Assembly (NCBI GenBank): GCA_026003755.1
Contig: BPHV01000005.1
Span: 124,001 to 188,000 of the forward strand
From: Candidatus Roseilinea sp.
GTDB taxonomy: Bacteria > Chloroflexota > Anaerolineae > J036 > Brachytrichaceae
Direction of reading: 5' to 3'
DNA length: 64,000 bases
Positions 1 to 64,000 of the stretch are shown one piece after another. The notes beneath the pieces were generated by a model. It made no database searches, was not told the origin of the DNA, and saw only the letters and a program-made list of their open reading frames with translations. Numbering within the stretch: position 1 is the first letter of the stretch; the number at the start of each line of letters is the position of its first letter. The position numbers and the translations under genes were made by a program.

Positions 1-462
1 GTCGCAGTAGGCCAGGCCGATGGGCGATTGCGTCGTGGCCTGTCGCTCGTCGTTCGCCGCTGCGCCGATGACCGCAGACAGGTAGTTGGGGCGCGTCGCG
101 TCCAGCATGCCCGGCTCGACGACGGTGCCGGGGGTGATGACGCGGCGCACTTCGCGGGGCATCAGGCCGTTGATCGCTTCGCTGCCGACCTGGTCGGCGA
201 TGGCAACCCGATAGCCGCGCGCGATCAGTCGCGCGATGTAGCCCTCGGCGGCGTGATGGGGCACGCCGGCCATCGGGATGCGCACGTCTTTGGCCACCGG
301 ACGCGAGGTCAGCACCACGTCCAGTTCGCGCGCCACCAGCTCGGCGTCGGCGTCGAAGGTCTCGTAAAAATCGCCGAGTCGGAAGAACAGGATGCAATCG
401 GGATATTGGCGCTTGAGTTCGAGGTATTGCCGGCGGATCGGCGTCGCGCTTGCTTCGGACAT
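1..462 (-). CDS. mutS: DNA mismatch repair protein MutS, N-terminal part (cut by window edge)
   Basis: This open frame runs off the left edge of the window, so only the first 154 residues are present; full MutS proteins have roughly 850-900 residues. The start is the ATG at 462. The visible part is the mismatch-recognition domain I: residues near 25-35 read LFFRLGDFYETF, which contains the conserved Phe-x-Glu (FYE) that stacks on the mismatched base. It continues with the family-typical stretches AGVPHHA and GYRVAIADQ, the latter close to the usual GYRVAICEQ. MutS detects mismatches and recruits MutL in the cytoplasm. The gene is divergent from the thioesterase, with under 30 bases between start codons, so its promoter must be very compact or overlap the neighbour. 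Identity is clear from the motifs seen; the ATPase half lies outside the window. Confidence 0.93.
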   Translation of the reverse strand, partial: MSEASATPIRRQYLELKRQYPDCILFFRLGDFYETFDADAELVARELDVVLTSRPVAKDVRIPMAGVPHHAAEGYIARLIARGYRVAIADQVGSEAINGLMPREVRRVITPGTVVEPGMLDATRPNYLSAVIGAAANDERQATTQSPIGLAYCD

Positions 463-488
463 CGGCGCGATGATGATAGCATGTGGCT

Positions 489-968
489 ATGACTATGCGC
501 CCGCGCGAAGTGACCCTGCGCTTCTTTGCCCAGCCCACGGAGCAGAACGTGCTCGGCAAGGTGCATGGCGGTGCAGTGATGAAGTGGATTGACGAGGCCG
601 GCGCGGCCGTCGCCATCGGTTGGAGCGGCCAGACCTGCGTCACGGTCTACGTCGGCGGCATTCGCTTTGTCAAGCCAATCCGCATCGGCAGCCTGGTAGA
701 GGTACACGCCCGGTTGATCCACACCGGCCGCACCAGCATGCACGTCGCAGTGGATGTGCGCGCCAGCGATCCGCGCGACGGCGTCTACACCCAGACCACG
801 CACTGCATCATCGGCTATGTGGCGATAGACGCAGAAGGCCGGCCGATGGCGGTGCCGCAGTGGCAACCGCAGACGCCGGAGGACATCGCCTTGCAACAGC
901 ACGCCGTGAATGCCATGGCGCTCAGCAAGCGCATCGAAGAAGAGATGCGCCGGTTTATGCAGGTGTAA
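489..968 (+). CDS. Hotdog-fold acyl-CoA thioesterase (YciA/BFIT-like)
   Basis: The product has 159 residues from the ATG at 489; an in-frame GTG at 483 is an alternative start, and neither has a clear Shine-Dalgarno sequence. The N-terminal stretch GKVHGGAVMKWIDEAGA matches the signature of single-hotdog acyl-CoA hydrolases of the YciA/ACOT type, in which the Asp following HGG and the nearby helix form the active site. The middle part (VYVGGIRFVKPIRIGSLVEV) fits the hotdog beta-sheet that follows. Such enzymes hydrolyse acyl-CoA to free acid and CoA in the cytoplasm, usually as trimers or hexamers. Chain-length preference cannot be read from the sequence. It is a single gene, divergent from mutS and convergent with the AlbA regulator. 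Confidence 0.85.
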   Translation: MTMRPREVTLRFFAQPTEQNVLGKVHGGAVMKWIDEAGAAVAIGWSGQTCVTVYVGGIRFVKPIRIGSLVEVHARLIHTGRTSMHVAVDVRASDPRDGVYTQTTHCIIGYVAIDAEGRPMAVPQWQPQTPEDIALQQHAVNAMALSKRIEEEMRRFMQV

Positions 969-1010
969 GGAACTCAGGCCGCAGACGGCAGCCCGCCTGC
1001 GCGCGCGATG

Positions 1011-2372
1011 CTACTTGAGGATGTAGTATGTCCCGCGTTTGTCTCCGATGCGCAGGATCAGTCCGCGCTCCACCATGTCCACGAAGTCGCGCCGGAGCGT
1101 CTCCGGGTTCACATCGGGACATAGCTCCTGGTAATCGCGGTTGGTGATGCGTCCGTTGGCCTTCAGATAGGCCAGCATCTTCTGCCAGCGCTGTTGCTGC
1201 GCCGTCTGTGGCGCGGGGAGGGCGTCCGACTCGATAGACTTGGCGTAGAGCGTCACGGCGAAGCCGGCTTCGGTCTCCTCGAACGCCGGTGGGGGTTGGT
1301 CGGCTTCCTTCATGGCGCGCACCATGCGGTCTATGCCATAGCCCAGCCGTTCGATGAAGCCCATGTCGGCCAACACTTGGACGATCGCTTCGTTGCGCGA
1401 GTAGCGTTCGCGCAGCAGGTTTTTCAAGGTGATGTGGCCGGGCAAGCGGCCGGGGCTGCGCACCTCCACGCGGTCGCTGAACATCAGCACGTGAATTGGG
1501 TTGCCGGTCAGGCGGTAGTCGCGGTGAGCGACGGCGTTGACCACGGCCTCGCGCAACACGCCGGGTGGGTAGAGCGGCTCGTCGCTGCGCTGCCAGTGGC
1601 GCAGCCGCGCGCGGTGCGGCAAGTGCTCGGCCAGGAAGGCCTCGGCGCGGCGGATCTGTTCCGGCAAGGTCCCGCCGATGGTCTGCCGAGCGAAGACATC
1701 GCCCATCTCGCTGCCGCCGAAGCGCGCGCAGAGGATCTCCGCACTGCGCACCCAGCGCTGGGGCTGCCGGCCGAATAACAACAGCCCGGCGAAGGTGGGC
1801 TTGACCTGGGGGCCGCGCTTGACCAGGCACCCGCGCCGCAGCAGCACGTCCTCCGCGTCCTCATCGCCGACCGCCGCCTGCTGCGCATAGGCCTCCACCT
1901 TCGGCCAGTCCAGGTCGTCGCGCCCCGCGCCGCTCGGCGTGGCCGACTCCCACGTGCCCTCGCCGCGCAGGAGCATCAGCTCGCGCAGCGCCCGCGCCCC
2001 CAGGACGACGTTGCGTCCGTTCTCGCGGGTCAGGTAGCGCCCGTCCAGACTATAGACGTTGGGCAGGCCCTCCGGCACTTCGACGATCAGGGCTTCCGGC
2101 GCATTCGGATCGCTGCCGACGAAGTAGGGCAGCGGCGCAATCAGGCGTGGTTCGCTCAGGAGCATGGCCTGCAGCGCGCGGTCGCGCGCCTCTTCGGGCG
2201 AGACTTTGTCTTTTGCGCCGAACGGGATGACGAGCACGCCGCCGCGCGCGTTGGCCAGCGCGACCAGCGAGCGCGCCATGCGTTCTGGCCCGGCCACGTT
2301 GGGCGAGAGCACTTCGATGCGCGCACTGGGTCCGGCGGCGAGCAGCTTCTTCAAATCGGCGCTGGTCAGCAT
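1011..2372 (-). CDS. AlbA_2 (Schlafen-type) / HATPase_c_4 domain putative transcriptional regulator
   Basis: The protein has 453 residues. The N-terminal part, about residues 5-140, resembles the AlbA_2 or divergent AAA_4 domain, with ALANARGGVLVIPFGAKD where family members have a conserved N-x-x-GG. The middle, about 265-330, has VLREAVVNAVAHRDY followed by RVEVRSPGRLPGHIT, the hallmark of the HATPase_c_4 domain often labelled RecG-like although it is unrelated to the helicase. The last 70 residues (MLAYLKANGRITNRDYQEL) look like a winged helix ending in a beta hairpin. This architecture is usually annotated as a putative DNA-binding regulator; true function and ligand are unknown. It stands alone, with no antitoxin-like or defence partner beside it. 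Confidence 0.82.
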   Translation of the reverse strand: MLTSADLKKLLAAGPSARIEVLSPNVAGPERMARSLVALANARGGVLVIPFGAKDKVSPEEARDRALQAMLLSEPRLIAPLPYFVGSDPNAPEALIVEVPEGLPNVYSLDGRYLTRENGRNVVLGARALRELMLLRGEGTWESATPSGAGRDDLDWPKVEAYAQQAAVGDEDAEDVLLRRGCLVKRGPQVKPTFAGLLLFGRQPQRWVRSAEILCARFGGSEMGDVFARQTIGGTLPEQIRRAEAFLAEHLPHRARLRHWQRSDEPLYPPGVLREAVVNAVAHRDYRLTGNPIHVLMFSDRVEVRSPGRLPGHITLKNLLRERYSRNEAIVQVLADMGFIERLGYGIDRMVRAMKEADQPPPAFEETEAGFAVTLYAKSIESDALPAPQTAQQQRWQKMLAYLKANGRITNRDYQELCPDVNPETLRRDFVDMVERGLILRIGDKRGTYYILK

Positions 2373-2435
2373 CGTATAGGGCGAGTGTCGGACGAGTGGC
2401 GACGAATGTCAAGATTGTGCAACGGGGCGCCTGCG

Positions 2436-3059
2436 TTATCGCACAAGGTAAGTCGCGATCACTTCATCGCCTCGGCGCAGCACCACTTCGTCGCCCACGC
2501 GCCACACGGCCTCCGACTGATTCCAGAACAAATCGGTCGGCACGTCCACGCCGCTGGTCGTGTGCAGGTTGATGAAGCTCTCCTTGAGCAGCACCACGTT
2601 GCCGAAGGTGTAGGCTTTGCCGCGAGGGTTGGCGAGCGTCCAGCCCGTCAGGTCCACCGCGTCGCCTTCGTTCACGATCACCACGGCTTCGCGCGTGCGC
2701 TGGCCGGGATAGATGACGGCGCTGATGCGTACATTGGGGATGGCACCTCGGGTGGCTTGCGCAACCGTCTGAGCCGTCGCGGTGGGTTGTGGCAGCAGCG
2801 TAGCCGCTTCGGCGGCGCCGCCCGCCTGATGAGCGGCAAGCAGATCGCCGGCCGGCGGGATGTTTGTGCCCTCGGCGACGGGCGGAGCAGCGTCTGCGGT
2901 GGCGATCGGCTGAGTCGCAACGGCGATTATCCGGGTCGTGGCCGGTCGGCTCGCAGCCTGCGTGAACGCTTGCACAACGAGGAACGCAGTGAGGGCCGAG
3001 ACGAGCACGTTGATCAACAAGAAGATGATCCAGTTGCGAGCTCGAAACGGTGACTGCAT
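2436..3059 (-). CDS. Membrane-anchored lamin-tail-domain (LTD) protein
   Basis: The product has 207 residues. Residues about 9-32 form one hydrophobic segment (WIIFLLINVLVSALTAFLVV), an uncleaved signal anchor or signal peptide, followed by an Ala/Thr/Pro-rich linker of about 75 residues. The C-terminal 95 residues resemble a lamin-tail domain: VVIVNEGDAVDLTGWTL, YTFGNVVLLKESF, and a final GDEVVLRRGDEVIATY are the typical beta strands of this Ig-like fold. Bacterial LTDs are extracellular binding or surface-attachment modules. The partner is not evident. The gene lies head to head with the tyrosine-recombinase homologue. The domain call rests on pattern recognition by eye. Confidence 0.75.
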   Translation of the reverse strand: MQSPFRARNWIIFLLINVLVSALTAFLVVQAFTQAASRPATTRIIAVATQPIATADAAPPVAEGTNIPPAGDLLAAHQAGGAAEAATLLPQPTATAQTVAQATRGAIPNVRISAVIYPGQRTREAVVIVNEGDAVDLTGWTLANPRGKAYTFGNVVLLKESFINLHTTSGVDVPTDLFWNQSEAVWRVGDEVVLRRGDEVIATYLVR

Positions 3060-3089
3060 AAGCGGAATATAGCACGCGCAGCGCGCCGG

Positions 3090-3119
3090 TTGTCACGGAT
3101 AGAACATCTGTGCTACACT
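3090..3119 (+). promoter_or_regulatory. Putative sigma-70-type promoter of the recombinase-like gene
   Basis: TTGTCA at 3090-3095 and TACACT at 3114-3119 are separated by 18 bases, and the -10 is preceded by TGC, an extended -10. The first ATG of the gene is only seven bases after the -10 box, which predicts a leaderless transcript. Confidence 0.5.
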
Positions 3120-3125
3120 GTCGGC

Positions 3126-4061
3126 ATGGCGACGGTAACCCGATTGGATGAAGCGCTGCTGGCCTACGCTCAGCATCTGGAGCGCCGGCCGATCAGCGAC
3201 AACACGCGCAAAGCCTTCTGGGGCGATGTGAATCGGTTTGCCCGCTTTCTCATGGCCGAGAGCCAGCTTGTCCCGCCGCTGAGCTCCATCACCAGCGACC
3301 GCATTCGCGCGTTTATCGCCCATGAGGAGCGTCGCAAGAACGCCAATAGCCCCAAGTCGGTCGAACGCCGCCTGACGTCGGTCAAAGTCTTCTTCCGCTG
3401 GCTGCGCGACTGCGGCTACATCGCCGTGGATCCCGCCGATAGCGTGCCCTACAAGCCGCTGGTGGATCCGCTGCCGGCGCATCTGACCGAAGCACAGGCG
3501 GCAGCCGTGTTGCAGGCGGCTCGCCGGGTCGCCGCCGGCGCGCGGCCTGACGCGCGAGCGTTGGCCATCATCTCCCTTGTGCTGGAGACCGGCATCAAGA
3601 AGAGCGAGTGCTTGCGGCTGACGCATGATGACCTCGACCGCGACGCGCGCCAGATATGGGTGCGCTACGACAAGAAGCACTTGAAGTTCAAAGAGCGGCA
3701 GTTGCCCATCTCTGCCGAGTGCCTACAGGCGTTGGATGAGCATCTGCGCCGCCGACAACCGCGCGGTCGGTTGTTTGACTGCACCGGCCGCAACCTGGAA
3801 TACATCTTCAATCGCAAGATCGCGCCGCAGGCAGGGCTGGATTCGCTCACCTTCGAGATGTTGCGCTGGACGTGTGCGCTGCGCGACTACCGCGCCGGGA
3901 CGATGGACGAGGCGCAGCTCCAATATAAATATGGCCTGTCGCCGCTTGCTTGGAAGGAGATGGAAGCGAAGCTCGCCCGCATCGTCCGGGGCGAGGCCGA
4001 CCGCGCCTCGAACGCGCGCTGGGGCGGCAGCGCGACGGATGAACGTCAGGCCGACAACTGA
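3126..4061 (+). CDS. Tyrosine recombinase/integrase-family protein with degraded active site
   Basis: The start is the ATG at 3126, giving 311 residues, the size of XerC/XerD. The N-terminal 100 residues look like a SAM-like core-binding domain (LDEALLAYAQHLERRPIS, SVERRLTSVKVFFRWL). The C-terminal half follows the catalytic-domain layout, but the key residues differ by hand alignment to XerD. The first catalytic Arg of the TGLR-x-SE motif is Lys158 (TGIKKSE). The box II H-x-x-R-H reads EMLRW, keeping only Arg247. No LGH or terminal Y-T-H motif is visible near the end (YGLSPLAWKEM). It is therefore probably a DNA-binding protein without strand-exchange activity, or a strongly diverged lineage. 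No phage genes or attachment sites were recognised next to it. Confidence 0.7.
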   Translation: MATVTRLDEALLAYAQHLERRPISDNTRKAFWGDVNRFARFLMAESQLVPPLSSITSDRIRAFIAHEERRKNANSPKSVERRLTSVKVFFRWLRDCGYIAVDPADSVPYKPLVDPLPAHLTEAQAAAVLQAARRVAAGARPDARALAIISLVLETGIKKSECLRLTHDDLDRDARQIWVRYDKKHLKFKERQLPISAECLQALDEHLRRRQPRGRLFDCTGRNLEYIFNRKIAPQAGLDSLTFEMLRWTCALRDYRAGTMDEAQLQYKYGLSPLAWKEMEAKLARIVRGEADRASNARWGGSATDERQADN

Positions 4062-4144
4062 CCCGATCGCCGCTCCTACGCCCGGCGCCCGTTATCGCGC
4101 CTGACGCAGCGCGAGCGCATTCGTCGGCAGGATCCTCTGCTGCC

Positions 4145-5134
4145 CTATGCTGCCGCCTCTTCGGCCCGCCGCAAGTCCGACCAGCGCAGGCCCTCGCGCA
4201 GCATGAAGAACACGCCCAGCGATGTCACCGGCAGCCACAGCACCACGTGCAGCGTGAGCACGTAGGCCGCCGCCAGCGAGTCGTCCACGCCCAGCGCGCG
4301 CGCGCCCAGCATCCCGCCGGCGTCGAATGTGCCCACGGCGCCGGGCGCGCCGGGGATGATCGTGAACAGGTTCGACAGACTGTTGATCAGCATCAGGCCG
4401 CCGAACGGCAGCGCCAGGTCGAACGCTTGCGCCACGCTGCCGTATTTCATCGTCTCCAGCAGCCAGATGACAACCGTGCTGAGGAAAACCGCCAACACGT
4501 CGCGCGGGCTGCGCAGGCCCTGCGCGCCTTGGACGAAGCGATGAGTCACGCTCAACAGCGGCGCCTGGAAGCGCCGCGGGGCCAGTCGGTTGATGGCGGC
4601 CTCGGCCAGCCGATTGGCGCGCGCCGGCGCCAACGCCATCCAGAAGAACACGGCGCTGGCTAGGGCGAAGAGCGCGATGGCGATGGTGATCACCTGTCCG
4701 GCCCGCGCACTCACGTTCGGCGCAGATTGCAGGCCGACCAGGGCAAAGCCGATCATCACGATGCCATCCGTCATGCGTTCGATCAGCACCGTGGCCAGGC
4801 TGGAGGCGATGGGCACGCCTGTGTCGCGCCGTAGCACGTAGGCGCGCAGCAGTTCGCCGATTCGCGCCGGATAGATGTTGTTGCCCATGTAGCCGATCAC
4901 GACGATGGGAAAGAGCTGGCCTACGCTCAGCGCCTTCAACGGCCGCAGCAAATACGACCAGCGCCACGTGCGCACGATGACGGTGAGCACGTAGAACCCG
5001 ACGCCGGGCAACAGCCACACTGGGTTTGCCCGTTGCATCGCAAGCGCGAATTCCTCGAAGTGGATCCCGCGCAGCGCCAGAAAGAGGAAGACGATGCTGA
5101 TGCCGATGCCGATCCAGGTGAGCCAGCGTCGCAT
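4145..5134 (-). CDS. Lysylphosphatidylglycerol synthase TM-domain (YbhN-like) integral membrane protein
   Basis: The chosen start is the ATG at 5134, one base after the stop of the upstream esterase gene, giving 329 residues; the frame continues upstream to 5260 but that part overlaps the esterase. The protein is almost entirely hydrophobic, with about eight predicted membrane segments. It has features of the LPG_synthase_TM family: an early W-x-x-LLRP, then YMGNNIYPARIGELLRAYVL with the R-x-G-E, and FTIIPGAPGAVGTFDAGG near residue 270. Members lacking the cytoplasmic synthetase domain are thought to be flippase-like or glycolipid-related; the substrate here is unknown. Spacing to the esterase implies translational coupling and one operon. 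Confidence 0.83.
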   Translation of the reverse strand: MRRWLTWIGIGISIVFLFLALRGIHFEEFALAMQRANPVWLLPGVGFYVLTVIVRTWRWSYLLRPLKALSVGQLFPIVVIGYMGNNIYPARIGELLRAYVLRRDTGVPIASSLATVLIERMTDGIVMIGFALVGLQSAPNVSARAGQVITIAIALFALASAVFFWMALAPARANRLAEAAINRLAPRRFQAPLLSVTHRFVQGAQGLRSPRDVLAVFLSTVVIWLLETMKYGSVAQAFDLALPFGGLMLINSLSNLFTIIPGAPGAVGTFDAGGMLGARALGVDDSLAAAYVLTLHVVLWLPVTSLGVFFMLREGLRWSDLRRAEEAAA

Positions 5135-5135
5135 G

Positions 5136-6359
5136 TCAAGGGGCGGCGGCTCGGTCGAGCAACTTGGCGCGTGGGGCATGCGGCCACGACGCTGCGTAGA
5201 ACGCCAGATAGTCCGGCACGCGCGATGTCCAGTAGCTGTCCTCATGGCCGCCTTCGCCAATTTCGGCGTGATACGGCACGCCGGCGGCGTCTAGGTCGTC
5301 CATCAGCTTGCGCATATCCACCTTCGCCCAGTCGGCGTCGCCGGAGTCCAGCCAAATGCGCAGGTCGCGCAGTGCATCAATCGAGCGCGCCATGCTGAGC
5401 ATGCTGAAGTTGGGTGGCACGCCCACCAGTCGAGTAAACACCGATGGACTGTGGCCGCCGACGGCGCTGAACAGGTCGGGGTGGGCAAATGCGATCTCGA
5501 TGGACCAATAACCGCCGCGCGAGATGCCGCCGATAGCGCGCCCTTCGCGGTTGGCCCATGTGCTGTAGTTCTGATCAATGTAGGGGAGCAGCTCGTTGAC
5601 CACAAAGTCGTCGTACGACCCTGGGCCGGTGTTCGTCCATGAGTATCTGCTGGCCTCGCCGGCGCGCATGTCCGCGCCGGGCATCACGATGATGAACGGC
5701 GGCAACACGCCCAGGCTCATTTGCACGTCGGCCACGCGCGGCACGCCATTGTAGAGCCAGCCCCCTTGCTCAAAGGCAGTGCCGTGGATCAGGTAGAGCG
5801 TCGGATAGGCGTAGCGCTCCGGGTCATAGCAGGGCGGCAGGTAAATGTGCACGGTGATCGGCACAACGGTGATGTCGCTGTCCAGCGTCTCGGTGATGAT
5901 CTGCCCGGCCGGTTGTGGGCAGGAGGGTGCTGCGAGGCTGTCCGATAGCAGCGCAACCTCAGCGCGCGGCGGCGCGCCGCGGGCATCCGGTGTGGCCGTG
6001 GGCGGAGGGGGCGCTGTGGGCAGGGCGCGCGTGGGCATGACGGGGCGGGCTGACGACTCCAACCACTCGCGCCGGGGCTGAAGCATAACGGATGACCTGC
6101 CTACGCTGGCCTCGAGCGCCGACGTGAGGCTTGCCGACGAATGGCCGACCAGGAGCTGCATCGGGGTCGGTTGGACGTAGATGACCTGTATGATGCCGGG
6201 GTTGCTGGCAGATGCCTCGCGCAAGGTCAAGGCATAGATTGCCAGGAATGCGGCTCCGACGATCAGCACAATGACCAGCAGCACAGGGCCGAGAGGCACC
6301 TTGCCCTTGGCGCGCGCGGGCGCGTTGATGGTGTCTCGTGAGTTGCTCCGGGCGTACAT
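5136..6359 (-). CDS. Membrane-anchored esterase of the EsteraseD/Fes (PF00756-like) family
   Basis: The product has 407 residues. One membrane segment lies near residues 25-45 (VLLVIVLIVGAAFLAIYAL), followed by a Pro/Thr/Ala-rich linker to about residue 150, so the catalytic domain is probably extracytoplasmic. That domain starts around DITVVPITVHIYLPPCYD, a typical esterase-family opening, and contains YPTLYLIHG for the oxyanion region, GGISRGGYWS with the nucleophile Ser in G-x-S-x-G, and GEGGHEDSYW with the probable catalytic His. Family members include antigen-85-like and siderophore or feruloyl esterases; the substrate is not predictable. It is the first gene of a two-gene unit with the YbhN-like protein, which may point to a lipid or surface-glycan substrate. 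Confidence 0.85.
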   Translation of the reverse strand: MYARSNSRDTINAPARAKGKVPLGPVLLVIVLIVGAAFLAIYALTLREASASNPGIIQVIYVQPTPMQLLVGHSSASLTSALEASVGRSSVMLQPRREWLESSARPVMPTRALPTAPPPPTATPDARGAPPRAEVALLSDSLAAPSCPQPAGQIITETLDSDITVVPITVHIYLPPCYDPERYAYPTLYLIHGTAFEQGGWLYNGVPRVADVQMSLGVLPPFIIVMPGADMRAGEASRYSWTNTGPGSYDDFVVNELLPYIDQNYSTWANREGRAIGGISRGGYWSIEIAFAHPDLFSAVGGHSPSVFTRLVGVPPNFSMLSMARSIDALRDLRIWLDSGDADWAKVDMRKLMDDLDAAGVPYHAEIGEGGHEDSYWTSRVPDYLAFYAASWPHAPRAKLLDRAAAP

Positions 6360-6418
6360 GATTTGTGTCGGTCAACAGACATGAATGTGTTCGGCGCTTG
6401 TCGAGTGGCGCCGCTGGA

Positions 6419-7375
6419 TCAGGCGGCGGGTGTTGTCTGAGCGTCGCGCCAGCGCCTGGAGAGCGCGCGAGCCTGGAACTCGGCGCGGAACGAGCTGCGC
6501 ACCAGCGGCCCGCTCTCGACCCATTTGAACCCCATCTCGTAGCCGATGCGCCGGAATTCGGCGAACTCTTGGGGCGTGTAGTAGCGCTCGATCGGCAGGT
6601 GTCGCTTGCTGGGTTGTAGATACTGGCCCAGCGTCAGGATGTCTAAACCAATGGCGCGCAGGTCGCGCATCACATCCAGCACTTCCTCTGGCGTCTCGCC
6701 CAGGCCGAGCATGATGCCGGTCTTGGTGACCGCGTCGGGCTGGATCGCCTTGGCGTTGCGCAGCGTCTCCAGCGCCCACTCGTAGCGATCCTGCGGCTGC
6801 ACCTTCTTGAACAGGCGCGGCACCGTCTCGACGTTGTGGTTGAGGATGTCCGGCTCCTCGCGCATGACGATTTCGAGCGCGGCGCGGCTGCCCTTGAAGT
6901 CTGGGATCAGCACCTCGACGGTGCAACTGGGTTGCAGCTCGCGCACCTTGCGGATCGTCAGGGCGAAGATCGGCGCGCCGCCGTCTCGGCGTTCATCGCG
7001 GTTCACCGATGTGATCACGACGTGTTTGAGGTCCATCGCTTTGACGGCCTGTGCCACGCGCAGCGGCTCGGCCCAGTCTAACGGTCTGGGCATGCCGGTC
7101 TTCACATCGCAAAAACCGCATGAGCGGGTGCACACGTCGCCCATGATCAGAAAGGTGGCCGTGCCGCGCCCCCAGCACTCGGCGATGTTCGGGCAGTTGG
7201 CCTCCTCGCAGATGGTATGCAGCGATTTGCTGCGCATCAACCGCTTGAGGTTGTGGTAAGTCTCGCCGGACGGCATGCGCACTTTCAGCCACTCCGGCCG
7301 ACGCGTCGGCGCTGGGCGCGGGTCGGTCGCCAGGGGAATGTCCGCCGTTGGGATCGCGTCTGGGGCAAGCGTCAT
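6419..7375 (-). CDS. lipA: Lipoyl synthase LipA (radical SAM)
   Basis: The product has 318 residues, within the normal range for LipA. Both iron-sulfur motifs are present: [12 protein letters not shown], the auxiliary-cluster C-x4-C-x5-C, and [10 protein letters not shown], the radical-SAM C-x3-C-x2-C. The conserved continuation [11 protein letters not shown] and the C-terminal [19 protein letters not shown] and SGPLVRSSF, which includes the conserved R-S-S-[FY] end motif, are also seen. LipA inserts two sulfur atoms into protein-bound octanoyl groups to make lipoyl cofactors for 2-oxoacid dehydrogenases and glycine cleavage. A TPP-dependent E1 alpha subunit lies 2.4 kb away, but E2 and E3 are not in the window. 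The gene appears monocistronic. Confidence 0.96.
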
Positions 7376-7438
7376 GATGGCGAAGATTGTAGCAGAACGG
7401 CGGGCGTTGAGACGCGCTTGGCGATGACGAAGCCGTCG

Positions 7439-8083
7439 TTAGGGCGCGCACCGGCGCAACACGACGCGCGCCGGCCCGGCGTCGCCGCCTGCGATCTTCA
7501 ACGGCAGCGCCAGCAGCTCATACTCGCCGTCTGGCACACCCTGCAGGCGCAAGTTCTCGATGATGATGACGCCATGTCGCAAGAAGGCGCGGTGCGCCGG
7601 CAAGGCCCGACTCGCCGCCGGATCCACCGATGGCGCGTCGGTGCCGATCAGCCGCAGGCCGTTCGCGCCAAGCCAGTCGGCCGCCTGCGGGTCGATGTGA
7701 GCGAAGGTGTCATCCCAGACGTCGTCCGGGATGTGGCTGGCGCGGGTGCGGATGAGCAGGCGCGGCGCAGCGCGTATGGCATGGGGCAGATCACCGATGG
7801 CGTTTTGCAGGTCGGCGAGGGTGATCGCGTCGGCGACATCCAGCGTGACCACGCGGGCCGGGCCGATCAGCACATCCAGCGGCACGGCGTCTATGCCCAC
7901 GCCGTCGTCGCTGTAGTGGCGCGGCGCGTCCACGTGCGTGCCGGCGTGCGCGCTCATCGTGATGGCCGTGACGTTGCACGAGTCGCCAGCGCGCCTCTGC
8001 AGCGTGGGTGTGATGGACACCGGTGTATCGCCGGGGAAGACGGCCGAGCGCGGCGTGAGGGTGCGGGTGATGTCGTATAGCAT
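7439..8083 (-). CDS. kynB: Cyclase-family hydrolase, probably kynurenine formamidase KynB
   Basis: The start at ATG 8083 gives 214 residues and places MLYDITRTLTPRSAVFPGDTP at the N-terminus, as in KynB. The longer open frame upstream would overlap the next gene and looks non-coding. The metal-binding signature HAGTHVDAPRH fits the cyclase family pattern H-x-GTH-x-D-x-P-x-H. The C-terminal VPDGEYELLALPLKIAGGDA closely resembles the end of bacterial kynurenine formamidases, which split N-formylkynurenine in tryptophan catabolism. Tryptophan dioxygenase and kynureninase are not nearby, so another amide or lactone substrate cannot be excluded. The HEXXH protein gene ends about 70 bases upstream on the same strand. 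Confidence 0.8.
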   Translation of the reverse strand: MLYDITRTLTPRSAVFPGDTPVSITPTLQRRAGDSCNVTAITMSAHAGTHVDAPRHYSDDGVGIDAVPLDVLIGPARVVTLDVADAITLADLQNAIGDLPHAIRAAPRLLIRTRASHIPDDVWDDTFAHIDPQAADWLGANGLRLIGTDAPSVDPAASRALPAHRAFLRHGVIIIENLRLQGVPDGEYELLALPLKIAGGDAGPARVVLRRCAP

Positions 8084-8156
8084 CGCGGGTGTGAGGTCCG
8101 CCAACGCTGCGGCGGCGAATGCGTCAGGCTTTGCCTTTTGCGTCGTGCATTCCCTG

Positions 8157-9425
8157 CTACGGCGATTGCCCCGCTTGGAGCCGACGCTGCAGGTCGGCGA
8201 AGTCGCGGATGGCGGCAATCTCGCGCAGAAAAGCGCCAAGCGAGGGGCTGCGCCGACGCAGCTCCTGCACCGCCGGGCCGATGGGATCCTTCCCGGCGGC
8301 AGGCGCGCCGCCTGGGTCGGCGTTGTATGCGCCGTGAAAGGCAAAATAGGCTTGATTCAGCTTGCGTATCAAATAGCCGTTTTGCACGAACAGGATGCGG
8401 CGCTGCTCCATGTAGGCTTCGGCTTCTTCAACCCGGCCCTGCGCCAGAAGCTCGTCCACGCGCTCGCGCGTCCGGCGCATCTCGGCGCGAAAGTCGAAGC
8501 TGTGATTCGCATCGGCCGCCGAGCTGGCTTGTGCGTCGCTGACCAGCGCCGCGCTCAGCTCCGGATAGTAACGCTGTGCCACCCGTTCGCGAATTTCGCG
8601 CTCCACGATCACGGCGGCGGTTTCGTTGATGGTGCGCGCCTCTGAGCTGGAGAGAAAGTTCAGGCCAACCGGGCTGAGTGTGAAGACCAGGTAATTGTGC
8701 ACCCACTCGTGGGCGATGACGCCGATCACCCAGTGGAGCGCTGACGTCTCCGGCAGCATGGTCGGATAAGCGCCCAGCCCGCCGATGGGCGTGACTAACG
8801 ACGACACGTCGAACCGGCGATCCACCGCTTCCTCGAGGTGCGCCTTCTCTTCCAGCGTTAAACCGGTGGCCAATTCGCGCGAGGCGATGCGTTCGATCTT
8901 GTCTCGGCGTGAAATGACCAGCAGGTCAGGCAGCTCGGTGAAGCGGAAGCGCAGCGGCGGCATCACCTGGCCGGCGACGGCGAAGCCTTCCTCGCGCAGC
9001 ACGCTCTGCACCTGGTCTTGCAGGATCGCCTCGACGATGGCTTGTCGGACGTTTAGACTGGCGCGCAGGGCGTCGCGTTGAGCGCGCAGCCCCGCGCTGG
9101 CCGCAGCGGCGTCCCCCACTTTGGGGTCGCTGTAGATTGCTTCAATCTGGCCAACCAAACGCTTGAACTCAGCTACGTCGTGCATGTAGTCCTGCACGAA
9201 AGCGACCTGCTCCGTGTCGCTCATGCCCTCATGTATCGGGATCAACGCGTAGCTGAGCTTGGCTGCCATCGCTTCGATCCACCAACCCACTAGGTCGAAG
9301 TGTTTGCCGGCCAGCATGCGATCGAGGTGCGCCTCGCGGTCACCATAAGGCGGCGCCTCGAACCGCAGCAGGGTGAGCAGCAGGCCGGCCGCCACTATCA
9401 CGCCAAAGGCGCGTCGTCGCTGCAT
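8157..9425 (-). CDS. Membrane-anchored protein with HEXXH metallopeptidase-like motif
   Basis: The start at ATG 9425 gives 422 residues and places a hydrophobic segment at residues 6-20 (AFGVIVAAGLLLTLL), a signal anchor. Near residue 240 is IAHEWVHNYLVF, an HEXXH zinc-binding motif, and about 40 residues later NETAAVIVEREI supplies a Glu that could be the third ligand, as in gluzincins. The N-terminal half is helical and charged, with a possible coiled coil around residues 80-130. No named family was recognised; similar-looking conserved hypothetical proteins with this motif would be a peptidase-like group. It sits just upstream of kynB on the same strand. Peptidase activity is inference from two motifs. 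Confidence 0.68.
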   Translation of the reverse strand: MQRRRAFGVIVAAGLLLTLLRFEAPPYGDREAHLDRMLAGKHFDLVGWWIEAMAAKLSYALIPIHEGMSDTEQVAFVQDYMHDVAEFKRLVGQIEAIYSDPKVGDAAAASAGLRAQRDALRASLNVRQAIVEAILQDQVQSVLREEGFAVAGQVMPPLRFRFTELPDLLVISRRDKIERIASRELATGLTLEEKAHLEEAVDRRFDVSSLVTPIGGLGAYPTMLPETSALHWVIGVIAHEWVHNYLVFTLSPVGLNFLSSSEARTINETAAVIVEREIRERVAQRYYPELSAALVSDAQASSAADANHSFDFRAEMRRTRERVDELLAQGRVEEAEAYMEQRRILFVQNGYLIRKLNQAYFAFHGAYNADPGGAPAAGKDPIGPAVQELRRRSPSLGAFLREIAAIRDFADLQRRLQAGQSP

Positions 9426-9733
9426 GCGGATTGCGCGCCGGCTCGCGCAGCTCGCTATCCCCAAATCTTTCACAACGCGTCCACAGGCGACGAACATGAC
9501 TACTGGCTACATGTTGGTCTTGGATTTAGGGCATACCCTATAAACGGCGTCCACTTCGTGCCGGTCAAAGTTATCGCCACATTTAAGAAGGGCACACAAT
9601 CGTCACGAGCGGGCCAAAATGTGGACAACCCCCAGACGCGCTGGGGATAAGTGAAAGTGTTTGGGGATAAATTGGATTTGCCACAATACACTTAGATTTC
9701 GCATTGAGAGTGGTTATTATTCTCTAAGCAAAC
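9426..9733. other. AT-rich intergenic spacer with DnaA-box-like nonamers
   Basis: About 300 bases without a convincing gene, noticeably richer in A and T than the flanks, especially 9655-9733. Nonamers one mismatch from the DnaA box TTATCCACA occur on the minus strand at 9620-9628 (TTGTCCACA), 9642-9650 and 9662-9670 (both TTATCCCCA), with a weaker TTATCGCCA on the plus strand at 9571-9579. A 63-codon frame here lacks coding character. It may be a DnaA-regulated promoter or a replication-related site; nothing else in the window supports an origin. Confidence 0.35.
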
Positions 9734-10729
9734 TTAGAACGCTAAACTGTTATGATGGTTGCCGTACACGCCGCTCAGCGCGTCCTCTATGCGTGCCGGC
9801 GGCGCAGATCGTGCAAAGGCTACGGCCTCCTCGATAAGCGCCAGCACCTGGCCTTCAACTGCTTCGATCTGCTCCTCGTTGATCCCGCGTTCAACGAGTA
9901 CGCGCCGAAAGCGCGGGATGGGGTCGCGCGCTTGCCAGCGTTCGACCTCCTCGCGTGAGCGGTAGACCTGCGGGTCGCCCTCGTAATGGCCGCGATAGCG
10001 ATAGGTGACGCCCTCGACGAACGATGGGCCATCCCCGCGCCGCGCGCGTTCGACCGCTTGCCGCGTGGCCTCGTACACGGCCAACACATCGTTGCCGTCC
10101 ACCGTGACGCCGGGCATGGCGTAGCTCTCGGCGCGCTTGCTGAGCTGGGTGAGCGGGGCTTGTTTGTGCTGGGGGGTGCCTTCGCCATATTGGTTGTTCT
10201 CGCAAAAAAACACCACGGGCAGCCGCCACAGGCCGGCCAGGTTGAGCGCTTCGTGGAACGCGCCCTCGTTGGTCGCACCGTCGCCGAAGAAGGCCAGGGC
10301 GACGCGCAGCCCCGCGCGGGAGGATGCGGCCTGCATCTTGAAGGCCAGCGCCGCGCCGACGGCCATGGGAATGCCGCCGGCGACGATGCCGTTCGCGCCC
10401 AAGATGCCGAGGTCGAAGTCGGTCATGTGCAACGAGCCACCTTTGCCACGGCAATAGCCGGCCTCGCGCGCGGCCAACTCGGCCATCATGTAGCGCACGT
10501 CGCCCCCCTTTGCGATCAAGTGGCCATGGCCGCGATGCGTGCTGGTGATCACATCGTCGCGGTTCAACGCTGCGCATGCGCCGACAGCGCACGCCTCCTC
10601 GCCGATGTAGGGGTGGATGAAGCCGGGAATCAACCCCTGGCGTCGCTCGTCAATCGCGCGCAGCTCGAACTGGCGAATCAACACGAGCTGGCGATACCAC
10701 TCAAGCAATCGATCAGCGGATAGGGTCAC
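9734..10729 (-). CDS. pdhA: TPP-dependent pyruvate/acetoin dehydrogenase E1 component, alpha subunit
   Basis: The product has 331 residues and a GTG start. It has the E1-alpha layout: LIRQFELRAIDERRQG at the N-terminus, GEEACAVGACAALNRDDVI, HRGHGHLIAKGGDV, and GKGGSLHMTDFDLGILGANG. The thiamine-diphosphate motif starts at GDGATNEGAFHEALNLA and ends in the ENNQYG segment, matching GDG-x(~26)-NN. The E1 alpha-beta heterotetramer decarboxylates pyruvate or acetoin and passes the acyl group to a lipoylated E2. No beta subunit or E2 lies next to it, which is unusual because these genes are commonly clustered. The pdhA and acoA forms cannot be told apart with confidence. It is divergent from the glycosyltransferase at 10819. 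Confidence 0.88.
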   Translation of the reverse strand: MTLSADRLLEWYRQLVLIRQFELRAIDERRQGLIPGFIHPYIGEEACAVGACAALNRDDVITSTHRGHGHLIAKGGDVRYMMAELAAREAGYCRGKGGSLHMTDFDLGILGANGIVAGGIPMAVGAALAFKMQAASSRAGLRVALAFFGDGATNEGAFHEALNLAGLWRLPVVFFCENNQYGEGTPQHKQAPLTQLSKRAESYAMPGVTVDGNDVLAVYEATRQAVERARRGDGPSFVEGVTYRYRGHYEGDPQVYRSREEVERWQARDPIPRFRRVLVERGINEEQIEAVEGQVLALIEEAVAFARSAPPARIEDALSGVYGNHHNSLAF

Positions 10730-10818
10730 AAGCCGATTATAAAGTTATCGAGCCGCGTTCGGCGCTAGGCCGGCAAGCTATGGCGCAAGGATGAAGGTAG
10801 CTGCTAAGATCGTCCGCA

Positions 10819-11949
10819 GTGTCGCGCGTCGTCCACTGCAAGCCCTGCTCGGTCCTCGTGGACTGCCGTCTGATGTATTACCGCAAGGCGGGCGTGTCGT
10901 ACTACGCGCGGCGGCTGGTGCGCGCCCTGGCCGAGTTGCCAGCGCCGTGGTTCACGCTGCGCGTTTTGCTAGACCGGCGCGACGCCGATACCGGCTGGGT
11001 GCCCCCGAACGTCGGCATCGTCCGCGTGGTCACGCCGGCGCATCACCGCTACGAACACCTGACCTTGCCCATCGAGCTGGCCTGCTTGGGGCTGCGCCGC
11101 GCGCCGTACACCGTGCTTCATTCCCCAGACTTCATCACCTGCCGAGGGCGATTCCGCAAAGTGATCACCATTCATGACCTGTATTTCATGGAACATCCGG
11201 AGGTGATGAGCGCCGATGGCGCGCGCTATTACAGCCGCATCCGCTGGTCGGCATCGGCAGCCGATCGCATCATCGCCGTGTCGTGCTTCACGCGCCAGGA
11301 CATCCTGCGCCTGATTCCGGAAGCCGCGTCCGAGAAAGTCATCGTGGTGTACGAAGCCGCCGGCCGAGCGCCGAAGGTCGAGTCCGGCGCGGTGGCGCAT
11401 TCTGCGCCGCCGACTCCCCATTTTCGGTTTATCCTATTTGTGGGCACGTTGGAGCCTCGCAAGAACTTAAGCACGCTGCTGCGCGCGCTGGCGCGCTTGC
11501 CCAGCGAGGTGCGCCTCGTCATCGTGGGCGCGCCGGGCTGGCGCGATGAGGCGCTGGGCGACGCGGCCCGCGAGCTGGGCGTGGCCGAGCGCGTTGAGTT
11601 TGTGGGGTGGGTGAGCGAGGACAAATTGGACGCCTTGTATCGCCAGGCGCGGCTGCTGGTTATGCCGTCGCTCTCGGAGGGTTTCGGCTTGCCGGTGCTC
11701 GAGGCGATGTCACGCGGCACGCCGGTGGTGTGCAGCAACGCCGGCGCTTTGCCCGAGATCGTCGCCGATGCTGCGCTGCTCCACAGTCCGACGGACGATG
11801 CTGAACTCGCCCGTCATATACTCGCCTTATGGGCCGACGACGCCTTGCATGCCGAGTATGCGCGTCGCGGCTTGGCCCGTGCGCGGGACTTCTCCTGGGC
11901 GCGCGCCGCCCAAGAAACGCTTGAGGTCTACCGTGCGGCGCTCGGCTGA
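10819..11949 (+). CDS. GT4-family glycosyltransferase
   Basis: The product has 376 residues from a GTG start. The N-terminal Rossmann half begins VLVDCRLMYYRKAGVSYYARRLV, with the glycine-poor acceptor loop typical of GT4 mannosyl- or rhamnosyltransferases. The C-terminal half carries the family signatures: ILFVGTLEPRKNLSTLLRA, the donor-binding start with conserved Arg-Lys, and PSLSEGFGLPVLEAMSRG with the E-x7-E motif, then GALPEIVADAALL. It transfers an activated sugar to a glycan or lipid at the inner membrane face. A second GT4 gene follows after about 50 bases on the same strand, so both probably act in one surface-polysaccharide or glycolipid pathway. The acceptor and donor are not known. 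Confidence 0.9.
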   Translation: MSRVVHCKPCSVLVDCRLMYYRKAGVSYYARRLVRALAELPAPWFTLRVLLDRRDADTGWVPPNVGIVRVVTPAHHRYEHLTLPIELACLGLRRAPYTVLHSPDFITCRGRFRKVITIHDLYFMEHPEVMSADGARYYSRIRWSASAADRIIAVSCFTRQDILRLIPEAASEKVIVVYEAAGRAPKVESGAVAHSAPPTPHFRFILFVGTLEPRKNLSTLLRALARLPSEVRLVIVGAPGWRDEALGDAARELGVAERVEFVGWVSEDKLDALYRQARLLVMPSLSEGFGLPVLEAMSRGTPVVCSNAGALPEIVADAALLHSPTDDAELARHILALWADDALHAEYARRGLARARDFSWARAAQETLEVYRAALG

Positions 11950-12002
11950 GCGGATTGGCCGATTGCGGCTTGCGGGTCGTCGCCCGTAAACTTCAAACTT
12001 CC

Positions 12003-13271
12003 ATGCGCCTGCTTTTTCTCACGCCGCAGTTGCCGTATCCACCCCAGCAAGGGACCGCGCTGCGCAATTGGGGGCTGATCTCACATCTGGCAGCCCGACA
12101 TGAGATTTGGCTTCTCTCGTTCGACGAACGGCGCGAGGACGCGCGCGGTGAGCTGCCTGCGCCGTTGCGTCAAGCGTGCCGGCGTGTGGTCGTTGCGCCG
12201 GCGCCCGCGCGCGCGCTGGGCGACCGCCTGCGCGCGCTGGCGGCCTCCACGCTGCCCGACATGGCTTGGCGGCTGTGGTCGCCGACGTTCGAGCGGATGC
12301 TCCATGCGCACCTATGCGGTCATCGCTTCGACGTTGTGCAATTCGAAGGGATCGAGCTGGCGCGCTATATGATCGGCGCTGCGCGACTGCCTCACAGCGC
12401 GCGTTTCGTCTTCGATGCGCACAATGCGGAGTATGTGTTGCAACAACGCACCTTCCAGGCCGACGTGCGCCGCCTCAAGCGCTGGCATGGTGCGGGCTAT
12501 TCGTTTGTGCAATGGCAGCGGCTGCGCGCGTTTGAGCGACGGGCGCTGCGCGTCGCCGACGCCGTATTGTGCGTCTCGCCCGAGGACGCGACAGCGTTAC
12601 AACGCCTCGAACCATCCGTCCGACCGGCCGTGATCTCCAACGGCATTGACGTCGCCTACTACGCGAATTTCGACTGCCCCGCGCCTGCGCCTCGCGCGCC
12701 GACCCTCGTCTTTACCGGCAAGATGGACTTTCGGCCTAATGTGGACGGCGTGTTGTGGTTTGCTCAGCGCGTGTGGCCGGTGGTCAAGCAGGCCCATCCC
12801 GGCGTGCGCTGGTGCATCGTCGGCCAAAAGCCCAGCCCACGCCTCGACCCCTTGCGCGCCGATCCCGACATCGCGCTCACGGGCCAGGTGGATGATGTGC
12901 GCTTCTACATTGCGCAGGCCGACGTTTACATCGCGCCGTTGCTGGCTGGCGGCGGCACGCGCTTCAAGTTGCTCGAAGCGATGGCCATGCGCCGCGCCAT
13001 CGTCAGCACATCACTCGGCTGCGAGGGCTTCCCGGTGACATCGGGGCGCGAGATGATCGTGGCCGACCGACCGGAGGAATTCGCCGGCGCCTTGACCGAG
13101 CTGCTGCGCAGCCCGTCACGTCGCGTTGCCCTTGGTGAAAGCGCCTATCGCTTCGTCTCGGCGACCTACGACTGGCGGGCGATTGTGCCCCGATTGGAGC
13201 AGGTCTACGAGCGGCTCACCGCCCATGAGTCTGCTCGCGCATGGCCCAGGCGCGCTCAGCGCGCGCCTTGA
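12003..13271 (+). CDS. GT4-family glycosyltransferase (sugar transferase of the stp1/PEP-CTERM-associated type)
   Basis: The start at ATG 12003 places MRLLFLTPQLPYPPQQGTALRN at the N-terminus, the typical opening of this group; the frame is open upstream but without coding character. The length is 422 residues. The middle has FVFDAHNAEYVLQQRTF and AVLCVSPEDATAL. The donor half has LVFTGKMDFRPNVDGVLWF and VYIAPLLAGGGTRFKLLEA, where many GT4 enzymes have the E-x7-E region, followed by SLGCEGFPV. It resembles the TIGR03087-like family linked to exopolysaccharide loci. The 3' end overlaps the convergent SRPBCC gene by 56 bases. Cotranscription with the preceding glycosyltransferase is likely. Confidence 0.88.
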   Translation: MRLLFLTPQLPYPPQQGTALRNWGLISHLAARHEIWLLSFDERREDARGELPAPLRQACRRVVVAPAPARALGDRLRALAASTLPDMAWRLWSPTFERMLHAHLCGHRFDVVQFEGIELARYMIGAARLPHSARFVFDAHNAEYVLQQRTFQADVRRLKRWHGAGYSFVQWQRLRAFERRALRVADAVLCVSPEDATALQRLEPSVRPAVISNGIDVAYYANFDCPAPAPRAPTLVFTGKMDFRPNVDGVLWFAQRVWPVVKQAHPGVRWCIVGQKPSPRLDPLRADPDIALTGQVDDVRFYIAQADVYIAPLLAGGGTRFKLLEAMAMRRAIVSTSLGCEGFPVTSGREMIVADRPEEFAGALTELLRSPSRRVALGESAYRFVSATYDWRAIVPRLEQVYERLTAHESARAWPRRAQRAP

Positions 13272-13929
13272 TGCCCAGCAGCATCCGCCGCTCCATAATG
13301 AAAGCGCCTGGCTCCAGCAGGGCGCGAATGACAAGGGTGTTTGCGAGCGTCGGCTCCCAGTCGGCGCGCCAGCGCTCGATGAGCCGGGTGTTCGTCGCGT
13401 CAATCGGTTCCAGGTGGAATGTCCAGGTCACGCGCCGGTAGTAGCCGGCTTGCATCACAGCGATCCGCGCCTGGATGGGCGCGTCGGCGTGCATCACGAT
13501 CGTGCGATTGGGCACGACGATGTCCACCGGCAACCCGACGCCATCCGGCGCCAGTGGCACGGCGTCGGCAGCGTGCAACTCCTGCAGCGATGGGATGATG
13601 TGGTTGGCGTTGCTGGGATACAGGCCGAGCAAGCGTTCAATCCACTCGTAGCTATAGAAACCGCCGCGTCCCTGGCCCATTTGCACCAGCCATGGCCAGA
13701 TCGCCTCCGGTGGGGCATGGATCGAAATGGCATGCGTGGCCTGCAATTTGGCGTTTTCAATCAGCGAGTCGCCGAGCAGCGGCCGCTTGGCCTCCTCCTC
13801 GGTAGCGCCCCAGCGCAAATGCCATGGTCGAATGAAGGCCACGTAAGCACCAATCGCGCCTGCGCCGGCCAAGGTGAGCGTAGCGAGAAAAGATGAAAGA
13901 AACGACGCGCGCTTGGGCGAATCAGACAA
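13216..13929 (-). CDS. Membrane-anchored SRPBCC-family (START-like) protein
   Basis: The product has 237 residues. The start is TTG 13929, supported by a GGAGG ribosome binding site seven bases upstream. Residues 10-33 form a membrane segment (FLATLTLAGAGAIGAYVAF). The rest follows the SRPBCC pattern, ATHAISIHAPPEAIWPWLVQMG, then RGGFYSYEWIERLLG and a C-terminal helix with WTFHLEPIDATNTRLIERW. SRPBCC domains form a hydrophobic pocket for lipids or other ligands; this subgroup has no known substrate. The gene lies between a glycosyltransferase, which it overlaps tail to tail by 56 bases, and gyrA, which is divergent. Confidence 0.82.
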   Translation of the reverse strand: MSDSPKRASFLSSFLATLTLAGAGAIGAYVAFIRPWHLRWGATEEEAKRPLLGDSLIENAKLQATHAISIHAPPEAIWPWLVQMGQGRGGFYSYEWIERLLGLYPSNANHIIPSLQELHAADAVPLAPDGVGLPVDIVVPNRTIVMHADAPIQARIAVMQAGYYRRVTWTFHLEPIDATNTRLIERWRADWEPTLANTLVIRALLEPGAFIMERRMLLGIKARAERAWAMREQTHGR

Positions 13930-14041
13930 GGCAGTCCTCCGATTTTATCTGTCCGCGTATTCTTTTCGCATCTGCGGGTGGTTCAGGCCGTGTAGATTAT
14001 CGCGCAGAATGCAGAAAGCAGTCGCCATAGCCGGCGCTGCG

Positions 14042-14047
14042 TATAAT
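14042..14047 (+). promoter_or_regulatory. -10 box of gyrA
   Basis: A perfect TATAAT lies 21 bases before the gyrA ATG. No convincing -35 hexamer is found 16-18 bases upstream (CAGTCG), so activity or an activator is uncertain. Confidence 0.45.
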
Positions 14048-14068
14048 CCGGCGTAGAACAAACGTCCG

Positions 14069-16765
14069 ATGGCCAAAAAGCAACCCACGTCCACACGCAA
14101 CGGCAACGATGGCCGCGTCCCCGTCCAGGGCGTGATCGAACTCGAAGACAACCGCTTCGGCCGCATCCGGCGCACCGACATCAATCAGGAGATGCAAGCC
14201 AGCTACCTCTCCTATGCTATGTCGGTCATCGTCAGCCGCGCCCTGCCGGACGCGCGCGATGGTTTGAAGCCGGTGCAGCGTCGCATTCTCTACGTGATGT
14301 ACGACACCGGCCTGCGTCCCGATGCGCCCTATCGCAAAAGCGCGCGCATCGTCGGCGACGTGCTGGGCAAGTACCACCCCCATGGCGACCAGTCGGTCTA
14401 CGACGCGATGGCGCGCATGGCGCAGGACTTCTCGATGCGTTACCCGTTGGTGGACGGCCAGGGTAACTTCGGCAGCGTGGATGGCGACCCGCCGGCGGCC
14501 ATGCGCTACACCGAGGCGCGCCTCAGCCAGCCGGCCATGGATCTGCTGGGCGACCTGGAGAAAAACACCGTTGACTTCACGGATAACTACGACGGCACCA
14601 CACGCGAGCCGACCGTGCTGCCGGCGGCGCTGCCTAACCTCATCCTAAACGGCGCGACCGGCATCGCCGTCGGTATGGCCACCAACATCCCGCCGCATAA
14701 CCTGAACGAGATCGTGGACGCGATCGCGTTCATGATTGACCGCATCGCTGCTCGGCGCGGCGCCGCCAAGCAACTGCAACAGTGGCTGTTGCCTGAGGCC
14801 GAGGTAGATGTGGATGAGCTGATGCAGTTCGTCAAAGGCCCTGACTTCCCCACCGGCGGCATCGCCTTTCGCTACGATGATCGCGTCGAAGGCGGCGACG
14901 CGATCAAATCGGCCTACGCCACGGGCCGCGGCAAGATCACCGTGCAAGCCAAGGTGCACTTCGAAGAGGGCACACGCGGGCGCAACCACATCGTCATCAC
15001 CGAGCTGCCCTATGCGGTGAATAAATCGGCGCTCATCGAGCGCATCGCCGACCTCGTGCGCGACGACAAAATCACCGGCATCACCGACATCCACGACGAG
15101 AGCGACCGGCGCGGCATGCGCATCGTGATTGACATCAACAAAAACGACGACCCACGACAAGTGCTGAGCGCGCTCTACAAGCACACCGCCATGCGCACCT
15201 CGTTCGGCGTGATCATGCTGGCGCTGGTCAACGGCGAACCGCGCATTCTGCCGCTGCGTCGCATGTTGCAAGTCTTCATCGAGCACCGGCTGATCGTTAT
15301 CAAACGGCGCAGCGAGTTTGACCTGGACGAAGCCCGGCGGCGCGCCCACATCCTCGAGGGCTTGGTGAAAGCGCTGGACATCATTGACCAGATCATCCGC
15401 CTGATTCGCACGTCGCGCGACACCGAGGCAGCGCGGCGAGGGCTGATCCAGCGCTTCCAATTTAGCGAAGTGCAGGCGCAAGCGATCCTGGATATGCCGC
15501 TGCGCCGGCTGACCCAACTCGACCGCAAACGGCTGGAGGAGGAGCTGGCCGAGAAGCGCAAGCTGATCAAATACCTCGAAGACTTGCTCAAAAACCCCAT
15601 CAAGATCCTGGGCGTGATCAAAGAGGAGCTACAAGCGCTGAAGGCCAAATATGGCGACAGCCGACGCACCACGATCGTGGGCCGCATAGAGGAAGGGTCA
15701 AAGGCCGGCGGACAAAGGGCCGGCAACGCGGGCCGGAGGTCAACGGGCAGCAGGCAGCCGGCCGCGGATGGGACGAGCGGTAAGGCGGCTCCTGGCAATC
15801 GCCAGCCGGCATTCCGTGACTTCCCGCTCACGGCCCATGAGTTGATCGGCGACGAGGCGGCCTACGTGATCATCGGGCAGAACGGCAAAATCGGACGCGT
15901 GAGCGCGCCGCCGCGAGTGACCAGCGCCGCCGAAGTGGCCCCGGCCGCCATCATCCGGGCGTACACCAAAGAGATGGTGTACGTGATCGGGGCATCGGGC
16001 AGAGGGGTAGCGCTCAACGTGGGCGCGCTGCCGCAAGAGGATGTGACCCAAGGCCAAGGCGTGTCACTCAGCGCCATCAGCGCCTTCCCGCCAGACGACG
16101 TGGTGGCCGGCGCGTTCGCCGTGGATCGCGCCGCGGTGCAGAAGGGTGACGATGAAGCCGGCCCCTATATGGTCTGCGCTACGGCTAAGGGAATGGTCAA
16201 GCGCAGCGCCGCCGGCATTTTGCCCGGTGTGCCCGGCCAAGCCTTCACGGCCATCGGCGTAGCCGAGGACGACAGCGTGATCGGCGCGCGTTTGGCTCAG
16301 GGGCACGAAGACCTGATGCTGTTCACCCAACAAGGCATGGCCATCCGCTTCAAGCAGGACGAGGTGCGGCCGATGGGCTTGCCCGCCGCCGGCGTCATCG
16401 GCATCAAGCTCGGGGCGGGCGACATCGTGACCAGCCTGGCTGTTGTGGATAAAGCCGACAAGGCGATGGAAGTCGTGATCGGCTCGACCGACGGGCGCGC
16501 CAAGCGCGTGGCCCTCAAGGAATATCCGGTTCAAGGCCGGGCCGGCAAGGGGGTGCTCACCGCTAAATTGGCGAAAGATGCCACCGTCGCCGACGCAGTG
16601 ATCGCCGCGCCGGACGATACCATCATCTACGTCACTTTCAAGAATAACGCTAAATCGCTAAAAGCCAAAAATCTGACGCGGCGCGGACGACCGGCCGGCG
16701 GCGACGAGGCGATCGCGCTTTCCGGCAGCGACTATCTGATGCGGATGGTGGCGGTGCACGAGTAG
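14069..16765 (+). CDS. gyrA: DNA gyrase subunit A
   Basis: The product has 898 residues. The N-terminal breakage-reunion domain is typical: [20 protein letters not shown], the quinolone region [10 protein letters not shown], and [10 protein letters not shown] with the catalytic Tyr at residue 147. The C-terminal beta-pinwheel contains QGRAGKG, a relaxed form of the GyrA box (Q-R-R-G-G-K-G), which favours gyrase over topoisomerase IV. A Gly/Ala/Arg-rich linker near residues 535-575 separates the domains and looks inserted. The position equal to E. coli Ser83 is Gln108, while the Asp87 equivalent is kept. GyrA pairs with GyrB to introduce negative supercoils; gyrB is not adjacent. The gene is monocistronic and ends at a hairpin shared with the desaturase. 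Confidence 0.93.
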
Positions 16766-16785
16766 CGCGCGGCTGGAGCCGGGGG

Positions 16786-16816
16786 GGTTAGGCGAAGCGG
16801 CGGTCTCCGCCTAACC
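16786..16816. terminator. Hairpin between convergent gyrA and desaturase genes
   Basis: GGTTAGGCG (16786-16794) and CGCCTAACC (16808-16816) form a perfect nine-pair stem with a 13-base loop. It lies between two convergent stop codons, so it could serve both strands. There is no long T-tract, so it may act with Rho or as an RNA 3' end. Confidence 0.6.
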
Positions 16817-16825
16817 TTAACGCAC

Positions 16826-17989
16826 TCACGCCGGTTGCCGGCCGAACTCGCGCAGCGACTGCCAGTGGTGCTTCAGCGCCGCGCGGAAGGTGGGATAGCA
16901 ACGATAGGTCAGGCCGAACTCCTCGCACGTTGCCTTCACGATCGGCGCGATCTTCGGATACACCAGATGGCACATGTGCGGGAAGAGGTGGTGCTCGATC
17001 TGGTAGTTCAAGCCTCCCACATACCAATTCAGAATAGGGTTGTTCGGCGCAAAGTTGCTCGTCGTCTGCACCTCATGGATCGCCCATTCGTTCTCGATCT
17101 TGAGCGGGTCGCCCGTCGGTTCAGGGAACGCCACATCGTCCATCACGTGCGCCATCTGCAAGATGACGGCCATGACGAAGCCCGTGACCATGGACGTGAC
17201 GGCAAAGATGATCAGCGCTCCGCCAATGCCGAACACCAGCGCCGGCAACACGAGATACACCACCAAGTTGATGAAGCGGCCGATCCAGAACACGATTTTG
17301 TCGTTGCGCGACATCGGTGGGTATCGAAAGGTGTCGCCCGACTTGCCGGTGAAATACACCTGGAAGTTGCGACCGAGCAATAGCCCAACGCCGGCCAGCG
17401 CATACACGAGCGGCGCATACAGATGCTGGAAGCGGTGAATCGGCTTCCAGATGTCGCGCGGGCTGTTGCGCACCCAGCCGTCCATCTCTAACCCCTCGTC
17501 CAGGCCGGCGATGTTGGTGTAGGTGTGGTGCCAGATGTTGTGTTGTTGCCGCCAGATGAAGTTGCTCAACCCCACCAGCTCGACGGTGAGGCCGAGCAAA
17601 CGGTTCACCCATGGCCGGTCGGAGTAGCCGTTGTGGTTGGCGTCGTGCATGATGTTAAAGCCGATGCTGCCCGTCGCCAGCCCGAATGAGAGGGCGAAGA
17701 AAAGCGTGACGAGAAAGTGCCAACCGGCCACGCCGCTATAGAGCATCAACCCATAGCTGATTGCCCACCAACTCAGGCAAATGGCCGACTTGACATACAT
17801 GGCCGGCAAGTCGCGCGTGCGCAGCTCGTTTGCCTTCAGGAAGGCTTCGACGCGCTGCACCACCGTTCGGCGAAAGCCGTACTGCTTGGTGAAAGGTAAG
17901 GATCGAACGGGGTTTTGCTTGACTGCCGGGATGACCGGAGATTCGAAAATCGTCTTCGATGGGGTTGGAGCGGATTGGGTGAGTGACAC
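16826..17989 (-). CDS. Membrane fatty acid desaturase (front-end/acyl-lipid type)
   Basis: The product has 387 residues from a GTG start. It carries the three histidine boxes of membrane-bound desaturases: HDANH near residue 115, QQHNIWHH near 150, and QIEHH near 322 in NYQIEHHLFPHMCHLVYP. The Q-x-x-HH form of the third box, together with the absence of a fused cytochrome b5 domain, places it with bacterial acyl-lipid or linoleoyl-CoA-type front-end desaturases. Two pairs of hydrophobic segments separate the boxes. The di-iron enzyme inserts a double bond in membrane acyl chains and needs oxygen and an electron donor, so the host meets oxygen. Regiospecificity cannot be read from the sequence. 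Confidence 0.92.
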   Translation of the reverse strand: MSLTQSAPTPSKTIFESPVIPAVKQNPVRSLPFTKQYGFRRTVVQRVEAFLKANELRTRDLPAMYVKSAICLSWWAISYGLMLYSGVAGWHFLVTLFFALSFGLATGSIGFNIMHDANHNGYSDRPWVNRLLGLTVELVGLSNFIWRQQHNIWHHTYTNIAGLDEGLEMDGWVRNSPRDIWKPIHRFQHLYAPLVYALAGVGLLLGRNFQVYFTGKSGDTFRYPPMSRNDKIVFWIGRFINLVVYLVLPALVFGIGGALIIFAVTSMVTGFVMAVILQMAHVMDDVAFPEPTGDPLKIENEWAIHEVQTTSNFAPNNPILNWYVGGLNYQIEHHLFPHMCHLVYPKIAPIVKATCEEFGLTYRCYPTFRAALKHHWQSLREFGRQPA

Positions 17990-18164
17990 GGGGACCTGGT
18001 TTACCTGCCTTTTTCGTGCCTCGATGACTCAACGCGCGCTGTTGTAGGGCCGTCGGTCAAGCGGGAATTGATCTGGGCTAAGACGTTACCACAGGTCGGC
18101 GTGGCCACGCTGAGCGCGTCGCATCGGCGCGCGCCAAAAGCCGCGCAGTGGCGTTGCGCGGGCG

Positions 18165-18674
18165 TCAACTCATCTGGCGCTTCGCCAGCGCGCCCCCCAC
18201 GATGCCCAGGATCCAACCGAACAGCAGGGCGAAGAGCAAATAGCCGAAGATGTAACTGACGTCCTGCCCGCGGAAGAACTCCGCGCCGAGCACGACGTTG
18301 AATTGTTCCATCATCGCGATCTGATCCGACGTGAGTTCGGCGGCGCGCTCGGCTACGGTCTGGTCGTTCACGCGGAGGTAACGGGCGAAGTTGTAGATCA
18401 TGAACGGCAGGGCGTAGCCCAATGCAGCGTAGATGCCGCCGGTGACGCCGGCGGAGCGGAAGGACTGCGGCTCGATGGGGATGGCTGCGCGCGCTGCGGC
18501 GATGCCGCCCGACAGGGCGACGGCCGCCGCAATGACGCAATGCAGCGCCAAGAACGTGCTTGACAACAGCAGCATGATGACGCCGACGGCGGCGCCCACC
18601 GTCGCGACGAACAGCGCACGCTTGCGGGCCGTCGCCGCCGCCTCGATCTGTGAGGGGGTGCGAACCTTCTTCAT
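18165..18674 (-). CDS. Small four-helix membrane protein, unknown family
   Basis: The product has 169 residues and about four hydrophobic segments: FVATVGAAVGVIMLLL, CVIAAAVALSGGIAAA, GGIYAALGYALPFMIY, and FGYLLFALLFGWILGIVGG. Between the third and fourth is a charged stretch, VAERAAELTSDQIAMMEQF. The layout (a polar tail, two close helices, Gly-rich third helix, acidic loop with a SPDQ- or SxxQ-like patch, and last Gly-rich helix) is shared with the protein encoded just upstream (18687-19205), so the two are probably distant paralogues. It is the last gene of a unit behind the MoxR and VWA genes. Function is unknown; association with the MoxR-VWA pair is inferred from order and spacing. Confidence 0.65.
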   Translation of the reverse strand: MKKVRTPSQIEAAATARKRALFVATVGAAVGVIMLLLSSTFLALHCVIAAAVALSGGIAAARAAIPIEPQSFRSAGVTGGIYAALGYALPFMIYNFARYLRVNDQTVAERAAELTSDQIAMMEQFNVVLGAEFFRGQDVSYIFGYLLFALLFGWILGIVGGALAKRQMS

Positions 18675-18686
18675 GGTTGCGGATGC

Positions 18687-19205
18687 TTAAGCGCGATGGT
18701 TGCGCATTGCGCCGCTCGCGCCGCCCAAGGCGCCCAGCATCAAGCCTGCGATCGGGAAGCCCAAACCGCAGCAGGCGATGCTTAGCGCCAGTGAGAACTG
18801 CGTGAGGGTGCGCAGGTCAATGTTCGCCGCTTCCATTTGTTGGAGCTGCAGCGGGGAGAGCTGCAGCGCGACCTCGGCTTGTAACCGCTCAATGCTTGCT
18901 GGGTCGAACGACTGGAGCAACGCAGCCACGACGAAGGCGCAAGAGACGCATAGGCCGGCGATGAGCCCGCTCAGCCCGCCGACGCTGTAGCCCAGGTTGC
19001 GGTGCATCACGCCGCTGCGACGCGCGGCGAAATATCCGGCAGTGCCAAACCCGATCATGATGATCAACGTGCCCAGGGCGCGCATGCCGGGTGACGAAGG
19101 CGCTTGCTGCGCGATGGCGGCCAGCGCCAAGGTCAGGCCGGCGATTAATCCCACGCGCAACGCCGGCCGAAGGTGATGCGGCGATGTTTGCGATGAGCGG
19201 GTCAT
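18687..19205 (-). CDS. Small four-helix membrane protein, unknown family (paralogue of next gene)
   Basis: The product has 172 residues. The start codon overlaps the stop of the VWA gene in an ATGA arrangement, so translation is coupled. Hydrophobic segments include LRVGLIAGLTLALAAIA, LGTLIIMIGFGTAGYFAA, GGLSGLIAGLCVSCAFVVAA and LGFPIAGLMLGALGGASG. A polar helix with the run LSPLQLQQMEAANIDL precedes the last segment, at the same place as the TSDQIAMMEQF loop of the downstream protein. No family is recognised. Its position directly behind moxR and the VWA gene suggests it may be a membrane client or anchor of that chaperone-like pair, which is inference only. Confidence 0.66.
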   Translation of the reverse strand: MTRSSQTSPHHLRPALRVGLIAGLTLALAAIAQQAPSSPGMRALGTLIIMIGFGTAGYFAARRSGVMHRNLGYSVGGLSGLIAGLCVSCAFVVAALLQSFDPASIERLQAEVALQLSPLQLQQMEAANIDLRTLTQFSLALSIACCGLGFPIAGLMLGALGGASGAMRNHRA

Positions 19206-20587
19206 CGGGTCTGGAACAAAGCGTCAATCGCGTCGGCCAATTGCTTGAGCGTCGCCACCTGGTGCACTGCGTGGCAGAGCGGCGCGTAAGCCAGCATGTC
19301 GCTGTCGCCGTGCCCCCACTGATAGGGCGGCTCTGGGTTGAACCAGATCACCCGGCGCGCGCGCATGCGCAGCATCTGCACCAGATCGGTGCGCGGGTCG
19401 TTGTAATTGTTGCGCCCATCGCCTACGAAGATCAACGTGGTGCGACGGTCCACCGAATCGGAGAACTTCTCGCAGAACGTGCTCAGGCTGTGGCCCAGAT
19501 CGGTGTTGTAGTAGCCGGGCGGCAGCTCGCGCAGGACGATCTCGACGGCGTCCTGTGGCCGGTTTTCGGCGAAGATCATGCTGATCTCGTGCATGTCGCT
19601 GATGAAGGCGAACGAGCGCGCCTTGCTGATCTGGTCTTGCATCTCGTAGACCATGCGCAGCATGAACTCGGCCACCGGCCGCATCGAGGTCGAGACGTCC
19701 ACGATGACCGTCAACTTGGGCTTGAGGTGGCGGCGTTTCATCTTCAGCTCGATCGGCACGCCCATGTTGCGCTGGTTGTAGCGGATGGTGCCCTTCGCGT
19801 CGAAGTGGCCTTGTTTGCCGCGACGCATGCGCAGCGCCGCGCGCGAGCGCAGCCGGGCTACCAGCCGGCGCACGTGGTTGCGCAGCTCGTCGGCTTCGGC
19901 CTCGCTCAGCGAGGCCAGCGGCCGGTTCATCAGGTCGTCAATGCGCTGCCGGCGCGGGTTGTCGTCCGGTGGGTTGAGCAGGCTTTGACCCACGAAGCGC
20001 GCCACCTGCTCGCGCAGCGCTTCGGCGTTGCCTTCCACCGTCTCGCGCACCTCCTGCCGGCCCTCGGCGCTCATGCCCTGCTGTTTGAGCTGCTTCATCA
20101 GCGCTTCGAGCGCGTCCTTGACCTGTTCGGGCGTCAGGCCCATCTCGCGCAGCATCCGCTCGGTCAGCCATTCCTGCACTTGCCGGCTGCCGCGCATGCC
20201 GCGATCAATGCCGGCTTTTTGGGCGAACTGTTGCATCTGTTCGCGCGTGGGCTGCTGCCCCTGGGCCAGCATCTGCATCAGTTGGCGGAGCTGCTCGCGC
20301 AATTGCTCAATGGCGCGCCGGAGCTGCTCCTGCTGCTCCGGGCTCAGGCCGTGCGGTGGTTGCATCGGCGGGCCTTCGTGGCCGAAGTAGAGCGGGAAGA
20401 GCTGCTCGAACGATGGCACATCCGCCGGCTCTTTGACGAGCGTTGCCTTCAGCGCATTCTTGAACGTCTCGCGATCGGTCACGCCGACGGTGGCGATGGC
20501 CTTGATCGCGTCGGCCGATTCGGCCAGCGATACGCGCACGCCGCTTGAGCGCAGCGCGCTGATGAACTCAACGATTCTCTGGTCCAT
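19202..20587 (-). CDS. VWA domain (CoxE-like) protein, partner of MoxR ATPase
   Basis: The product has 461 residues. The N-terminal part opens IVEFISALRSSGVRVSLAES, the standard start of CoxE-like VWA proteins. Residues about 100-160 are extremely rich in Gln, Glu and Leu (EQQEQLRRAIEQLREQLRQL) and should form a long coiled coil. The C-terminal VWA domain has the MIDAS motif DVSTSMRP near residue 302 and later VGDGRNNYNDPRTD. Such proteins work with MoxR AAA+ ATPases in assembling or metallating enzyme complexes, as CoxD/CoxE do for CO dehydrogenase. The gene lies 10 bases downstream of the moxR gene and is coupled to a small membrane-protein gene. No molybdoenzyme is nearby, so the client is unknown. 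Confidence 0.87.
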   Translation of the reverse strand: MDQRIVEFISALRSSGVRVSLAESADAIKAIATVGVTDRETFKNALKATLVKEPADVPSFEQLFPLYFGHEGPPMQPPHGLSPEQQEQLRRAIEQLREQLRQLMQMLAQGQQPTREQMQQFAQKAGIDRGMRGSRQVQEWLTERMLREMGLTPEQVKDALEALMKQLKQQGMSAEGRQEVRETVEGNAEALREQVARFVGQSLLNPPDDNPRRQRIDDLMNRPLASLSEAEADELRNHVRRLVARLRSRAALRMRRGKQGHFDAKGTIRYNQRNMGVPIELKMKRRHLKPKLTVIVDVSTSMRPVAEFMLRMVYEMQDQISKARSFAFISDMHEISMIFAENRPQDAVEIVLRELPPGYYNTDLGHSLSTFCEKFSDSVDRRTTLIFVGDGRNNYNDPRTDLVQMLRMRARRVIWFNPEPPYQWGHGDSDMLAYAPLCHAVHQVATLKQLADAIDALFQTR

Positions 20588-20597
20588 GGCGGCAAAA

Positions 20598-21524
20598 CTA
20601 CCTGACTCCGAAATCCTGCCCGCGCTTGCCGCCGCTGAGGGCGCGCCGGGCGCGTTGAATGTCGCTCTCGTGCTTTAAGATGACCGTCAGCGTGTCGTTC
20701 AGCGTCTTCTCGTCGAGGTGCTTGGCGTTGATGGCGACGAGCGCCTTGGCCCAGTCCACCGTCTCGGCGACGCTGGGCGCCTTCTTCAAATCCAGGCCGC
20801 GCAGGCGTTGGACGATCTCCACGCACTGCCGGGCGACTTGCGGCGCGAGGTTCGGCGCGCGCATCTGCACGATGCGCAGCTCCGACTCAAACGAGGGGTA
20901 GTCCACGAAGAGGTAGAGCGCGCGGCGCTTGAGCGCTTCGCTCAATTCGCGCGTGTTGTTGCTGGTGAGCACGACCATCGGCTGGTGATTCGCCTTGATC
21001 GTGCCCAGCTCCGGCACGCTCACCTGGAAGTCGCTGAGGATCTCCAACAGAAAGGCCTCGAACTCGGCGTCGGCGCGGTCAATCTCGTCAATCAGCAGCA
21101 CCACCGGCTTGTCGTTCATCAGCGCGCGCAACAGCGGGCGGGGTAACAGGAAGCGCCGGGAGAAGAAGACGTTTTCCTCTTTGCCCAGCGCGTCGGCGGC
21201 TTCGGCGAGCGTGGAGGCTCCCCCCATGATCTGGCTGAGCTTGTCGCGCAACAACTGAGTGTAGAGCATCTGCTTGGAGTACTCCCACTCGTAGAGCGCC
21301 TTGGATTCGTCCAGGCCTTCGTAGCACTGCAGGCGGATCAGCTCGCGCCCGCTGGCGGCAGCCCAGGCTTTGGCCAGTTCGGTCTTGCCCACGCCGGCCG
21401 GCCCTTCGGCCAGGATCGGCTTGCCCATCTGCTCGGCCAGGAAGACCACCGTGGCGATTTCGTCCGACGCGATGTACTGCTGCTCCAACAACCCCTGCTT
21501 GACATCCGAGATCTGTTTGAACAT
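20598..21524 (-). CDS. MoxR-family AAA+ ATPase
   Basis: The start at ATG 21524 is supported by GGAGG about ten bases upstream and gives 308 residues, a normal MoxR length; the frame upstream is open but overlaps a terminator. Motifs are GPAGVGKTEL (Walker A, near residue 43), LLIDEIDRADAEFEAFLLE (Walker B), LTSNNTRELSEALKRRALY (sensor 1 and arginine finger region), and VAETVDWAKAL (lid). MoxR proteins are chaperone-like ATPases acting with VWA proteins. The next gene encodes exactly such a partner. The gene is separated from clpC by a strong terminator and so forms its own unit: moxR, VWA, and two small membrane proteins. Confidence 0.9.
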   Translation of the reverse strand: MFKQISDVKQGLLEQQYIASDEIATVVFLAEQMGKPILAEGPAGVGKTELAKAWAAASGRELIRLQCYEGLDESKALYEWEYSKQMLYTQLLRDKLSQIMGGASTLAEAADALGKEENVFFSRRFLLPRPLLRALMNDKPVVLLIDEIDRADAEFEAFLLEILSDFQVSVPELGTIKANHQPMVVLTSNNTRELSEALKRRALYLFVDYPSFESELRIVQMRAPNLAPQVARQCVEIVQRLRGLDLKKAPSVAETVDWAKALVAINAKHLDEKTLNDTLTVILKHESDIQRARRALSGGKRGQDFGVR

Positions 21525-21561
21525 GGAAGGAAAGGCCTCCGCAGGGGATGTTACCAGAAAT

Positions 21562-21601
21562 AGGAAAAGAAACTTCCGAAATCCTTGCGGTTTCGGAAGT
21601 T
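21562..21601 (-). terminator. Intrinsic terminator of clpC
   Basis: Arms 21571-21581 and 21591-21601 form a perfect 11-pair stem (AACTTCCGAAA with TTTCGGAAGTT) around a nine-base loop. Read on the minus strand, the stem is followed by TCTTTTCCTATTT. It lies 34 bases after the clpC stop and before the moxR start, so it insulates the two. Confidence 0.82.
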
Positions 21602-21634
21602 GGATCGCACATGCGTCGTGGCGCGGTCGTCCGA

Positions 21635-24172
<2,538 letters not shown>

Positions 24173-24266
24173 GTTCGATCTCGTATCGGACCAGGGTCAG
24201 GGATCGGAGCCGTTTGACGGCCGAGCATCGCTGACCGGTGATCCAACCTTCCAAATGCCACTCTAT

Positions 24267-24296
24267 CAAACCAAACCAAACCAAACCAAACCAAAC
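24267..24296. repeat. Pentanucleotide microsatellite (CAAAC)6
   Basis: Six perfect tandem CAAAC units upstream of clpC, embedded in otherwise mixed sequence. On the minus strand this is (GTTTG)6. Such short tandem tracts can vary in unit number; its distance from the clpC start (about 95 bases) leaves room for an effect on expression, which is speculative. Confidence 0.9.
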
Positions 24297-24479
24297 TACA
24301 CGATGCCTCTCAAGCAGCACATCCCCGCTTGCGCGCATATCGCTCCGGCGCTGTCGTCGGCCGCTCGAGCGCGCATGGGGGCGATGACAATATGTGCCGC
24401 GTTACAGTCAACGGATTATAGCGACCGGTGTTAATGAAACGTCAGAGGCTGGTTGGAGCAGCATTGGCAGCGCTCAACC

Positions 24480-24566
24480 TTCGCCGCGGCCGATGTTGCG
24501 CAGCACACACAAATGATCGGGATCGTCGCCGGCGACGAAGGAGTATCTGATCCTCCAATCCCCAAT
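24480..24566 (-). pseudogene. Possible remnant of a small-protein gene (in frame behind hydrolase stop)
   Basis: Directly after the hydrolase stop codon the same frame stays open for 29 codons, and reads GDWRIRYSFVAGDDPDH and then a short basic tail before another stop. The GDWRIRY pattern is like the C-terminal strand of RelE/ParE-type toxins, but there is no start codon and no partner. It could equally be chance. Confidence 0.2.
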
Positions 24567-25700
24567 TCACTTGAGCCAGCGATCCAGCCAGGCGAACGCC
24601 TCCTCTTGCATCTCGACGTTGAACTGGTGGGGCGCGTCGTAGAAGCGGCAGGCGAAGTGCTCGCTCAGGCCGGCCTTGGCGTAGAGCGCCGCGAGCCGGT
24701 CGCACGTGCGCTGCATGCCCATCAGCGGAAAGAGCGCGTCTTGGGTGCACTGTTGCACCATCAGCGCGCCGGGCATGCCCATCGCAGCTACATCGCTCAG
24801 CTCCAGCCAGCCGGTCAAGCCGGGCACGTATTGTGCCCAGGAGTGCCGCGCGATGTGCTCCGGCAGCAGCTCGTGCCAGTCGGTCATCCAGCCGACCGAG
24901 ACGGCAACCCTGATGCGTGGGTCGGTGCCGAATAGCCAATTTGCGCGCATGGCGCCCATCGAGAGGCCGATGCAGCCGATGCGCTCGCCGTCCACCTCTG
25001 GGCGTGAGCACAGATAGTCCACGCTGGCGCGGTCGTCGTGGACAAGGATGCCCATCCAGGTTGCGCCGGCGGCGACGATGTGCCGCATCACCAGCTCTTC
25101 CAGCAATCTGTAAGTTTCGTTGACGCCGGCCACGCCGGTTTTGAATTGCGCGCGGCGCTGCATCTCTTTCACCAGCTCCGGCGGCGCCTGTTGCAAATCC
25201 AGCCGACGTTCGCCCCAGTAGAACGCATCGCCGACGATCACGACGTAGCCACGCCGGGCCAGCGCGTCGGCGAACGCGCGCCCGCCGTAGCCGCTCTGGC
25301 GATAGGCGATCAGGTGCGGCGACTCCCGCTCGGTCTCCACCAACTTCTCTTTGCCGTGCACATAGTAGCCGCCGTGATCATGCAACGCGACAATGCCGGG
25401 CGCAGGCGCGCCCAGCCCTTTGGGGATCAGCACATAGGCCGGTATGCGCGTCCAGGGCGTGCTGGCGAAGGACACCTTTTCGCGCACGTAGTCGCCCTTG
25501 TCCACGACTTCGATCACCTGAGGATCTTGCCGGACGGGCGGCGGCGCATAGCGCAACAGCTCCCGTGCCTTGGCGCGCGCCGTCTCGCGCCAAGCGCGCC
25601 AGTCGGTGAACTGCGGGTTGAGGAAGGACAGCGTCGGTGAATGGTGCTCGGCGATGGCCGAGATAACAGGGTGCAAGTTGCCAAGGGGAGGATGGGACAT
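24567..25700 (-). CDS. Alpha/beta hydrolase (dienelactone hydrolase / acetyl-esterase-like)
   Basis: The start at ATG 25700 has GGAGG five bases upstream, giving 377 residues; the longer upstream frame lacks this site. The fold elements are clear: PAPGIVALHDHGGYYVHGKEK (oxyanion HG loop), GYVVIVGDAFYWGERR, RIGCIGLSMGAMRANWL with the nucleophile Ser in G-x-S-x-G near residue 245, and APHQFNVEMQ with the probable catalytic His near the C-terminus. It resembles large alpha/beta hydrolases of the abhydrolase_7 or acetyl xylan esterase group. No signal peptide is seen, so it should be cytoplasmic. The substrate is unknown. It is downstream of and co-oriented with the TetR-MFS unit, about 130 bases away. 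Confidence 0.83.
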   Translation of the reverse strand: MSHPPLGNLHPVISAIAEHHSPTLSFLNPQFTDWRAWRETARAKARELLRYAPPPVRQDPQVIEVVDKGDYVREKVSFASTPWTRIPAYVLIPKGLGAPAPGIVALHDHGGYYVHGKEKLVETERESPHLIAYRQSGYGGRAFADALARRGYVVIVGDAFYWGERRLDLQQAPPELVKEMQRRAQFKTGVAGVNETYRLLEELVMRHIVAAGATWMGILVHDDRASVDYLCSRPEVDGERIGCIGLSMGAMRANWLFGTDPRIRVAVSVGWMTDWHELLPEHIARHSWAQYVPGLTGWLELSDVAAMGMPGALMVQQCTQDALFPLMGMQRTCDRLAALYAKAGLSEHFACRFYDAPHQFNVEMQEEAFAWLDRWLK

Positions 25701-25826
25701 TGCGCCTCCGGCGCAGATTATCAACCACTTCGCCGTCCGCATCTGCACCGAAAGGCTCATTCTGGCCGAGGCGCACGGGAGGCAGGCGCAGTCCCGCCAG
25801 CGCACCGGCGGGACTGCGCGGTGTGG

Positions 25827-27095
25827 CTACTTCCCGGCCACTTGTACGCCAACGGCGGACCGCGCCGGCGCGCCTTGCACAATCGGCGTCGCCGACTTGT
25901 TGGCGGTGACCAGCGCCAACGCCATCGCAATGAAGATCGCGCCGGTCCAGTAAGGGGCGCCGATGCCGATCGTGTCGAAGACGAGGCCGGCCCACAATGG
26001 CCCAAACACGCGGGTGAGCGCGTTGAGCGATTGTGTCACCCCCAAGATGCTGCCTTGCTCCTGATGCGATACCTGATTCGACACCATGCTGGTCAATGTC
26101 GGCGTGGTCAGGCCGTTGCCGACGCTCAGCGCGCCGAGCACCGGGAAGAGCATCCAGGCTTGCGGGATGAAGGCGATCAGCGCGTAGGTAACGGCCTGTA
26201 AGCCCATGCCGAAGATGGCCAGCCGGCGATCGCCAAAACGCGGTACCAGGCGCCGGACGATGGCGGCCTGCATGATCACCCCGACCACCCCGACGAAGCT
26301 AAACAGGATCGCGTTCTGATTGGGCCCCCAATCGAATCGTTCCAGCGTGAAGAGCGAAAAGTTGTTTTGCAAGCCGGAGAAGGCAAAGTTGAAGCCGAAC
26401 AGGGCCAACAGCAGCGACGTGAGATTGGGGCGCTTGAGCGCATCCCACAACGCGCTGGCGGGGTTCATCTTCGCCAATGCAAAAGGTTCGCGTGTGCGTT
26501 GCTCCAGAGGCAATGATTCGGGCAGGATGAAGTAGCCCAACGCGACGTTGGCCAGGGCCAGCGCGCCCGCGAAGTAGGCCGGCGCTGAAAGGCTGATGTT
26601 GCTCAGCGCACCGCCCAGCGCCGGGCCGATGATAAAGCCCAGTCCGAAGGCGGCGCCGATCAGGCCAAACGCCTTGGAGCGATCCTGCGGCGGCGTGACG
26701 TCGGCGATGAACGCCTGTGCGATCGAGATGTTGCCACCGGTGATGCCGTCAATGATGCGGGCCAGGAACAGCAGCCAGAGCGCGCCGGCTGCGCCAAAGA
26801 CAAAGTAGCCCATGGCTGTGCCGCACAGGCTGAGCAGCAACACCGGCCGCCGGCCGTAGCGATCGCTGAGCCAACCCAGCAACGGCGCCGCGGCAAACTG
26901 GAAGAGCGAATACGAGGCGCTGAGCATGGCTACGGTCAGCGCATCGGTGTTGAACTGCCGCACGATGAACGGGGTGATGGGGATGAGGATGCCCACCCCC
27001 AGCAGGTCAATGAAGACGGTGATGAAGATGAATATCAACGCACCGCGTCCAACGCCGTCATTTGATCGCGAAAGATTCACTCCTCTGTTGAACAT
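25827..27095 (-). CDS. MFS drug:H+ antiporter, TetA-like (DHA1 family)
   Basis: The product has 422 residues with 12 predicted membrane segments. The start ATG 27095 is preceded by GAGGAGA. Motif A between helices 2 and 3 reads GWLSDRYGRRPVLL, and the antiporter motif C in helix 5 is GAAFGLGFIIGPALGG, both classic for TetA-like exporters. The helix 4 region has ARIIDGITGGNISIAQAFIAD. These proteins export drugs in exchange for protons across the inner membrane. The tetR-family gene lies 70 bases upstream on the same strand with an operator before it, so expression is probably substrate-inducible. Whether tetracycline is a substrate cannot be told from sequence. Confidence 0.9.
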   Translation of the reverse strand: MFNRGVNLSRSNDGVGRGALIFIFITVFIDLLGVGILIPITPFIVRQFNTDALTVAMLSASYSLFQFAAAPLLGWLSDRYGRRPVLLLSLCGTAMGYFVFGAAGALWLLFLARIIDGITGGNISIAQAFIADVTPPQDRSKAFGLIGAAFGLGFIIGPALGGALSNISLSAPAYFAGALALANVALGYFILPESLPLEQRTREPFALAKMNPASALWDALKRPNLTSLLLALFGFNFAFSGLQNNFSLFTLERFDWGPNQNAILFSFVGVVGVIMQAAIVRRLVPRFGDRRLAIFGMGLQAVTYALIAFIPQAWMLFPVLGALSVGNGLTTPTLTSMVSNQVSHQEQGSILGVTQSLNALTRVFGPLWAGLVFDTIGIGAPYWTGAIFIAMALALVTANKSATPIVQGAPARSAVGVQVAGK

Positions 27096-27165
27096 CTAAG
27101 CTCTCCTCTCGTGTCCTCTGTAATCAGTCGGAAAGATGAAACCCAATTGCTGTCCTATAAGCTCG

Positions 27166-27807
27166 CTAAGCCCGCTGCGCGCCGGCGACGCCGTGGAAGA
27201 ACGTCTCGAGCAGCGCGCGGGTCAACATCGTTCGGTCCTCGTCGCAAGACGGGCTGCTCCACTCGGTGAACAGCCGACGAAAGGCCAAGGCGATGACCTC
27301 CGGGTCTATAGCGCGCAGCTCGCCCGTAGCGATGCCCTCTTTCACCAGTTGAAGCAGCGGCGCGTGGAGCCGCGCGAATGCTTCTCGCAACTGCGCTTGC
27401 TGGTCTTCGCTCAACTGGCGCATGGCAGCGTCCATCATGGCAGCGTTGTAGGCTGCGGCCAGCGGCCGGCTTTGTCGTTCGATCGCCAGGCGCTCCAGGC
27501 GCTGGCGCACGCTGAGCGACCGGTCGTTGACGACGCGCTCGATGTCGCGCTGCACGCGGCGCAGCAGGTCTAGCGCACCCGCGATGAGCACGTCGGCCTT
27601 GCTTGAAAAGTGGTAATACAGCGTCGCTTTGGTCAGCCCGGCCGCGTGCGCAATATCGCTCATAGAAACCGCCTCGTAACCGCGCTCGTTGATCAGGCGC
27701 ATCGCATGTTGGAAGATGGCGCGCCGGGTGTCCTCTGCGTTGCCCAGCACGAGGGGACGCCTGCCCGGTCGGCGCCTGTTTGCACTGATGGTCAATGCCT
27801 GAGCCAT
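27166..27807 (-). CDS. TetR-family transcriptional repressor
   Basis: The product has 213 residues. The N-terminal helix-turn-helix covers residues about 27-73: RRAIFQHAMRLINERGYEAV, then MSDIAHAAGLTKATLYYHF, which matches the TetR signature including the recognition helix ending in LYYHFSSKADV. The rest is a divergent helical ligand-binding domain. It is the first gene of a two-gene unit with the MFS exporter, and a near-perfect palindrome begins five bases before its start codon. The simplest reading is autorepression of the tetR-exporter operon relieved by an exported compound. The inducer is unknown. Confidence 0.9.
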   Translation of the reverse strand: MAQALTISANRRRPGRRPLVLGNAEDTRRAIFQHAMRLINERGYEAVSMSDIAHAAGLTKATLYYHFSSKADVLIAGALDLLRRVQRDIERVVNDRSLSVRQRLERLAIERQSRPLAAAYNAAMMDAAMRQLSEDQQAQLREAFARLHAPLLQLVKEGIATGELRAIDPEVIALAFRRLFTEWSSPSCDEDRTMLTRALLETFFHGVAGAQRA

Positions 27808-27811
27808 TTAA

Positions 27812-27833
27812 TCAAACTTACCGGTATGTTTAA
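27812..27833. promoter_or_regulatory. Palindromic operator of the TetR-MFS unit
   Basis: Arms 27812-27822 and 27823-27833 match at 9 of 11 positions around the centre TACCGGTA. Its location, five bases upstream of the repressor start codon, fits repressor binding over the promoter. Confidence 0.72.
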
Positions 27834-28158
27834 TTGGTCTGTCTTAAAGTTGAATGAGGTCTTGTGTAGTTTTTGTTTAATGTTCGTCCGCGAATTCCGC
27901 CTGTTGCCCATCGCCATGCACCACGCACGGTTTGATGGCGGATAACCTCCTAGCCGTCTTGCGCGCAAATGACCCGTGCGAGCACATCCTTCGGGTTTAT
28001 AGCGCGCAGCTCGCGCGTAGCGATCTCAGCGTGAATGTCGTGAACTCGTGAACAATGAAGAGCAAAAGAGCGTTGGGTTTTCGGACGACTTGCATCGTCG
28101 GCGCGCGGGGCCGGAAAGGTTTGTCGTGACCTGTTGCATCCGCGATGAAAAGCACTGA
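27834..28158. other. Spacer upstream of Tat-like hypothetical, no gene seen
   Basis: About 325 bases between the TetR operator and the next promoter. The frames here lack coding character. The first part (27834-27900) is AT-rich and should contain the leftward tetR promoter. No RNA gene was recognised. Confidence 0.4.
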
Positions 28159-28164
28159 TATAAT
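28159..28164 (+). promoter_or_regulatory. -10 box for the gene at 28181
   Basis: TATAAT lies 16 bases before ATG 28181 and downstream of an alternative ATG at 28145, which supports 28181 as the start. A TTGCAT at 28134-28139 could be the -35 with a long 19-base spacer. Confidence 0.45.
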
Positions 28165-28180
28165 CTCGCTTGAATCACGC

Positions 28181-28900
28181 ATGGAACGCAGGCGATTTAT
28201 GAAGGGCGCTGGCTGGTTGATATTTTTGCTAGGGAGCGCCGGCAGTTTGCTTTGGTTATGGCGACGCAACGCCGCAGAAAATCAACGCATGGCGGAGATG
28301 CTGGGGTTGTCACCCGTGCAGGATGCCGCCTGGGAGAATGTGGACGAACCGGCTAGGGGAGTCGCGCTCCGCACGCAGCGCCCTATCCTGCGCGGCTCGA
28401 TCCGTGGTTATACCGCCACCGTCTGGCAACGTGGCTATTACCTTCAGCAAAACGACTCGCGCTTCTATCTGCGCACGCCGTTCTATACGCTTGCGTTTGC
28501 GCTTCCGGCTCCGGCGCCGGTGAGGCTGACCATTGAGCCTACGGGGCTTCAGGAGGATGTGCCCCCGCTGGCGAGCCTGTGGCCGGTGGTGCGCGCTGGC
28601 GACCCAGACTTTGACGCCAGCGTGCGCGTGACCAGCCCGCAACCCAGCGAAGCCGGCGCATACTTGTCGTCCGAACTGCGCCGCGCTGCAATGGACTTCT
28701 TCGCGCGCTTCGCTTGTGATAATCCCACCGACTACCAATTTGACGTGCGCAGGGCAGTGCTCGGCTGGTTGGAAGTTGAAGACTCGCAAGTCACTTACAC
28801 GACGTTCTCTTTGCCCGAGAAGCTCAGCGCATGTGCCGGACGCATGCAATGCGTTCTGCCGCTGCTGGACGCACTGGCGCAAGCGGCCACGTCCGTGTAG
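28181..28900 (+). CDS. Hypothetical protein with Tat-like signal/anchor
   Basis: The chosen start ATG 28181 gives 239 residues; an in-frame ATG at 28145 lies upstream of the apparent -10 box. The N-terminus MERRRFMKGAGWLIFLLG has a twin-arginine-like R-R-x-F-x-K pattern followed by a hydrophobic stretch to about residue 26, then a positive WRRN, so it may be a Tat signal or a simple membrane anchor. The mature part is about 210 residues of mixed strands and helices, with no recognised domain; it has two Cys near the end (LSACAGRMQC) and one in the middle. It lies upstream of and parallel to the M20-type amidohydrolase with about 60 bases between. Confidence 0.6.
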   Translation: MERRRFMKGAGWLIFLLGSAGSLLWLWRRNAAENQRMAEMLGLSPVQDAAWENVDEPARGVALRTQRPILRGSIRGYTATVWQRGYYLQQNDSRFYLRTPFYTLAFALPAPAPVRLTIEPTGLQEDVPPLASLWPVVRAGDPDFDASVRVTSPQPSEAGAYLSSELRRAAMDFFARFACDNPTDYQFDVRRAVLGWLEVEDSQVTYTTFSLPEKLSACAGRMQCVLPLLDALAQAATSV

Positions 28901-28963
28901 TAGCGTCGCTCGATCGTCACCGGGAGAGCATCTGCGGTGACGTGGGCGCAGAGTTGCCGCGCC

Positions 28964-30202
28964 ATGTCTACCTCTTCCCTCAACCCGCAGCGCGTCCTTG
29001 CCGAGCTGCGCGAGCTGGCGGCGCTGACCTCGGACGCGAACGGCGCGCAGCGCGTGGCCTGGACGCCCACCTGGGCCAAGGCGCGTGACTGGTACCGGCG
29101 CAAGCTGGCCGAACTGCCGGTGACGGTCGAACAAGACGAAGCCGGCAACCTGTGGGCCACTTTGCCCGGCGCGTCGCCCCGCGCGCTGATCATCGGCAGC
29201 CACCTGGACAGCGTGCCGAACGGGGGCTGGTTGGACGGCTGCCTGGGCGTGCTGGCCGGCCTGGAAGTCCTCCGGCGCATCGCCGGCGGGGGCACGCCGC
29301 CGGTCACCGTGCGCCTGGTGGACTGGGCCGACGAGGAAGGCGCGCGCTTCGGCCGCAGCCTGTTCGGCAGCAGCGCCGTCGCCGGGCGGTTGAACCTGGC
29401 GTGGGTCAGCCGGCTGGCCGACGCCGATGGCGTGCGGCTGCCCGACGCCGTGCGCGCCTTCGGCGTGGACATTGCCACCGCCGAACAAGCCCACCGGCAG
29501 ATCGCCGAGGCCGGCGCATACCTTGAAATGCACATCGAGCAGGGGCCGGTGTTGGAATCGCTGAGCTTGCCGCTGGGCGCGGTGATCGGCTGCTACGGCA
29601 TCGAGCGACATCAACTTGTCTTCAGCGGCGTCGCGGCGCATGCCGGCGGCTTCCCCATGCACCTGCGCCACGACGCCTTCCTGGCCGCGGCGCGCTTCGC
29701 GCTAGAAGTGCGCGAAATCGCCAAGCGCTACGGCGGCGTGGGCACCAACGGCCGCGTGCGCAACACGCCCGACATCCCGACCGCGGTGGCCGGCGAGTGC
29801 GCCATCACCCTGGACATGCGCCACATGGACGCCGCTCAGTTGCAGGCGATGCTGGACGACGCGCGCGCGGCAAGCACGCGCATCGCCGATGAAGAAGGCG
29901 TGGCTGTGACCTGGCGCACGATCTACCAGTCGCCGCCGCAGCGCTTTCACCCGCATCTGGTGGACTTGTGCGACGAGGCCATTCGCGAGGTCGCCGGCGC
30001 CTCGCACCGCATGCCGAGCGGCCCTGGTCACGACGCGATCGAGATGGCCTGGGCCGGCGTGCCCACCGTCATGCTGTTCGTGCAGAGCCTGCGCGGCCTC
30101 TCGCACAACAAGGACGAGGACACGCAGGCCGAGCACCTCGAACTGGCCGTGCGCGCCCTCGACCGGCTGGCCGACAAGGTGATGGCGTGGTTGGCCACTT
30201 AG
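28964..30202 (+). CDS. Hydantoinase/carbamoylase-family (M20) amidohydrolase, AllC or N-carbamoyl-amino acid hydrolase type
   Basis: The start at ATG 28964 gives 412 residues, the usual length. Metal-binding motifs of the family are visible: GSHLDSVPNGGWLDGCLGV with His and Asp, DEEGARFGRSLFGSSAVAG with Glu-Glu, HIEQGPVLE, and a C-terminal MPSGPGHDAIEMAWAGVPTVM with His. The insertion lid domain contains MHLRHDAFLAAARFALEV. Enzymes of this group remove carbamoyl or ureido groups from N-carbamoyl amino acids, allantoate or beta-ureidopropionate in the cytoplasm. Which substrate is used cannot be decided, and no hydantoinase or allantoinase gene lies nearby. Confidence 0.9.
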   Translation: MSTSSLNPQRVLAELRELAALTSDANGAQRVAWTPTWAKARDWYRRKLAELPVTVEQDEAGNLWATLPGASPRALIIGSHLDSVPNGGWLDGCLGVLAGLEVLRRIAGGGTPPVTVRLVDWADEEGARFGRSLFGSSAVAGRLNLAWVSRLADADGVRLPDAVRAFGVDIATAEQAHRQIAEAGAYLEMHIEQGPVLESLSLPLGAVIGCYGIERHQLVFSGVAAHAGGFPMHLRHDAFLAAARFALEVREIAKRYGGVGTNGRVRNTPDIPTAVAGECAITLDMRHMDAAQLQAMLDDARAASTRIADEEGVAVTWRTIYQSPPQRFHPHLVDLCDEAIREVAGASHRMPSGPGHDAIEMAWAGVPTVMLFVQSLRGLSHNKDEDTQAEHLELAVRALDRLADKVMAWLAT

Positions 30203-30393
30203 GCGCGCTCGGACTTAGGCGAACGCCGGCGATGCGCGCGGGCAGCGTGTGCATCGCCCGGCGGCCCATCTTGCGGATTGGGCCGGGCGGCTTCCGGCCC
30301 GGCGGCGCGCCGCCGTGTGGCGCCGGTCGCGCGCAGGAACTGGTCCCGCAGGCGCACTATCTTTGCTCACCTTGGCGACGGCCCGCGATCGGC

Positions 30394-30423
30394 TTGACAC
30401 AAGCTGCCCGTGGGCTTTAGCAT
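30394..30423 (+). promoter_or_regulatory. Sigma-70-type promoter of the NAD(P)-binding protein gene
   Basis: TTGACA (30394-30399) and TAGCAT (30418-30423) with an 18-base spacer. The ATG at 30433 is only nine bases after the -10, which predicts a leaderless or nearly leaderless mRNA. Confidence 0.6.
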
Positions 30424-30432
30424 CCGCGCAGT

Positions 30433-31095
30433 ATGGCAAACGAGCTGGTATTAGTGGTAGGCGCGTCGGGGCGCACCGGCCGACGCGTGGTCAAGGCGCT
30501 GCGTCGGCACGGCTTCCGCGTGCGCGCCATGATTCGCGACGCCGCCGCGCGCGATCTGGTCGAAGGTGAGGGCGTTGAGGTGTTCGTCGGTGATGTGACC
30601 CGGGAAGAGGACGTGCGCCGTGCGCTCGATGGCGTAACCTATGTGGTGAGCGCGCTGGGCAGCAAGGGGACAACTGACGCAGCGCACATCGAGCTCATCG
30701 AATACACCACGATCGCCGAGCTGGCGCAACTGGCTCAGGAAGCCGGCGTGCGTCACTTCGTGCTGTGCTCCTCGATGGGCGTGGAAATTCCCGACCTGAT
30801 CCCGCCGCTGGCGCCGATCCTGCGCCAGAAGCGGCGCGGCGAACTGGCCCTGGAGGGCAGCGGTGTGCCGTTCACCATTGTGCGGCCGGGCGGGCTGACC
30901 GATGAGCCAGGTGGGGGCGGCGTGGCCATTGCGCGGACGCTGCACGGCTTCGGCATGATTTCTCGCGATGACGTGGCCGAAGTGATGGTTCAGGCGCTGT
31001 TGCAGCCGGAGGCGAAGAACAAGATCGTCGAGATCGTCAACGCGCCCGACGCCGGGCCGGCCGACCGCCCCGACCTGTTTGCCGGCGTGGCGTAG
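30433..31095 (+). CDS. NAD(P)-binding atypical SDR-family protein
   Basis: The product has 220 residues. The N-terminal VLVVGASGRTGRRVVKAL is the dinucleotide-binding loop of the NAD(P)H-binding atypical SDR group (SDR_a5-like), followed by VRAMIRDAAARDLV, where the Arg after the second strand suggests NADP. FVGDVTREEDVRRALDGVTYVVSALG and HFVLCSSMGVE complete the Rossmann fold; FTIVRPGGLTDEPGG follows. These proteins are often putative reductases, epimerases or redox sensors lacking the classic YxxxK; no such motif is seen here. The gene is monocistronic with its own promoter, convergent with the ABC transporter operon. Confidence 0.85.
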   Translation: MANELVLVVGASGRTGRRVVKALRRHGFRVRAMIRDAAARDLVEGEGVEVFVGDVTREEDVRRALDGVTYVVSALGSKGTTDAAHIELIEYTTIAELAQLAQEAGVRHFVLCSSMGVEIPDLIPPLAPILRQKRRGELALEGSGVPFTIVRPGGLTDEPGGGGVAIARTLHGFGMISRDDVAEVMVQALLQPEAKNKIVEIVNAPDAGPADRPDLFAGVA

Positions 31096-31119
31096 CGCGA
31101 TGAGCGCCGGACGCCCGTT

Positions 31120-32145
31120 TCATCCTTTCACGGCGCCCACCAGCAGGCCGCGCGCGATGTAGCGCTCCAGCGCGATGGCCATGGCGATCACCGGCAAGAT
31201 CATGATCAGCACCAGCACCGACATATACCACCACTGTGGGCCGCGCGTGGCGTTCTGCGCTACCACCGCCAGCGGCATGGTCTGCGCGCGGGCGTTGGTC
31301 AGGAACAACGCCAGCAGGTATTCGTTCCAGCAAAACACCAGCACGAAGAGGAAGGTGGCCACCAGACCGGGCACCGACAGCGGCAGCACGATCTGGCTGA
31401 AGATGCGGAAGCGCGACGCGCCGTCAATCTGTGCGCTCTCCTCCAGCTCATAGGGGATGCTGGCGAAGTAGTCGCGCATCAGCCACACCACGATCGGCAG
31501 GTGGGTGGCGACGTAGGTGATGATCAGCGCCGTCCATGTATCCAGCAGGCGCAGTTGCTGGAAGATGATGTAGATCGGGATGACGACGGCCACCGGCGGC
31601 ATGATGCGCTGAGAGATCAACCAGAAGGCGATGTCGTTGTTGCCCAGCGCGCGTGTGAAGCGCCGGGCGATCGTCACCAGGCTGACGACGAACAGCCCGA
31701 TGGCCACGGCGACGGCCAGCGCCCAAGGCGCGCCCAGCGCCGTGAGGATGGCCGCGAGCAAGACACAGCCGAGGAAGACGAGCACCGTGCCGACCTTGGG
31801 CCTGAACTGAAAGCGGGTGAGCGCATACGCCGCGCCTGAACCGATGACGAGCGTCAGCGTCGCGCTGATGAGCGAGACGCCGACCGTGTTTGTAAATAGT
31901 CGAATGGTGTCGTTGCCCACCTCGCCCAGCACGTACTCCCAGGCGTGCAGCGAAGGCTGAAAGTCCACGAACGGCAGGTAGAACGGCCCGTTGTTCACCG
32001 CTGCGGGCAGTTTGAACGCGGTGATCGTCAGCCAGTAGAGCGGAAAGAGGATGATGAGCGCCCACGCGCCGAGGATGAGATAGGAGACCAGCATCCTGAA
32101 CGGCGAGGGCTTGAAAGGGGAGGTGCTGCGGAAGAATGATCTCAT
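31120..32145 (-). CDS. Sugar ABC transporter permease (MalG type) with inserted helix pair
   Basis: The product has 341 residues, about 60 more than typical MalG-type permeases. The start overlaps the stop of the preceding permease gene as ATGA. The EAA loop that docks on the ATPase reads DYFASIPYELEESAQIDGASRF near residue 232. Residues about 117-172 contain two additional hydrophobic segments (TVLVFLGCVLLAAILTAL and LAVAVAIGLFVVSLVTI) between the usual helices, placed right where most homologues go straight from ARFRFRGK to the next helix. Its partner permease carries a similar extra pair. The product forms the channel of a carbohydrate importer of the CUT1 family. The ATPase is not in this operon and must be encoded elsewhere. 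Confidence 0.9.
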   Translation of the reverse strand: MRSFFRSTSPFKPSPFRMLVSYLILGAWALIILFPLYWLTITAFKLPAAVNNGPFYLPFVDFQPSLHAWEYVLGEVGNDTIRLFTNTVGVSLISATLTLVIGSGAAYALTRFQFRPKVGTVLVFLGCVLLAAILTALGAPWALAVAVAIGLFVVSLVTIARRFTRALGNNDIAFWLISQRIMPPVAVVIPIYIIFQQLRLLDTWTALIITYVATHLPIVVWLMRDYFASIPYELEESAQIDGASRFRIFSQIVLPLSVPGLVATFLFVLVFCWNEYLLALFLTNARAQTMPLAVVAQNATRGPQWWYMSVLVLIMILPVIAMAIALERYIARGLLVGAVKG

Positions 32146-33275
32146 CGCACGGTTGACATGCGCCCGCGCAACGCGCGCACGTAGAGCGTGGCGAAGAACG
32201 TCACCAGGAAGAGCAACAGGTAGGCGATGGCCGCCGAGCCGCCGATGTCCAGCGCGCGCCAGATGCGGTAGGCGTAGAGCGTCATCGTCTCGGTCGCCGT
32301 GCCCGGTCCGCCGTTGGTCAGGATGTTAGGCAAGTCAATGATCTTGAACGCCTCGATCATGCGGATCAGGATCAGCGTGGTGCTCACCGGCAGGATGGCC
32401 GGCAGGGTGATGTGCCGGAAGATGTCCCAGTTGCTTGCCCCGTCCACGATGGCCGCCTCGACCGGCTCGACCTCTTGGGCTTCGAGCGCCGCCAGCAATA
32501 CGATGAACATGAACGGCGTCCATTGCCAGATGTCGCCGACCATCACGGCGATCCGCGCGCCCCAGGCGTTGTTCGACCAGGCGAAGTCCTGCATGCCCAG
32601 CGCCACCCACAGGGGTTCCAGCGGCCCTTTGTTGGTGTCGGCCAACATGCGGAACAAGTAGCCCACGCCCACCGGTGTGATCATCATCGGCAGCAAGAAC
32701 ACCACGCGGAAGAATCGGCGCCCCGGCAATTGCTGTGCGCACAACAGCGCCAGCCCCAGCCCAATCAGATATTGGAGCGTGATGCCGACGACCACGTAGA
32801 GCATGGTCACCACCATCGTGCCCGGCCGTCCCTCTGGCGCCAGCAGCGACGCAACGACCAGATACGTCAGCCCGATCAGCGCCATCCCCGCCAGCGCTCG
32901 GCCGACGACGGCGCGACCCGACCGCGCATCGCGAATGGCGCGGTATACCGCCGCCAGTGCCAAAAAAGCCACGATCGCCAACACGGCCCAGCCGATGAGC
33001 GAGGGCGTCGCGAGCGTCCCAAACAGCACCTTTTGCTCGCTGCCGAACAGCAGCTTGCGATAGTTGTCCAGGCCGACGAACTGCACCTTCAGGCCGCCGG
33101 CCTCGAAGCGCAGCCGCGACAGCGAAAGGAACAACGACAGGAGGAGGGGAAAGATCGAGACGAACAGCACCACCAGCACGGCGGGCAGCAAAAACGCGGC
33201 TGGTGCAAGCCGCTCGCTGCGCGACGCGCGCGCGCGCGTCGCCGGTGGGTTCGCCGTCGAGGTGAGCGTGGCCAT
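32142..33275 (-). CDS. Sugar ABC transporter permease (MalF type) with inserted helix pair
   Basis: The start at ATG 33275 gives 377 residues. The N-terminal membrane segment (FLLPAVLVVLFVSIFPLLL) and FVGLDNYRKLL are typical of CUT1 permeases. The EAA loop reads EVEPVEAAIVDGASNWDIF near residue 290. Residues about 85-155 hold two extra hydrophobic stretches (IGWAVLAIVAFLALAAVY and GMALIGLTYLVVASLL) joined by a basic loop, which ordinary MalF-type permeases of 290-310 residues do not have. The gene follows the binding-protein gene, with an intervening 16-pair hairpin, and overlaps the next permease gene by four bases. Confidence 0.9.
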   Translation of the reverse strand: MATLTSTANPPATRARASRSERLAPAAFLLPAVLVVLFVSIFPLLLSLFLSLSRLRFEAGGLKVQFVGLDNYRKLLFGSEQKVLFGTLATPSLIGWAVLAIVAFLALAAVYRAIRDARSGRAVVGRALAGMALIGLTYLVVASLLAPEGRPGTMVVTMLYVVVGITLQYLIGLGLALLCAQQLPGRRFFRVVFLLPMMITPVGVGYLFRMLADTNKGPLEPLWVALGMQDFAWSNNAWGARIAVMVGDIWQWTPFMFIVLLAALEAQEVEPVEAAIVDGASNWDIFRHITLPAILPVSTTLILIRMIEAFKIIDLPNILTNGGPGTATETMTLYAYRIWRALDIGGSAAIAYLLLFLVTFFATLYVRALRGRMSTVR

Positions 33276-33298
33276 AAGCGGATTTTGGAACAAGAATC

Positions 33299-33333
33299 GG
33301 GAATTGGGCAAGCGTCGCGCTTGCCCAATTCCC
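33299..33333 (-). promoter_or_regulatory. Perfect 16-pair hairpin in the binding protein-permease spacer
   Basis: Arms GGGAATTGGGCAAGCG (33299-33314) and its exact complement (33318-33333) around a three-base loop. It lies 32 bases after the binding-protein stop and 24 before the permease start. Such intercistronic stems commonly protect the upstream mRNA and lower expression of the downstream permeases. No T-tract follows on the minus strand. Confidence 0.75.
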
Positions 33334-33364
33334 CCGTGCGCTCCAATCTGCCGATTGGGGCTGT

Positions 33365-34903
33365 TCACTTCTGCACGCCGAGCGTCGCCTTGTAGGCGGC
33401 GAGCTGCTTATCGCGACCCAGCTCCTCCGTCTTCTGTTCCCAGCCGTCCTCGATCTCTTTCATCGTGGCGGCGATGTCCTGCTCGCCGGCCAGGAACTTG
33501 GCGATCGCGCCGTCCAACACGATGCCTTGGTAGTACTGGTTTTGCGGGATGCGCAGGTCGAGCACCATGTTCGGGCTGTTCAGGCTGGCCTCGATGGCGC
33601 CGAGGTAGTCCTTGGCGGCCTGTTCGCTCATGCCGGCCTTGATCCAGTTATCGAGGTTCTTGAACTGAGAGACCCGATAGGGGTTAAAACCGGTCTTGCC
33701 GATGGTCACGTCCACGTTGCTCTGCGCGGGCTGGTTCATGTAGGAGAGATAGGCGAACGCGGCGTCTTTCACCTCCGGCTTGCTGGCCTTGTTGATGGCG
33801 CCCGACCAGCCGCCGAACGCGGCGAACGGCGCATGGTTCACCCCGTCCACGGCGTATGGGCACAGCTCCGGCGTGCAATCTACCAGCTTGCCGGTCTTGC
33901 GATCGAGCACTTGCCTGCTGCCGGGCAGGATCACCGCGCCGGTCTTGTCCTTGGCCTTGCTGCCTTCCTCGATGGCCAGCGTGCCGATGTCGCCCCAGTC
34001 AATGGTCAGCGCGCACTGTCCGGCTGTCCACAGGCCGCGGGTGTCGCCCACGTCGAGGTTGATCTCGTCGGGCGGGCCGTATTGCGTGGTCTCCTTGTAA
34101 ATCTCCAGCGCGCGGGCGAAGGCTTCGTTGTTATAAAGCGGCTTGAAGGTCTCCAGGTCGAAGAACGCACCCTGGGCAGTGCCCTGGCTCTGGATGAACG
34201 CCGACGCGATGGAGGTGATCATCCAGTACGACTGGGCGGCTTTCTTCTTGGCGATGCACGAGCCATACACCGGCTTGCCGTCGTCGGTGGTGAGCTTCTT
34301 CTCGCTGACCGCTTTGGCGAAGGCGATGTAGTCTTCCCACGTCTGCGGCGGCTGCAGGCCGAGTTCCTTAGCGATGTCGGTGCGGTAGTACACCATCTGG
34401 AAGTCGCCGTCCAGCGGGATGGTGTAGATGCGACCATTGTAGGTGGCCGAGAAGTCGCGGAAGAACAAGCCAATGTCCTCCCACTGGAGGTCAGCGTCGG
34501 CCTTCACCCGGTCGGTCAGGTCCTCCAGGTAGCCCGGCTCGATGTAGTCCACCATCCACTGCGGTGCAAACACGATGACGTCGTAGCTATTCGTGCCGGT
34601 CGCGAAGTCGTTGAGGATCTTCTGATACAGGTCGGCGAACGGCACGGTGATGACGTTGATCGTCGCACCGGTCATCTCGCTGAACTCCTTGCCGCGTCGT
34701 TGCATCGGCTCGGCGATCTGCGGGCCGGAGAACGTGATGGCGTTGACGGTGATGCCGGCGAACTTCTTGGCCGGTTCGGCGGGCTTCTGCTCAGACGGTT
34801 GAGCGGGCTGCGCCGGTTGGGCAGGCGCTGCCGGCGGCGCAGCGCAGGCGGCCAGGACGAGGGCACCCAGCGCTGCCAGGCTTGCAAACTGCTTCAAGTT
34901 CAT
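33365..34903 (-). CDS. Carbohydrate ABC transporter substrate-binding lipoprotein
   Basis: The product has 512 residues, preceded by a strong GAGGAGG ribosome binding site. The N-terminus MNLKQFASLAALGALVLAAC is a lipoprotein signal with a lipobox LAAC (Cys20), followed by an Ala/Pro/Gln-rich tether. The mature part matches solute-binding family 1: ITFSGPQIAEPMQRRGKEFS, then NVITVPFADLYQKILNDFATG, YIEPGYLEDLTDRVKAD, and IPLDGDFQMVYYRTDIAKEL. It would deliver a sugar or oligosaccharide to the two permeases encoded downstream. The substrate is unknown; the LacI regulator and FGGY kinase alongside suggest a pentose, polyol or related sugar. It is larger than average for this family (about 420-450). 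Confidence 0.92.
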   Translation of the reverse strand: MNLKQFASLAALGALVLAACAAPPAAPAQPAQPAQPSEQKPAEPAKKFAGITVNAITFSGPQIAEPMQRRGKEFSEMTGATINVITVPFADLYQKILNDFATGTNSYDVIVFAPQWMVDYIEPGYLEDLTDRVKADADLQWEDIGLFFRDFSATYNGRIYTIPLDGDFQMVYYRTDIAKELGLQPPQTWEDYIAFAKAVSEKKLTTDDGKPVYGSCIAKKKAAQSYWMITSIASAFIQSQGTAQGAFFDLETFKPLYNNEAFARALEIYKETTQYGPPDEINLDVGDTRGLWTAGQCALTIDWGDIGTLAIEEGSKAKDKTGAVILPGSRQVLDRKTGKLVDCTPELCPYAVDGVNHAPFAAFGGWSGAINKASKPEVKDAAFAYLSYMNQPAQSNVDVTIGKTGFNPYRVSQFKNLDNWIKAGMSEQAAKDYLGAIEASLNSPNMVLDLRIPQNQYYQGIVLDGAIAKFLAGEQDIAATMKEIEDGWEQKTEELGRDKQLAAYKATLGVQK

Positions 34904-34948
34904 GGTTTCATCCTCCTCTGTAAAAATTTTTTACGAAGTGAATCGCGT

Positions 34949-34970
34949 GCGTTTGCGCGAGCGCAAATGC
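34949..34970. promoter_or_regulatory. Inverted repeat upstream of the ABC operon
   Basis: GCGTTTGCGC (34949-34958) and GCGCAAATGC (34961-34970) pair at nine of ten positions around a two-base centre. It lies about 46 bases upstream of the binding-protein start, a plausible operator for a LacI-family protein or other repressor. A second AT-rich inverted repeat of GTAAAAA type lies at 34920-34934. Confidence 0.45.
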
Positions 34971-35057
34971 GAACTAAACCGAGAAGATTGGATTGCGGAG
35001 AACGTTTGCTCAGATCGTGGCCTCACCTCCTTTTGTGCGCAATCCGGCGGCGCAGCC

Positions 35058-36074
35058 TCAGATGAATGCGGGCGTCGCAACCGAACTGCGGATGATCAGC
35101 CGTGGCGCCAGCTTCACTTCGCGTAGCGGCTGGCGGTCGCCGGCGATGCGCTCAAGCAGCATTTGCATCGCCAGTCGGCCCATCTCGTGGATTGGCTGGG
35201 CGGCGACGGTGATGCCCGGTGCCAACAGCGACATCCACGGCATTTCGTCTAAGCCGGCCACGGCGATGTCGTCCGGGATGTGCAGGCGGCGCTCCTGGAT
35301 CGCCTTCAACGCGCCCAATGTGATCAGGTTGTTGCCGGTGAAAATAGCCGTTGGCCGGTCGGGCAAATCGAGCAGCGCGTGTGTGGCCTGCACACCAAAT
35401 GCCTCGATGCCCTTGCCCTCGTGAATCAACGCTGGATCGGGCGTGAGGCCGACTTCCTCCATCGCCTGTAGGAAGCCGGCCAGCCGCTCGCGGCCGGACG
35501 TGATGCTGGTGTTGGGCAGGATGGCGCCAATGCGCTGGTGACCATGTGCAATCAAGTGCCGGGCCAGGTCACGCGCCGCAGTCACGTGGTCCAGCAGCAC
35601 CGTATCCACCGGTGTGCACGTCGAGCGGCGATCCACCGACACCACCGGAATGCCGGCGTCGAAGAGGGCAGCGAAGGAGGTCTCGGCCTCTGAGGCCGGC
35701 GAGCCGATCACCCCGGCGACGCGCTCGTCGGCCATGAACTGGATATAGGCGTGCTCCTTGTCGGGGTCTTCGTCCGAATTGCACAGCAGCAAGCTGTAGT
35801 CATGAGCGTAGGCCACGTCCTCCACGGCGCGCACCAGGCTGGTGTAGAAGGGGTTTTCGACATCGGAGATGATCAGGCCAATGAATTTACTGCGCTGAGC
35901 GCGGAAGCTGCGCGCCATCCGGCTGGGCCGGTAGCCCAGGGCCTGAATCGCCTGCTCGACGCGCTCGCGCACCTCGGCGCTGACCGGCCCACTGTTGGAC
36001 AGCACACGAGAGACCGTCGCCGTCGAAACGCCGGCGTGCTGGGCGACATCCTTAATTGTGGCCTTATCCTTCAT
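35058..36074 (-). CDS. LacI-family transcriptional regulator
   Basis: The product has 338 residues, standard for the family. The N-terminal helix-turn-helix and hinge read TIKDVAQHAGVSTATVSRVL and ALGYRPSRMARSFRAQ. The periplasmic-binding-protein-like effector domain follows: IGLIISDVENPFYTSLVRAV, GIPVVSVDRRS, ARHLIAHGHQRIGAI, and PTAIFTGNNLITLGALKAI. It is placed between the sugar ABC operon, transcribed in the same direction, and a divergent FGGY kinase. Two LacI-type operators in the divergent spacer indicate control of the kinase and of its own gene. The inducer is probably the transported sugar or its phosphate. Confidence 0.93.
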   Translation of the reverse strand: MKDKATIKDVAQHAGVSTATVSRVLSNSGPVSAEVRERVEQAIQALGYRPSRMARSFRAQRSKFIGLIISDVENPFYTSLVRAVEDVAYAHDYSLLLCNSDEDPDKEHAYIQFMADERVAGVIGSPASEAETSFAALFDAGIPVVSVDRRSTCTPVDTVLLDHVTAARDLARHLIAHGHQRIGAILPNTSITSGRERLAGFLQAMEEVGLTPDPALIHEGKGIEAFGVQATHALLDLPDRPTAIFTGNNLITLGALKAIQERRLHIPDDIAVAGLDEMPWMSLLAPGITVAAQPIHEMGRLAMQMLLERIAGDRQPLREVKLAPRLIIRSSVATPAFI

Positions 36075-36084
36075 GGGAGCAGGG

Positions 36085-36121
36085 TGAAATCGTTATCACT
36101 GAGTTAGTGTAATCGTTCTCA
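36085..36121. promoter_or_regulatory. Two tandem LacI-family operators
   Basis: TGAAATCGTTATCA (36085-36098) and TGTAATCGTTCTCA (36108-36121) both satisfy the LacI/GalR consensus TG-W-N-A-N-CG-N-T-N-W-CA. Their centres are 23 bases apart, close to two helical turns, so two dimers could bind the same face. They lie between the lacI-family gene and the kinase gene. Confidence 0.75.
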
Positions 36122-36174
36122 GCAACTTGTCAACTGCTTTTGCGCAGCCATGGAGGTTGTGATAATCTGCTGTT

Positions 36175-37647
36175 ATGGCTTACATCCTGGCGCACGACTT
36201 AGGCACATCGGCCAACAAAGCGAGCTTGTTCGACGAGACGGGGGCGTTGCTGGCCGGCCATAGCGAGGGTTACCCGGTGAGCTATCCTCAGCCTGGCTGG
36301 GCCGAGCAAGACCCCGACGATTGGTGGCGCGCCGTGTGCGCTGCTACACGCGCGCTGCTGACGCAGACCGGCGTCGCCCCGCGCGACATCGCCGCGGTGA
36401 CCTTCAGCGGGCAGATGATGGGCGTGATCGCGCTGGATGGTGCGCGTCGCCCGCTCCGTCCGGCCATCATCTGGGCCGATCAACGCGCCACGGCGGAGGC
36501 GGCGCTGATCGCCGAGCGTTGTGGCGAGGAGGAAGTCTATCGCCGCACCGGCCATCGCATCAGCCCGGCTTACACCGCTGCCAAGATGCTCTGGATCAAG
36601 CGACATCAGCCGGAGGTGTTTGCCCGCGCGCGGCGCTTCGTGATGGCTAAAGATTACATCGTCATGCGCCTGACCGATGTCACGGTGACCGACTATTCCG
36701 ATGCTTCGGGCAGCAACTTGTTCGACCTGGAAGCGCAGAGGTGGCGCGCCGATTTTCTGGATGCGCTCGAACTTGATGCGGAGTGCTTGCCGGCGCTTGC
36801 GCCATCCAGCGCCGTGGTCGGCCAGGTGACGCGCGCCGCAGCGGAGGAGACCGGCCTGGCGCCCGGCACGCCGGTGGTGATCGGCGGCGGCGACGGCGCT
36901 TGTGCAACGGTGGGCGCGGGATCGGTGGAGGAAGGCGACGCTTACTGCGTGCTGGGCACCTCGTCGTGGATTGCCTACACGTCGCCGCGGCCGTTGCTCG
37001 ATCCGGAACGGCGCACCTTCACTTTTTATCACTTGCTCCCAGGGCGTTACATCCCGATGGGCACGATGCAAGCGGCCGGCGGCGCGCGCGAGTGGTTGGT
37101 GCGGGCGATGGGCGAAATCTCGGATGAGGCGATGGCGCGCGTCGAGCCGGGCTGTCGCGGGTTGATCTTCCTGCCCTATCTGATCGGCGAGCGCAGTCCG
37201 TGGTGGAACCCGAAGGCGCGGGCCGCGTTCGTCGGCCTGACGATGAGCCACGGCCCGGCGGAGATGCACCGCGCCGTGCTGGAGGGCGTGGCCTTCAACC
37301 TTAAATTGATTCTGGATGCGCTGAGCGCTCACCGGCCGCTGCGCAGCTTGCGGCTGATCGGCGGCGGCGCGCGCAACGCCGTCTGGCAGCGCATCCTGGC
37401 CGATGTGTTGGGGACGCCGCTAGAGATTCCCGAGTTGCTGGCCGAGGCCACCTCGTGGGGGGCGGCGGTGGCTGGCGGCGTCGGCGTCGGGGTTTACGCC
37501 GACTGGCGTATCGCGAAAGCGAAGACGCGCGCCGTTAAGGTGGTTGAGCCTGATGTGACAAACGTCGCCCGCTATGCGGAAATCTGCGCGTCTTTCGTGC
37601 AGGCCTATCACGCACTTGACCCTCTTAACAGCTCAAACCTTGTGTAA
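36175..37647 (+). CDS. xylB: FGGY-family carbohydrate kinase, xylulokinase-like
   Basis: The product has 490 residues. The first ATPase half opens ILAHDLGTSANKASLFDETG (phosphate-1), has AAVTFSGQMMGVIALD with the M-G after SGQ typical of xylulokinase-like members, and PAIIWADQRA with the catalytic Asp region. The second half has GTPVVIGGGDGACATVGAGS, the GTSSWIAY region near residue 262, and RLIGGGARNAVWQRILADVLG (adenosine motif) with VPEL-like EIPELLAEATSWGAA. It phosphorylates a ketose or polyol in the cytoplasm. It is divergent from the LacI regulator and its sugar importer operon, which implies one catabolic unit. A D-xylulose substrate is likely but not certain; isomerase is not nearby. 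Confidence 0.87.
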   Translation: MAYILAHDLGTSANKASLFDETGALLAGHSEGYPVSYPQPGWAEQDPDDWWRAVCAATRALLTQTGVAPRDIAAVTFSGQMMGVIALDGARRPLRPAIIWADQRATAEAALIAERCGEEEVYRRTGHRISPAYTAAKMLWIKRHQPEVFARARRFVMAKDYIVMRLTDVTVTDYSDASGSNLFDLEAQRWRADFLDALELDAECLPALAPSSAVVGQVTRAAAEETGLAPGTPVVIGGGDGACATVGAGSVEEGDAYCVLGTSSWIAYTSPRPLLDPERRTFTFYHLLPGRYIPMGTMQAAGGAREWLVRAMGEISDEAMARVEPGCRGLIFLPYLIGERSPWWNPKARAAFVGLTMSHGPAEMHRAVLEGVAFNLKLILDALSAHRPLRSLRLIGGGARNAVWQRILADVLGTPLEIPELLAEATSWGAAVAGGVGVGVYADWRIAKAKTRAVKVVEPDVTNVARYAEICASFVQAYHALDPLNSSNLV

Positions 37648-37661
37648 TCCGTAGACATACA

Positions 37662-37767
37662 CTCCGCGACTGATTTGCATAGAGATTGTGAACTTGTTGT
37701 AGTAACTTCGTTCAGCCGATGAATGTCACATCAAAACATGACATACACCTGATTGTGTATCGCGGAG
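37662..37767. promoter_or_regulatory. Cluster of inverted repeats upstream of the photosynthesis block
   Basis: Three nested perfect repeats: CTCCGCGA (37662-37669) with TCGCGGAG (37760-37767); ATGTCA (37723-37728) with TGACAT (37739-37744); ATACAC (37743-37748) with GTGTAT (37755-37760). The spacer is AT-richer than its surroundings and precedes the gene at 37788 and the bch genes. It could contain regulator sites or a folded leader. No known riboswitch was matched. Confidence 0.45.
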
Positions 37768-37787
37768 CCTTAAGCATACTTTAAGAT

Positions 37788-38264
37788 GTGATTGCGCACC
37801 GGGTGCGTCACCTGCACTTGTTGGCCTGGAATGCGGAATGTCTCACGAGGCATCTATCCCGCACAGCCTACGCCGACCGCCTGTTCGTGGCGCACTTTGC
37901 GGTGATCACGTTCGGCCTGGTGGCGTTGTGGGGTGCCTGGCGCGATCCGACGTACAGCTTGCACGTGGCGTTCGGCCTCGGCGCGCTCCTGGCGCTCATA
38001 TGCGTTGGCTTGTCCGGTCAGACAGGAGGGCCAGTTGCACTTGCGCTGCAGCAGCCGGACGCGCCGTTCACCTACTTTTTGCGCGAGATGCGTCGCGCAT
38101 GGGCGCTGCGCGAGCTGCTTGAGTTCATCCGCCGCGCACATCTGTCTTGTGGTGCGCCGCCGCGCCCGACGTCCAATCACTCGTGCCTAAAAGGTGGGGG
38201 TTCGATGCATGATCCGACGCATCGAGCCCTCGCTTTTTTTGATTTCAAGTTTCAGGGAGGTTAA
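37788..38264 (+). CDS. Hypothetical two-helix membrane protein at head of photosynthesis block
   Basis: This frame has 158 codons from a GTG. Residues about 32-55 (LFVAHFAVITFGLVALWGAW) and 62-80 (FGLGALLALICVGLSG) are hydrophobic segments, and third-position GC over residues 20-115 looks coding. The last 45 residues (from LSCGAPPRPT) are less convincing because they run through a terminator-like hairpin and a ribosome binding site, ending at TAA 38262-38264. No family was recognised. If real, its stop lies four bases before the original start codon of the PucC-like gene, which would couple their translation; that start is now displaced by an insertion sequence. The true 5' end is uncertain. 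Confidence 0.45.
   Translation: MIAHRVRHLHLLAWNAECLTRHLSRTAYADRLFVAHFAVITFGLVALWGAWRDPTYSLHVAFGLGALLALICVGLSGQTGGPVALALQQPDAPFTYFLREMRRAWALRELLEFIRRAHLSCGAPPRPTSNHSCLKGGGSMHDPTHRALAFFDFKFQGG
38198..38240 (+). terminator. Terminator-like hairpin in front of the PucC-like gene
   Basis: Arms 38198-38208 and 38219-38229 form an 11-pair stem (one G-T pair) with a ten-base loop, followed by TCGC and seven T at 38234-38240. It is a good intrinsic terminator, but lies inside the 3' end of the 37788-38264 frame and just before the ribosome binding site at 38254, so it may be an attenuator. Confidence 0.72.
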
Positions 38265-38271
38265 TCAAATG
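38254..38271 (+). promoter_or_regulatory. Orphaned ribosome binding site and start codon copy
   Basis: AGGGAGG (38254-38260) is followed eight bases later by ATG (38269-38271), the left copy of the target duplication. This ATG now reads into the insertion sequence and meets a stop after four codons. It is the original translation start signal of the PucC-like gene now beginning at 39231. Confidence 0.78.
38265..38271. repeat. Target site duplication, left copy
   Basis: TCAAATG, identical to 39227-39233, flanks the insertion sequence. The copies include the ATG of the interrupted gene. The match can be extended to nine bases only by taking two bases of the right terminal repeat. Confidence 0.82.
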
Positions 38272-38290
38272 TTGCTTAGTTGAAAACCTT
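38272..38290. repeat. Left terminal inverted repeat of the insertion sequence
   Basis: TTGCTTAGTTGAAAACCTT; 18 of 19 positions match the complement of the right end. Confidence 0.9.
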
Positions 38291-38305
38291 GTATAATGCG
38301 AAGCG

Positions 38306-39190
38306 ATGAAAGCCAAAACCAAAGGTAGACAGCTGCGTGAGAGTCGGCATGTGAAAGTGGCGCGGATCATCTACGCCCAGACGCAGGCGGTGTTCCCGCG
38401 CTACAGCCATCGGTTCAGCCCGAAGAAGTTCACCCTGCCGCAGTTGGCGGCGTGCGTGCTGCTGAGCTTCTACTTTAGGATGAGCTACCGTGACTTTGAA
38501 GAGTTGCTGTTGATGAGCCAGGAACTCCGCGACGTGTTGGAGCTGACTGTCGTGCCGGACTACAGCACGCTTAACCGGATGTATCACCGCTTTCGAGCCA
38601 GTCATTTGGACAAGATGAACGAGGCGCTGCTGAGCACCCTGGATAACGGCGGTTTGGTTCAGGAAGACGCGATCACACTCGACTCGACCGGGTTTCGCCC
38701 GACCCATGCCAGCGCCTACTTTCAGACCCGCCGCGGCAAGCCGTTCAAACGCTGGCTGAAAGGCGCGTATGCCGTCGGTGTCAGCAGCCAGATGATCCTG
38801 GCCGTGGCGCATGGCATCGGGCCGAGCAACGACGCGCCGCACTTGTCCACGCTCAAGCGGCGCGCAGGGCGGTATGGCAAACGTGAGAAAAGCGGTCATC
38901 CAGTCTGGGTGATACTGGCCGACAGCGGCTTCGACGGCAAGACGGTCGGCCCGCGTGACATCATCCCGCCGATTCGGCGTGGGGGCAGTCTGAAGGCGCC
39001 GGAACGCCAGGCGCGGGCTGAGTTGGTCTCGCGCGCGCGTCTGGACGGCTTGTTCGGTCAGCGTTGGAAGAACGAAACCGTCCACTCGGTCATCAAACGC
39101 AAATTCGGTGATGCGGTTCGCTCGGTTAAGCCGTCCTGCCAAAACCGTGAAAGCCGCGTCAAGTCTGTCGTTTACAACGCTCATCGCTGA
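38306..39190 (+). CDS. DDE transposase of the insertion sequence
   Basis: The product has 294 residues. An N-terminal helical DNA-binding region (FTLPQLAACVLLSFYFRMSY) precedes an RNase H-like catalytic core. The three acidic residues can be placed at TLDSTGF (first Asp), LADSGFDGK (second Asp) and RWKNETVHSVIKRKFGD (Glu, with R-x3-E-x6-K spacing as in the IS4/IS5 group YREK-type signature). This supports a DDE_Tnp_1-like enzyme acting by cut and paste. The frame is complete, with a -10 box TATAAT 14 bases before its region and ATG 38306. Its 3' end overlaps in another frame the open reading frame running into the downstream PucC-like gene. Confidence 0.92.
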   Translation: MKAKTKGRQLRESRHVKVARIIYAQTQAVFPRYSHRFSPKKFTLPQLAACVLLSFYFRMSYRDFEELLLMSQELRDVLELTVVPDYSTLNRMYHRFRASHLDKMNEALLSTLDNGGLVQEDAITLDSTGFRPTHASAYFQTRRGKPFKRWLKGAYAVGVSSQMILAVAHGIGPSNDAPHLSTLKRRAGRYGKREKSGHPVWVILADSGFDGKTVGPRDIIPPIRRGGSLKAPERQARAELVSRARLDGLFGQRWKNETVHSVIKRKFGDAVRSVKPSCQNRESRVKSVVYNAHR

Positions 39191-39207
39191 GCATGTCCTT
39201 GTGTCTG

Positions 39208-39226
39208 AAGGTTTTCAACTGAGCAA
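39208..39226. repeat. Right terminal inverted repeat of the insertion sequence
   Basis: AAGGTTTTCAACTGAGCAA, the complement of the left end apart from one base. Confidence 0.9.
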
Positions 39227-39233
39227 TCAAATG
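39227..39233. repeat. Target site duplication, right copy
   Basis: TCAAATG, in which ATG is the start codon of the PucC-like gene. No Shine-Dalgarno sequence remains upstream of this copy. Confidence 0.82.
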
Positions 39234-40673
39234 TCATCATCGCTCGTTCGACCGTTCAAAGCGACGCGCAGCCGAGCGACGAGTTCAGCGGATCGGCTGC
39301 CCATGTTGGCCATCGCGCGTTTGACGCTGCCCAAGCTCGGCGTGGCTTATCTGTTCACCATGCTGCTCAGCGTGTTTAACCGCGTGATGATCAACGAGTT
39401 GGGGATCGCCGCTGCCGTCATCGGCGGCCTGTACTTCGCCTATCGCCTGATGAACATCTTCCAGGTCTTGGCCGGCCGCTACGCCGACCGCCGCGCCTTC
39501 TTCGGGCTGCGCCGCACGCCGGTGATGTTCGCCGGGCTGATGTTCTCGGCGATCTCGCTGGCGCCGCTGCCGCTTTTTGCCACGCGCTATGCGGAGGGCG
39601 AGGCGATCTATCTGCTGTTCATGCTGCTGAGCTTGTTGGGCTTCGGCTTTGGCTTTGCGGCCAACGGCGACGCGCACAACACGCTGATCGCCGAGATGAC
39701 CGAGGGCAAGAAGAATCGCCCGGCCGTGGTCGCCACCGTCTGGCTATTCCAGATCGTGTTCATCGTGATCACCGGCATCGCCAGCTCGATCATCCTGCAA
39801 ATCGCCGACACCCAGGCGGGCGCGCCGCCCGGCTGCACCACCGACGCCTGCGCCGCGATCCGCAGCCAGGTGGCCGTGCAGATGATGCCGAAGTTCTTCC
39901 TGGCCGGGCCGGTCGTCTCGTTGATCGGTTTGCTTTCGTTGATCGGGCTGGAGCGACGGCTGTCGCCGGAGGAAATGGCCGCAGCCGAACAGCGCCCGCC
40001 GTTGCGGATGGGCGAGGCGTATGCCCGCATCTTCACCAACCCGCAGGCGCGCGTGTTCTTCTTCTTCATCGTGGTCGCGATCTTCGCGCTGTTCGTGCAA
40101 GATAGCATCCTCGAACCGTTCGGGGCCGACGTATTCAAGCTCGCGCCGCGCCAGACGGCTCAGTTCCAGCCGATCATGGGCATGGGCACGATCATCGCCA
40201 TGCTGGTGATGGGCATCGTGGCCAGTAAGTGGCCCATCCCCAAGCGTCGCATCGCCGACTGGGGCCTGGTTGTGTCCGGCATCGGCTTCGCGCTGCTGTT
40301 CGCCTCGGCCATGGCGCACCTGTTGCCGGCGATGTACGCCGGCGTCGCCATCCTGGGCATGGGCATGGGCGTGTTCAACGTCGGCGCGCTCTCGATGATG
40401 ATGGACATGACGGTGCCCGGCGAGACCGGCTCGCTGATGGGCGCCTGGGGCATGGCGCAGGCGCTCTCCAACGGCTTCGCCCAATTCGCCGGCGGCGCGA
40501 TGCGTGACATCGGCATCCAGGTCACCGGCAACTACGCCGCATCCTATGGCTTCATCTTCATCGCCGCCATCGCCATGTGCTTCGTGGCCATGAACCTGAT
40601 GGCGCGGGTGAATGTGGAACAGTTCCGCAAGCTCACCCGCGAGCAGATGGTCATGACGATGGAGGCGGCGTGA
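39231..40673 (+). CDS. PucC/LhaA-family (BCD) MFS transporter, copy 1; ribosome binding site displaced by IS
   Basis: From ATG 39231 the protein has 480 residues and about 12 membrane segments. It starts with a polar 25-residue tail, then LTLPKLGVAYLFTMLLSVFNRVMINELGI, the typical opening of the bacteriochlorophyll delivery family that includes PucC and LhaA; PucC-like proteins assist assembly of light-harvesting complexes. A second copy lies at 45064. The family assignment is supported by placement among bch genes. The insertion sequence separates the start codon from its original AGGGAGG site. The reading frame stays open upstream into the element, where ATG 39111 could give a protein with a 40-residue IS-encoded extension. 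The 3' end is about 100 bases before bchF. Confidence 0.83.
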   Translation: MSSSLVRPFKATRSRATSSADRLPMLAIARLTLPKLGVAYLFTMLLSVFNRVMINELGIAAAVIGGLYFAYRLMNIFQVLAGRYADRRAFFGLRRTPVMFAGLMFSAISLAPLPLFATRYAEGEAIYLLFMLLSLLGFGFGFAANGDAHNTLIAEMTEGKKNRPAVVATVWLFQIVFIVITGIASSIILQIADTQAGAPPGCTTDACAAIRSQVAVQMMPKFFLAGPVVSLIGLLSLIGLERRLSPEEMAAAEQRPPLRMGEAYARIFTNPQARVFFFFIVVAIFALFVQDSILEPFGADVFKLAPRQTAQFQPIMGMGTIIAMLVMGIVASKWPIPKRRIADWGLVVSGIGFALLFASAMAHLLPAMYAGVAILGMGMGVFNVGALSMMMDMTVPGETGSLMGAWGMAQALSNGFAQFAGGAMRDIGIQVTGNYAASYGFIFIAAIAMCFVAMNLMARVNVEQFRKLTREQMVMTMEAA

Positions 40674-40770
40674 AATTCGCGTCGGGCCGGTTGGGTCGCT
40701 GGGGTCGGGTCTGCTTGGAGCCGATGACTCGGGCGGCCCGACCGGCCCATGACGCGCAACAGGTTTCGCG

Positions 40771-41244
40771 ATGAACTACACCCCCGAACAGCTTGAGCGC
40801 CGCAACCGGTCGTTCTGGACGCCGGTGCAGGCCGTTGGCGCACTGGTTCAGTTTCTCACCTTCCTCGCCAGCCTCACCCTGGTGATCCGCTTCCTGACCA
40901 CCGGCCAGGGCTACGAAGTTACTACCGTGGCGAACGTCGCCAAGGTGCTGATGCTGTATTTCATGACCGTCACCGGCATGGCCTGGGAGGATGAGGTATT
41001 CGGCCGGATGTTCATGGCGAAGGAGTTCTTCTGGGAGGACGCCGGCAACCTGCTGTCGTTGGCCGGCAATACGGCCTACCTCGTCGCCCTGTTCGCCGGC
41101 GCCGATCACCGCACCCAGATGCTGGTGATGTGCGTCGCCCTGGCCACCTACGTCGTCAACTTCGTCCAGTTCGCCCGGCGCGGCGCGCAGTCGGCCCGCC
41201 AGAAGCGTGCACAGGCGCTGGCGACGGCCGGCAGCGGGAGATGA
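40771..41244 (+). CDS. bchF: BchF, 3-vinyl bacteriochlorophyllide hydratase
   Basis: The product has 157 residues and about four membrane segments, the size and layout of BchF. It opens YTPEQLERRNRSFWTPVQAV, and has VTGMAWEDEVFGRMF and FFWEDAGNLLSL, with Trp-Glu and Trp-Glu-Asp patterns that I recognise from BchF sequences; a C-terminal helix (YVVNFVQFARRG) follows. BchF adds water to the C3 vinyl group of (bacterio)chlorophyllide to give the hydroxyethyl form that BchC then oxidises to the acetyl group of bacteriochlorophyll a. Its stop overlaps the bchI start (ATGA), so both are translationally coupled. bchC lies in the same block 9 kb downstream. Confidence 0.87.
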   Translation: MNYTPEQLERRNRSFWTPVQAVGALVQFLTFLASLTLVIRFLTTGQGYEVTTVANVAKVLMLYFMTVTGMAWEDEVFGRMFMAKEFFWEDAGNLLSLAGNTAYLVALFAGADHRTQMLVMCVALATYVVNFVQFARRGAQSARQKRAQALATAGSGR

Positions 41245-42377
41245 GCGCGCAGGTTGCGGCTGAGCCGGCTCGTGCGCTCCGCGCCGACCACAGCGGCGCT
41301 GCCTCTGCGTCGTCGGCGGTGAACTATCCCTTCACCGCCATCGTCGGCCAGGAGGAGATGAAGTTGTGCCTGCTGTTGAACGTGATTGACCCGCGCATCG
41401 GCGGCGTGATGATCATGGGGCATCGCGGCACCGGCAAGAGCACTGCCGTGCGCGCCCTGGCCGACGTGCTGCCGATGATCACGCGCGTCAAGGGTGACCC
41501 GTTCAACCGCACACCGGAGGAAGTTGCGCGCGATGCGCTGCCCATCGAGAGCGCAGCCGAACGCGACAGCGCATCTCCCACCCCGCGTCAGCCCCGCGAC
41601 TCGAGGCTCAGAACGGAGCGCATCCCCGTTCCCGTCGTTGACCTGCCGCTGGGCGCGACCGAGGATCGCGTCTGCGGCACGATTGACATCGAGGCGGCGC
41701 TGACGCAGGGGGTGAAGCGCTTCGAGCCGGGGCTGCTGGCGCGGGCCAACCACGGCTTCCTCTACATTGATGAAGTCAACCTGCTCGACGATCACCTCGT
41801 GGATGTGCTGCTCGACGTGGCAGCCAGCGGCTGGAATGTGGTCGAGCGTGAGGGCATCAGCGTGCGCCACCCGGCCCGCTTCGTGCTGGTGGGTTCCGGC
41901 AATCCCGAGGAGGGCGAGCTGCGGCCGCAGTTGCTCGACCGCTTCGGCCTGCACGCGCGCATCGTCACCATCACCGACCTCGCGCAGCGCATGGAGATCG
42001 TGCGCCGCCGACGCGCCTTTGACGCCGATCCCCGTGCGTTCATCGCCGCTTGGCAGCCCCAGCAACGCGCGCTGCGGCGGCGCATCGTCGCTGCGCAGAA
42101 GCGCCTCGCCGAGGTGGAGATGCCGGACGATGCGCTGATGTTTGCCGCCGAACTGTGCATGCGCCTGGGCGTGGACGGCCACCGCGGCGAACTCACGCTG
42201 GCGCGCGCCGCGTGCGCGCTGGCCGCTTTCGAAGGGCGCCCGCGCGTGACGCGCGACGACGTGAAGCGCGTCGCCGTGCCTGCGCTGCGGCATCGCTTGC
42301 GCCGCGATCCGCTGGAGACGACGGACGCCGGCGAACGCATCGAACGCGCGCTCGTGGAACTGCAGGCGCAGGCATGA
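41241..42377 (+). CDS. bchI: Magnesium chelatase ATPase subunit I
   Basis: The start ATG 41241 overlaps the bchF stop; the product has 378 residues. After about 30 variable residues it has FTAIVGQEEMKLCLLLNVID, IMGHRGTGKSTAVRALADVL (Walker A), GFLYIDEVNLLDDHLVDVLL (Walker B), VLVGSGNPEEGELRPQLLDR with the sensor and Arg-finger regions, and a lid domain. A variable loop at about residues 100-130 (ESAAERDSASPTPRQPRDSR) is polar and looks lengthened. BchI forms hexameric AAA+ rings with BchD that drive Mg insertion into protoporphyrin IX by BchH. bchD follows after 27 bases. Confidence 0.95.
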   Translation: MSAQVAAEPARALRADHSGAASASSAVNYPFTAIVGQEEMKLCLLLNVIDPRIGGVMIMGHRGTGKSTAVRALADVLPMITRVKGDPFNRTPEEVARDALPIESAAERDSASPTPRQPRDSRLRTERIPVPVVDLPLGATEDRVCGTIDIEAALTQGVKRFEPGLLARANHGFLYIDEVNLLDDHLVDVLLDVAASGWNVVEREGISVRHPARFVLVGSGNPEEGELRPQLLDRFGLHARIVTITDLAQRMEIVRRRRAFDADPRAFIAAWQPQQRALRRRIVAAQKRLAEVEMPDDALMFAAELCMRLGVDGHRGELTLARAACALAAFEGRPRVTRDDVKRVAVPALRHRLRRDPLETTDAGERIERALVELQAQA

Positions 42378-42404
42378 GATGCGCCAAAACGCACCCAAAC
42401 ACGA

Positions 42405-44249
42405 ATGTCACTCGCATTTACGGACATCGTCGGGCTGGAGGCGGCGAAGCAGGCGCTGTTGCTGCTGGCGGTCAATCCCGCCCTGGCCGGTGTCGCGATC
42501 GCAGCGACGGTCGGCAGCGGTAAGTCCACGCTGGCGCGCGCCTTTGCGGCGTTGTTGCCGGAGGGCGCGCCCTTCGTCGAGCTGCCGGTGAACGTCACCG
42601 AAGATCGCCTGCTCGGCGGCCTCGATCTGGAAGCGACGCTGGCGACCGGCGCGCGCGCGATCGAGCGTGGGTTGCTGGCGCGCGCGCATGGCGGCGTGCT
42701 CTACGCCGATGGGTTGAATCTGCTGGATAGGAGCATCGTAGCCCATCTGATGGAGGCGATGGCCAACGGGGTCGTGCGCGTGGAACGCGAGGGCTTGAGC
42801 GCCGTTCATCCGGCGCGCTTCGTGCTGGTCGGCGCTTACGATCCGAGCGACGGCGAGGTGCCGCGCGGCCTCCTCGATCGCATCGGGTTGATTGTGCCCT
42901 TTGCGCCGCAGACCGACGCTCGCCTGCGCGCCGAGGTCGTGCGCCGCAATCAACTGTGGAAGGGTGAAGCAGAGGCGGGGGCGCTCCCTTCCGCGTCTTC
43001 GCGTCTCCGCAACGAGGCCGCGGACGACGAGACGCACATGCTGCGCGCGATGATCGCCGATGCGCGCGCGCGCCTGCCGCACGTGCGCGTTCACGATGAG
43101 CAGGTTCAGGCGCTGATTCAGGCTGCGCTGAGCCTGGGCGTAGAGGGCAACCGCGCCGACGTGTTCGCCGCGCAGGCCGCGCTCGCCAAGGCCGCATTGG
43201 ATGGACGCGATCGCGTGGACGACGACGACTTGCGGCTGGCCGTCCGGCTGGTGCTGCTGCCGCGCGCCACGCGCCTGCCGGAGGCGGATGAAAGCCACCA
43301 AGCCCAGGATGAGCAACCCCGCGCGCCAGAGAAACAAAACCGAGGCGAACGGGATGAGCCGAACGGGGTGCCTCAGGCGCCATCCGAGCAGCTCGAAGCG
43401 TTGTTGCTGAGCGCAGCGGAGGCTGCACTCCCCAAGGACGTGCTGAATTTGCCGTTTGCGACGCAGCAGCGTGGGCGCAGCGGCAGCCGAGGCGCAGCAT
43501 TGAACAACCGGCGAGGTCGCTTTGTGCGCGCAGTGGAAGGCGATCCGCACGGCAATCGCATCGCATTGCTACAGACGCTCATGGCGGCTGCCCCCTGGCA
43601 GGCGGTGCGACGGGCTGGGACACGCAGCAGCGCTCAGCTCGCCATTCGCAAAGAAGATATCCGCATCAAGCGCTTCCGCGACAAGGCGGGCATGCTCTAC
43701 ATCTTCGCTGTGGACGCCAGCGGCTCGATGGCGATCAACCGCATGCGCGAGGCGAAAGGCGCAGCGATTCGCTTGCTGCAGGATGCATACGTGCATCGCG
43801 ATCAGGTGGCCTTGATCGCCTTTCGCGGCGGGCGCGCGCAGGTGCTGCTGCAGCCTTCGCAAAGCGTAGAGCGCGCCAAGCGCGAGCTAGACGTGCTGCC
43901 CACCGGCGGCGGCACGCCCCTCGCCTCGGCTTTGCTGACGGCCTGGGAGCTGGCGCAGCAGGCGCGCGGGCGCGGCATCGCGCAGGTCACGTTGGTGCTC
44001 ATGACCGATGGGCGAGCGAACGTGGGGCTCGACAGCAGCCAGGCATCGGCGGACAAGGCCGGGTTGCAACGGGAGATTCAGCAGCTTGCTGCGCTGTTGC
44101 GCGCGCATGGCGTGCGCGCGATTGTGATTGACACGCAGGCCAACTACCTCTCGCGCGGCGAAGCGCCGAAGCTGGCCGAGTGGCTGGGCGGGCGATACGT
44201 GTATTTGCCCAACGCGCGGGCGGAGCAGATTGCAAAGGCACTGACATGA
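42405..44249 (+). CDS. bchD: Magnesium chelatase subunit D
   Basis: The product has 614 residues. The N-terminal half is a AAA-like domain homologous to BchI: FTDIVGLEAAKQALLLLAVN, GSGKSTLARAFAALLPE, VLYADGLNLLDRSIVAHLME. A Gln/Glu/Pro-rich linker (about residues 295-345, QAQDEQPRAPEKQNRGERDE) is followed by a C-terminal VWA domain with the MIDAS motif DASGSMAINRM at Asp437 and later VLPTGGGTPLASALL and LMTDGRANVGLD. BchD binds BchI and docks on BchH through the VWA domain. The stop overlaps the start of the following methyltransferase (ATGA). Domains and order leave little doubt. Confidence 0.95.
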   Translation: MSLAFTDIVGLEAAKQALLLLAVNPALAGVAIAATVGSGKSTLARAFAALLPEGAPFVELPVNVTEDRLLGGLDLEATLATGARAIERGLLARAHGGVLYADGLNLLDRSIVAHLMEAMANGVVRVEREGLSAVHPARFVLVGAYDPSDGEVPRGLLDRIGLIVPFAPQTDARLRAEVVRRNQLWKGEAEAGALPSASSRLRNEAADDETHMLRAMIADARARLPHVRVHDEQVQALIQAALSLGVEGNRADVFAAQAALAKAALDGRDRVDDDDLRLAVRLVLLPRATRLPEADESHQAQDEQPRAPEKQNRGERDEPNGVPQAPSEQLEALLLSAAEAALPKDVLNLPFATQQRGRSGSRGAALNNRRGRFVRAVEGDPHGNRIALLQTLMAAAPWQAVRRAGTRSSAQLAIRKEDIRIKRFRDKAGMLYIFAVDASGSMAINRMREAKGAAIRLLQDAYVHRDQVALIAFRGGRAQVLLQPSQSVERAKRELDVLPTGGGTPLASALLTAWELAQQARGRGIAQVTLVLMTDGRANVGLDSSQASADKAGLQREIQQLAALLRAHGVRAIVIDTQANYLSRGEAPKLAEWLGGRYVYLPNARAEQIAKALT

Positions 44250-45050
44250 CCCCATACGGCTCCATGTCCTATCGCGAGATCGCCTCGCGTTACAACGCAC
44301 TCAACGCATTGCCGCCGCATGCAGCCTTGCAGGTCGGCAGCGCGATTGCGCGCTACGCGCGCGGCGAGATGTTGCTCGACTTGGGCGCCGGCGCAGGGCG
44401 GCTGGGCATTCCGGCAGCGCTGGCCGGCTGTCGCGTGGTCGCGCTCGACCTGGAGTTGGCCATGTTGCGCGCCGGCCAACGTGAGGCCGGCCTTCAGGCG
44501 GTGGAGTTGCCTTCGATCCAGGCCAATGCTGTGCACGTGCCCTTCTGCGATGACTGCTTCGACGCGGGTGATGATCAACAATCTGCTGCACCTGGTGCCG
44601 CAGTGGGAAGCCGTCTTAGTTGAGGCAGTGCGCGTCATGCGCCCCAACGGCATCTTGATCCAGGGGCGCGATTGGCTCGATCCGCAATCCTGCGCCGGCC
44701 GGATTCGCGCGAAGTGGCGCGAAGTTGTCACCACGCTCCGGCCGGAGATGCGCCCGACGACGGCAGCCGGCCCGGCGCTCTTCCAGACCTTAGCCCGCAT
44801 GGGCGGCCAGATCGAAGCGGAGGTCCTCGCCGCCGAATGGACGGAGTGCCTGACCCCTGCACGCATTTTGCATCGCATGCGTCAGCGCATGCACAACGAG
44901 ACCTGGGCGCTGGACGATGACCTGCTCCAGTCTGGGCTGGCCATGCTCGAACCCTGGGTGCGCGAGACGTTCGATGACCTACAGGCCGAGGAAGATGTGA
45001 CGTGGCGCTTTGTGTTGACCGTGACCTATGCGCTTAAGCGCGCGCGATAG
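44246..45050 (+). pseudogene. SAM-dependent methyltransferase, disrupted by a one-base frameshift
   Basis: The gene starts at ATG 44246, overlapping the bchD stop, and codes in one frame to about 44566, then continues in the +1-shifted frame to the stop at 45050. The first part has MLLDLGAGAGRLGIPAALAG (SAM motif I), VVALDLELAMLRAGQ (motif II) and VPFCDDCFDA; removing one G from the GGG at 44566-44568 restores VMINNLLHLVPQWEAVL and VRVMRPNGILIQGRDW. The restored protein would be about 267 residues of Methyltransf_11 class. It does not look like typical BchM or BchU to me, and its substrate is unknown. It may be a true pseudogene, a programmed slip, or an assembly error. It sits in the bch operon between bchD and the second PucC-like gene. 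Confidence 0.75.
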
Positions 45051-45063
45051 GAGCTGATGCGCG

Positions 45064-46428
45064 ATGAAGACCAAACTGCAATTCACCCTCTCCAAGCTCG
45101 GCATTGCCTGGATGTTTGCTTTGGTGACGATCAACTTCAACCGGGTGACGATCTACGAGCTGGGCATCTCGGCGTTGCTGATCGGCGTGATGATCGGGCT
45201 ATATCCGTTCTTCGGCCCGTTCCAGCCGATGTTCCGGCGCATCACCGACCGCTACCCCATCTTGGGTTATCGGCGCTCGCCCTATCTGGTGATCGGTATG
45301 GTCGCCGGAAGCTTGGTCTTCCCCTTTCTACCGGCCGTAGCCGGCGCCATGGCCGCCGGTTCGCCCATCGCATTCATGGCCGGTTTCGTGTTGTTCTTCA
45401 TCTTCGGCGCGATGATCGCGCTGATGGCCAACACGTATCTTGACTTGATCGCCGAATGCACGCGCGAAGACGAGCGCAGCGGTGTGTTCGCCGCCGCATG
45501 GACCGGCCAAACGGCCATCATCGTCGTTTGGGCGTTCATCTTCCGATTGTTCATGCCGGACTATTCGCCGGTGCGGATGCAGGCGCTGTATGCGCTCACG
45601 CCACTGGTCGTTACGGTGCTGGCCATCGCCAGCGTGTGGAAGCTGGAGCGCCGGTTGTCGCCGGAAGAGATCGTCCGGCGGCGCGCAACGCCGGCGGATC
45701 CGATTGCCCATACCATGAACTCGATCCGCAGCTCGCTGCTGCTGACGCGCACCAACCCGACCGCGCGAAGGTTCTTCGTCTTCATCGTCTTCACCTTCCT
45801 CGGCATCTTCACGCAGGACCTGATGCAAGAGGTCTGGGCCGGCGACGTGTTCCGACTCTCCGTCGGCGAGTCCACCGTCTTCCAGCAAATCTTCAACGGC
45901 ATGGTCACCGTTGGCATGGGGATGACCGCAGCGCTGGGCGCGCGGGCGCTGGGTGCGAAGGCGCGCACCGCGGCGTTGCCTATGGACGACAAGAAGCGCA
46001 TTGCGACGTTCGGCGGTTGGTCGGCCACGCTCGGCTTCATCATGCTCGCCGTTGCATCCCTCACGGCGCAGGTGACGCTGGCCCACCTCGCGTTTGCCGT
46101 GGTCGGCTTCACGGTGGGCGTGTTCACCTTCGCGGCGGTCACTGTGATGAGTGATATGACCGTGGAGGGTCAGACGGGTGCTTACCTTGGCTTGTGGAGC
46201 ATCGCGCAGGCGCTCGGCCTGGGCGCCTCATTCATCGTCGGCGGTGTGTTGCGCGCGGCGCTGGTCGAAACCGGCCTGATGTCTGCGCCGGTCGGCTATG
46301 CAGCCATCTTCGGGGTCGAGGCAGTGTTCATGATCGGAGGCGTGCGACTGCTGCGCGGCGTGGGCGTGGAAGGGCTGCGGCGCGACGCGCATCGCTTTGC
46401 GCCGGCAAAGAGCGCAGTGGCTGCTTGA
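45064..46428 (+). CDS. PucC/LhaA-family (BCD) MFS transporter, copy 2
   Basis: The product has 454 residues and about 12 membrane segments, preceded by AGGAG. It opens FTLSKLGIAWMFALVTINFNRVTIYELGI, matching copy 1 at the same place (KLGVAY...FNRVMINELGI). Motifs include FRRITDRYPILGYRRSPYLV (motif A-like with the extra PILG-Y-RR-P typical of the BCD family), ANTYLDLIAECTREDERSGV, and a C-terminal SDMTVEGQTGAYLGLWSIAQ. Copy 1 has MDMTVPGETGSLMGAWGMAQ at the equivalent place. Family members aid delivery of bacteriochlorophyll or assembly of light-harvesting complexes. It lies between the methyltransferase and bchH in one presumed operon. Confidence 0.87.
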   Translation: MKTKLQFTLSKLGIAWMFALVTINFNRVTIYELGISALLIGVMIGLYPFFGPFQPMFRRITDRYPILGYRRSPYLVIGMVAGSLVFPFLPAVAGAMAAGSPIAFMAGFVLFFIFGAMIALMANTYLDLIAECTREDERSGVFAAAWTGQTAIIVVWAFIFRLFMPDYSPVRMQALYALTPLVVTVLAIASVWKLERRLSPEEIVRRRATPADPIAHTMNSIRSSLLLTRTNPTARRFFVFIVFTFLGIFTQDLMQEVWAGDVFRLSVGESTVFQQIFNGMVTVGMGMTAALGARALGAKARTAALPMDDKKRIATFGGWSATLGFIMLAVASLTAQVTLAHLAFAVVGFTVGVFTFAAVTVMSDMTVEGQTGAYLGLWSIAQALGLGASFIVGGVLRAALVETGLMSAPVGYAAIFGVEAVFMIGGVRLLRGVGVEGLRRDAHRFAPAKSAVAA

Positions 46429-46455
46429 CGCAGCCCTGCGAAAGGATGGGCAGCT

Positions 46456-49400
46456 ATGAGTGACAAACCGAATATCGTCGCCATCGTCGGCCTCGAGCAC
46501 TTCAACAAAAGCGTGTGGGACGAGGTAAAGGCCGACCTGGCCGGCGAGGCCAACCTCGTCCAGTTCACCGAATGGGAGTTGGAGTCGCGTTCGCCGGAGG
46601 CGGCGCGCGCCATTCGCGACGCCGACTGCCTGTTCGTCAGCATGATCAACTTCAAGGATCAGGCGGATTGGCTGCGCGCGCAGGTCGAGCAATCGCGCGC
46701 AAGCGTCGTCTTCGCCTACGAGTCCATGCCTGAAGTGATGGCGTTGAACCGCGTCGGCGATTACGTGGTCGCCGGCAAGTCCGGCGGCAAGGGTGGCATG
46801 CCCGAGCCGGTGAAGAAGATCGCGCGCATGCTGGTGCACGGGCGCGACGAAGACACGCTCTATGGCTATACCAAGCTGATGAAGCTGATGCAGACCATGA
46901 TGCGCTTCATGCCGGCCAAGGCGCGCGACTTCAAGAACTGGATGCAGGTGAACATTTACTGGAACCAGCCGCTCGCCGTCAACGTGAGCAGCATGTTCAA
47001 GTTCATCCTGCGCGAGTACTTCAACCAGCCGATCGCGGTGCCGCCGGTGGTCGAGGTGCCGATGATGGGGCTGTATCACCCCGACGCCCCTCGCTTCTTC
47101 AAAGACATCAAGGCCTATCGCGACTGGCGGAAGCGTCGAGACAAGGCGACCAGGCGACCGGGTGACCAAGGGACAGGCAGACAAGGCGAGAGGGAGATAC
47201 GACGATCGCTAACCATCCATCATCAATCATCGGTTACCGATCATCACCCCGCCGTGGCGCTGCTCTTCTTCCGCAAGCATCTGATGCAGGATCGCGGCTA
47301 CATAGACGAGATGATCCGGGCGATGGAAGGCGCCGGCTTGGACGTGTTGCCCATCTTCGTCGCGGGCGTCGAAGGCCACGTCGTCGTGCGCGATTGGCTG
47401 ACCCACGAGCGAGTTGATGCGCTGGTCAGCACGATCGGCTTTGCGCTGGTGGGCGGGCCGGCCGGCTCGACCTCGCCCGGCGCGCATCGCGACGCAGCGG
47501 TCGAAATCCTGGAGCGCCTGGACGCGCCCTACATCGTCGCACAGCCGCTCTACGTGCAAGACTTCGTCTCTTGGCAAAAGATCGGCGTCGGGCCGATGCA
47601 GGCCGCAGCCACGTACGCCCTGCCGGAGATGGACGGCGCGGTGAACCCGGTCATCCTCGGCGCGATCAACAACGGCCGCTTTCAGACCGCGCCGGACCGC
47701 CTCCAGCGGCTGACCACGCTGGTGCGCCGTTGGGCGACGTTGCGCCATACGCCTAACCGCGATAAGCGGATCGCTTTTATCGTCTACGACTATCCGCCCG
47801 GCCTGGGCAAGAAGGCGACGGCTGCGCTGCTGGATGTGCCTCGCTCATTGCTCAATATCCTGCGGCGCTTGCAGGCCGAGGGTTACGACGTCGGCCAATT
47901 GCCGGAGACGCCGGAGGCGCTGTTGCAGCAACTGGAAGCAGCGACCACCTTGCGCGCCGACGGATTGGCCGTGACGCAGGAGCAATTCAAGCAGTGGACG
48001 ACGCCGCGCGAGCGTGAGCGCGTGGAGGAGCGCTGGGGGCCGTGGCCGGGCGACATCGCGCCGGCAGGACGCGACGCCGTGTTCATCGGCGGGCTGCGAT
48101 TGGGCAACATCTACATCGGCGTGCAGCCGCGCTTCGGCGTCACCGGCGACCCGATGCGCTTGCTGTTCGACAAGGAGAACACCCCGCATCACCAATATCT
48201 GGCGTTCTATCGCTGGATCAGCCGGGGCTTCGGCGCGCACGCCCTGGTGCACGTCGGCATGCACGGCTCGGCGGAGTGGATGCCCGGCTTGCAGCTCGGC
48301 ATGACGCGCAGTTGCTGGCCGGACGCGCTGCTGGGCGAGCTACCGCAGCTCTATCTCTACCCGATGAACAACCCCAGCGAGGCGAACATCGCCAAACGCC
48401 GCGGCTACGCCGTAATGGTCTCCCACGCCGTGCCGCCGATGGCGCGCGCCGGCCTATACAAGGAGCTGGCCGCGCTCAAGGATATGCTGCAAGACTATCG
48501 CGAGCGGCAGATCGAACGGCGCGGCCAAACTGAGGAAGCCCTGGAAGAGGCCGTGCTGAGCAAAGTCGCGCTGGCCAATCTGGATGCCGACTGCCCGCGC
48601 CTGCAAGGAGAACCGTTTCCCGACTACGCTGCGCGGCTCTACGCCTATCTGCGCGACCTAGAGCAGCGCTTGATCACGGCTTCGCTGCACGTCTTCGGCG
48701 AGGCCGCGCCAACGGAATCGCAGATCGTCACGGTGACCGAGGCGCTGAAGGTGCGCGGCGGCCATCGCGCGCTGGCCGATGTGATGCTGAGAGAGACGTT
48801 GGGTGATGCCGCGCCGGCGACATCGTACGCCGAGCTGGCGGCGCTGGCGCGACGCGGCGACCCCGAAGCGCTGCGTGCCAGGGAACGGGTGGATGAGGCG
48901 TGCCGGGCCTTCGTTGAATGCGCTGTGTTCCGCGGCGAATCGCCGGCGTCGGCGCTGCATCAGGCGACTCACAACGGCACGTCCATCGCCGCCGACGACG
49001 CTGAGGCGCTGATGGAGATGGCGCAGGCCGGGCGGATGATGGCACGCATGCTCGGCGACAACCGCGCCGAACTCGAGGCCGTGGTGCGCGGCCTCGACGG
49101 GCGTTACATCCCGCCTGCGCCCGGCGGCGACTTGATCCGCGATGGCCTAAGTGTGTTGCCCACCGGTCGCAACATCCACGCGATTGACCCGTGGCGCATC
49201 CCCAGCGAGCTAGCCTATGCGCGCGGCGCAAAAATCGCCGAAGCCTTGCTGGAGAAGCACCTCGCCGAGAACGCCGGCCAATATCCAGAGACGATCGCGC
49301 AGGTGCTCTGGGGCCTGGACACGATCAAGACCAAAGGCGAGGCCATCGGCACGGTGCTGCGCCTAATCGGCGCGCGGCCGCATCACGACGGCCAGGGCAA

Positions 49401-50352
49401 GATCAGCCACTATGAACTCATCCCGCTGGAGGAGCTGGGCCGGCCGCGCATTGACGTGCTGATGAACCTCAGCCCGATCTTCCGCGACACCTTCGAGCTG
49501 CTCATGGATCACCTCGACCGGCTGGTGAAGGACGCCGCGCGCGCCGATGAGCCGGTTGAGATGAACTTCATCAAGAAGCACGTTGAAGCGGCGATGCGCG
49601 ATGGCATGACGTTTGAGCAGGCGACTGCGCGCTTGTTCACCCAGCCGCCGGGGCAATACGGCACCTACGTGGATGACATGGTGGAGGACTCGGCCTGGCA
49701 GTCGCAGGATGACCTCGACCAGTTGTTCGTGCGCCGCAACGCCTACGCCTATGGCGGCGGGCGCAACGGCCAGCATGCGCCAGAGGTCTTGCAGCGCATG
49801 CTCAGCACCGTTGGCCGCGTCGTTCAGGAGATTGACTCGGTGGAGTTCGGCGTGGCCGACATAGACCACTACTTCTCGTCGTCCGGCGCACTGCACCTGG
49901 CCGCGCGCAAGCGCAGCCGCGCGCCGGTGAAGCTGAATTACATCGAGAGCTACACCGCCGAGACGCGCATTGATGACCTGGATCGGGTGCTGCGCGCTGA
50001 GTATCGCACCAAGCTGCTCAATCCGCGCTGGTACGAGGGCATGTTGCACCACGGCCACAGCGGCGCGGCCGAGATCAGCAATCGCTTCACCTACCTGCTG
50101 GGCTGGGATGCGGTGAGCGGCTGCGTGGACGATTGGATTTACACCGATGCGGCGAAGACCTATGCGCTCGACCCGGTCATGCGCGAACGCCTGACACAAG
50201 CCAACCCGCAGGCGATGCGCAACATCGTGGGGCGGCTGCTGGAGGCCAGCGGACGCGGCTTGTGGAAAGCGGACGACGACACGGTCGAACAACTCAAAGC
50301 GCTGTATGCCGATCTGGAAGACCGGCTGGAGGGTGTGGGTTACAACCGATGA
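46456..50352 (+). CDS. bchH: Magnesium chelatase subunit H, with in-frame insertion
   Basis: The product has 1298 residues. It starts IVAIVGLEHFNKSVWDEVKA and includes characteristic segments FVFAYESMPEVMALNRVGDY, KSGGKGGMPEPVKKIARML, VALLFFRKHLMQDRG, GVQPRFGVTGDPMRLLFDK, HVGMHGSAEWMPG, YPMNNPSEANIAKRRGYA and GRNIHAIDPWRIPSELA. BchH binds protoporphyrin IX and is the catalytic subunit; the conserved HGSAEWMPG and related His/Glu regions are intact. Codons for about residues 229-266 (47140-47253) are not chelatase-like and appear inserted. It is followed by bchC after 70 bases. BchH together with BchD and BchI forms the complete enzyme in this cluster. Confidence 0.96.
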   Translation: MSDKPNIVAIVGLEHFNKSVWDEVKADLAGEANLVQFTEWELESRSPEAARAIRDADCLFVSMINFKDQADWLRAQVEQSRASVVFAYESMPEVMALNRVGDYVVAGKSGGKGGMPEPVKKIARMLVHGRDEDTLYGYTKLMKLMQTMMRFMPAKARDFKNWMQVNIYWNQPLAVNVSSMFKFILREYFNQPIAVPPVVEVPMMGLYHPDAPRFFKDIKAYRDWRKRRDKATRRPGDQGTGRQGEREIRRSLTIHHQSSVTDHHPAVALLFFRKHLMQDRGYIDEMIRAMEGAGLDVLPIFVAGVEGHVVVRDWLTHERVDALVSTIGFALVGGPAGSTSPGAHRDAAVEILERLDAPYIVAQPLYVQDFVSWQKIGVGPMQAAATYALPEMDGAVNPVILGAINNGRFQTAPDRLQRLTTLVRRWATLRHTPNRDKRIAFIVYDYPPGLGKKATAALLDVPRSLLNILRRLQAEGYDVGQLPETPEALLQQLEAATTLRADGLAVTQEQFKQWTTPRERERVEERWGPWPGDIAPAGRDAVFIGGLRLGNIYIGVQPRFGVTGDPMRLLFDKENTPHHQYLAFYRWISRGFGAHALVHVGMHGSAEWMPGLQLGMTRSCWPDALLGELPQLYLYPMNNPSEANIAKRRGYAVMVSHAVPPMARAGLYKELAALKDMLQDYRERQIERRGQTEEALEEAVLSKVALANLDADCPRLQGEPFPDYAARLYAYLRDLEQRLITASLHVFGEAAPTESQIVTVTEALKVRGGHRALADVMLRETLGDAAPATSYAELAALARRGDPEALRARERVDEACRAFVECAVFRGESPASALHQATHNGTSIAADDAEALMEMAQAGRMMARMLGDNRAELEAVVRGLDGRYIPPAPGGDLIRDGLSVLPTGRNIHAIDPWRIPSELAYARGAKIAEALLEKHLAENAGQYPETIAQVLWGLDTIKTKGEAIGTVLRLIGARPHHDGQGKISHYELIPLEELGRPRIDVLMNLSPIFRDTFELLMDHLDRLVKDAARADEPVEMNFIKKHVEAAMRDGMTFEQATARLFTQPPGQYGTYVDDMVEDSAWQSQDDLDQLFVRRNAYAYGGGRNGQHAPEVLQRMLSTVGRVVQEIDSVEFGVADIDHYFSSSGALHLAARKRSRAPVKLNYIESYTAETRIDDLDRVLRAEYRTKLLNPRWYEGMLHHGHSGAAEISNRFTYLLGWDAVSGCVDDWIYTDAAKTYALDPVMRERLTQANPQAMRNIVGRLLEASGRGLWKADDDTVEQLKALYADLEDRLEGVGYNR
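47140..47253 (+). repeat. Simple-repeat-like in-frame insertion within bchH
   Basis: This 114-base stretch encodes about 38 Arg/Gly/Gln/His/Ser-rich residues between DWRKR and VALLFF, which are adjacent or nearly so in usual BchH sequences. It contains the direct repeat GACAAGGCGA at 47140-47149 and 47180-47189 and several GCGACC/GGTGACC variants, then a CATC-rich tail with the palindrome ATCGGT-T-ACCGAT. It resembles intergenic heptamer-type repeats rather than coding DNA, yet keeps the frame. Confidence 0.65.
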
Positions 50353-50368
50353 TGGCCTCTTCCCACTC

Positions 50369-50404
50369 CCGACTCACGAGTCGGAAATGGGGAGTAGGGA
50401 GTAG
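50369..50404. repeat. Hairpin and GGAGTAG tandem repeat in bchH-bchC spacer
   Basis: CCGACT (50369-50374) pairs with AGTCGG (50379-50384) around a four-base loop, and GGAGTAG is repeated twice at 50391-50404. The spacer is otherwise 69 bases long. The heptamer style is like the insertion inside bchH and suggests that this genome carries mobile or expanding short repeats. Confidence 0.5.
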
Positions 50405-50421
50405 CAGAGGTTCGGCGCGAA

Positions 50422-51426
50422 ATGATGAAGACGAAAGCGATTGTGATTCCTGCGGCGCATACCGTGGAGCTGCGCGAGGTCGAGCTGAAGCCGCTCGGCG
50501 CCGACGATGTGCTGGTGCAAACCACGCTGACCAGCATCAGCGCCGGCACCGAGCGCATGCTGCTGCGCGGCGTGATGCCCCACCCGATGCTGCAATTCCC
50601 CGTTGTGCCCGGCTACGAGACGGTGGGCCAAGTGATTGAGGCCGGCGCGAACGCGCGGGCCTGGCTCGGCAAGCGCGTGTATGTCGGCGGCTCCTACGGC
50701 TTTGTCGGGGTCAATCCGGCCTTCGGCGGGCAGAGCGCCTACATCGTCGCCCCGCAATCGCATCTGACCGACCTGAAGTCGCTGACCGACGAGCAGGGCG
50801 TGCTGCTGGCCCTGGCCGCGACGGCGCTGCACGGTGTGGATGTGGCCTTCGGCGCAGGGCAGGCATTCGGCGGGGAGGCTGCGCCGGAGGTATGGGTGTT
50901 GGGGCAGGGCGTCGTCGGCCAACTCGCGGCGCGGTTCGCGAAGGCGCGCGGCGCGCGTGTGACGGTCAGCGACAAGGTGCCCTCGCGCCTGCGGCTGGCC
51001 GCAGCCGATGTGAAGTTGCTGGCCGAGGACGGCGCGCTCAAGGCGGAGGACGGATCCGCCGTGGCTGCGCTCGACAAGACGTTTGCGATCTTGATTGACG
51101 CGACCGGCAAGATGGAGGCGATTGCCCCGCGCCTGATGAATGTGCAGAAAGGCGGGCGGGTGGTGCTGCTGGGCTATTACGAGCGGATTGACCTGCCCTA
51201 CATGCCGGCTTTCCTGCGAGAGTTGACCTTTGCGGTGAGCAAAGAGTGGGCGCCGGGCGACCTGGCGCGCGCGCGCGACGCCATTGCGGCCGGTCAGGTC
51301 GAAGTGCGCTCGCTCATCACGCATCGCCTGCCGGCCGATGACGCGCCTCGCGCGTTCGATCTGGCTTTCAACGACCCGGACTGTGTGAAGATAACGTTGA
51401 CTTGGTCTGGCGCGCCGGGCCATTAG
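50422..51426 (+). CDS. bchC: BchC, bacteriochlorophyllide a dehydrogenase
   Basis: The product has 334 residues. It belongs to the zinc-type medium-chain dehydrogenase superfamily and lacks the catalytic Cys/His zinc residues, as BchC does. Signature parts are TTLTSISAGTERMLLRG, VVPGYETVGQVIEAG, YVGGSYGFVGVNPAFGGQSA, LALAATALHGVDVAFG and WVLGQGVVGQLAARFAKA, the last being the NAD-binding Rossmann loop. BchC oxidises the 3-hydroxyethyl group made by BchF to the acetyl group of bacteriochlorophyllide a. Two Met codons are adjacent at the start. It is the last gene of the block, convergent with the histidine kinase. Confidence 0.92.
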   Translation: MMKTKAIVIPAAHTVELREVELKPLGADDVLVQTTLTSISAGTERMLLRGVMPHPMLQFPVVPGYETVGQVIEAGANARAWLGKRVYVGGSYGFVGVNPAFGGQSAYIVAPQSHLTDLKSLTDEQGVLLALAATALHGVDVAFGAGQAFGGEAAPEVWVLGQGVVGQLAARFAKARGARVTVSDKVPSRLRLAAADVKLLAEDGALKAEDGSAVAALDKTFAILIDATGKMEAIAPRLMNVQKGGRVVLLGYYERIDLPYMPAFLRELTFAVSKEWAPGDLARARDAIAAGQVEVRSLITHRLPADDAPRAFDLAFNDPDCVKITLTWSGAPGH

Positions 51427-51632
51427 CGCGTTGGGTGCTCTGGGTTGTCCTGCCGCTGTGTTGATGCCCGGCCGGCGTTCCGGTCGTGATCACGGCAAAA
51501 TGCGCAGCGCCGGGCAGGCTCGCAGGCCGGCCATGCGCCGCAGCGGTGCGCAGAACCCCGCGCCGACGCCGATCAGCTCAATGCAGGCCCGGCCCTCAGG
51601 TCGGTTGACAGCCGGGAAGGTAGCCCGATGCG

Positions 51633-53192
51633 TCAAGCCGCGCGCGGCAGGCTAAAGCTGAAGCGTGAGCCGGGTTGCCCATCGTCGTTGCCTTCCACCC
51701 AGATGTGGCCGCCGTGGGCTTCGACGATGGCTTTGCTCAGGTATAGCCCTAGGCCGGCGCCGGGAGTGCCGCGCCGGATGGCGCTCTCCGATCGGTAGAA
51801 GCGCTCGAAGATTTTGCTGCGTTCCTCCGGCGGCACGCCTATGCCTTGGTCGGCCACGGTGATAATCACTTCGTTCGGCGTAGCGCGGCCGGTGATGCGG
51901 ATCTCGCTTCCCGGCGGGGAGTATTTCACCGCATTCGAGATCAGGTTGCTGAGGACTTGCGTAATGCGCGCCTCGTCGGCGAACACCAGCGGCATATCGG
52001 ACGCGATATCGGCGATGACTTTGTGTGATTGCGTCTGCGCCTCAAACTTCTTTGCCACCCGCACCACCAAATCGTCAATATCCAATTCCACCGGCGTCAG
52101 CTTAAAGTTGCCGGCCTGAGCGCGCGAGGCGTCGAGCAGGTTCTCGATCAACTCGGCCAGGTGATCCGCTTCCTCCTCGATGACCTTCAGGCTTTCGCGG
52201 ACGGTTGCCTCATCCCACTGCGCGTCGGCGCGTCGCAGCGTGCTGGCATAACCCTTGATCAGTGCGACAGGCGTCTTCAACTCGTGGGACACCGCCGAGA
52301 TGAACGTGGCCTTCATCTCCTCCGCCGCGCGAAACCGAGTGAGGTCATGCACGTCGGCGATGATGTTCACCAACCGCCCTTCGCGGTTGAGCAAGGCGGC
52401 AAAGGTGATCTCGACGCTGATCACGCCGCCGCCGCGCCGCTGCAGATCGCCCTCGACAAATAGCGTCGGCGATGTCCCCACCATCGGCCAGCCTTTTGCC
52501 TCGGCCTCCTCAAGCGTCGTGCCGGCGCGCTTGTTCTTCAGCACGAGCACCTCCTCGAACTTTTTGCCGATCGCCTCGGCGGCCGGAACGCCGATGAGGT
52601 TCGACATGGCGCGGTTGAACATTTGAATGCGATGCGCGCCGTCCATGATGACCACGCCGTCGGCGCTAAACTCGAGGATCGCATCCAGCCGGCGCTTTTC
52701 GTGCGTGAGCTGCTCGTACAGGCGGGCGTTGTTGACGGCAATAGCGGCTTGATCGGCGAAGCTCTGCAGGATCCGTCGGTCGTCGCGGCTGAACCCCCCG
52801 CCTCGAATGCGGAAGACGTAGAGCGCCCCGAGAAACTCGTCCCCTTCCACCTTCAGCGGCAGCGAGACCACCTCCCAGAACCCCAACCCCACGCTCTCTG
52901 CAATGGCCACAAGATTGCGCTCCAGCGCCGTCACAGCCTCGTCCACATTCTCCGTCCGTTGAAGAATTGGCCTGAGCTGCTCTAACAAGGGTTGGGGAAT
53001 TCCGTAGGATTGCCGTATGGTGTAACGCGCGTCTGGCTCAACCAGCGCGATGAGCGCCGCCTGGCCATTCAGCATGTCCGTCGCCTGTTGCAAGATCAGC
53101 CGCAACACCTCGCTCAAGTTGAGCCGCGAGGTCAGCGCGCGGCTGATCTCCAGCAGGTAATCGCGCTGGCGGACGCGGTAGTCGGGTAGCAT
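51633..53192 (-). CDS. Sensor histidine kinase with GAF and PAS domains (orphan)
   Basis: The product has 519 residues, no membrane segment, and a GGAGG site just before ATG 53192. Domain order: GAF (about residues 20-165, with LNGQAALIALVE and LQSFADQAAIAVNNARLYEQ), PAS (about 185-290, DAILEFSADGVVIMDGAHRI, VVSVEI-like GVISVEITFAAL), HisKA with the phospho-acceptor His in FISAVSHELKTPVALIKGY near residue 306, and HATPase_c with NLISNAVKYSPPG, DQGIGVPPEER and GAGLGLYLSKAIVEAHGG. It is a cytoplasmic kinase. No response regulator gene lies beside it. It is convergent with bchC, and a role in photosynthesis control is possible but unsupported. Confidence 0.93.
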   Translation of the reverse strand: MLPDYRVRQRDYLLEISRALTSRLNLSEVLRLILQQATDMLNGQAALIALVEPDARYTIRQSYGIPQPLLEQLRPILQRTENVDEAVTALERNLVAIAESVGLGFWEVVSLPLKVEGDEFLGALYVFRIRGGGFSRDDRRILQSFADQAAIAVNNARLYEQLTHEKRRLDAILEFSADGVVIMDGAHRIQMFNRAMSNLIGVPAAEAIGKKFEEVLVLKNKRAGTTLEEAEAKGWPMVGTSPTLFVEGDLQRRGGGVISVEITFAALLNREGRLVNIIADVHDLTRFRAAEEMKATFISAVSHELKTPVALIKGYASTLRRADAQWDEATVRESLKVIEEEADHLAELIENLLDASRAQAGNFKLTPVELDIDDLVVRVAKKFEAQTQSHKVIADIASDMPLVFADEARITQVLSNLISNAVKYSPPGSEIRITGRATPNEVIITVADQGIGVPPEERSKIFERFYRSESAIRRGTPGAGLGLYLSKAIVEAHGGHIWVEGNDDGQPGSRFSFSLPRAA

Positions 53193-53340
53193 GTTCCTCC
53201 TTATACTGAACGGCGGCTGAGTGATTTATACTGGCAGCCGTAATCTCACGCTCGACTAATATACCCGTGGTATTCGTATGGTCCTGAGACTGGGTCGGTT
53301 GCGCGGGTGATCATCCGGCTTTCGATAAAGGGACAAAGCG

Positions 53341-55218
53341 ATGCCTAAGAGTCTACGAAACAACGTTATTCCGATCATCTTGATTACGCTGGTGATCGCA
53401 TACGCGGTGATGCAGTTTGCGAGCACCACGCGGCGAGCCGAGAACGCTGACCTGACCGAACTCGTTCGCCAGATTAACGCCGGCAATATCACCGAGCTGA
53501 CGATCTCCGCCGATGGCGCCACCATCCGTGCGCGTCGCAAAGATGCGCCTGCCATGCCCCTTGTCGTGAACAAGGAAACGAACGTGGACGCCAGCGCACT
53601 GCTGAAGAACTTCGGCGTGTCCACCGAAGCGCTGAACGGCCTGACCTACTCCGTCGAGTCCGTTCCTTTCATCACCCAGATCTCGGGCGTGTTGCTGTAT
53701 TTGCTGCTAGTGCTGTTGGTCGGCGCCTTCTTCTTGTTCACCATGCGTCGGGCGCAGAGCGGCGCGGATCAGGCGTTCTCATTCGGACGCAGCCGCGCGC
53801 GCCGCATCACCAGCGAGAATCCGGTGGTGACCTTTGCCGACGTGGCCGGCTGCGACGAAGCCAAGCAAGAGTTGGTTGAGATTGTGGAGTTTCTGAAGAA
53901 TCCGGAGAAGTTCATCCAACTCGGCGCACGCATCCCCAAGGGCGTGCTGCTCGTCGGCCCGCCTGGATCGGGGAAGACGCTGCTGGCGAAGGCGGTGGCT
54001 GGGGAAGCCGGCGTGCCGTTCTTCAGCCTGTCCGGCTCGGAGTTCGTCGAACTGTTCGTCGGCGTAGGTGCGAGCCGCGTGCGCGACCTGTTCGACCAGG
54101 CCAAGAAGGCTGCCCCCTGCATCGTGTTCATTGACGAAATTGACGCCGTCGGCCGCCAGCGCGGCGCCGGACTGGGCGGCGGCAACGACGAACGCGAGCA
54201 GACGCTCAACCAGATGCTGGTCGAGATGGACGGCTTCAACACCGACACCAACGTGATCATCACTGCGGCCACGAATCGGCCCGACATCCTCGACCCGGCG
54301 CTGCTGCGCCCAGGCCGCTTCGACCGGCGCGTCACTGTGGACGCCCCGGATGTCCGAGGGCGCGAGGCGATCCTGAAGGTGCACACCCGCGGCAAGCCGC
54401 TCAAGTCCGATGTGGACCTGGCGCTGATTGCGCGTCAGACCCCCGGCTTCACCGGCGCGGACATCGAGAACCTGGTCAACGAAGCCGCCATCCTTGCCGC
54501 ACGCAGCGGCAAGACCGAGATCGGCCAGGCCGAACTGCAAGCGGCCATCGAGAAGGTCGCCCTCGGCCCCGAGCGCCGCAGCCGCCTGATGACGCCGCGT
54601 GAGAAGGAAATCGTCGCCTACCATGAAGCGGGCCATGCCGTCGCCGCGGCGCTGACGCCGGAGGCGGAGATCGCCGTGCAGAAAGTGACCATCGTGCCTC
54701 GCGGCATGGCCGGCGGCGTGACCTGGCTCACGCCGGAGAAGGACGAAACTGCGCTCTCGATGACTAAGAAGCGCATGGAGGCACAACTGGTCTACATGCT
54801 CGCCGGGCGCGCCGCCGAGGAGATCGTGTTCGAGGACGTGACGGCCGGCGCGGTCAACGATCTGGAGCGCGCGTCGAATATCGCGCGCAACATGGTGCGC
54901 GCCTACGGCATGAGCGACGAGCTCGGGCCGGTGTCCTTCGGTGAGCGCAGCGATCTGGTGTTCCTAGGCCGCGAGATCGCAGAAGGCCGGAACTACAGCG
55001 AGAAGATCGCCGAGAAGATTGATAGCGAGGTCAGCAAGATCATCTGGCGGGCCTACAGCCGGGCCAAGCAGTTGCTGACCGACAATCGCGACAAGCTGGT
55101 GGCCGTCGCCAAGGCGCTGCTCGAACGCGAAACGCTGGACGCCAATGAATTTCGAGCCGTCATCGGCTTAGCGGCGTTGCCGGCCCCTGCGCCTTCGCAG
55201 AACGGCATGCCGGCCTGA
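53341..55218 (+). CDS. ftsH: ATP-dependent zinc metalloprotease FtsH
   Basis: The product has 625 residues. Membrane segments lie at about 8-26 and 113-134, bracketing a small extracytoplasmic domain. Walker A is GPPGSGKT (206-213), Walker B is [12 protein letters not shown], the second region of homology is [19 protein letters not shown] with the Arg fingers, and the protease site is HEAGH near residue 427. FtsH degrades membrane and regulatory proteins as a hexamer at the inner membrane. The gene is divergent from the histidine kinase; the 148-base spacer has a small palindrome ATACC-CGT-GGTAT at 53261-53273 of unknown role. Housekeeping and strongly conserved. Confidence 0.96.
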
Positions 55219-55357
55219 GCCGGACGGCCCATATCATGCCGATGCCGCTGCGGCGCCCCTCACCGGAGGAGCGCCGCAGCGCCGTTATCGAAGGCGGCAG
55301 GGATAGGCGAAGCGAGCGCCTTGGTTCGAGCGCTGGGGTGTGTCCTGGGCGCGACGA

Positions 55358-56317
55358 TCATCTTTGCTCGAACCGGCGAAAGCCCTCGCCGTATACCTCC
55401 TGCGCCTGGCCGATGACCATGAACGCCTGCGGATCTGTTTGCGCCACCAGCGCCTTGAGCACCGAGGTCTCGGCGCGGCTGATGACGACGAACAGGATCG
55501 GACGTTGCGCGCCGGTGTAAGCGCCGATCGCCGACCAGCGCGTCACGCCGCGCCCCATCCGGCGCATCACCGCCTGCGCCACTTCCTCCGGCTTCTGCGT
55601 AATGATGAACGCTGTGCGCCCGATCTGCACGCCTTCGCTAATCGTCTCGGCAGCGACGCCGCTCACATAGAGCGCGATGACAGCGTAGAGCGCCCTCTCC
55701 CAGCCAAAGATGAGGCCTGCCAGCGCGATGACGATGGCATCGGTAACAAGGTAGCTCTGGCTGAGCGGGATTGAGCGCCAGCGCACCAGCAGCAGGGCCA
55801 AGATATCGGTGCCGCCGGTAGTGGCTTGGGCGCGAAAGACCAGGCCCATCCCAATGCCGCCGATGATGCCGCCGAACAACGTGTTCAACACGATGTCGTT
55901 TGTCACCCTGCCCACGCCGGCGCGTTCGAGCAGCGCCGTCGCTCCGCCGTAGATCACGACGGTCACGATTGTGCGGATGAGAAAGCGCCACCCGCCCAGA
56001 TAGCGCATGCCCAGGGCGAACAGAGGCAGGTTGAGCAGCAGCACCCAGACGCCGACGGCCATGGCAAACGGCAGGGCGCGGCTCAGGATGAGCGCCAATC
56101 CGCTCACGCCGCCCGGAGCGAGGTCGGCCGGCGCAAGGAAGACCGCGACCGAGATCGCCTGGATGATCGCGCCGACGACGATGAAGGCATAGTCGCGCGA
56201 GAGAAGGAACCAGCGATGCGAGACAAGGGACACCAAGGGCGATTGCACAGGCCAACTGTATCGCACTCTCGTCTCCAAGCTTTGTCCGCAAGCGCCTCTC
56301 TTCACAACGGCCAACAT
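55358..56317 (-). CDS. YitT-family (DUF161/DUF2179) membrane protein
   Basis: The product has 319 residues from the first ATG. Five or six membrane segments follow the first 40 residues: YAFIVVGAIIQAISVAVFLA, with LAPGGVSGLALILSR, then GGIIGGIGMGLVFRAQATTGGTDILALLL, the signature of the YitT N-terminal domain. The C-terminal 90 residues form the soluble DUF2179 domain (TAFIITQKPEEVAQAVMRRM, GAYTGAQRPILFVVISRAE and QAFMVIGQAQEVYGEGF). Transport or sensing roles are suspected for the family but the function is not established. The gene is divergent from ettA, whose own start is about 150 bases away. The exact start is uncertain; a later codon may be used. Confidence 0.87.
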   Translation of the reverse strand: MLAVVKRGACGQSLETRVRYSWPVQSPLVSLVSHRWFLLSRDYAFIVVGAIIQAISVAVFLAPADLAPGGVSGLALILSRALPFAMAVGVWVLLLNLPLFALGMRYLGGWRFLIRTIVTVVIYGGATALLERAGVGRVTNDIVLNTLFGGIIGGIGMGLVFRAQATTGGTDILALLLVRWRSIPLSQSYLVTDAIVIALAGLIFGWERALYAVIALYVSGVAAETISEGVQIGRTAFIITQKPEEVAQAVMRRMGRGVTRWSAIGAYTGAQRPILFVVISRAETSVLKALVAQTDPQAFMVIGQAQEVYGEGFRRFEQR

Positions 56318-56468
56318 GGGTAGGCGCCGGCATGGCCTGCTGCCCCGGCCGGTCTTTGTGCATGTTGCGCCTCAACCCAACGGGGGGACGCGCGCGGGCA
56401 AAATGCGGATGTTAGAATCCGATAGCGTGGAAACCAGGCCTCGTCGAGAAGCCTGGTTTCATTTGGCT

Positions 56469-58118
56469 ATGGCAGAAACCAACAAAATCATCTACTCGAT
56501 GGTGCGCGTGGGACGCATCCACCCGCCCAACAAACAGGTGTTGCGCGATATTTCGCTCGGCTTCTATTACGGCGCGAAGATCGGCGTGCTGGGCCTCAAC
56601 GGCGCGGGCAAAAGCACGCTGCTGCGCGTCATGGCCGGCGTGGATCAGGACTACATTGGCGAGACCATCCTCTCGCCCGGCTACACTCGCGGTTTGCTGG
56701 AACAAGAGCCGCGGCTCGACCCGACCAAGACCGTCAAGCAGGTGGTTGAGGAAGCTGTGCAGCCGCTGGTGGAGTTGATGAAACGGTACGAGGCGGTCAA
56801 CGAGAAATTCGCCGAGCCCGACGCCGACTACGACAAATTACTCGAAGAACAATCTCGGCTCCAGGAGGAGTTGGACAAGCACGACGTTTGGACGCTGGAT
56901 CAGCGGCTGGAAGTGGCGATGGATGCCCTGCGCTGTCCGCCGCCCGACACGCCGGTCAGCGTGCTCTCCGGCGGTGAGCGCCGGCGCGTGGCGCTCTGCC
57001 GGCTGCTGCTCACCGAGCCAGACATCCTGCTGCTCGACGAGCCGACGAACCACCTGGACGCCGAGTCGGTGAGCTGGCTGGAGAAACATCTGCGCGACTA
57101 CAAGGGCACGGTCATCGCCGTCACCCACGACCGCTACTTCCTGGACAACGTGGCCGAGTGGATCCTCGAGCTCGACCGCGGCTACGGCATCCCATGGAAG
57201 GGCAACTATTCGTCTTGGCTGGAGCAGAAGAAGAACCGGCTGGCCCTAGAAGAGAAAGCCGACCTTAAGCGCCAGCGGACGTTGGAGCGCGAGCTGGAAT
57301 GGATCCGCATGTCGCCCAAGGCCCGACAGGCCAAGAGCAAAGCGCGCGTCAACGCTTATGAGAAGCTCCTCTCTCAGGAGACCGAGCGGCGTCGCGAAGA
57401 TTTGGAGATCTACATTCCCCCCGGCCCACGCTTGGGCGACGTCGTGATCGAGGCGCGGAACGTGACCAAAAGATACGGCGACCGCGTGCTCTATCAGAAT
57501 CTGAGCTTCGCAGTGCCGCCCGGCGCCATCGTTGGCATCATCGGCCCGAACGGCGTGGGCAAAACGACGCTGTTCCGCATGATCATCGGGCAGGAGAAGC
57601 CGGATGCCGGCGAGATCATCGTGGGCGAGACGGTCAAGCTGGGCTACGTGGATCAGAACCGCACGCTCGACCCCGACAAGACGGTATGGGAGGAGATCAG
57701 CGGCGGCGAGGACTTCCTCCAGCTCGGTCCGCGCAAAGTGCAAAGCCGCGCCTACGTGGCCAGCTTCAACTTCCTGGGCAGCGACCAACAGAAGAAGGTC
57801 GGCGCACTCTCCGGCGGCGAACGCAACCGCGTGCATCTGGCGAAGATGCTGAAGGAAGGCGCCAATGTGCTCCTGCTCGACGAGCCGACCAACGACCTGG
57901 ACGTGAATACCTTGCGCGCCCTGGAGGAGGCGATCGAGGCATTCGCCGGCTGCGCGCTGATCATCAGTCACGACCGCTGGTTCCTGGATCGCGTAGCCAC
58001 CCACATTCTGGCCATTGAGGACGACGGCGAGGTGCGCTGGTTCGTAGGCAATGTGAGCGATTACGAGGCGGCCTATCCGCGTCCGGTGCGTCGCAAACAG
58101 CGCAAGTTGCAGTTGTGA
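56469..58118 (+). CDS. ettA: ABC-F ATPase EttA, energy-dependent translational throttle
   Basis: The start ATG 56469 gives 549 residues with the typical EttA opening of IIYSMVRVGRIHPPNKQVLRD. Two ABC domains are seen: Walker A LGLNGAGKSTLLRVMAG with signature LSGGERRRVALCRLLL, and GPNGVGKTTLFRMIIG with ALSGGERNRVHLAKML. Both Walker B regions end in LLLDEPTNHLDAE and LLLDEPTNDLDVN. The arm region in domain 1 and the inter-domain P-site linker (KKNRLALEEKADLKRQRTLE, KARVNAYEKLL) are present. EttA gates the first elongation step on the ribosome E site according to ATP level. No membrane domain is attached. The CapA-like gene follows after about 40 bases. Confidence 0.93.
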   Translation: MAETNKIIYSMVRVGRIHPPNKQVLRDISLGFYYGAKIGVLGLNGAGKSTLLRVMAGVDQDYIGETILSPGYTRGLLEQEPRLDPTKTVKQVVEEAVQPLVELMKRYEAVNEKFAEPDADYDKLLEEQSRLQEELDKHDVWTLDQRLEVAMDALRCPPPDTPVSVLSGGERRRVALCRLLLTEPDILLLDEPTNHLDAESVSWLEKHLRDYKGTVIAVTHDRYFLDNVAEWILELDRGYGIPWKGNYSSWLEQKKNRLALEEKADLKRQRTLERELEWIRMSPKARQAKSKARVNAYEKLLSQETERRREDLEIYIPPGPRLGDVVIEARNVTKRYGDRVLYQNLSFAVPPGAIVGIIGPNGVGKTTLFRMIIGQEKPDAGEIIVGETVKLGYVDQNRTLDPDKTVWEEISGGEDFLQLGPRKVQSRAYVASFNFLGSDQQKKVGALSGGERNRVHLAKMLKEGANVLLLDEPTNDLDVNTLRALEEAIEAFAGCALIISHDRWFLDRVATHILAIEDDGEVRWFVGNVSDYEAAYPRPVRRKQRKLQL

Positions 58119-58156
58119 GCCTTGCGCGTCCCGCGCAGCTCGACAAGCGCCACTCG

Positions 58157-59872
58157 ATGATTGCCCGAATGCTCAAGCGCATCGGCTGCTGTGCGTGCGC
58201 CGCGCTCCTCCTGGCTGCGTGCAGCAGCGCGCCCCAGCCCGAACCGACGCCCGAAATCGCCGTTACGTTCTATCCGACCGCCACGCCGACGCCCGAACCC
58301 ACACCGACGCCCATCCCGGTCGAGACGATCTGGATAGACCCGGCGTTGCCGACAAGCTGGCGCGAGTCGCTGGCGCAGCAGGTGAGCGACTTTGCGCGTC
58401 AAGCCGCGTCGGCACAGCGACAGGTCGCCATGACCGACAACCCGAACGCCGATGTGCGCATCAGCATAGGCGACGCCGGCGCGCCGCTCATCACCCACAC
58501 CCTCGCGGTGGCTGCGCCCTTCCCCACGGTGGCCGACGGCATAGCGTCCGCCGACTTCATACGCTTCTGGCGTGGGGAGCCGGCGGCACTGGCCGGCCTC
58601 TCGGACGACGGGCAGACGCCGCCGACGCTCTTCCTCGACCCGGAGACGCGCGTCGCCTTGACGCTGCTCCTCGGCCCACCGGCGGAGTCGCCGAACGTTC
58701 AAGTCGTCCCCTCCGCAGAGGTCATTTCGGCGACCTGGGCCGCTCGGCCGGCTGCGTTCGCCGTCGTGCCTTTCGACCGGCTGGAAGGACGCTGGAAGCT
58801 GCTTCAGGTGGACGGCGTCAACTTGTTCGAGCGCGAGGCCGACATGAGCGCCTATCCGTTCACGCTGCGCGTGCGCGCGCAGGGCAAGCCGGCGCTGATC
58901 GCCGAGATTGCGGCTGCCGTGCCGACGGCCGACAACCGCGACTTGAACAAGATGGCCATCGTCGCCATGACCGGAGTTACCGCTCTCGTGCGCGGCACGG
59001 CCGTGCGCATGGAAGAGAAGGGCATCACCTATCCGGCTGAGAAAATCCGCGACTGGTTAACCACCGCCGACATCACCCACATCAGCAACGAGGTCTCGTT
59101 CTGGGAAAACTGCCCGCCGCCCTCGTTCAAATCCGGCGTGGTGATGTGCTCCGACCCGCGCTACATCGAGCTGCTGCGCTACGTGGGCGCCGATGTGATC
59201 GAGCTGACCGGCAACCATCTGTGGGACTACGGCTACCAGCGCGTGATCCCGACGCTCGAGATGTATGATCAGGAAGGCTGGGGCTACTTCGGCGGCGGGC
59301 GCGACCTGGCCGATGCGCTGAAGCCGCTGACGATGACGGTGAACGGCAACCGGATCGCTTTCATCGGCTGTAATTACTTCGGCGCAAATTGGGCCACCGA
59401 GCGGCTGCCCGGGTCGGCCCCGTGCAGCCCGAACGACCCGAAAGACCTCACCTACCAGATCGAGACCATTCGCCAACTGAAGGCCGAAGGCTACAACGTG
59501 ATCGCCACGCTGCAATACGAGGAATACTACTTCTACGAGTCTACCCCCCAGCAGCGGCGCGATTTCGCCGCGCTGCGCGATGCCGGCGCGGTCGTCGTCA
59601 ACGGCAGCCAGGGGCACCACGTGCAGGGCTTCGATGTGAACGCCGACGGCTTCATCCACTGGGGCACCGGTAACATCTTCTTCGGCGACCAGACGTTCTC
59701 GCGCGGCGCGCTGACCACGATGGTGGATCGCCACGTGTTCTACGACAACCGCTACCTCGGCGCCGACCTGCGCACGGCGTTTATCGAGGACCTATCGCAG
59801 CCGCGCCCGATGACGCCGGAGGAGCGCGCCGAGCTGCTGCGCACCCTGTTCGCGGTGAGCCGGTTTCAGTAA
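58157..59872 (+). CDS. CapA-family (PGA_cap, metallophosphatase-like) lipoprotein
   Basis: The start ATG 58157 gives 571 residues; an alternative upstream start at 58115 would overlap ettA. The N-terminus has a hydrophobic signal with lipobox LLAAC (Cys about residue 22) followed by a Thr/Pro-rich tether (PTATPTPEPTPTPIP). The first 260 residues of the mature part form a domain not recognised, while the C-terminal half matches the CapA/PGA_cap family: HISNEVSFWENCPPPSF, ELTGNHLWDYGYQRV, FIGCNYFGANWATERLPG and NGSQGHHVQGFD with metal-binding Asn/His. CapA-type proteins are linked to poly-gamma-glutamate export or peptide capsule but many bacterial members have other, unknown roles. Other cap genes are absent here. 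Confidence 0.83.
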   Translation: MIARMLKRIGCCACAALLLAACSSAPQPEPTPEIAVTFYPTATPTPEPTPTPIPVETIWIDPALPTSWRESLAQQVSDFARQAASAQRQVAMTDNPNADVRISIGDAGAPLITHTLAVAAPFPTVADGIASADFIRFWRGEPAALAGLSDDGQTPPTLFLDPETRVALTLLLGPPAESPNVQVVPSAEVISATWAARPAAFAVVPFDRLEGRWKLLQVDGVNLFEREADMSAYPFTLRVRAQGKPALIAEIAAAVPTADNRDLNKMAIVAMTGVTALVRGTAVRMEEKGITYPAEKIRDWLTTADITHISNEVSFWENCPPPSFKSGVVMCSDPRYIELLRYVGADVIELTGNHLWDYGYQRVIPTLEMYDQEGWGYFGGGRDLADALKPLTMTVNGNRIAFIGCNYFGANWATERLPGSAPCSPNDPKDLTYQIETIRQLKAEGYNVIATLQYEEYYFYESTPQQRRDFAALRDAGAVVVNGSQGHHVQGFDVNADGFIHWGTGNIFFGDQTFSRGALTTMVDRHVFYDNRYLGADLRTAFIEDLSQPRPMTPEERAELLRTLFAVSRFQ

Positions 59873-59954
59873 GGCCAAGCAGCGCCGAGGCACAACTATT
59901 CACGCTAAGCGGGTATAACTTTGGGTCACTACAGCAAACTAACCCGCTTTTGCC

Positions 59955-61112
59955 ATGAAGATCACCGACTTGAAAGTCTATCCCACCTGGGTGGGCAGCC
60001 GCAATCAACTGATCGTCAAGATCGAAACCGATGAGGGCATCTACGGCTGGGGCGAGTCAGGACTAAGCGGACGCGAGCTGGCGGTGGAAGGCGCCCTCCG
60101 TCACTACCGCGCGCTGTTGATCGGGCAAGACCCGTTGCGCATCGGATTGATCTGGCAGTTGCTCTACCGCTCGCAATACTTCGAGGGTGGCCGCGTGCTG
60201 ACAGCGGCGCAGAGCGCCATAGACATTGCGCTCCACGACATCAAGGGCAAAGCATTAGGCGTGCCGGTCTATCAACTGCTGGGCGGCAAGCAGCGCGACT
60301 ACGTGAACTGCTTCGCCACCACCGACGCGGACAGCGTCGAGCAGCTTATCGAGCGCTGCCGGCTACTGCTCGACCACGGTTGGCGCATCATCCGCATGTC
60401 GCCGGCCTATGCCGGTCCGCATGACGCCCATGTCTGGGAGCCATGGGCATCCATCGGCATCACCGCCGAATGGTGCGCCCAGGTGCGCGCCGCCGTCGGC
60501 AGCGGGCCGGTGTTGGGCGTGGACTACCACCATCGGCTGAGCGTCGCCGAAGCAGCGTCGTTCTGCCAACGCATGCCGAGGGGCACGCTGGATTTCCTGG
60601 AGGAGCCGATCCGCGATGAGTGTCCCGAGGCCTACGCGCAATTGCGGCGCATGACCGACGTGCCGATGGCCATCGGCGAAGAGTTCAGCAGCAAGTGGCA
60701 GGCGCTGCCTTACATCGAAGGCGGCCTGACAAACTACATGCGGCTAGATATTTGCAACATCGGTGGCTTCACCGAGGCGATGAAGGTGGCCGGCTGGTGC
60801 GAGGCCCACTACATTGACCTCATGCCGCACAACCCGCTCGGCCCGATCTGCACCGCCGCCACGGTGCACCTGGCCGCGGCTGTTCCCAACTTCTTCGCGC
60901 TCGAAGTGCGCTACTCCCCAACTGAGGATTTGCACTTCTACGACGAGGACATCTTCCCTGTCCAGCTCAAGCTGGAAGGGACACGCTTTCGTGTGCCGGA
61001 TGGGCCCGGTCTGGGCGTCGAGTTCAATGAGAAAGACTTTGCCGGCCGACCGTTCAAGCTCTGGGAAGCGCCCAAGCTGTATCGGAGCGACGGGAGCGTG
61101 CAGAACTGGTAG
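59955..61112 (+). CDS. Mandelate racemase/enolase-superfamily dehydratase (DgoD-like)
   Basis: The product has 385 residues. The N-terminal capping domain opens KITDLKVYPTWVGSRNQLIV and TDEGIYGWGESGLSGRELA. The barrel follows with AIDIALHDIKGKALGVPVYQLLGG, where family enzymes bind the substrate. Metal-ligand and base candidates are VDYHHRLS (first acid), LDFLEEPIRDE (second, Glu), AIGEEFSSKW (third, Glu) and the His in MPHNPLGPI (general base, as in galactonate and related dehydratases). These enzymes remove water from acid sugars such as galactonate. The exact sugar acid is not predictable. No aldolase or kinase of a 2-keto-3-deoxy pathway lies adjacent. Confidence 0.88.
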   Translation: MKITDLKVYPTWVGSRNQLIVKIETDEGIYGWGESGLSGRELAVEGALRHYRALLIGQDPLRIGLIWQLLYRSQYFEGGRVLTAAQSAIDIALHDIKGKALGVPVYQLLGGKQRDYVNCFATTDADSVEQLIERCRLLLDHGWRIIRMSPAYAGPHDAHVWEPWASIGITAEWCAQVRAAVGSGPVLGVDYHHRLSVAEAASFCQRMPRGTLDFLEEPIRDECPEAYAQLRRMTDVPMAIGEEFSSKWQALPYIEGGLTNYMRLDICNIGGFTEAMKVAGWCEAHYIDLMPHNPLGPICTAATVHLAAAVPNFFALEVRYSPTEDLHFYDEDIFPVQLKLEGTRFRVPDGPGLGVEFNEKDFAGRPFKLWEAPKLYRSDGSVQNW

Positions 61113-61164
61113 CGCAATCAAACAAGCCTGCCAAAAAGCATGCCTTCGCCCCATCAAATGTCAG

Positions 61165-61193
61165 TTGACAGTTAAATTGTGTTCGCGTAGAAT
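61165..61193 (+). promoter_or_regulatory. Consensus sigma-70 promoter of the regulator-ATPase operon
   Basis: TTGACA (61165-61170) and TAGAAT (61188-61193) with an optimal 17-base spacer. The expected start of transcription near 61200 is where the operator begins. Confidence 0.8.
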
Positions 61194-61200
61194 TTGACAG

Positions 61201-61225
61201 GTGTTAAATCTCAAGTTTCTAACAC
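61201..61225. promoter_or_regulatory. Inverted-repeat operator of the DtxR-family regulator
   Basis: GTGTTA (61201-61206) and TAACAC (61220-61225) are perfect complements with a 13-base spacer, covering the predicted transcription start and ending six bases before the regulator ATG. Length and half-site style fit a metal-responsive repressor site. Confidence 0.65.
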
Positions 61226-61231
61226 TCGAAG

Positions 61232-61915
61232 ATGTCGAAAACGACCTATACTGACCCGGTTGGTGTTAACGATGCGACGTTGCATTATCTGGATGTCATC
61301 TACCGCCTCACCCGACAATCCGACGCCGCAAACACCACCGAGATTGCGGAGAAGCTGGGCGTCACGCCATCGGGCGCGAGCGTGATGCTCAAACGACTGG
61401 CTGAACGCAAGCTGGTGCAGCTCACACCATATAAGGGCGCGACGCTCACTCCTGAGGGCCGGCATCTGGCGTTGCGCACCATCCGGCGCCATCGCTTGCT
61501 TGAGATGTTCCTGCATCAAGTGATGGGGTTCGCGTGGCACGAGGTAGACGACCACGCGCACGCGCTCGAAACAGCCATCACCGAGCCGCTGGAAGACCGG
61601 ATGGATGAGATGCTCGGATATCCCACGCGCTGTCCTCACGGCCATCTGATTCCCAGAAAGGACGGCACCCTGCCCGAGGTGAACGACATACCAATCCTTG
61701 CACTCGCGCCGGGCGCAACCGGTGTCATCCGCTGCGTGGACACCGACAACGGTGAATGGCTCAAGTATCTGGGCGAGCAGGGGCTGAAGCCAGGCGTGCG
61801 GGTGACTTTGCGAGGCATTGCCCCATACGGCGGCCCGGTAACCATCGAAACGCCGGATGGCCTTGTGGCCATTGGACAAAACCTGGCCGAGATCATTTAC
61901 ATTGAACCCGACTAA
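61232..61915 (+). CDS. DtxR/MntR-family metal-dependent transcriptional regulator
   Basis: The product has 227 residues. The N-terminal winged helix has HYLDVIYRLTRQ, TTEIAEKLGVTPSGASVMLK and LVQLTPYKGATLTPEG. The dimerisation and metal domain follow with IRRHRLLEMFLHQVMGFAWH and EPLEDRMDEMLGYPTRCPHGH, the latter typical of DtxR-like proteins. The C-terminal 75 residues form an FeoA/SH3-like domain (LALAPGATGVIRCVD, GVRVTLRGIAPYGGP). The ligand position matching DtxR Cys102 appears as His by hand alignment, so metal preference is uncertain. It is first in an operon, four bases before the P-type ATPase gene, with its own promoter and operator. It likely represses or activates the exporter according to Fe or another divalent metal. 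Confidence 0.9.
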   Translation: MSKTTYTDPVGVNDATLHYLDVIYRLTRQSDAANTTEIAEKLGVTPSGASVMLKRLAERKLVQLTPYKGATLTPEGRHLALRTIRRHRLLEMFLHQVMGFAWHEVDDHAHALETAITEPLEDRMDEMLGYPTRCPHGHLIPRKDGTLPEVNDIPILALAPGATGVIRCVDTDNGEWLKYLGEQGLKPGVRVTLRGIAPYGGPVTIETPDGLVAIGQNLAEIIYIEPD

Positions 61916-61919
61916 CCAC

Positions 61920-63998
61920 ATGGCAGCTTCGACGCAACCCGGGCTGACGACCGCGGGCGCCCGCCGCCCTGCGGCCTTGTCATTGTGGGCGCGCGTGCGC
62001 GCCTGGTTCACGCCGCTGCGACTGGAGGCCACCTGCGTGGCGGTTACCTTCGTGGCCATGATGGCCGGGCTGCTCACGTCGAACATGGACGTGAATCCAA
62101 CTGTGCCGGCGATCTTCTACCTGGTCGCTTACGTCAGTGGCGGCATCTTCGGTGTGCAGGCCGGCATCGAGTCTCTGCGCCACTTCCAGATAGACGTAGA
62201 CCTGCTCATGGTCCTGGCTGCGCTGGGCGCGGTGGTCATCGGTTCGCCGTTCGAGGGGGCGATGTTGCTGTTCCTGTTTTCGCTCTCGAACGTCTTACAA
62301 GCATACGCCCTGGGGCGCACCCGCAGCGCCATCCAGGCGCTGATGAAACTGCGACCCGAGCGAGCGCTGGTCAAGCGCGATGGCCAGACCCTGCTGATGC
62401 CGATTGAACAACTCGCCATCGGCGACCGTATTCTGGTGCGGCCCGGCGAGCGCGTGCCGTTGGACGGCATCGTTGTGGAGGGCGAAAGCACACTCGATCA
62501 GTCCTCACTCACCGGCGAGTCCATGCCGGTCGGCAAGCGCGTCGGCGACATGGTCTTTGCCGGCACGGTCAATCAGTCCGGCAGCCTGGAAGTGCAGGTC
62601 ACCAAACTGGCTCGCGACTCGACCATCGCCCGGCTGATCCAGATGGTTGAAGAGGCGCAGAGCCAAAAAGCCCCCACCGAGCGCTTCCTGGACAAGTTCG
62701 AGCAAGTGTATGCCGTCGGCGTGATCCTCTTCACGCTGTTGCTGATGATCGTCCCGCCGGCATTCTTCAACGCACCGTTCGAGGCGTCGCTCTACCGCGC
62801 TATCACGGTGATGGTGGTCGCGTCGCCCTGCGCGTTGATCATCAGCACGCCGGCGGCTATTCTCTCGGCCATCGCCAATGGCGCGCGTCGCGGCATCCTC
62901 TTCAAAGGCGGCGCGCACCTGGAGCGCGCCGGCCAGCTCGACATCGTCGCCTTCGACAAGACCGGCACGCTCACGGTAGGCAAGCCGACCGTCACCGACG
63001 TGATGATCATTCCGCTCAACGCCCCAGATTGCGACGAGCAAGCGGATAACGCCGCAGATGATCCATGCCTGCCGGACGTTCCTGAACACGTCCGCAGGGA
63101 ACAAGAGAACATCCTGCTTGCGCTGGCTGCCGCCGTCGAATCCAAATCCGAGCACCCGCTGGCGCTGGCCATTGTGCAAACCGCCAAACATCGCGGCCTG
63201 AACATTCCGGAAGCGACGGACTTCGTGAATACTACGGGCCAGGGTGTGCGGGCGCGGGTTGCTTTCATGGGTGGGCTGACCATCGCCATCGGCAACCCAC
63301 GCTACTTCGCAGACTATCAGGTGGCCGGCATGACGCGCGCCATGCGCCAGGTGGTTCAACTGCAGGACGAGGGCAAGACCTCGGTGTTGGTCGCCAAGAT
63401 CAACGAGGGGCGCGCCAACATCCTGGGCGTCATCGCCATCGCCGACGTCGTCCGCCCCAGCGCCCTCAGCGTCATCCAGCGACTGCGCAAATTGGGCATC
63501 AAACGCACGGTGATGCTCACGGGCGACAACGAACGCGTGGCGCGCGCCGTCGCCCAGCAGACCGGTGTGGACGAGTTCTATGCCGACCTGTTGCCGGCGG
63601 ACAAGGTGGCGCAGATCAAACGCCTGCGCGACGGGGCGGGCAAGCCGAGCACGGTGGCGATGGTTGGCGACGGGGTCAACGATGCGCCGGCGCTGGCCAG
63701 CGCGAGCTTGGGCATTGCGATGGGCGCTGCCGGCACCGACGTGGCGCTCGAGACCGCCGACGTCGTGCTGATGTCGGACGACCTGCGCAATATCCCCTAC
63801 GCGATCTCGCTCAGCCGACAAGCGCGCCGCATCATCATCCAGAATCTGGCATTCGCCATCGCCGTGATCGCCCTGCTGGTGATCGCCGCGCTGGGGTTCG
63901 ATCTGCCTCTCCCCATCGGCGTCGTCGGACACGAGGGCAGCACGGTGATCGTGGTGTTGAACGGGTTGCGCCTCTTGGCGTTCCGCGAGCAGTCGTGA
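61920..63998 (+). CDS. P1B-4-type metal-exporting ATPase (Fe2+/Co2+ class)
   Basis: The start ATG 61920, four bases after the regulator stop, gives 692 residues; the gene ends two bases before the window edge. No N-terminal heavy-metal-binding domain is present. Motifs are LTGESMPVGK (actuator, near 199), membrane motif Ser302-Pro-Cys in VVASPCALIISTP, FDKTGTLTVGKPTV with the phosphorylated Asp near 346, SEHPLALAIV, GDGVNDAPALASASLG, and HEGST near 671 in the last membrane segments. The SPC plus HEGST pair is the signature of subgroup P1B-4, whose members export Fe2+, Co2+ or related ions (PfeT, CtpD, CoaT). The DtxR-family partner favours iron. Loop 365-400 between domains is acidic and Cys-containing. 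Confidence 0.9.
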   Translation: MAASTQPGLTTAGARRPAALSLWARVRAWFTPLRLEATCVAVTFVAMMAGLLTSNMDVNPTVPAIFYLVAYVSGGIFGVQAGIESLRHFQIDVDLLMVLAALGAVVIGSPFEGAMLLFLFSLSNVLQAYALGRTRSAIQALMKLRPERALVKRDGQTLLMPIEQLAIGDRILVRPGERVPLDGIVVEGESTLDQSSLTGESMPVGKRVGDMVFAGTVNQSGSLEVQVTKLARDSTIARLIQMVEEAQSQKAPTERFLDKFEQVYAVGVILFTLLLMIVPPAFFNAPFEASLYRAITVMVVASPCALIISTPAAILSAIANGARRGILFKGGAHLERAGQLDIVAFDKTGTLTVGKPTVTDVMIIPLNAPDCDEQADNAADDPCLPDVPEHVRREQENILLALAAAVESKSEHPLALAIVQTAKHRGLNIPEATDFVNTTGQGVRARVAFMGGLTIAIGNPRYFADYQVAGMTRAMRQVVQLQDEGKTSVLVAKINEGRANILGVIAIADVVRPSALSVIQRLRKLGIKRTVMLTGDNERVARAVAQQTGVDEFYADLLPADKVAQIKRLRDGAGKPSTVAMVGDGVNDAPALASASLGIAMGAAGTDVALETADVVLMSDDLRNIPYAISLSRQARRIIIQNLAFAIAVIALLVIAALGFDLPLPIGVVGHEGSTVIVVLNGLRLLAFREQS

Positions 63999-64000
63999 GC

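Follow-up and report, generated by a model that had tools for sequence, protein, structure and literature searches.

The window, by which we mean the whole 64-kb stretch of DNA analysed here, comes from the hot-spring bacterium Candidatus Roseilinea (Chloroflexota) and carries a bchH gene whose frame of 1298 codons is intact throughout, including a repetitive insert (Table 1). The product, the catalytic subunit H of magnesium chelatase, scores 1558 bits against the NCBIfam BchH model, for which the cut-off is 829, and is 98% identical to BchH of the closest named match, Roseilinea sp. NK_OTU-006. The insert, whose boundaries are approximate (the start around 47140, at codon D229, the end around 47245), joins two unrelated families of units: octamer-like units in the order GACAAGGC, GACCAGGC, GACCGGGT, GACCAAGG, GACAGGCA, GACAAGGC, GAGAGGGA, and AATCATC-like heptamers in the order AACCATC, CATCATC, AATCATC, GGTTACC, GATCATC. 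Tandem Repeats Finder calls a period of 8 at 47140-47189, and according to a lag scan the insert is the sole period-7 or period-8 array of the window (the triplet-shuffled control gave 0 arrays, at a stricter threshold than the real scan). The first-pass annotation had placed repeat DNA at this position in bchH, with the frame open through it, and both points hold. Elsewhere in the window there is a perfect array of six CAAAC pentamers (24267-24296).

Table 1. Features of the bchH region (positions in the window)
Feature	Position	Strand	Evidence
bchH	46456..50352	+	NCBIfam TIGR02025; Pfam CobN-Mg_chel and DUF3479
In-frame composite repeat insert, BchH residues 229 to ~263	47140..47245	+	Alignment with 8 congeners and outgroups; AlphaFold pLDDT
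Octamer tract, ~7 GACNRGGN-like units	47140..47197	+	Tandem Repeats Finder, period 8; family matches in own and sister genomes
Heptamer tract, 5 units	47211..47245	+	Sequence; family matches; cleaner units and 21-nt expansion in G004
bchH-bchC spacer inverted-repeat element, NACTCCC/GGGAGTN heptamers	50356..50404	+	Sequence, fold, family matches

A BLAST search of the own genome revealed no second full copy of the insert, the partial matches being 14-23 bases long with E values of at least 0.69, and no intact donor copy was found. Neither terminal inverted repeats nor a target-site duplication, the hallmarks of a MITE, could be seen by eye in the insert and the aligned relatives, where the ends are undefined without a fresh empty site. 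The insert was also considered as a single folded RNA element; this was rejected, as positions 47140-47253 fold no better than shuffled sequences (z 0.01), and a small 3' hairpin alone stands out (z -2.75).

The bchH gene is present in all nine congeneric genomes (G000-G008, G000 being the window's own), with 83-98% identity to that of the window; all genomes compared appear to be metagenome assemblies. The alignment of relatives identifies the linker between KAYRDW and LFFRKH as the inserted part, in agreement with the claim that repeat DNA interrupts an otherwise conserved BchH. This linker comprises 45 aa in G000, G001 and G006 and 52 aa in G004; it comprises 39 aa in G007 and G008 and 23 aa in G005, in all three without a clear repeat, and 32 and 30 aa, without repeats, in the basal congeners G003 and G002. 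Outgroup linkers, which were counted one residue shorter, have 18-21 aa in other Thermoflexales, 15 in Chlorobi and about 20 in Synechocystis ChlH. A recognizable repeat is restricted to four of the nine species (G000, G001, G006 and G004), and it is cleanest in the last two. The insert of G004 exceeds that of G006 by 21 nt, i.e. exactly three heptamers, which is the smallest step that keeps the frame for a 7-nt unit.

In bchH trees calculated without the linker, G002 and G003 fall outside a clade formed by the other seven species, the inner branches of which are weak (support 51-82 in places). The short linker of G005 retains GACAAGGCG at its left end and GTCAACCCT at its right end, and such repeat-like remnants in a nested species suggest a deletion. 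From these comparisons we infer that the repeat entered bchH in the common ancestor of the seven species and was later lost, the loss in G005, G007 and G008 being argued, in view of the weak inner branches, from the remnants and from parsimony. The first-pass annotation regarded a homologous loop in relatives as evidence against a repeat origin; such a loop is indeed present in three species, but rather than refuting that origin it would date the insertion to their common ancestor.

An AlphaFold model of BchH residues 1-523 (alignment of 22 sequences, mean pLDDT only 70) gives pLDDT < 50 to residues 234-261, which lie between a helix (218-232) and a strand (266-272). The model supports a flexible loop in BchH and nothing beyond that; as the loop is also basic, the flexible basic loop anticipated earlier agrees with the prediction. 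When the partial model was submitted to Foldseek, ChlH came first with low TM-scores, which probably stem from the domain orientation in a partial model of moderate confidence. Between G000 and G006, the insert shows dN of 0.137 and dS of 0.110 (dN/dS about 1.2) vs 0.037 and 0.467 (about 0.08) in the remainder of bchH, and its protein-level rate is about 4 times higher. These values suggest that the insert has evolved close to neutrality, with little constraint at the protein level since its capture. Its divergence of about 0.12 per site is below the 0.24 of the third positions of bchH, and the low dS, calculated from few sites, leaves open some conservation or constraint at the DNA level, or recombination.

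The units of the insert belong to dispersed families that are abundant in two congeners, which bears out the earlier suggestion that the DNA is of the intergenic type. A pattern of three octamers (1 mismatch allowed) has 88 matches in G004, 82 in G006, 6 in G000, 5 in G003, 4 in G001, 3 in G005, 1 in G007 and 0 in both G002 and G008, vs 0-1 for the reversed-pattern controls across genomes; these counts are inflated by overlapping matches and hence refer to matches, not to elements. As a marker for the genome search that the first-pass annotation had recommended, the exact 10-mer GACAAGGCGA is poor (16 matches vs 8 for the reversed control), whereas the three-unit pattern is specific (6 vs 0). 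The heptamer pattern has 271 matches in G004 and 30 in G006, while its 2 matches in G000 represent no excess over the 4 of the control. The GGAGTAG repeat previously noticed in the bchH-bchC spacer is likewise real, but it belongs to a family other than those of the insert: GGGAGTN has 122 matches in G004, 60 in G006 and 16 in G000, and in the own genome GGGAGTNGGGAGTNG of this family has 16 matches vs 0 for the control. The spacer element folds at -24.1 kcal/mol (z -1.0), and a hairpin resembling it is present in G004 and absent from G001, G005, G007 and G008. A further period-8 repeat, GTTGGCAC-like, occurs downstream of bchH in two congeners (L128:8968-9534 and L119:8974-9038). The proposal of a repeat origin was thus right, but that of an active family receives no support for the octamer in the own genome, which has all but lost this family (6 matches in about 4 places) and in which no second full copy of the insert was found. 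In this genome, the bchH insert is a fossil of families that are still abundant in sister species.

The wider distribution of such arrays was assessed in evenly spaced 20-kb stretches (400 kb of G006, 320 kb of G000 plus the window, and 400 kb of G004), with genes called by a home-made simple codon-pair caller; 86-87% of the sample is coding. Tandem periods of 7 and 14 dominate in all three genomes. The strict threshold yields 25 lag-7 arrays in the 400 kb of G006 and 11 in the 320 kb of G000, vs 0 in shuffled sequence, and at a looser threshold the G004 sample contains 74. In G006, 10 of 41 arrays lie fully inside genes (8 of 373 genes) and 26 are intergenic; in G004 the corresponding numbers are 33 of 80 (25 of 326 genes, about 8%) and 38. 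The own genome has 5 of its 15 period-7 and period-8 arrays in genes (4 of 333 genes), bchH included, and one octamer array is intergenic. Relative to the coding share arrays are thus under-represented in genes, yet they are not excluded from them. A few of the in-gene calls are weak: some arrays are close to the end of the gene, or the called gene is very short; in G006 one array is rich in GC and one gene lacks a Pfam match, and in G000 the call L296 is truncated by the end of the stretch. Arrays of unlike units also cluster, like the two tracts in bchH: 10 of 41 in G006 do so, vs 1.2 expected, and 26 of 80 in G004, vs 4.9 expected for any neighbour.

Because arrays of 7- or 8-nt units traverse all three phases, a tandem unit that bears TAA, TAG or TGA stops every frame on that strand. 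Units with stops on both strands account for none of the G006 in-gene arrays vs 4 of the 26 intergenic ones, and four of the five strand-asymmetric in-gene arrays of G006 have, by consensus, the stop-free orientation. The numbers are small, and such a bias would be expected from selection for open frames; it does not imply targeting.

Other hosts came to light when peptides encoded by the octamers and heptamers were searched against the genus and the long open frames that matched were read. In-frame arrays are present in MutS2 (G000, G006), Nnr (G004, G006), GlyQS (G004), an FAD-linked oxidase (G006), PurL and an FtsW-PBP fusion (both in G004 and G006), a RACo-type protein (G004, G007), and, in G004, a penicillin-binding protein and a dihydroorotase-like amidohydrolase. 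Family searches confirmed most, but not all, of the host genes checked; among those confirmed are GyrA, SMC, DnaG, ArgS, ThrS, ArgG, ArgC, SHMT, GcvT, FtsK, TrpA and BchZ in G004, and GcvT, a PLP enzyme, an E2 acyltransferase and MurE in G006 or G000. At one site in MutS2 the pattern is like that in bchH: the array is long in G006, at about 40 aa, and decayed in G000, while G001 and G004 have at most one unit and no array is present in G002, G003 and G005. In MurE of the own genome, a heptamer array (SFSTLNSQFSI) lies within a linker that differs between species, and when Nnr of G006 is aligned to the solved Nnr structure 2AX3, the match falls into two parts with the array between them. A full-length PurL was not found in G000, G001, G002 and G005, so that the PurL insert is not polarized across the genus. 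Arrays at a similar site in GcvT of G006 and G004 were dropped as same-site evidence, as the two proteins may be paralogues.

Several individual cases deserve separate mention. BchZ of G004 (L353:7127-8686), another bacteriochlorophyll enzyme, has an in-frame AATTCTC heptamer array (DGLSQFSILNSQF). GyrA of G004 (L342:16116-18833) has two adjoining in-frame heptamer arrays of unlike units, which together amount to about 50 extra residues (540-592). The apparent ArgC orthologues of G006 (L285:17502-18569) and G004 (L349:13401-14477) carry unlike repeat families at one site. This suggests that the loop is permissive and that its arrays turn over. In G004 an ABC permease and MenA share one frame through a stop-free period-8 array (L351:12138-13838), possibly a gene fusion made by repeat DNA or an artefact of start-site choice. 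A GNAT acetyltransferase is in one frame with ArgG in G006 (L285:12224-14236) and G004 (L349:7413-9350), with a repeat loop in the GNAT part.

In our opinion it is likely that a composite array of the intergenic type was captured in frame in bchH, as one case of a genus-wide capture of arrays in permissive loops. According to this scenario, a pre-made array of 8-nt and 7-nt units would have been inserted in the ancestor of seven of the nine species. Its tolerance would be due to its position in the linker that connects a helix to the strand after it, and to units that are free of stop codons when read on the strand and in the frame concerned. Thereafter the array would have drifted with little constraint on the protein, gaining three heptamers (21 nt) in one species, being cut to a near-ancestral length in another, and turning into ordinary codons in two more. 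Throughout the genus, arrays of many unit sequences would enter genes repeatedly and persist where they are stop-free, have a length that is a multiple of three, and fall in loops.

It is also conceivable, but in our estimate improbable, that the array was never inserted but arose on the spot, when replication slippage expanded a short duplication that had occurred by chance in a linker that was variable before. The linkers of the basal congeners are already somewhat longer, at 30-32 aa, without any repeats, G004 has clearly gained three heptamers, and slippage has been proposed as a source of bacterial heptamer repeats (PMC4679880). However, the insert unites an octamer and a heptamer family whose units recur across the sister genomes, arrays of unlike units cluster far above random placement, and independent slippage is not expected to yield identical units at unrelated loci. 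Recruitment of the loop for a function, e.g. for docking of BchD/BchI or of the next enzyme of the pathway, with maintenance by selection, appears considerably more remote: its persistence in four species, its basic character and the lower third-position divergence of the insert could be read in this way, but the dN/dS of the insert is about 1, sister species with linkers of 23 or 39 aa keep an otherwise conserved and intact BchH, and similar arrays occur in many unrelated proteins. Metagenome assemblies are error-prone at repeats, yet an assembly or sequencing artefact is hardly worth entertaining, as four species, each with a separate assembly, have homologous inserts that have diverged from one another, all of them in frame.

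It is tempting to speculate that some activity in Roseilinea disperses arrays of 7-8 nt units, also into coding DNA, and that hundreds of conserved proteins of one species contain loops of translated satellite; we regard this as possible but doubtful. If true, such dispersal would constitute a continuing source of new protein loops. The best-known examples of repeats captured in frame by conserved proteins come from Rickettsia, along with REP elements in a few other bacteria. Here the hosts are free-living phototrophs, the repeat DNA is of the simplest kind, and about 8% of the sampled genes are affected in one species (G004), among them those of gyrase, SMC, primase and tRNA synthetases. With nine species at clean, expanded, decayed and deleted stages, the passage of noncoding repeat DNA into protein sequence becomes traceable. 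The results are also a warning for structural work and annotation, as these loops resemble lineage-specific satellite DNA and not functional domains.

We found no report of heptamer or octamer arrays in Roseilinea in literature mostly outside subscription journals, which is weak evidence of absence, and the word "repeat" does not occur in the Roseilinea genome paper (PMC8446752). The closest parallel is provided by the Rickettsia palindromic elements (RPEs), dispersed repeat DNA that interrupts unrelated housekeeping genes without loss of frame and seems to be tolerated there (PMC10969869, PMC3733652). Like them, the Roseilinea arrays are found in frame in bchH, MutS2, MurE, PurL, Nnr, GyrA, SMC, ThrS and other genes. 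However, an RPE is a palindrome of about 150 bp whose peptide is conserved within its family, whereas the inserts of Roseilinea are tandem arrays of 7- or 8-nt units with many sequences, and the bchH insert has neither an overall palindrome nor an alignable full-length copy in its own genome. Intragenic REP elements (GTAG/CGTC repeats) also lie in frame within genes, in some cases at sites shared by related species (PMC3733652), and resemble the Roseilinea arrays as short repeats read in frame; they are, however, palindromic and often associated with RAYT transposases, while the bchH insert lacks such a palindrome. With respect to the unit itself, the arrays resemble the heptanucleotide tandem repeats of bacteria, i.e. 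the STRR of cyanobacteria, TAACTGA of Beggiatoaceae, GGGAATC of Xanthomonas and Nostoc, and GATAGRA of Chloroflexus aurantiacus, which shares the phylum of Roseilinea (PMC4679880, PMC4692102, PMC6749651), in that units of seven nucleotides are arranged head to tail at many loci. The published reports centre on intergenic arrays, whereas in Roseilinea a large share lies in frame inside conserved coding sequence, and many families of units coexist side by side.
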